A DNA stretch of 21,864 bases from a virus: IMG/VR virus record IMGVR_UViG_3300033146_002275, positions 1-21,864 of that record, one strand, 5' to 3'. A program made the translations under genes and the position numbers. This document shows, in pieces, positions 1-21,864 of this stretch (the stretch's first letter is position 1; every line of letters begins with the position of its first letter). The notes under the pieces are model-generated. The model was not told the origin of the DNA, made no database searches, and saw nothing but the letters and a program-made list of their open reading frames with translations.

Positions 1-1511
1 TAAGCACCCTGATAATCAGCAGGAACAGTAATTTTAAAAATGCCTAGCTCTTGACTTACTATACTAACACCGAAAGGGCTAGGGTGTTCTCTTTTTTTAT
101 CCTCAGTATTTAAAGTATAAGAGGATGACATCTGTTCAAACTCAGTAGCTTGTTTTTTAGCATAGGGATTAGCACGTAAAGAAAGAAAAGAGTGGTCACA
201 ATATACTGTTGCTGGTAATCTTTGCTTCCTATATGTAGTTGAAAGTTTAACCCTCAAAGATTCAAACTTTTTTATCCTGTCTTTTATGTAGGGGTCTATC
301 ATATATAAAGTTCTGAAGCTAGCATATAGAGGGTTAAGTATTAAACTAGCAACTCGCATGGCAGAAGATACAGAAGTAGGTCTAGAGATACCCATATCCG
401 CAAGTTTAATAACCCCTTTATATAGCTTGATAGCGTACAACTGAAGATATACCTGTGACATAAAAGAGGATAGGAAGTGAGCCCTATCAATCTGGAACCA
501 TCTAAGGTACTGCGTTACATGCAGCCACTCTCCCGGTAATTTTACAGGGTTCTTTATTGGGATTCCTAATTTTACCACATTCACACAACCTACAATATTC
601 CAATCATCTATAGCCTGCTGGTCATATACGTCCTTTATGGGTGGTACTGCATAGGGATTGTCAAGTACATCTATAACACCGTCATAGGCTACAAACCTAA
701 TCTCTCTCAGCTTCCTAAAAAACACCTCTATTTTTTTAGGTCGGACACCTAGAAAATCATCTTGATAAGGTACAGAAGGAGTAACTTTGTTTAGCTTAGC
801 TAGTTTGTTGAAGGTGGCAAAACCTTCATCTGGGAAATCTATAGAGTATAGATGATAGGTACCACTAATGTCAACATAGAGACCCATTCTGCAAAGCTTT
901 AGGAGGTAATCTATAGTTTGGTACATGTCCCTACCATCAAAAACTATATTCTCTAAAATGTAGTCAGCTTTTTGGATATCCTTATCAACTATAAATTTAA
1001 GGATATTTGCTTTTTTAAATAGTTTCGATAGTATTTCTGACATAGTAAAAGGGTCTTTAGTGTCTTTGTGGACTGTCCAGTCTAAGTACCTACCCTTTTT
1101 TCCTAGTAAGGTCAAAGCTCTTAATTTGGCAGGGTCTCCCTCAGTGTCGATATCTAGCAAGGATACTCGCTCATTCTTGGTTTTAGTTTTATTGTAGCAA
1201 CAAGTGATTTTTTTCCCTGTCATAGCATGTCGGATATCCTTTATCACTACTATGGTTGTCCCCTGCATACCTTTTTTAGTTTGTGTTAGATACACCTCAT
1301 CTATATTTAAAGTGTGCTTCTCATCCATTTTGGCAGTACCACCAGTAGCCTCTACCGTCAAACTTACTATAGTACCTACCAAAGCACTTAAACTATTCTC
1401 ATGCTCACTGCTAAACATTATTTCGGTAAAGAATGGTTTAGCTCCTGAAGTAATAGACCAAGAGAAATTTTGAGCCAAAGCTGGAATATCATTTATCTTT
1501 AATACGGTCAT
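1..1511 (-). CDS. Large tail or baseplate structural protein, 3' end cut by the window
   Basis: I translated the minus strand from the ATG at 1511 and found an open frame of 503 codons that reaches position 1 with no stop, so the protein continues outside the window. It starts MTVLKINDIPALAQNFSW. The start overlaps the stop of the preceding tail gene (TAATG), the coupling seen elsewhere in this operon. The protein is soluble-looking, with no signal peptide or membrane segment. The first ~110 residues have a beta-rich look and a stretch ending in 'KITCCYNKTKTKNE'; later parts mix helix and strand. The N-terminus loosely recalls the gpD/baseplate-hub type, where a small beta domain opens the protein, but I see no diagnostic motif. 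Its place at the distal end of the structural genes supports a tail or baseplate role; this is inference. That it is a real gene is well supported by the long open frame and the coupling. Confidence 0.8.
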   Translation of the reverse strand, partial: MTVLKINDIPALAQNFSWSITSGAKPFFTEIMFSSEHENSLSALVGTIVSLTVEATGGTAKMDEKHTLNIDEVYLTQTKKGMQGTTIVVIKDIRHAMTGKKITCCYNKTKTKNERVSLLDIDTEGDPAKLRALTLLGKKGRYLDWTVHKDTKDPFTMSEILSKLFKKANILKFIVDKDIQKADYILENIVFDGRDMYQTIDYLLKLCRMGLYVDISGTYHLYSIDFPDEGFATFNKLAKLNKVTPSVPYQDDFLGVRPKKIEVFFRKLREIRFVAYDGVIDVLDNPYAVPPIKDVYDQQAIDDWNIVGCVNVVKLGIPIKNPVKLPGEWLHVTQYLRWFQIDRAHFLSSFMSQVYLQLYAIKLYKGVIKLADMGISRPTSVSSAMRVASLILNPLYASFRTLYMIDPYIKDRIKKFESLRVKLSTTYRKQRLPATVYCDHSFLSLRANPYAKKQATEFEQMSSSYTLNTEDKKREHPSPFGVSIVSQELGIFKITVPADYQGA

Positions 1512-2830
1512 TAGAATATCTCCTGCTCATCTATTCTTTCCACATACTTATACTGGTCAGAATAGGCTAGAAAGTTTATCACAGCCTTGTATTCATTGGG
1601 CGCACTACCACCTAAGTATTTTCTCCCCCTCTTCTCACTCTCGGATATCTTACGTATTTCCCCTTTTAAAACAGTATTAGGCAGCGAACCTTTGGTTAAT
1701 GGTGCGGGTATGAGTGGGGTGTCTTGTATGGTAGCCATAGACATAGACCTATTGATTACCTTATCTTTACCTGGACTATACACACTATAGGAGTAGTCTT
1801 CGCCATCCCAAACTTTCCTATAGACTTCATTGCTATCCGTCTTGATAGATATTTCCTCTTTGTACATTAATATTGCGCTACTTGAAGTGGAGACCCAAAA
1901 AGAGATTTCAAAGAATATCTTATTAGAGTAGGGGTCTACTTTATGAGAGTCCGAGACCATGTATCTTCTAGTGTTGGAATAGTTTCTTATACCTGACGAT
2001 AGTATCATAGTTTCTAAGTTGCCTAGAATTAAGTTCCTTATTCCATTCGTGTACAAGTTATTCAGATATACCTCAGTGCCTATTTCTGAATCCACACTAG
2101 CAGAACCTGAAGCCCCTACTACTGCACCTAAAGAACCCTTTTCATAGTTAATAGGGGATCCCTCTGTCTCATTCTGATATTGCAAAGAGTACTCAACATT
2201 AAGGTCTACTAGTGAATCTAGGGTATCATCGCTGAACTCTTCAATTAGGGATTCTACATACACTACAGTAGCGGTTAATAAGGTTAGCTCCCTAACTACA
2301 TCTAGCTTCTCAGATGTTTTTTTCCACCGTAGAGCAGGGAACTTAGCTAATATAGATGTAATAAAAGCAGTGAACCTTGCTAGATAGATATCAATAGCAT
2401 TATCAGACTCACCTGCCGTATACTCTCCATAAAAAGTTATAGATTTTTGTCTACTGGGAGAGTACTCTACTTTAAAGTTAGCCTCTCTTAACAACAGATT
2501 ATCGGCATCAGGCAGTTGTACCGTTACTGAAAAGTCATATTCTCTTGTTCTAGTAGAGGACAACTCATTAGGTATCTTTGATAGGGATGGTCTGGCTAAG
2601 AATCCTGTCCCATCTGAACTTTTTAGCTCTATTACAGTAACCCCACCCTGTATCAGCTTGAAGTCCTTATTAATTTCCCTCAGTTTACTCTCTAGTATGG
2701 TTGCCTCTGCATGTATGCTTGAACCACTTATCAAAATAGTCCCACTGAAACTAAACTCTTTTTGAGAGTGTGTATGACTATACTTACCTGACAACTCTCC
2801 TGTGACCCCATTATATGTTACGCTAGCCAT
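1511..2830 (-). CDS. Probable tail structural protein, unknown family
   Basis: 439 residues, opening MASVTYNGVTGELSGKYSH. The ATG is preceded by AAAGG at a usable distance and follows the previous gene after 14 bases. The first ~130 residues are rich in alternating hydrophobic and polar residues, as in beta-sandwich virion proteins. Residues around 140-210 look helical and leucine-rich. The C-terminal half returns to beta-rich sequence with many Ser, Tyr and Asn. There is no signal peptide, membrane segment or enzyme motif. It sits between two unknown structural genes and overlaps the start of the large left-end gene by one base, so the two products are probably made together and may meet in the same tail structure. 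I do not recognise the family. A distal tail or baseplate component is the best guess from position. Confidence 0.75.
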   Translation of the reverse strand: MASVTYNGVTGELSGKYSHTHSQKEFSFSGTILISGSSIHAEATILESKLREINKDFKLIQGGVTVIELKSSDGTGFLARPSLSKIPNELSSTRTREYDFSVTVQLPDADNLLLREANFKVEYSPSRQKSITFYGEYTAGESDNAIDIYLARFTAFITSILAKFPALRWKKTSEKLDVVRELTLLTATVVYVESLIEEFSDDTLDSLVDLNVEYSLQYQNETEGSPINYEKGSLGAVVGASGSASVDSEIGTEVYLNNLYTNGIRNLILGNLETMILSSGIRNYSNTRRYMVSDSHKVDPYSNKIFFEISFWVSTSSSAILMYKEEISIKTDSNEVYRKVWDGEDYSYSVYSPGKDKVINRSMSMATIQDTPLIPAPLTKGSLPNTVLKGEIRKISESEKRGRKYLGGSAPNEYKAVINFLAYSDQYKYVERIDEQEIF

Positions 2831-2844
2831 TGCAATTACCTTTC

Positions 2845-3555
2845 TTACCTGACATCTATAGAATCTATATACTCATTTTTCCCTGTCTTTATGTAGTCGG
2901 AGCCGCCCCCAAACACATATTTAAAAGTAGATATCCAACTATCTTTACCATCCATCTCTTCTGCATCTCTTATGTTATCTCTAGAAGTGGCATGTAAGTT
3001 TTCTTGGTAGTTGGCTATTAAACTTCTCTCCTCCTTAGAAAGGTTTAAACCGCCTCTAGTTAGGTTTTCTACTGTGTTTTGGGTGGCTTGCCTTTGAGAT
3101 ACTATAGAATTGAGGTCTTGTATTGGGTCGTGAAGTATAGTGTTCTGGGCTAACTCACTTAAAGCCCCTAAATCCCCCGCTGCAGCACCAAAACCTGTTC
3201 TTAAAGCCTTGGATAGTACATCTGTACCCTTGCCTATAGCCCTCTGTTTTGCAACAGAGGATATTGATTTGAAACTATTGTTCTTAGCTTCGTCATACGC
3301 AGACATCTTATCCGCATCTTCTTTAGCCTCACCCAACATTTGTTGTGTTTGGGCTTCTTTTAATCCTGATAGCTCAGTCTCTTGCTTTTTGCTACTCGCT
3401 GACTGTGCCTTTATAGCTTGGGAGATATCCTCTAATTTATCTGACGTTTGTTGTGCGGAGTCAGAGTCATCAGCTCCCTTTGTAGTGTCTGAGGGGTTAT
3501 CCATACCAACTGAGGCTCTAATAACCCTCATAATAGTCTCAATATCTTTACCCAT
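2845..3555 (-). CDS. Hydrophilic coiled-coil-like structural-operon protein, unknown
   Basis: 236 residues. Residues about 20-100 are highly charged and rich in Ser, Gln, Lys, Glu and Ala, with heptad-like spacing that suggests coiled coil or disorder. Residues about 112-140 form an Ala/Gly/Leu-rich stretch (TGFGAAAGDLGALSELAQ). The C-terminal ~70 residues look helical, then end in a Gly-rich turn (VFGGGSD). The start ATG at 3555 has a G-rich ribosome site (AGGGGG) upstream. It lies in the tail gene run. The coiled coil and small-residue stretch could fit a short tape-measure-like, chaperone or ejection protein, but it is far shorter than a normal tape measure for a long-tailed phage. The function is unassigned. 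Confidence 0.65.
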   Translation of the reverse strand: MGKDIETIMRVIRASVGMDNPSDTTKGADDSDSAQQTSDKLEDISQAIKAQSASSKKQETELSGLKEAQTQQMLGEAKEDADKMSAYDEAKNNSFKSISSVAKQRAIGKGTDVLSKALRTGFGAAAGDLGALSELAQNTILHDPIQDLNSIVSQRQATQNTVENLTRGGLNLSKEERSLIANYQENLHATSRDNIRDAEEMDGKDSWISTFKYVFGGGSDYIKTGKNEYIDSIDVR

Positions 3556-3565
3556 TACCAGCCCC

Positions 3566-4096
3566 CTAAAAGTAATTTTGCTTTAGCTTATCAGCCACTA
3601 TCCCAAAAAATCCAGCCTCCCCTTCAACCTGTCTTGTCTTTTTGTTAGCAATTTCTGCTCTTTTAGAAATTTCAGTTGTCCTGTTTATTATTTCTCTTAG
3701 TTGCTCTTTGGTCAACCTAACGCCTTCCATCCCGCTCCCACCAACCATCTTATTTCTAGAAGACCTTCTAGAACTTTCATAGGAGAACTTTTTAAAAAAA
3801 TCTGCAAGCACTACTTCTTTAGTGTAACCTATAGCTAATGAAGAGGCAGAAGCCGTGGCTGTAGTAAGTAGCTGTTTCTTAACTCTTGCGCCAAAACCCC
3901 TATCCTTCTTTTTCTTTGCAATCTTAAACTTCTTAACCCCTTTAGTCCCCTCTTTTAGAGCTATCTTTTTAACTTTAGCTCGCATCATCTCTTTTCTACT
4001 TGCCTTGGTTGTAGGCTTTAAAGCTTGGAGTATGGAGTCTAAAGCGGCTAGCACTCTTTGTTTCTTTAGGCTAACCTCCTTTTCTACTTTACCCAT
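3566..4096 (-). CDS. Lysine-rich basic protein of the tail region, unknown
   Basis: 176 residues, strongly basic over the first ~85 (runs such as KIAKKKKDRGFGARVKK). A short small-residue stretch follows (TATASASSLAIGYTKEVVL, about residues 78-97), then a charged helical C-terminus (LTKEQLREIINRTTEISKR). The ATG at 4096 follows a GGGAG site. The gene starts four bases after the preceding gene ends. The basic N-terminus could bind DNA or anionic partners such as a membrane or a packaged genome end. That would fit a minor virion, ejected or tail-assembly protein, but no family motif is visible. The middle stretch is too short and polar to be called a convincing membrane segment. Confidence 0.6.
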   Translation of the reverse strand: MGKVEKEVSLKKQRVLAALDSILQALKPTTKASRKEMMRAKVKKIALKEGTKGVKKFKIAKKKKDRGFGARVKKQLLTTATASASSLAIGYTKEVVLADFFKKFSYESSRRSSRNKMVGGSGMEGVRLTKEQLREIINRTTEISKRAEIANKKTRQVEGEAGFFGIVADKLKQNYF

Positions 4097-4100
4097 ACCG

Positions 4101-4964
4101 CTACACTCCCTCTAGTAATACAGAGCATTTAAATTCTCGGTAGACAATAGTATTATTAGGGCTATTGAATTTAGTGCCTCCTGAAGCCCCTTCTTGTATA
4201 TTTATGCTACCTGAGATACTTTGGATCTCAGTTATTGCCTCTAAAACTTTACGGCTGACTTGATGTAAACCTGTGGATTCTCCGCTACCTGTGTATAGGT
4301 TTTCCCCATATACATCCGTCTTATTGCTCACTAAGGATATGACGGAAAAACTTTGCTCTCCTATACCGGGGTGTTCTGAATCAGAAAGAAAACCTGAGAC
4401 TACAATCAATGCCGAGGGGTATCTAAGCCTACTACCAAAAGCTTTGGCATAGCTGCTAACTACTTTCACATCTCCAAATAGTTTTAGGCTTAGACACTCT
4501 ACTTCCAAAGGAAACACTGTGTAGTTGCTATGTCCAAAGCTAATAGATGAGCCTCCATATATTTTAGCACTTGCATACTTAACATATACACAAGGGTAAG
4601 CCACATTTTTAGGGATAAAAGCTAAAGAACAAGTCTGGTTAGTTATATCCTCTCCTATACTATACCCTGATGATATACTTAGTTTAGAACCTATATTATG
4701 ACCTTGACCAACAACACTTATAACATCAGCATTGTAATTCCTTAGCATAGACAATACTTTAGGTCTATTACCTAGATGAAATTTCCTCCATATATTGTTA
4801 CCGTTCTCTTCATTTACTCTGTACTCTATCTCATCATTTGTATATACATCCACTCCTGATATAGTATACCCAAGACAAGTACCATACCCTGTTGGGTCTG
4901 TTAGAGATGTTGGGTTCTTATATAGAAACCCTTCAGCTCTAACAAGTTCTTTAATATCAGGCAT
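4101..4964 (-). CDS. Tail or connector structural protein, unknown family
   Basis: 287 residues. The ATG at 4964 overlaps the TGA of the preceding gene (TGATG), so translation is coupled. The N-terminal part (AEGFLYKNPTSLTDPTGYGTCLGY) has the look of virion proteins that open with a 'NPT..' turn and then a beta sandwich. The second half, from about residue 185 (SALIVVSGFLSDSE) to the end (YREFKCSVLLEGV), looks like a second small alpha/beta domain with a central helix (HQVSRKVLEAITEIQS). That is the general plan of tail-terminator-type domains, but this is an impression, not a motif match. There is no signal peptide or membrane segment. The stop is TAG, which supports the normal code. Confidence 0.7.
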   Translation of the reverse strand: MPDIKELVRAEGFLYKNPTSLTDPTGYGTCLGYTISGVDVYTNDEIEYRVNEENGNNIWRKFHLGNRPKVLSMLRNYNADVISVVGQGHNIGSKLSISSGYSIGEDITNQTCSLAFIPKNVAYPCVYVKYASAKIYGGSSISFGHSNYTVFPLEVECLSLKLFGDVKVVSSYAKAFGSRLRYPSALIVVSGFLSDSEHPGIGEQSFSVISLVSNKTDVYGENLYTGSGESTGLHQVSRKVLEAITEIQSISGSINIQEGASGGTKFNSPNNTIVYREFKCSVLLEGV

Positions 4965-5539
4965 CAGGATAAGTTTGTGTCACCAAGTAAGAAATCATCT
5001 CTACCTGAAGTTATCATTATCGGCTTGCCATCCCACAGATAAGCTTGTCTCAAGATTACATCATCTACAGTTATAGTGCCTGTTGTATGTCCTGTCAGTT
5101 CTACCTCTACTCTAACACCCTGATTATTGTAATCCTCTTTGAAGTTTCTATAATATCCATCTGAGTCAAAAGTACCTATAGAAATTTCATGCCAAGCAGC
5201 ATTAGCATAAGCATTAACCGTGAAGGTCGCTGTCTTAGTACCTAGCCTTAATGTTATTGTGCCATCTGCATTTGATTCTCTGTAGAACCTCACAATGTAG
5301 AAATAAGGTAATCTATTGTCTAATAACAAATTAAAGCTACTACCTGATGGCGTTCTTAGATATTGAGTAAGCTTAGCATTGGCTAAAAATTTAGCTCCAT
5401 ATCCAGTTGTCAGAGAAGGGTCGTTTTGAAAATAGTTAGTTGTGTCACTTGCAAAATTAACTCCTGAACTAACTTCCCAATTACTAAAACTTCTGTCAAC
5501 CCCATCTGTCCCCGCAGTATCAGTAAAACTAGGATTGAA
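4964..5539 (-). pseudogene. 3' part of a frameshifted tail-fibre-like gene with a carbohydrate-binding-like domain
   Basis: The frame is open for 191 codons from 5539 to a TGA at 4964. It has no ATG or GTG start in its first 70 codons. The first possible start, a TTG at 5329, would cut off clearly protein-like sequence beginning NPSFTDTAGTDGVDRSFSNW. 'NPSF...W' at the start and 'TITVDDVILRQ' near the end, with aromatic beta strands between (LPYFYIVRFYRES), are the hallmarks of jelly-roll carbohydrate-binding modules found in phage tail fibres and polysaccharide enzymes. The missing start, plus the in-phase match to the end of the upstream fragment (59 codons from 5715), implies one original protein of about 250 residues broken by a one-base shift near 5536-5541. 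Whether this is a true mutation, a phase-variable state or a sequence error cannot be told here. Confidence 0.7.
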
Positions 5540-5715
5540 TTAGTATTAGGAGAGCTACCTAAATCTATGTTGTCAATACCTGATACACCTGAGCCATAGA
5601 TATTGAAATTTTCCTCTCCTACGCTTACACCTGACATATTTTTATCTGCTACACATTCTGCTACAGTGGTAACTCCTGCATAGTAGCCTACTTCAATATT
5701 ATTACCTAGTAGCAT
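5410..5715 (-). pseudogene. 5' part of the frameshifted tail-fibre-like gene
   Basis: The ATG at 5715 overlaps the previous gene by 14 bases and has GAGG eight bases upstream. The first 59 codons (MLLGNNIEVGYYAG to SSPNTN, down to 5539) look like ordinary virion protein. After that the frame gives a leucine-rich, unnatural tail (SILVLLILRGQMGLTEVLV) to a stop at 5410, while the -1 frame takes over with carbohydrate-binding-like sequence. As written, the gene would make a 101-residue protein with a nonsense C-terminus. No X XXY YYZ slippery heptamer is present at the switch point, so programmed -1 frameshifting is not well supported. A quasi-repeat (CTAATACTAATT) at the site could have promoted a small indel. 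Confidence 0.65.
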
Positions 5716-6061
5716 AAGTGTAGCCTCTTGCTTTTAGAGTAGTACCCGCAACTGCCATACCATCAACGATATCATTTAAGTAACCCTCTATATTGGTACT
5801 TTTAGAGTTATATCCTCTTTTTGCTAGTTCAGCTATCAAGCTATCTAATGTTGTAACCTGACTCATTAGGTTAGATAGTGAGCTTCTTAAACTAGCAATA
5901 GCCTTATCTGTCCCTTGTATGTTATCTCCTACATAGTTCGCTCTAATGTTGTCTAAGATGCCTTTGAAGTTAGCAGTATTCAAGCTACCAAACTTGAATA
6001 GCTCATCTAAAAGCTGGACAACATACTTCATTTCCGTCCAACCATCTGCTGGATATGCCAT
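5702..6061 (-). CDS. Small helical structural-operon protein, unknown
   Basis: 119 residues with a strong ribosome site (AAGGAG, six bases before the ATG at 6061). The sequence is mostly helical with regular hydrophobic spacing (YVVQLLDELFKFG, then AIASLRSSLSNLMSQVTTLDSLIAELAKRG split by polar turns), consistent with a helical bundle or short coiled coil. It has no cysteine or membrane segment. Its end overlaps the start of the carbohydrate-binding-like gene by 14 bases, so it may be the N-terminal partner, trimerisation or attachment piece of that fibre-like protein. This is an inference from the overlap only. Confidence 0.7.
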   Translation of the reverse strand: MAYPADGWTEMKYVVQLLDELFKFGSLNTANFKGILDNIRANYVGDNIQGTDKAIASLRSSLSNLMSQVTTLDSLIAELAKRGYNSKSTNIEGYLNDIVDGMAVAGTTLKARGYTYATR

Positions 6062-6071
6062 CTAAAACTCC

Positions 6072-6407
6072 TTAATCAGGTTCACTCATAAAATATGACA
6101 ACCCTGCAACTACTGCCGCACCTTGTGATCTGACATATAGCTTTTGAGTATTACCACTCACATCTATCTCAAGATTCCCTGCTGGTCTACTTAATCTAGT
6201 GGAATCATTGGCTATTCTAGTAGCCGCTTCTGAAGCATCTGAAGCCCATGTCATGTGGAAAGCCGCATAGCTAAAGAGACTCAAGTGAGACACCATGTCT
6301 AGAGAGGTGTCTATCTCAGTAGCTACACCTGTTGAGACAACAAGATCTACTGTTACAGGCGGTGTCTTCTTTAGTCTTAAATATCCAGCTCCTACTGTAC
6401 TGCCCAT
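6072..6407 (-). CDS. Small beta-rich virion-like protein, unknown
   Basis: 111 residues. The ATG at 6407 overlaps the stop of the preceding gene (TAATG) and has a perfect GGAGG five bases upstream, partly within the last codons of that gene. The sequence (KKTPPVTVDLVVSTGVATEID, then AAFHMTWASDASEAATRIANDSTRLSRPAGNLEIDVSGN) is beta-rich. It ends in a pattern often seen in small phage ornament or fibre-attachment proteins, where a value such as 'KLYVRSQG' closes a sandwich. I cannot assign a family. The position between a gp36-like connector candidate and the fibre-like genes suggests a virion part. Confidence 0.7.
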   Translation of the reverse strand: MGSTVGAGYLRLKKTPPVTVDLVVSTGVATEIDTSLDMVSHLSLFSYAAFHMTWASDASEAATRIANDSTRLSRPAGNLEIDVSGNTQKLYVRSQGAAVVAGLSYFMSEPD

Positions 6408-6823
6408 TATCGCCTCCTAGCGTTAAAAACTTTTAAATCTCGTCTGAAAGGTCTATCACAAGGGTTCTCAGCCTGTCTAGCATCAGCATCAGTCATGTTT
6501 CTAAATAGCATAGATTTACGTCTAGCCAGACTAGCCAATGCACCATAAAAATCCCTGCCTAAGCTACTAGTCAAACTACTATCAAAATCTTTATAAAACT
6601 GTAATTTGAAGATAGTACCATTACAGATAATAGCTAAATGCTCTGCTACATCTCCTTGAAACGCAAAACCTGTCTTGACTTGGAAATCAGCGGCGGCATC
6701 ATCTATAGCTTTTTGCAATCTTATATCGTTTATAGTAGTAGCTGTTCTATCTTCATTATGGTTAGTAAGCTGTACTAATGTCTCAGTACCGAACCTCAAT
6801 TTAATCTCATCAATTACTGCCAT
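6407..6823 (-). CDS. Putative head-tail connector protein (Mu gp36/DUF1320-like)
   Basis: 138 residues. It opens MAVIDEIKLRFGTETLVQLTNHNEDR and continues with a helical bundle (RLQKAIDDAAADFQVKTGF, AEHLAIICNGTIFKLQFYKDF). This matches the plan of Mu gp36/DUF1320 connector proteins: a short N-terminal helix around 'RFG..L..LT', an acidic helix with 'A..DA...', then a helix reporting on a chain of residues of ~130-140 length. Family length and the position two genes after the major capsid gene agree with a connector that joins portal and tail. The start overlaps the preceding gene by 14 bases. The C-terminus is basic (FNARRR). The assignment rests on pattern resemblance, not a full alignment. 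Confidence 0.6.
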   Translation of the reverse strand: MAVIDEIKLRFGTETLVQLTNHNEDRTATTINDIRLQKAIDDAAADFQVKTGFAFQGDVAEHLAIICNGTIFKLQFYKDFDSSLTSSLGRDFYGALASLARRKSMLFRNMTDADARQAENPCDRPFRRDLKVFNARRR

Positions 6824-7247
6824 AGCTTTTTAGCTTTCTGGCGACTTTAGCCTCTACACTAGTGTCTATGAAGTCACTTACTTTCTCAAGTATTATCATA
6901 TCTGAATATCTTACATCTGTCCTAGTACCGTCTTGTTCTACACTCCTAACTATTTTCTTTGACCTATCTATTATATACTTGGCTTGTCTCTCACTCATTT
7001 GCACTGTTTGTATTTGACTGTTATAACGTCTTGAAGCATTTTTACTTTCAGCAGCTTCTACGGGATAACTTTTCTTAGAGAATATGACACCTGCAATAGT
7101 GAGGTAAGTGTAAGCCGCGTCTGGTTTTAAGGTAGTGACATAGCTAAAAGTCTTATCTTTTTTATTAAAAGGCACATCTGCTTTTGCAATCTTATGTATA
7201 TTAATTTCGGTTTTAATGCCCACAGGTGATTTAGCTTCGATAAACAT
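6810..7247 (-). CDS. Unknown protein between capsid and connector genes
   Basis: 145 residues. The first ~75 are beta-rich and basic (MFIEAKSPVGIKTEINIHKI, then FSYVTTLKPDAAYTYLTIAG), with a charged helical second half (MSERQAKYIIDRSKKIVRSVEQ). The ribosome site before the ATG at 7247 is weak (GAAAGA), unlike its neighbours. It is the first gene after the hairpin that follows the capsid gene, so its expression may depend on read-through. The last 14 bases overlap the gp36-like gene, which ties their translation together. The position suggests a head-completion or connector role. No family is recognised. Confidence 0.65.
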   Translation of the reverse strand: MFIEAKSPVGIKTEINIHKIAKADVPFNKKDKTFSYVTTLKPDAAYTYLTIAGVIFSKKSYPVEAAESKNASRRYNSQIQTVQMSERQAKYIIDRSKKIVRSVEQDGTRTDVRYSDMIILEKVSDFIDTSVEAKVARKLKSYGSN

Positions 7248-7283
7248 ATTATTAATCTTTCATATTAAAAACTTAAAGGGTGT

Positions 7284-7305
7284 GAGGTGTGGTTGCCCAC
7301 ACCTC
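7284..7305 (-). terminator. Hairpin after the major capsid gene, possible partial terminator
   Basis: A 9-bp GC-rich stem closes a four-base loop. On the minus strand the stem is GAGGTGTGG with loop GCAA, a GNRA tetraloop. A T-rich stretch (TTTAAGTTTTT) follows a few bases later rather than directly, so termination may be weak. The 70-bp gap is large for this compact operon. A second GGTGTG copy just downstream could form a competing stem. A partial terminator or mRNA-stabilising end would raise capsid messenger over the minor genes that follow. Confidence 0.5.
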
Positions 7306-7317
7306 TTTATATATATC

Positions 7318-8304
7318 TTATGTATTAGATACTTTAAAAATCGTATTCTGCATGTAAGGAGCTAAACCAGTTCTAACATTCATGTAGACACCATACTCAG
7401 CTCTATCCCTTGCCCAATCACTATTGCTCTCATCTGCCATGAAAGTCTCTACAGAATCAGGAGCGCGCAACAAGAAAGGTTTCCAGTAAGGGTGGTTAAT
7501 CACAACATACCAGTCATTTTGATCTACCAAATAAGGGTTGATACTGTAACTGAATTTCTGTTGCAATACATTATCTTCACTAGTATTGTTATTAGTACTT
7601 CTCTTAAAGAATTTTGACTGACTAGCTACGTAGAATTCCTCATTCATGCTAGCAGGTACAATACAATGCATCTTTTCAAAACCTAAATCTTTAGGACTAA
7701 ACAAAGGTTTATTGGCAATAGGGTCTTTCATTAAGATACCACGGCGTTGAACTTGCATTAAGTTCTTTTGTATAGCATCAGCACCAGTACCAAGACCAGA
7801 AATAATATTACCCCCAACAGCACCAAATAAATCATTACCATCACCATCTACAGTATTGAATAAGCTAGTGCCTGTCCAAGCTGTTTTAAGTTCTGGATTT
7901 AAATCTTTGACACCGTCCAGATATTCTGTATATTGAACGTCTTGCAATTGGAAAAATCTGTTAGTAGCTGATTGAGCTTGTTGTCTAACATCTCCAATCT
8001 GGTCGTCGAACTCATCAAACTTATTCCATGTAATGGCAAGTTCATAGTTGTAAAGTTCCATTGAGTAGAAATAATCTTTTATCCCTTTATACTTCCTGCT
8101 TTCACCATATTTCCATAGGCTAGGGAATGGTGTGGCAGATTTAAAGGATAGTAACTTCTGTCTTGCATCGCCTTTTGAGGTAGGTATAAAACGGTACAAG
8201 ATATTTCTCATAACCTGATCTTCATACATAGCTTGCTTGAAAGTATCCTTGATTTCTCCTGTAACGCCAGCACGCATTGCAGAAGTAAAAGCTGAATTAG
8301 GCAT
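7318..8304 (-). CDS. Major capsid protein, Mu gpT-like
   Basis: 328 residues from ATG 8304. An in-frame TTG just before it (8305-8307) touches the upstream stop, and I prefer the ATG because AGGG lies about nine bases ahead of it. The features match the Mu gpT major head subunit family: 'WKYGESRKYKGIKDYFYSMELYNYELAITWNKFD' in the first third (a tryptophan, GE.R, then a long strand pair), an acidic 'FDDQIGDV', a helix ending 'EYLDG', and 'SLFNTVDGDGND'. Length fits the family. The upstream genes are portal, protease/scaffold and decoration-like protein, the usual order for a head module. About 60 copies per facet set would form the procapsid shell around the scaffold. The gene is followed by a stable hairpin, which fits its need for high expression. 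Confidence 0.85.
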   Translation of the reverse strand: MPNSAFTSAMRAGVTGEIKDTFKQAMYEDQVMRNILYRFIPTSKGDARQKLLSFKSATPFPSLWKYGESRKYKGIKDYFYSMELYNYELAITWNKFDEFDDQIGDVRQQAQSATNRFFQLQDVQYTEYLDGVKDLNPELKTAWTGTSLFNTVDGDGNDLFGAVGGNIISGLGTGADAIQKNLMQVQRRGILMKDPIANKPLFSPKDLGFEKMHCIVPASMNEEFYVASQSKFFKRSTNNNTSEDNVLQQKFSYSINPYLVDQNDWYVVINHPYWKPFLLRAPDSVETFMADESNSDWARDRAEYGVYMNVRTGLAPYMQNTIFKVSNT

Positions 8305-8307
8305 CAA

Positions 8308-9144
8308 TTACACCCTTTCTATTACTGCATAGAAATTGAACTTACCAGCTTTACTAGCTGTAAACCCAGTTCCACCTGCAATCAAAGTTAATTCTACTGA
8401 ATCGCCCTCAACAACTTCATTCAAAGCTGTGATAGCTGTAGCATCTATTGCAACACCCATATCGCTAGCGGCATCATTATCGCCAAAGCCTAATGACAGT
8501 ATACCACCAGTTGTAGGCACACCATTAATTTCAAGTGTCAAAGTTTGAGCACCAGCTACACTACCTGCATCAAAAGCCGCCGCTTTAGCATGTAGAGATG
8601 TAATTTTGAAATTACCTTTTGCTAAAATAGTATTAAGACTAGCCGCATTAGCAGCTTCTAAACCTGTAGCTGAGGTACCTAGAGTACCTAGGTCTAAGTT
8701 TTCTAAACTGCCTGCTGAACTACCTACAGCATTCTCTTTGAGACCATACATAAAGATGTCACAACTAGTACCAGAGACCCAATTGTATATAAAGCCTACT
8801 GCTGACCCACTTGCAGGTTTTACAACTGTGTATGCGTTTGCGGCTGATAAGTAAACAGGAGCATTAGTATCAGTCAAAGCACTCACGCCAGTAACTGTAA
8901 TACCTGTTAAGATAATACCACTTACTACGGTAACTTCTTTTGTTCCATCTCCAACAAAGTCACTAGCCACACCCCAGTTAGCTGTTACAGATTCTACCAC
9001 ACCTATTGGGATATCACCATCAGCAAGTACACCAACTTCAACTTCCTTGTCTGAGTTTAAATGTACTGGATTACCTATTATCATTGTGTCTGCGGTCTTA
9101 ATCAGTCCAGTATAGCGGCTGATATCTATTTTGTTCTCTATCAT
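8308..9144 (-). CDS. Capsid decoration/stabilising-like protein
   Basis: 278 residues, rich in Gly, Ala, Val, Thr and Ser, with repeated short beta strands and no cysteine-rich or enzyme motif. The first ~135 residues (DTMIIGNPVHLNSDKEVEVGVLADGD, then PIGVVESVTANWG) match the general plan of DUF2190-type capsid cement proteins: 'G.pV.l......v...g.l.iGv..s'. The remaining ~140 residues look like a second beta domain (QTLTLEINGVPTTGGILSLG), so this is longer than the usual single-domain decoration protein and may carry an extra surface domain. It lies between the protease/scaffold and the major capsid gene, four bases after the former. AAAGG precedes the ATG. The role in binding the outside of the capsid is inferred. 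Confidence 0.7.
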   Translation of the reverse strand: MIENKIDISRYTGLIKTADTMIIGNPVHLNSDKEVEVGVLADGDIPIGVVESVTANWGVASDFVGDGTKEVTVVSGIILTGITVTGVSALTDTNAPVYLSAANAYTVVKPASGSAVGFIYNWVSGTSCDIFMYGLKENAVGSSAGSLENLDLGTLGTSATGLEAANAASLNTILAKGNFKITSLHAKAAAFDAGSVAGAQTLTLEINGVPTTGGILSLGFGDNDAASDMGVAIDATAITALNEVVEGDSVELTLIAGGTGFTASKAGKFNFYAVIERV

Positions 9145-9148
9145 ATTA

Positions 9149-10447
9149 TTAAACCTTTACAGTTAAGTTGTTAAAGTAATTCTCATCTGTCTTAGCGGCT
9201 AGAACACTCAGGTTTACAAAGCCTTTTATGTCTGAAGCTAAAGAGTTGAACATTTTGATTCTCTCGCCGTCACCAGATTTCATGGTCTCTTGGTAGAGTC
9301 TAACTGCTCTTTTTGCATTAGCTTCATCTTGACCACCTACAAAAGTTTGAACAGCTTCTTTTTCCGCGCCTTGGCTAGTTTGGAATAATCTCATTCCCTC
9401 TTGTGCCATACTAGACATAAAGTGTGCAGGGACTGTATTTTCAATCTTTAGGTTTTTCAAAGTGCCTAGATAATCTTCACGAGCTTTATCATTACTGAAA
9501 TTAGAGAAAACCTCTATTTGTTCGTCAACACCAAGCCCTTTATCCTTGCAAACTTCTCTGAGTTGAAAAGTCAAGATGTCTTTTCTTGCATTAGATTCAA
9601 GATTAGCTATCTTTTTTTCCAGCTCTTGATAAGCAATAGATGAGGCTGGTGGTGTTTCTATATTTTTATCCTCAACGGCTGGTTCCACTTTTGCATCTGA
9701 GTTTTTTTCTACGAGAGCGTTGACTAATATTTCTAGCATTTTTATTACACTATCCATCTTGTCCGCTTTTGGCTCTTCAGTTGCTTCAAAAGGCTCAGCC
9801 TCTTCTTTCTCTTCCCCTACTTCCTTTTCTTCGGCATCTTCAGTAGGTACAGCCTCTCCATCAGAAAAATTCTCTTTTTTCTCTGATATGACATCCTCTT
9901 GTATACGTTCCTCTGCCTTCTTTTCTTCCTCTGGCATATCGTTCCCTTTCTGGAATAGTACTACTTCGCCGTCTTGGCAAAATGTTAAAGTGCTTTCATC
10001 TTCAAGAATTAAAGGTGGTGTCTTATGGAAGGGCTCTTGGGACTCTAAAAGAGCCAGCCCTGTTATTTTATTGGAGTTCACTAGATATTCAGACGAGCGA
10101 TAAGGGTATCTTTTTTCCTTGATGTCCTGAAATACATCATTAGGTATCAAAGATATATCACAAAAGAAAACTCCGTCACGCTCGGTCAGGTTATCTATGA
10201 ATCCTGCACCTGTCCTATTATCCATAGCTTTTTCTTTTGATGCAAAATTATGATGACCTATGAAAACCCTAGGATAGAAGCCCACGTCCTCGTCTTTTTG
10301 GAAGTTAGCTATTATCCTTTTAGATTCAACCTCTCCTACACCACCCCTCTTTTCGGTAGAATCATAATGTGCAAATATAGGAACACCAAATATGGTATAG
10401 GTACCATCTGGATTCATTTCCCATTTATACTTTTCTAAGAATTTCAT
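9149..10447 (-). CDS. Prohead protease with C-terminal scaffold (Mu gpI-like)
   Basis: 432 residues in two parts. Residues 1-165 look like the Mu gpI/herpesvirus-type maturation protease: 'VFIGHHN' (His 65/66), 'GAGFIDNLTERDGVFFCDISL', and 'YPYRSSEYL' (Ser 118/119), giving the His and Ser expected of this family. From about 171 to 262 the chain is extremely acidic and Glu/Lys-rich (MPEEEKKAEER and on), then helical to the end, as in internal scaffolding proteins. The enzyme would cut the scaffold once the procapsid has formed. In Mu (I/Z) and lambda (C/Nu3), the scaffold is also made alone from an in-frame internal start. Met 171 lies exactly at the boundary here, with AAAGGG six bases upstream. 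The catalytic residues are read by eye from the motif context. Confidence 0.75.
   Translation of the reverse strand: MKFLEKYKWEMNPDGTYTIFGVPIFAHYDSTEKRGGVGEVESKRIIANFQKDEDVGFYPRVFIGHHNFASKEKAMDNRTGAGFIDNLTERDGVFFCDISLIPNDVFQDIKEKRYPYRSSEYLVNSNKITGLALLESQEPFHKTPPLILEDESTLTFCQDGEVVLFQKGNDMPEEEKKAEERIQEDVISEKKENFSDGEAVPTEDAEEKEVGEEKEEAEPFEATEEPKADKMDSVIKMLEILVNALVEKNSDAKVEPAVEDKNIETPPASSIAYQELEKKIANLESNARKDILTFQLREVCKDKGLGVDEQIEVFSNFSNDKAREDYLGTLKNLKIENTVPAHFMSSMAQEGMRLFQTSQGAEKEAVQTFVGGQDEANAKRAVRLYQETMKSGDGERIKMFNSLASDIKGFVNLSVLAAKTDENYFNNLTVKV
9935..9949 (-). promoter_or_regulatory. Candidate internal start for a separate scaffold protein
   Basis: AAAGGG followed six bases later by ATG (Met 171 of the protease/scaffold gene), just where the acidic scaffold domain begins. 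It would give a 262-residue scaffold. Known precedent is lambda C/Nu3 and Mu I/Z. The ribosome site is only moderate. Confidence 0.35.
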
Positions 10448-10448
10448 A

Positions 10449-11627
10449 TTATACCAACCTAATTTTAAAGTCGTTGACAGTTATCCTATTAACGTCCACA
10501 CCTAGATAGCGTAATTGTTTTTGGTTTCTATATACAGTATCTAAGTATAGTTGATACTTCAAGGCTTCACATAATATTGAGTTATTAAAGAAAACATTGT
10601 GGTCAGCTTCTTCTTTATGAGTATCAGATAAGGCATAACTACCTTTACCGTCAGTGTTAGTAGTTAAAGTTGAGCTATAGAATAATCTATCGATAGCCTT
10701 GTCTATCCACTCAATGAAACCCTCTATGATATTATCTCCTATAGAACCCATCTCCTTAATGACAATATCTTCTTTTATATCCATTAATATTATATTGTCT
10801 TCTACTCTACGCTTATTGAAAGCCCTCCTCGCTATCTCTATGGCTTCTTGTATGTTATTAATACCGTCCATGTTAGCATCCATATTGACAGCTTCCATGT
10901 TCATTTTAGCTAAGATGAAAGGCTTTGACCAATATCCAGCAAGTTCAGCCCAATTCTTCTTCAGCTCATTTTTCAAGTATATCAGCTGAGTCAGTATGTG
11001 ACCTTTACCCATGAAGTAGGCTTCACTTTCTTCAAAATCATTAATAAGCCAAATAAAGTCTTGGAGTGCGCCACCCATTATAACATCTGGCGACTTAGCT
11101 CTGTCTTCTAGGATAACATACTGGTCATATAGCGGATGCCAAAGAGTCCAATAAGGAGGCATTTTAGGGGTCTCACGTTCAAGTCTTAACCTTCTTATAT
11201 CTACCTCTTTAAGTTTCTTGATTAGATGCCAACTGACACCTAACTCAAAATCCTCAACGTCTTCAAACTCTTTTCTAGCTATACCAGCACCATAGACCAT
11301 GGACTTCTCTAATAGAGCTTTACGCCCTTTCAGATAATTCTTGATGTTAGATGTCTGAAGCTCAAGTAGCCGTCTCAGAGGAGGTAAGTCACAGATAACC
11401 TCTACTTGTCTACCACAAGCTTTTAATGCACTATGGGAGGCACAATCGGCTACACGTTCATCAAATCGTAGCATCTCCCACACATCCTCACAATCTATAT
11501 TTTCAGCTAACTTATTCGCTATCCAACCCCAATAGTATCCTGTTTCAGCTTTGAGGTCTTGGATATAGCGATTCATAACTTGCATTCTTGCCAGTTTAGG
11601 TGGCAAGAAATACTTGTTTTCTGTCAT
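10449..11627 (-). CDS. Portal protein, Mu gp29/DUF935-like
   Basis: 392 residues. The signature is near residues 328-342: 'GSYALSDTHKEEAD', which corresponds to the conserved 'GS.AL...H.....' loop of Mu gp29 portals. Ahead of it, an alternating helix/strand region (AIEIARRAFNKRRVEDNIILMD) fits the family clip and stem region. The N-terminal half is mostly helical (NYLKGRKALLEKSMVYGAGIARKEFED), typical of portal wings. The gene overlaps the large terminase by four bases (ATGA) and precedes the protease gene by one base, the standard order terminase-portal-protease. Twelve copies would form the DNA gate at one capsid vertex and dock the terminase motor. It is a little shorter than Mu gp29, so the ends may be trimmed. 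Confidence 0.8.
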   Translation of the reverse strand: MTENKYFLPPKLARMQVMNRYIQDLKAETGYYWGWIANKLAENIDCEDVWEMLRFDERVADCASHSALKACGRQVEVICDLPPLRRLLELQTSNIKNYLKGRKALLEKSMVYGAGIARKEFEDVEDFELGVSWHLIKKLKEVDIRRLRLERETPKMPPYWTLWHPLYDQYVILEDRAKSPDVIMGGALQDFIWLINDFEESEAYFMGKGHILTQLIYLKNELKKNWAELAGYWSKPFILAKMNMEAVNMDANMDGINNIQEAIEIARRAFNKRRVEDNIILMDIKEDIVIKEMGSIGDNIIEGFIEWIDKAIDRLFYSSTLTTNTDGKGSYALSDTHKEEADHNVFFNNSILCEALKYQLYLDTVYRNQKQLRYLGVDVNRITVNDFKIRLV

Positions 11628-12949
11628 TTGAATGCACCTCCTGTCGTTCTTCTTAACAGCGTCATCGCATTAGCCAACGCATCTACACCTTGTTTGTGGA
11701 TAGACTTACTAGGAACCTCTTTTTGCTTTTTGTCATCATCCTCGTCAACGTCATCATATCGGTAATTCTCAATATCATCAACTAGAGAAGTGCAAGATCT
11801 GTCTATTTGTATATACTCATCTCGAAAAAAGTCTCTTAATGTATTGATTCGGTCAATCTCTTCTGACGTTTTAGATTTATCGGGTGCAACTTCCATATAA
11901 TTGTAGTTCATACTTCGGATTTCGTTTTGGACATTATGGTCTTGAAAATCTGTAATGAATCCTGCAAATCTACGACCAACCGTCCATCGTTTGATATCTT
12001 CTTCGATATCTCGTAATCTTGTCTTAGAGTTGTATATTTCGCCAAGGACGTAGACAAGTCTGTTTTTCCTATCTACAGCGAGTATTAGTAATGCTGACGG
12101 ATTATTATAGGCTCTCTTGATAGTGATGAAAGTTGGTAGGTGGAATACAGATGCTGGCATCTCTTCACAAACCACCTCATTTTCAAAGAAAGTTTCTATA
12201 ACTTTCTCACGTGGGTCAAGGAATTCGCCGCCATATTGCTGTGCAAATATCTTAGGTGGTAGTTCTTTCTTAGCTATCTCAAGTTCTTTTCTTGAAAAAG
12301 TAGGATTATCTGCTACGCCAAAGCTAAAAGACTTCCAGTCCTCAAACTCATCATTGAGACCTCTATTGTTCATGTGATACAGGAGTCCAGAACTTTTATC
12401 AGGTGTTGATGTGGCTACCATTCTACCATTCAAGTCGCCTAGTCTAGCTCTAAGTATCCTATCCCAGATATTTTTCTTGATGTGAGCCGCTTCACATAAG
12501 GTAACTTTCGTCAAGGACTCCCCAAATAGACTAGCAGGTTTTTCAGCTGTCTTAGTCTCTAACCAAGAACCCCAAGCTGTCTCGATTCGCTGACTTCCTC
12601 TTGAGCTTATCGATACTTTACATTGACTTAATAGGTTTGCACCACCAAGTTGCTTGAGGCAAGTCCTAGATAAGAACTCCACCACCCAATTAAACTCTTT
12701 TTCTGCTAATGTGTATTGTGGGCCCACCTGCCATATACGTTGCCCCGGCAATGTTAGTTGTACAAAGTCTTCAAAACCAGCAAACATACTTTTGCCCCAT
12801 CTCGCACCACCGCATATTACTAGAAATCTCTCAAATCTCTTGTGTGCTTCTAATTGTCCTGCACCTGGAGTGTATCCCGTGTGCTTAGCTAGAGCTAGTT
12901 TATAGTCTACGTAAGCTTTGCTGTAAATAAATTCGTGTGGACTAAACAT
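11624..12949 (-). CDS. terL: Terminase large subunit
   Basis: 441 residues, the length of compact large terminases. Walker A is 'GGARWGKS' at 47-54. The Walker B-like segment is 'KVTLCEAAHI' around 148-157, where Cys 152 stands at the usual Asp and the catalytic Glu 153 is kept. The coupling motif 'ATSTPD' is at 179-184. The C-terminal part has the RNase H-like nuclease outline: 'NNPSALLILAVDRKNRLVYVLGEIY' (281-306), 'GFITDFQDHN' (330-339) and 'GVDALANAM' near the end. Where the first nuclease Asp normally sits (as in 'D.G..NP.A'), I read Lys/Arg (IKRAYNNPSA). The protein would hydrolyse ATP to pump DNA into the procapsid. It overlaps the HNH gene by one base and the portal gene by four, so the packaging genes are coupled. 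The two odd residues depend on eye alignment. Confidence 0.85.
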   Translation of the reverse strand: MFSPHEFIYSKAYVDYKLALAKHTGYTPGAGQLEAHKRFERFLVICGGARWGKSMFAGFEDFVQLTLPGQRIWQVGPQYTLAEKEFNWVVEFLSRTCLKQLGGANLLSQCKVSISSRGSQRIETAWGSWLETKTAEKPASLFGESLTKVTLCEAAHIKKNIWDRILRARLGDLNGRMVATSTPDKSSGLLYHMNNRGLNDEFEDWKSFSFGVADNPTFSRKELEIAKKELPPKIFAQQYGGEFLDPREKVIETFFENEVVCEEMPASVFHLPTFITIKRAYNNPSALLILAVDRKNRLVYVLGEIYNSKTRLRDIEEDIKRWTVGRRFAGFITDFQDHNVQNEIRSMNYNYMEVAPDKSKTSEEIDRINTLRDFFRDEYIQIDRSCTSLVDDIENYRYDDVDEDDDKKQKEVPSKSIHKQGVDALANAMTLLRRTTGGAFK

Positions 12950-13536
12950 TATTTTCTACACCCCAACTTCCATATCTGATCTTTCTTTATGCTGTTACAA
13001 GTCCTACAGGCTAAGACTAAGTTGTCATATTCGTCTGTACCACCCATATTGATAGGGACTCTGTGGTCTATAGTCATGACCACCTTTTTTCCATCGGGGG
13101 TGTTCTGATTGATGTTAATACCACAATATACGCAATTAAATTTATGCTCTCTATATATGGATCTTCGTATTGAAGGAGCAATTCTACTGCGCACCCTTTT
13201 AACATTATGACTTAGGTTCTTAGCTTTGCCAAACTTACCTCTTTTCTTTTGCAAGTTAGACTCGTAGATGTATTCTGCACACCTTAGGCTATCAGGGCAT
13301 ATATTATGCATCTTATGTCCGTCAAAATAAGGGAGGTTCTTACAATACACCCCACTTCTAGGGTATATATTAGCAAAACCTGCTAGATTTCCAGCACATA
13401 GGACATCGAATCTGTCAGGTGCTTCTTTGAGGCTATACTTAATCTCTTGTAATACACAAGTATATACTAGCCGCCAGCACCATTCCTTATAGATGCACTT
13501 AGTCTTGGCTAAAACGTCTTCGACTATTTTTTTCAT
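12949..13536 (-). CDS. HNH endonuclease of the packaging module
   Basis: 195 residues. The C-terminal half holds a complete HNH/zinc motif: 'CVYC' at 135-138, 'TIDHRVP' with Asp 157/His 158, 'GGTDEYDNLVLAC' with Asn 172 and Cys 177, then 'CNSIKK' with Cys 180, Asn 181 and Lys 184/185. The N-terminal half carries further cysteines (for example at 47, 65, 80 and 86) that could form a second zinc site, and a basic linker (KFGKAKNLSHNVKRVRSRIA). It overlaps the small terminase by four bases and the large terminase by one, so it is part of the packaging operon rather than a free-standing homing gene. HNH proteins next to terminases of HK97-like phages are known to help cut packaged DNA, and that is the likely role here. 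A homing endonuclease is the alternative but fits the tight overlaps less well. Confidence 0.88.
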   Translation of the reverse strand: MKKIVEDVLAKTKCIYKEWCWRLVYTCVLQEIKYSLKEAPDRFDVLCAGNLAGFANIYPRSGVYCKNLPYFDGHKMHNICPDSLRCAEYIYESNLQKKRGKFGKAKNLSHNVKRVRSRIAPSIRRSIYREHKFNCVYCGININQNTPDGKKVVMTIDHRVPINMGGTDEYDNLVLACRTCNSIKKDQIWKLGCRK

Positions 13537-14033
13537 TGGTCTTCTCCTGTGTACCCTGAAATAGGTCTAGGGGCTTCAGTAGGTTCTTTGACCAACTCCG
13601 AGATAATCTCAAAATATCGTTCAGGGGGTAAATGCTGAGATGCTTGACGTTTCAATTCTAGTGTGGCAACATCTAATGATATCTTAGCCCAAACTGCATT
13701 TTGATTAGCCGCGACAGCACAACCCTCTTTGACGAGGTCTAGCAACATATCTATTTTTATATCTTTCCCCTTGAGTTGTAATTCCAACTCTCTCTCTTCA
13801 TCTACCGCCTTTCTTGCCGTCTTAATCTTTTTATCTCTCTTAGTAGTGTCTTTCATGCATGACGTGAACATATCATCTTGTGTGACATATAGTTTATTAC
13901 CTAACTTGTAAGTGTTCAGCTTACCATCTATCATCCAGTCGGTTATCTGTTCTGCACTAACTAGGTACTCTAGTCTAATATCCTCTATCGACCTATGTGC
14001 AGGTTTAGCCTTTTTCTTGATGGGTTTAACCAT
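13533..14033 (-). CDS. Probable small terminase subunit
   Basis: 166 residues. Residues about 15-60 (RSIEDIRLEYLVSAEQITDWMIDGKLN, then TYKLGNKLYVTQDDM) look like a winged helix-turn-helix of the Nu1/excisionase kind: a helix, a turn, a second helix, and a short wing. A long charged helix follows (KTARKAVDEERELELQLKGKD), as expected for oligomerisation. The N-terminus is very basic (MVKPIKKKAKP), suited to DNA contact. It is the first gene of the packaging block, directly upstream of the HNH and large terminase genes, and sits behind a 24-bp palindrome that might be its binding site. It would recognise the phage DNA end and hand it to the large subunit. The identification rests on position and fold pattern. 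A DNA-binding regulator is the alternative. Confidence 0.65.
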   Translation of the reverse strand: MVKPIKKKAKPAHRSIEDIRLEYLVSAEQITDWMIDGKLNTYKLGNKLYVTQDDMFTSCMKDTTKRDKKIKTARKAVDEERELELQLKGKDIKIDMLLDLVKEGCAVAANQNAVWAKISLDVATLELKRQASQHLPPERYFEIISELVKEPTEAPRPISGYTGEDQ

Positions 14034-14049
14034 ACTGCTCTCCTCTCAG

Positions 14050-14073
14050 AGCAATGAACCTAGGTTCATTGCT
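14050..14073. promoter_or_regulatory. 24-bp perfect palindrome at the replication/late gene boundary
   Basis: Two 12-base halves (AGCAATGAACCT and its exact complement) meet with no spacer, centred on CCTAGG. It sits in the 61-bp gap between the polymerase-ligase stop and the small terminase start. A gapless palindrome suits a dimeric DNA-binding protein better than an RNA hairpin. It could be a late-gene operator or a packaging recognition site for the small terminase, which often binds near its own gene. No protein can be assigned from sequence alone. Confidence 0.75.
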
Positions 14074-14075
14074 AC

Positions 14076-14104
14076 AGGATACACTTTATTTAACCTAATT
14101 GCAA
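14076..14104 (-). promoter_or_regulatory. Possible sigma-70-like promoter for the late genes
   Basis: On the minus strand TTGCAA (14099-14104) and TATCCT (14076-14081) are separated by exactly 17 bases. Each matches the consensus at four of six positions. The predicted start point falls at the edge of the palindrome, which would then act as an operator. The match is weak, and the -35 box overlaps the end of the polymerase-ligase gene. Confidence 0.3.
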
Positions 14105-17100
14105 GGGGTTTCTTTGCAAAAAACAAATATTTTTTCTAATTCCGTAAAATCAAAAGCCTTAAAGCTATCTTCCTTAGCTCCTGTCAGAGAATTATCTCTA
14201 TAGTTGGTTAAGTCCAGACCTTTGAAGATGTCCTCTGCTGTAGTCTTAGAGATGGAAGGTACTCCAAAGGCGGCTATAAATTGCCAGAGAGGTCTTCCAT
14301 AAGAATTTTTTATTTCCACTATTAATTTTTTTATCTTTCTTAGACCTATTCGTGACTTTCCAACCTTGTCGTCAGCGTTTTTTTCTGAAATCCTATACAC
14401 ATCGGATATAGAAGTTAAGCCGAGACCTTCAATAACCTTAGAACCGAGACCTTGAATTTTCATAACTTTACAGAAGTTGTCTATTCCAGCTATTATTTTT
14501 ACTCCGCATTTTTCATTTTTGCAGGATCCATAGTCTAGTAACTCTTTGCAAGATGGACAATATGCAGGAAACATGCACATACCTTCTATACTAGTCACTA
14601 CTCTACATATTGCTGGTATTATCTCTCCTGCTTTTTTAATCTCTATGACATCCCCTACTTTAAGATTTAGCTCCCTTAACCTATCAAGATTATGGACTGT
14701 TACCTTAGATATCGTAGAGCCAGTCAACTCTACAGGGGTTATCTGAGCTACAGGTGTTATATTTCCAGTTCGACCCACTTTGAAGGTAACCCCTAGCACT
14801 TCAGATATGGCTTTTTCAGTATCAAACTTGTAAGCAAACCTATCTGCAAAATACTTTGAACTCTTACCAAACATTGCAGCTTCGGGTGCATCATTCTTGA
14901 TAACCACACCATCCGTAGCATATTCAAGAGTTGCATTTTCTAGGATATCAATTTTTGACATTACATTATCAACATTACAAATTTGAAAAGCAGGTGTTTT
15001 AAATCCATATTTGAGTAACTTTATATAAGAATCTGTAAAGCTCATTTCTAAGCGTTTATTGTCATCAATATATCCGATATCATAGCTCATAAAGCTCAAA
15101 TCTCTTGAAGCCGTTATAGATGGGTCTAACTGTTTTAAACTACCTGCTACAAAATTACGAGCATTTTTATAATCCTTGCTGTATTTTTTCTTGAAGGTTT
15201 CAGTATTGATATAGAACTCACCCCTAATGTGAATCTCGTCAAATCTGGTCGGTATGGTCTGAGGTACATAACTTCTAACTTGCTCAGTTATGCAATCACC
15301 CTCTTTTCCATCTCCTCTAGTGAGAGCTAGGTCATATACACCCTTAAGGTATCTTAATTCTACTGCTACACCGTCAATTTTTGGTTCTATAATGAAACTG
15401 TTCTCTATATTTATCTTCTTGAGCCTCTTCTTTAACTTAGTGAAGTTGAACACCTTTTCCATAGATAACATCTTTGTTGTGTGCAGAATTTTGTCGAATC
15501 CCTCTTGTAGGTCACTGCCCATTACTTTTAATTCAGGGTTGATACTATTCAGTTTTTCAACTTTCGCATCATAATCTTGGTCTGATATTTTAGATTCATT
15601 GTTTTTAAAGTACTCTTTATCGTATTCTGCAATCTCTTTTGCAAGTTCAAAACCAGAAGGTTCTGGCTCTTTAGAATATCTGCTCATTATACCTCCTTCT
15701 ACATCTAGAGGTATGCCTTCCGCCCATTTAGGCATATCTACCATTAGCTTCATTAGTTTATCATGGTCTTCTTTATTCTTTACATTTGTTATAACTTCGT
15801 CATGGACGTGTAAAGCTACAGCATACCCTCTAGTCACTATATTTTTCAGTGCTTGTCTCAATATACAATTGCCTATAGCCTGTACCACATTTTCTACTAT
15901 CTTACCCCCATATATCTTTATGGGTGTATTGATGCCATAAGTCATCGCAGGGCTGTAATTCAGAGCTTTTAGCTCCTCACCCTCTTCTTTGGTTATATTA
16001 AAGTTAGGAGTCCCATCGGCATTTTTTGAGTAGGCTATCTTCCTTTTTGCTTGAGTCAGCCCTTCATTTGCTTCCTCTATGTCTTTAGAGTACCATAAAA
16101 CGCCAACATTTCTGTAGTATAGCTTACGTCCGCTAGGTAATGTCAAGTGGATGTCATCTCCTATACGTTCCATGTAGACTTTGTATAAGCTTTCCTCTTT
16201 TGTCTCACCTGATATGAGATTAGAGAAAGCTGTGTTCATATCTTTCCACATCCCACCAGTCCTAACTTGATACTTATCTTTGTATAACTTAGGCTTACCA
16301 GCCTCCCAAACTGTAGTACCTGCAACTAAGCTGTACTCATCACGGAAAGCGTTAAGTAGTTCGTAAGGTGTTTTACCTTGTAATTCAGCTCCGAAAGCAT
16401 CTAGTTGCTCTTCTAGTCTATCCTCTCCCATTTGATACCCACAACCCAATACTAGGACTTTACCTACTGTCCTCTCTGCTTTTTCGATATCTTCAATAGG
16501 TTTTTGATATATCTTGGCGGCTAAGTTCTTATAGAAGTCAACACCCTCATTATAACCTTTAATTTTAGCGTGGTCTTCTACAAGCCAGACGAGTATACGA
16601 GCTTCAATAGATGCATAATCAATTACAGAGAACTTATGACCTTCCTCTGGAACTATAGTTAGTCTAACTAAGCTAACAGCCTCCTCGATATTGTCGAGCC
16701 CTTTCCCACTAAGCAATTTGACTAGATTCTGCCAAGGGTTTTTGCTTGATGGTAAACTATGGGGTTGGAACTCTCTACCAGAATATCTCCCTGTTTGCGT
16801 CAGATTCATCTTGATTTGATTTAGGAGTCTGTCTTCAACTCTCACGTCCAAAGCTTTCTGTAGCTTAGCTAAGGAGGACTTATTCATATCTAATCTCGCC
16901 TGAATGATACTTTTATGCCTGTCTGAAAGTTCGCTATCTTGTAATTTCTCTAGGAGGTATTCTTTACTACAAGATTCCAACTCTAACTTTTCCTCTTTAG
17001 CCGCTTTCTTGAACTTTTGGGTAGATGTTAATACCTCTCTAGGAATCCCTATATCCTTAGATATTTGACTCTTTAGCTTATCTATCTCTTTTAGGAGTAG

Positions 17101-17805
17101 CTTGATAAAAGGTACATCTATTCGGATACCTTCCTTGCCAATCTTATGATTTATCAGTATAGATATGATGTCCTTTTCAGCGTTAGGCATACTACAAATA
17201 CGCTCTAGGAGTTGCACATCTTTTTGACAATATTCGTGAGACTCATCCATCTTTTTCTTCACTATAGGAAGGAAACAAGATTTTAAATCAGGTTTGCCAA
17301 GCCTAGCTAAATATGCACCTAAACTCTCGTCTAGCTCCATGTATTTCTTACCTTTAGGGCAGGCTAACTGTAACATGGCTTTTGAGCCTAACTTATCTTT
17401 TCCTAAGTTTTTATCTATGTTCTGAGCTATCGCCTCTAATGAAGCACTACGCTCCGCATAAAAACTAGCCATTAGAGGTATTGAGTCAACAGGGAGCTTA
17501 ATATCTATACCCCAAGCTCTTTTCATTAGAGCAAAGTCAAAACCATCGCCATTATGGGCTATAGTTATAGTATCAGGTCTCTCCATTATAGCTTTAAGCG
17601 TAGATATAACGCTTTTTGTATGTGGCTCAGTAGCTATATAATCAAAAGTCTGTTTTCGCTTAGTCTCAAGATTAAGAACTATAGCGTGACAATTCATTAT
17701 ATAGGTGTGTTTGCTTGCTACGTAAGCATTTCCACCTATTAGTTTGATGTTGTGTGGGCTTCGAGTCTCTAAGTCAAAATACACTAAGTTTTTGATACCC
17801 TGCAT
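14095..17805 (-). CDS. Fused family A DNA polymerase and NAD+-dependent DNA ligase
   Basis: 1236 residues in one frame. Residues 1-200 are a DnaQ-like 3'-5' proofreading domain: 'YFDLET' (Asp 11, Glu 13), 'HNGDGFDF' (Asn 85, Asp 90), 'YCQKDV' (Tyr 192, Asp 196). Residues about 325-711 are a PolA polymerase: 'TQTGRYSG' (336-343), motif A 'DYASIEAR' (396-403), motif B Arg 445/Lys 449/Tyr 457, and motif C 'HVHDE' (666-670). Residues about 718-1236 are a LigA ligase: an Ia-like segment 'ISDQDYD' (740-746), nucleotidyl-acceptor Lys 809 in 'EPKIDG', 'TRGDG' (829-833), 'RGEFYI' (861-866), 'DGVVIK' (965-970), OB fold 'VGRTGNITPVAQ' (1010-1021), zinc Cys 1083/1086/1095/1100, then helix-hairpin-helix repeats. 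A BRCT domain and a 5'-3' exonuclease are absent. The linker is only about ten residues (SKEPEPSGFE). The start has a perfect AAGGAGGT. It would copy DNA and seal nicks, probably at the phage fork. Confidence 0.93.
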   Translation of the reverse strand: MQGIKNLVYFDLETRSPHNIKLIGGNAYVASKHTYIMNCHAIVLNLETKRKQTFDYIATEPHTKSVISTLKAIMERPDTITIAHNGDGFDFALMKRAWGIDIKLPVDSIPLMASFYAERSASLEAIAQNIDKNLGKDKLGSKAMLQLACPKGKKYMELDESLGAYLARLGKPDLKSCFLPIVKKKMDESHEYCQKDVQLLERICSMPNAEKDIISILINHKIGKEGIRIDVPFIKLLLKEIDKLKSQISKDIGIPREVLTSTQKFKKAAKEEKLELESCSKEYLLEKLQDSELSDRHKSIIQARLDMNKSSLAKLQKALDVRVEDRLLNQIKMNLTQTGRYSGREFQPHSLPSSKNPWQNLVKLLSGKGLDNIEEAVSLVRLTIVPEEGHKFSVIDYASIEARILVWLVEDHAKIKGYNEGVDFYKNLAAKIYQKPIEDIEKAERTVGKVLVLGCGYQMGEDRLEEQLDAFGAELQGKTPYELLNAFRDEYSLVAGTTVWEAGKPKLYKDKYQVRTGGMWKDMNTAFSNLISGETKEESLYKVYMERIGDDIHLTLPSGRKLYYRNVGVLWYSKDIEEANEGLTQAKRKIAYSKNADGTPNFNITKEEGEELKALNYSPAMTYGINTPIKIYGGKIVENVVQAIGNCILRQALKNIVTRGYAVALHVHDEVITNVKNKEDHDKLMKLMVDMPKWAEGIPLDVEGGIMSRYSKEPEPSGFELAKEIAEYDKEYFKNNESKISDQDYDAKVEKLNSINPELKVMGSDLQEGFDKILHTTKMLSMEKVFNFTKLKKRLKKINIENSFIIEPKIDGVAVELRYLKGVYDLALTRGDGKEGDCITEQVRSYVPQTIPTRFDEIHIRGEFYINTETFKKKYSKDYKNARNFVAGSLKQLDPSITASRDLSFMSYDIGYIDDNKRLEMSFTDSYIKLLKYGFKTPAFQICNVDNVMSKIDILENATLEYATDGVVIKNDAPEAAMFGKSSKYFADRFAYKFDTEKAISEVLGVTFKVGRTGNITPVAQITPVELTGSTISKVTVHNLDRLRELNLKVGDVIEIKKAGEIIPAICRVVTSIEGMCMFPAYCPSCKELLDYGSCKNEKCGVKIIAGIDNFCKVMKIQGLGSKVIEGLGLTSISDVYRISEKNADDKVGKSRIGLRKIKKLIVEIKNSYGRPLWQFIAAFGVPSISKTTAEDIFKGLDLTNYRDNSLTGAKEDSFKAFDFTELEKIFVFCKETPCN
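15685..15698 (-). promoter_or_regulatory. Internal ribosome site and ATG at the polymerase/ligase junction
   Basis: AAGGAGGTATAATG lies inside the fusion gene and encodes part of 'VEGGIM'. The ATG is Met 707, at the end of the polymerase domain and ten residues before the ligase. Translation from here would give a 530-residue free ligase with all ligase domains. The spacing (four bases from GGAGG to ATG) is short but usable. The EGG residues are near the family's conserved 'VEG', so the match could be partly accidental. Confidence 0.5.
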
Positions 17806-17813
17806 TGAAAAAA

Positions 17814-17820
17814 CCTCCTT
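17814..17820 (-). promoter_or_regulatory. Ribosome binding site of the polymerase-ligase gene
   Basis: AAGGAGG, eight bases before the ATG at 17805. It fixes the start of the fusion gene. Its first bases directly follow the T-run of the upstream hairpin, so folding or termination there could affect access. Confidence 0.8.
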
Positions 17821-17849
17821 AAAAAGACAGTATCTTATCAGATACTGTC
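17821..17849 (-). terminator. Hairpin with T-run before the polymerase-ligase gene
   Basis: On the minus strand a 10-bp stem (GACAGTATCT) closes a GATA loop (17826-17849) and is followed at once by TTTTT, the form of an intrinsic terminator. The stem has only four GC pairs, so it may be partial. It lies in a 55-bp gap after the second nuclease gene and directly before the ribosome site of the polymerase-ligase gene. It could therefore act as an attenuator rather than an end of transcription. Confidence 0.6.
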
Positions 17850-17860
17850 CTATATGTCAA

Positions 17861-18315
17861 CTATTTTCTTTTATAATTCTCTTCATGTATCAGATTATTT
17901 AGTATTCTCATCTCTGAAGATTTAGGACAGGGAGCATCTATAATGTGAAAAACAGGGAGCAAGTTAGAATAGTTCCTCACATTGATAATACCACCAATAC
18001 GAACTTTTAAGCCGTAGGCATATATCATTAGAGATTCTATATAGTTATCAACTAAAACCTTTCCCTGTAATGCACTATACTTAATATCCCATACAGCAAG
18101 CCCCTTATTGCCATGTCTTATTTGGTCAGCTCTGCCAACATATAGGGAGTTGTCTATAGTGAACTTGAAACTTTGTTGCACGGAGTACACCCTATCGTTT
18201 TCGTAGTCTGCTACATAGCTATCATAGATGTCTTGTAAATCCTCTGGCATAACAGGGATGTTTTGCTTCCAGTGGTATTGGTTGATAGCTGAGTCTATCA
18301 GTATTCCTTTACTTC

Positions 18316-18325
<10 letters not shown>
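17861..18325 (-). CDS. Short PD-(D/E)XK nuclease-like protein
   Basis: 154 residues. The core is 'LYVGRADQIRHGNKGLAVWDIKYS' split as 'GRAD' (Asp 67) and 'WDIK' (Asp 80, Lys 82), the metal-binding layout of RecB/exonuclease-type PD-(D/E)XK enzymes. A helix follows with 'YIESLMIYAYGL' (Glu 97, Tyr 102), where RecB relatives carry the Q..xY motif. The N-terminal 'KGILIDSAINQYH' matches the 'G..xH' motif helix, but Asp 11 stands at the His position. Little precedes it, so the protein is about half the usual size. The ATG overlaps the end of the Cas4-like gene by ten bases behind GGAG. It may be a phage exonuclease or a partner of the larger nuclease. That it is active is inferred from the intact D..D.K set. 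Confidence 0.75.
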
Positions 18326-19463
<1,138 letters not shown>

Positions 19464-19464
<1 letters not shown>

Positions 19465-21089
19465 TATTTTATCTCCATAATGTTAAGATTTAAATCGTTT
19501 AGTAAAGGCATTATTTGAAACTGTCGAGCATTAGGCTCATAACTAGAACAGAGTCCTTTGGATTCAGATGTCCGACCCCACCATCTTTTTTGGGCTTCAC
19601 TCATTTTCTGTTTTCTGCTATCAGTTTTATATCCTGCAAATTGTTCACTAGGAACCTCTGCTTTTTCCCATTTTCCATAATTTATACAAGGGACTTCAAA
19701 AGTCTGACCACCTCTAGTCATCGTCTTGGTCTCTCCTGTCCTTATATCCGTCCTCTTAGCCACTAAAGGCTCTTTTCGTGTAGGGTCAAGGATTACCGCC
19801 CACTTCTCAGATTTTAGACCTTCCATAGCTTGAATGAGGTAGTAGCTTCCAATGATCCCATCTTTTCGAGTAAAAGGTATTGGCTTGAATTTGCCCATCT
19901 TCTCAAAACCAAAAACTCTACCGCCTTGTCTCTTAGGGGGTGTATCAAATGCATCTTGCGCTTCTTTTATCACATTAGGCAATATTTCGCCCTCAAAGTT
20001 ATAAGCATGTCTGCTAATATTTCTATTGAAGCAAATATAATATTTCTCTTTGTATTTTGTACTTGGTCTAGTTATCCGTCCAAAACTCTGCATGAAGTCA
20101 ACAACTGAATTCTTAGGTTTTAGGTCGATATATACTGCAAGGTCAGGTAAGTCAAACCCTTCTGAGACGATAGAAACTTGAAATAAGACGACTTCACCAC
20201 GTTCCAGTCGGTCTAATGTTTCATATCTTTCATTGTCAGGAGTTTTGTGCGTAATCATAGCTGACTCAAGGTCTTGACCTTGGGCAAAAGTCACTAAGTT
20301 CTGAGCTATCTCCACGCTAGGTACTTCAACTATGCAAGGTGCAAAGTTTGTAATCTTTTGGTATTTCTTAACTGTTCCAATAACTTCAGAAAATAACCCT
20401 ATGCCTAACTTCTTGAATTCAGCTTCAACTGACCTAATCTCAAACTTACCTTTTGATACTTTCATGACATCATCATCTATAAGACCTTTCGTTATGATGT
20501 TAGGCACTTTCCAAAACCCCTGTTTTCTTGCGTCAGGTATGCTAATAGCTTGCAAGTGTTTGTCAAAGCTGTCATGTAATCTCTTAGTTGCTTTTGCTGT
20601 AGCTCTCTGGAAAGTTGCTGTGAATCCGACTATTTTAGTTTCGGACATAAAATACATAATGTCATCAGTTAAGATGTTATTTGGCATCAAATGATGACAC
20701 TCATCTACAAGTAGCACGTTTGGCGGTGCAAGTTTCTCATCTACCAGTAGGTTTCTATATGAGCCATAAGTGTAGATGTCAAGTTTCTTGGCTTCTCGTC
20801 TCATTTCAGCGGCTGACATAGCTGCAACATCATAATCTAAAGATTTGAGATAATTGATGATAATTGACAATCTTGTAGTTATCAGATGCACTTTGATGTC
20901 TTTTGACATTTTGAGAAGCAGGAGACGGAACATTAATTGCATGATGCCCTTTCCTGTCCCTGTAGGCGAGGATATGGCTAATTTGGAATATTTATTAGCT
21001 GGTATCTTGAAAAAGTCGCCTATGAGCTTTAAAATGGCTTCCTGATATCCTCTCATCTTGAACTTTCTAAGGTCTAACATTCCTTGCAT
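19464..21089 (-). CDS. SF2 DEAH/DECH-type DNA helicase
   Basis: 541 residues. The superfamily 2 motifs appear in order: Q-like 'RGYQEAI' near 13-19; motif I 'SPTGTGKG' (41-48); motif II 'DECH' (129-132); motif III 'GFTAT' (155-159); motif V 'VSEGFDLP' (308-315); motif VI 'QSFGRITRPS' (334-343). The C-terminal 200 residues are unassigned and contain a short 'KQKMSEAQKRWW' stretch that resembles a NUMOD-like DNA-contact repeat. The type is the RadD/type III restriction/UvsW-like group rather than a replicative hexameric helicase. The ATG at 21089 has GGAG seven bases upstream, and the stop overlaps the nuclease start. It would use ATP to unwind or remodel DNA forks and recombination joints, feeding the neighbouring nucleases. 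Confidence 0.88.
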
Positions 21090-21104
21090 TATATTTCTCC
21101 TTTA

Positions 21105-21134
21105 TTTCTAACGTACGATTTCGTACGTTAGAAA
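21105..21134. promoter_or_regulatory. Inverted repeat between antirepressor and helicase genes
   Basis: Fourteen-base arms (TTTCTAACGTACGA and its exact complement) separated by two bases. On the minus strand the repeat ends five bases before the helicase ribosome site. No T-run follows on either strand, so it is not a standard terminator. It may be an operator, or an RNA hairpin next to the ribosome site that tunes helicase translation. Confidence 0.65.
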
Positions 21135-21140
21135 ATAAAA

Positions 21141-21864
21141 TTACATTATTTCTGTGAGATTAATATCGTAAACGATTTCCCAAGCTTTGGCTGGATAAGT
21201 ATTTGCATATCCAAATCTAGGGTCAGGAATACGTTTAACCTCCATTCCCAGCTCTAAAGTTATTTTCTTTAGTTTATGCCAGCTGAATTCTTTTTCACTC
21301 CGACCTAAAGTTAGAGCAACTTTTAAAATAGAAGCATATTTCTTAGTTCGACCTAATTCTGCATTAGCTTTATTTAATCTCCTAACTGCCACACTAGCTG
21401 TTGCCATTGCTGTAGCTTCTCTTCTATTACCTATTTCTGCTTTTGTAGCAATTGCAATATCTCTTTGTTTTTGAGCTTCTATTCTGTCAGCTCTGTCTGG
21501 GTCTTCTAACATATTATCAATTGTGTTTTGAGTAGCATACATTCCATGTTTTCTGATATCTGGTAATACTTCACTAAAAACCCACTTTTGGAATCTTTTA
21601 GCATTAGGTTTTATTGATTTGAATATTGCTCTATACAAACCTGATTCAGTAAGAAAAAGTTCACCAGTATTGTGTAATTTTCTTATGTCACTAAGTGTTT
21701 CATTAGAATAAGTCTTTATATCAGAGTTACTTATGAGCTTTTTTTCATATTCTTCATATCGTTGAGTATTAATTCTCAAGTTAGGTAATCCTAAAACATT
21801 TCCTACTTGATTTACATTAAAATAGAAATTGCCATCCAATTGTAATATTTCTACGTTTTTATTT
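21141..21864 (-). CDS. BRO/KilA-type phage antirepressor, 5' end cut by the window
   Basis: The frame is open from the window edge: 'NKNVEILQLDGNFYFNV' precedes the TTG at 21839 that a gene finder might choose, and this upstream part belongs to the normal Bro-N fold, so the real start is outside the window. The Bro-N signature is clear: 'LFLTESGLYRAIFKSIKPNAKRFQKWVFSEVLPDIRKHGMY', with the middle 'RFQKWVFSEVLPDIRKHG' most diagnostic. A charged helical segment follows (RADRIEAQKQRD, then KAEIGNRREATAMA). The C-terminal domain (FSWHKLKKITLELGMEV to KAWEIVYDINL) looks like a separate DNA- or protein-binding domain of antirepressors. Such proteins oppose the prophage repressor or modulate gene expression, suggesting a temperate ancestry. 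It is the first visible gene of the replication block. Confidence 0.88.
   Translation of the reverse strand, partial: NKNVEILQLDGNFYFNVNQVGNVLGLPNLRINTQRYEEYEKKLISNSDIKTYSNETLSDIRKLHNTGELFLTESGLYRAIFKSIKPNAKRFQKWVFSEVLPDIRKHGMYATQNTIDNMLEDPDRADRIEAQKQRDIAIATKAEIGNRREATAMATASVAVRRLNKANAELGRTKKYASILKVALTLGRSEKEFSWHKLKKITLELGMEVKRIPDPRFGYANTYPAKAWEIVYDINLTEIM

What the first reader, a model, noticed from the sequence alone, without database searches (positions are those of the whole stretch)
14095..17805. One-chain DNA polymerase (PolA with proofreading) fused to an NAD+ DNA ligase
Complete, well-ordered motifs of both enzymes occur in one uninterrupted 1236-codon frame: exonuclease DxE, PolA motifs A, B and C, then LigA KxDG, OB fold, zinc cysteines and HhH, joined by about ten residues. 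Polymerase and NAD+ ligase are normally separate proteins in phages, and I know of no described PolA-LigA fusion. The usual 5'-3' exonuclease of Pol I is absent and the ligase lies at the other end, so gap filling and nick sealing would be coupled in one polypeptide. RNA primers would have to be removed by another enzyme, possibly the host's or one outside the window.
Basis: partly seen in the sequence, partly recalled or inferred. Interest (0 to 1): 0.92.

Follow-up and report, generated by a model that had tools for sequence, protein, structure and literature searches.

The report
Phage DNA polymerase fused to ligase
An uncultured bacterial virus carries one unbroken gene that joins a proofreading DNA-copying enzyme to an NAD+-using DNA-sealing enzyme; a comparable polymerase-ligase fusion is known from giant algal viruses, but this combination was found nowhere else in our searches and nothing about its activity has been tested.

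Summary
Confirmed: window 14095-17805, minus strand, is one open frame of 1236 codons. Residues 1-712 are a complete Klenow-type phage family A polymerase with 3'-5' exonuclease. After a 6-residue linker (EPEPSG), residues 719-1236 are an NAD+ DNA ligase (Ia, adenylation, OB, Cys4, HhH) without BRCT and with a degenerate last HhH. Predicted structures match Klenow and LigA. The polymerase ends at its normal last residue. Between K712 and the ligase's NAD-binding residues there is no start codon in frame, so a missed stop would not give two normal genes. No other fusion was found: 0 of 50,697 phage and 0 of 72,556 plasmid records match over 80% of the protein; none among relatives fetched from IMG/VR, in 398 bacterial genomes of one phylum, or by a junction-specific pattern. 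So this is a new variant of a known kind, a singleton from one contig. The strongest ribosome-binding site in the gene lies at the junction (M707), so free ligase may also be made. Coupled gap filling and sealing is inferred.

The parts
14095..17805 (-). fused polA-ligA gene, 1236 codons, ATG start, TAG stop
17813..17821 (-). Shine-Dalgarno of the fused gene (TAAGGAGGT, 7 nt before ATG)
   Evidence: -12.0 kcal/mol
17206..17805 (-). 3'-5' exonuclease domain, residues 1-200 (D11, E13, N85, D90, Y192, D196)
   Evidence: predicted fold
15670..17205 (-). family A polymerase thumb/palm/fingers, residues 201-712; ends at the conserved Y-x-K terminus (K712 invariant in the 40-row alignment)
15691..15699 (-). 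internal Shine-Dalgarno-like site GAAGGAGGT, strongest of all 80 ATG contexts in the ORF
   Evidence: -12.8 kcal/mol; one search gives P=0.06 under synonymous-codon sampling of the same protein
15685..15687 (-). internal in-frame ATG (M707), possible start of a free ligase of 530 residues
   Evidence: inference
15652..15669 (-). linker EPEPSG, residues 713-718
15508..15651 (-). ligase domain Ia (NAD+ binding), residues 719-766: Y732, D742, Y745, D746
14818..15501 (-). ligase adenylation domain, residues 769-996, K809 nucleophile
   Evidence: PF01653
14590..14805 (-). ligase OB domain, residues 1001-1072
   Evidence: PF03120
14506..14559 (-). Cys4 zinc site C1083, C1086, C1095, C1100 (short loop)
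14206..14475 (-). HhH region, about three recognisable helix-hairpin-helix units
14098..14205 (-). C-terminal 36 residues: fourth HhH not recognisable, no BRCT domain
17861..18325 (-). neighbour: 154-aa ORF with a RecB/Cas4-like GRAD..DIK pattern (reading by eye; no family hit)
18316..19464 (-). neighbour: PD-(D/E)XK nuclease with Cys cluster and EP repeat
   Evidence: PF12705
19464..21089 (-). neighbour: superfamily 2 phage helicase
11624..12949 (-). neighbour: terminase large subunit (tailed-phage context)

Best explanation
A tailed phage makes a single 1236-residue enzyme in which its replicative-type family A polymerase (with proofreading) is covalently tethered through a six-residue Glu-Pro linker to an NAD+-dependent DNA ligase. 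The polymerase fills a gap up to the 5'-phosphate of the next fragment, and the tethered ligase, adenylated on K809 from NAD+, clamps and seals the nick it leaves, as PgVPolX does for base-excision gaps. RNA primers would be removed first by another nuclease (host Pol I or RNase H, or a phage nuclease). Shown: one open frame, complete polymerase domains, a ligase with its catalytic core complete, expected folds for each half, a junction exactly between the two. Inferred: activity, hand-off, role in lagging-strand maturation or repair, and a possible extra free ligase started at M707.
For: Frame and domains; catalytic residues; predicted folds: polymerase part pTM 0.84 with Klenow 1d8y as top match, ligase part pLDDT 84 with LigA entries as top matches; polymerase stops at its conserved Y-x-K end and the ligase starts at the start of domain Ia; equal codon usage on both sides; no in-frame start between codon 707 and 762, past the NAD-binding residues, so the full ligase can only be read from the polymerase frame; gene sits in a helicase-nuclease-polymerase module upstream of a head-gene block; precedent PgVPolX: same order, active as polymerase and NAD+ ligase, with gap filling and sealing shown to act in concert.
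Against: Singleton: no second fused copy in any search, so recurrence and purifying selection on the fused form cannot be shown. The ligase lacks BRCT, its last HhH is degenerate and one arginine common in relatives before the D965 motif is absent, so ligase efficiency is uncertain. Reads were not available. The two halves were modelled separately, so the geometry of the joined protein is unknown.
Confidence: 0.68

Rival explanations
1. Dual output: the gene makes the full fusion and, by internal initiation at M707, a free 530-residue ligase, so the fusion is partly an overlapping-gene arrangement.
For: GAAGGAGGT-ATA-ATG at the junction is the strongest SD of all 80 ATGs in the ORF, stronger than the gene's own; it lies 5 codons before the polymerase end and 14 before the ligase domain; it is the only in-frame start with an SD that gives a complete ligase without the polymerase domain. 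In phage Snoke an annotated ribosome-binding site inside the 3' end of polA starts the next gene.
Against: The conserved polymerase tail E-G-G already forces an SD-like sequence: synonymous sampling gives as strong a site in 6% of cases and at least -10 in 45%. Spacing of 3-4 nt is short.
Confidence: 0.35
2. Sequencing or assembly artefact: in the real phage polymerase and ligase are two genes and the contig joins them by error.
For: Single metagenomic contig, no second copy; the relatives' polymerases are unfused; reads not available.
Against: The polymerase and the ligase core are complete with a minimal linker, same strand, same frame, same codon usage. K712 is invariant and must be read in this frame; no start codon follows it before the NAD-binding residues, so a simple missed stop would leave the ligase without its Ia domain.
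Confidence: 0.12
3. The ligase half is a degenerating passenger that serves as DNA-binding or NAD-sensing appendage rather than sealing nicks.
For: BRCT missing, last HhH degenerate, TIGR00575 score 368 below its cut-off of 444; solo Nlig-Ia proteins proposed as NAD+ sensors exist in phages (PMC9503650).
Against: The nucleotidyltransferase residues listed, the NAD-binding residues listed, the OB domain and Cys4 are kept, and C-terminally truncated or BRCT-deleted ligases are among the solved LigA structures matched (8ak4, 3sgi).
Confidence: 0.12

Closest known systems
PgVPolX (Phaeocystis globosa virus gene 401) and CeV_489
   Same: Virus-encoded DNA polymerase fused at its C-terminus to an NAD+-dependent DNA ligase; PgVPolX has 1093 residues; ligase and polymerase activity shown for PgVPolX (PMC5537341, PMC4669402).
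   Different: Family X repair polymerase with dRP lyase, giant viruses of algae; here family A with a 3'-5' exonuclease in a tailed phage.
Separate phage PolA (phrog_17 type, e.g. Guernseyvirinae such as Snoke and Jersey)
   Same: Exonuclease plus family A polymerase, same motifs and the same conserved C-terminus; about 25% identical over the aligned length.
   Different: The gene ends within a few codons of the polymerase domain in the relatives examined; 38 of the 39 closest records hold no ligase match.
Phage PR1 heterodimeric NAD+ ligase (PDB 9hu3, 9i5i) and T5-like LigA/LigB
   Same: Phage NAD+ ligase; the window protein matches both subunit families (phrog_3359 and phrog_3498; 9hu3_A and 9hu3_B).
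   Different: Two chains there, one chain here and attached to the polymerase.
Bacterial LigA
   Same: Ia, adenylation, OB, zinc and HhH order; best genome match 38% identical.
   Different: No BRCT, last HhH degenerate, fused to polymerase.
Bacterial LigD (NHEJ polymerase-ligase)
   Same: Polymerase and ligase in one chain for fill-in and sealing (PMC4770248 abstract).
   Different: ATP-dependent ligase and, from own knowledge, a primase-type polymerase; no sequence relation implied.

Membership tests
Family A DNA polymerase with 3'-5' exonuclease | Motifs A, B, C | tested here: met
   D396/E401, R445/K449/Y457, H668-D669-E670; all invariant or nearly so in the 40-row alignment
Family A DNA polymerase with 3'-5' exonuclease | DnaQ-like exonuclease motifs | tested here: met
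   D11/E13, N85/D90, Y192/D196
Family A DNA polymerase with 3'-5' exonuclease | Klenow fold | tested here: met
   AlphaFold pTM 0.84, top match Klenow 1d8y over 762 alignment columns
Complete cellular DNA polymerase I | N-terminal 5'-3' exonuclease | tested here: not met
   protein begins with the 3'-5' exonuclease
NAD+-dependent DNA ligase (LigA) | Ia NAD-binding residues | tested here: met
   Y732, D742, Y745, D746
NAD+-dependent DNA ligase (LigA) | Nucleotidyltransferase motifs with KxDG | tested here: met
   K809, D811, G812, R830, E863, D965, K970, K993
NAD+-dependent DNA ligase (LigA) | OB, Cys4 zinc and HhH | tested here: met
   PF03120; C1083, C1086, C1095, C1100; HhH present but the last unit degenerate
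NAD+-dependent DNA ligase (LigA) | C-terminal BRCT and curated equivalog score | tested here: not met
   BRCT absent and no remnant seen downstream by eye; TIGR00575 368 bits against cut-off 444; filed as a BRCT-less NAD+ ligase domain, not a full LigA
Viral PolX-NAD+ ligase fusion (PgVPolX type) | Polymerase N-terminal, NAD+ ligase C-terminal in one chain | tested here: met
Viral PolX-NAD+ ligase fusion (PgVPolX type) | Family X (Pol beta-like) core | tested here: not met
   the polymerase is family A
Viral PolX-NAD+ ligase fusion (PgVPolX type) | Polymerase and ligase activity in concert | not testable with these tools
   needs biochemistry
LigD | ATP-dependent ligase domain | tested here: not met
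   ligase is NAD+ type with Ia, OB, zinc and HhH

The most novel reading that the evidence does not exclude
A one-chain lagging-strand finishing enzyme: a proofreading family A polymerase that copies up to the next fragment and directly passes the nick to its own NAD+ ligase, with extra free ligase made by internal initiation; a phage solution independent of, and convergent with, the PolX-ligase fusion of giant viruses.
Probability: 0.35. Interest if true: 0.72.

Novelty: new variant of a known kind. Interest (0 to 1): 0.56.

Why it matters
If active, it would be the first proofreading family A polymerase joined to a ligase, and the first polymerase-NAD+ ligase fusion in a phage, that our searches could find. 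It would let one test directly whether tethering speeds the hand-off from gap filling to nick sealing, and it would suggest that polymerase-ligase fusion arose at least twice in viruses. It is also a candidate tool enzyme for gap fill and seal reactions.

Tried and rejected
Close relatives by exact peptides of the fusion: none. Fusion-specific DNA pattern (HDE ... W..G ... I.D..YD) in IMG/VR and GTDB contigs: 8 hits, none with polymerase or ligase homology by HMM, judged chance; only one of the two histidine-codon versions could be run on GTDB contigs. Fusion in bacterial genomes: P0001 on 3 genomes and on 398 genomes of one phylum (that of an Oscillospiraceae genome) gave ordinary separate LigA in the rows listed. 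Terminase-based search for sister phages: 72 distant loci, none with this polymerase or ligase in the DNA fetched. A mixed alignment for modelling the whole chain misaligned the polymerase rows and was dropped, so the halves were modelled separately. A ligase tree left the window ligase on a long, poorly supported branch, so its origin (phage or bacterial) is unresolved. Internal start as proven dual expression: rejected as proven, since the protein sequence alone gives as strong an SD in 6% of synonymous samples. Rfam: nothing; tRNA: none.

Full report
What is there. The gene is on the minus strand, ATG at 17805 to a TAG stop at 14095-14097, 1236 residues without an interruption. Its own Shine-Dalgarno, TAAGGAGGT, is strong. 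Pfam finds a family A polymerase, an NAD+ ligase adenylation domain and a ligase OB domain; PHROGs finds DNA polymerase over 6-777 and NAD-dependent ligase over 720-1202; PDB sequence search aligns residues 728-1195 with LigA. The window is a 21,864-base IMG/VR record, probably a fragment. Its other genes include a helicase, a PD-(D/E)XK nuclease, an HNH nuclease, a terminase, a portal and a weak major head protein match, so it is a tailed phage.

The halves. In a 40-row alignment of phage polymerases, the exonuclease residues D11, E13, N85 and D196, the polymerase residues D396, E401, R445, K449, H668, D669 and E670, and the last residue K712 are invariant. The ligase keeps its NAD-binding residues, KxDG lysine, the other nucleotidyltransferase residues listed and the zinc cysteines. 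It lacks BRCT, its fourth HhH is not recognisable, and it scores below the curated LigA cut-off. AlphaFold models of residues 1-761 (pTM 0.84) and 701-1236 (mean pLDDT 84) match Klenow fragment and LigA best.

The junction. The polymerase ends where its relatives end. Of 154 ORFs found by the polymerase model in the loci fetched by then, only two run more than 3 residues past the domain: the window's own and L195, a weak distant match (E 3.6e-07). Then come E-P-E-P-S-G and the ligase Ia helix. GC3 and synonymous codon usage do not change across it. The other two frames hold many stops there, and in frame there is no start codon from 708 to 761. Hence a complete ligase cannot be started downstream of the polymerase tail, and a missed stop would not give two ordinary genes. 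I did not enumerate base changes (see referred steps). Reads were not available.

A second possible product. GAAGGAGGT-ATA-ATG at M707 is the best SD of 80 ATGs in the ORF. Because the polymerase tail is E-G-G-I-M, sampling synonymous codons gives as strong a site in 6% of cases, so this is suggestive only.

Rarity. No INPHARED phage (50,697) or PLSDB plasmid (72,556) has a match covering 80% of the protein. Five homology scans of IMG/VR, one with the fusion itself (no relative found) and four with polymerase or ligase alignments, and HMM analysis of the loci fetched up to then found no other fused ORF; the fetch keeps only the best 80 per scan, so this is not exhaustive. A junction pattern scan found only chance hits. 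Of 39 records among those with the nearest polymerases, one (L242) has a ligase match, as a separate gene 2.2 kb downstream of the polymerase; several of these records are fragments.

What is known. A survey of 21,191 viral proteomes reports NAD+ ligases only in viruses above about 68 kb, and solo Nlig-Ia domains; the section on NAD+ ligases that I read mentions no polymerase fusion (PMC9503650). But PgV and CeV have DNA ligase fused to the C-terminus of PolX (PMC5537341, PMC4669402), and PgVPolX polymerises, has dRP lyase and is an NAD+-stimulated ligase. That is the closest kind. Here the polymerase family, the proofreading domain and the host group differ. The literature held is open-access only.

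Mechanism. By analogy with PgVPolX and from the anatomy, gap filling up to a 5'-phosphate followed by sealing from the same polypeptide is the most likely use. Whether this serves lagging-strand maturation or repair is not decided. Primer removal must come from elsewhere; no 5' nuclease or RNase H was recognised among the window proteins searched.

Noticed in passing
window 18493-18567 and 15659-15666: The PD-(D/E)XK gene holds a run of the hexamer CCAGAA coding an EPEP... tail; the octamer CCAGAACC occurs in the window only in this run and in the EPEP linker of the fusion. It could be a shared linker habit or a recombination trace.
   Followed up: partly
window 17861-18325 and 18316-19464: Two adjacent ORFs both look like RecB/Cas4-type nucleases (GRAD..DIK and GAMD..DLK by eye); only the second has a family hit.
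   Followed up: no
L242: A phage contig with a SNF2-like helicase, a PD-(D/E)XK-like ORF, polymerase, a cytosine-methyltransferase-like ORF and a short-Ia NAD+ ligase as separate genes (helicase, nuclease and methyltransferase read by eye): possibly what an unfused arrangement looks like.
   Followed up: partly
L194 5890-8363: On a 359,890-base contig an NAD+ ligase is followed directly by an HNH nuclease weakly similar to the window's HNH (1.2e-05).
   Followed up: no
window 21141-21863: Anti-repressor (Ant) family gene upstream of the helicase; several phages with related polymerases also carry a relative of it near polA.
   Followed up: no
window 12949-13536: HNH nuclease directly upstream of the terminase large subunit, a common arrangement in cos-packaging phages (own knowledge).
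   Followed up: no
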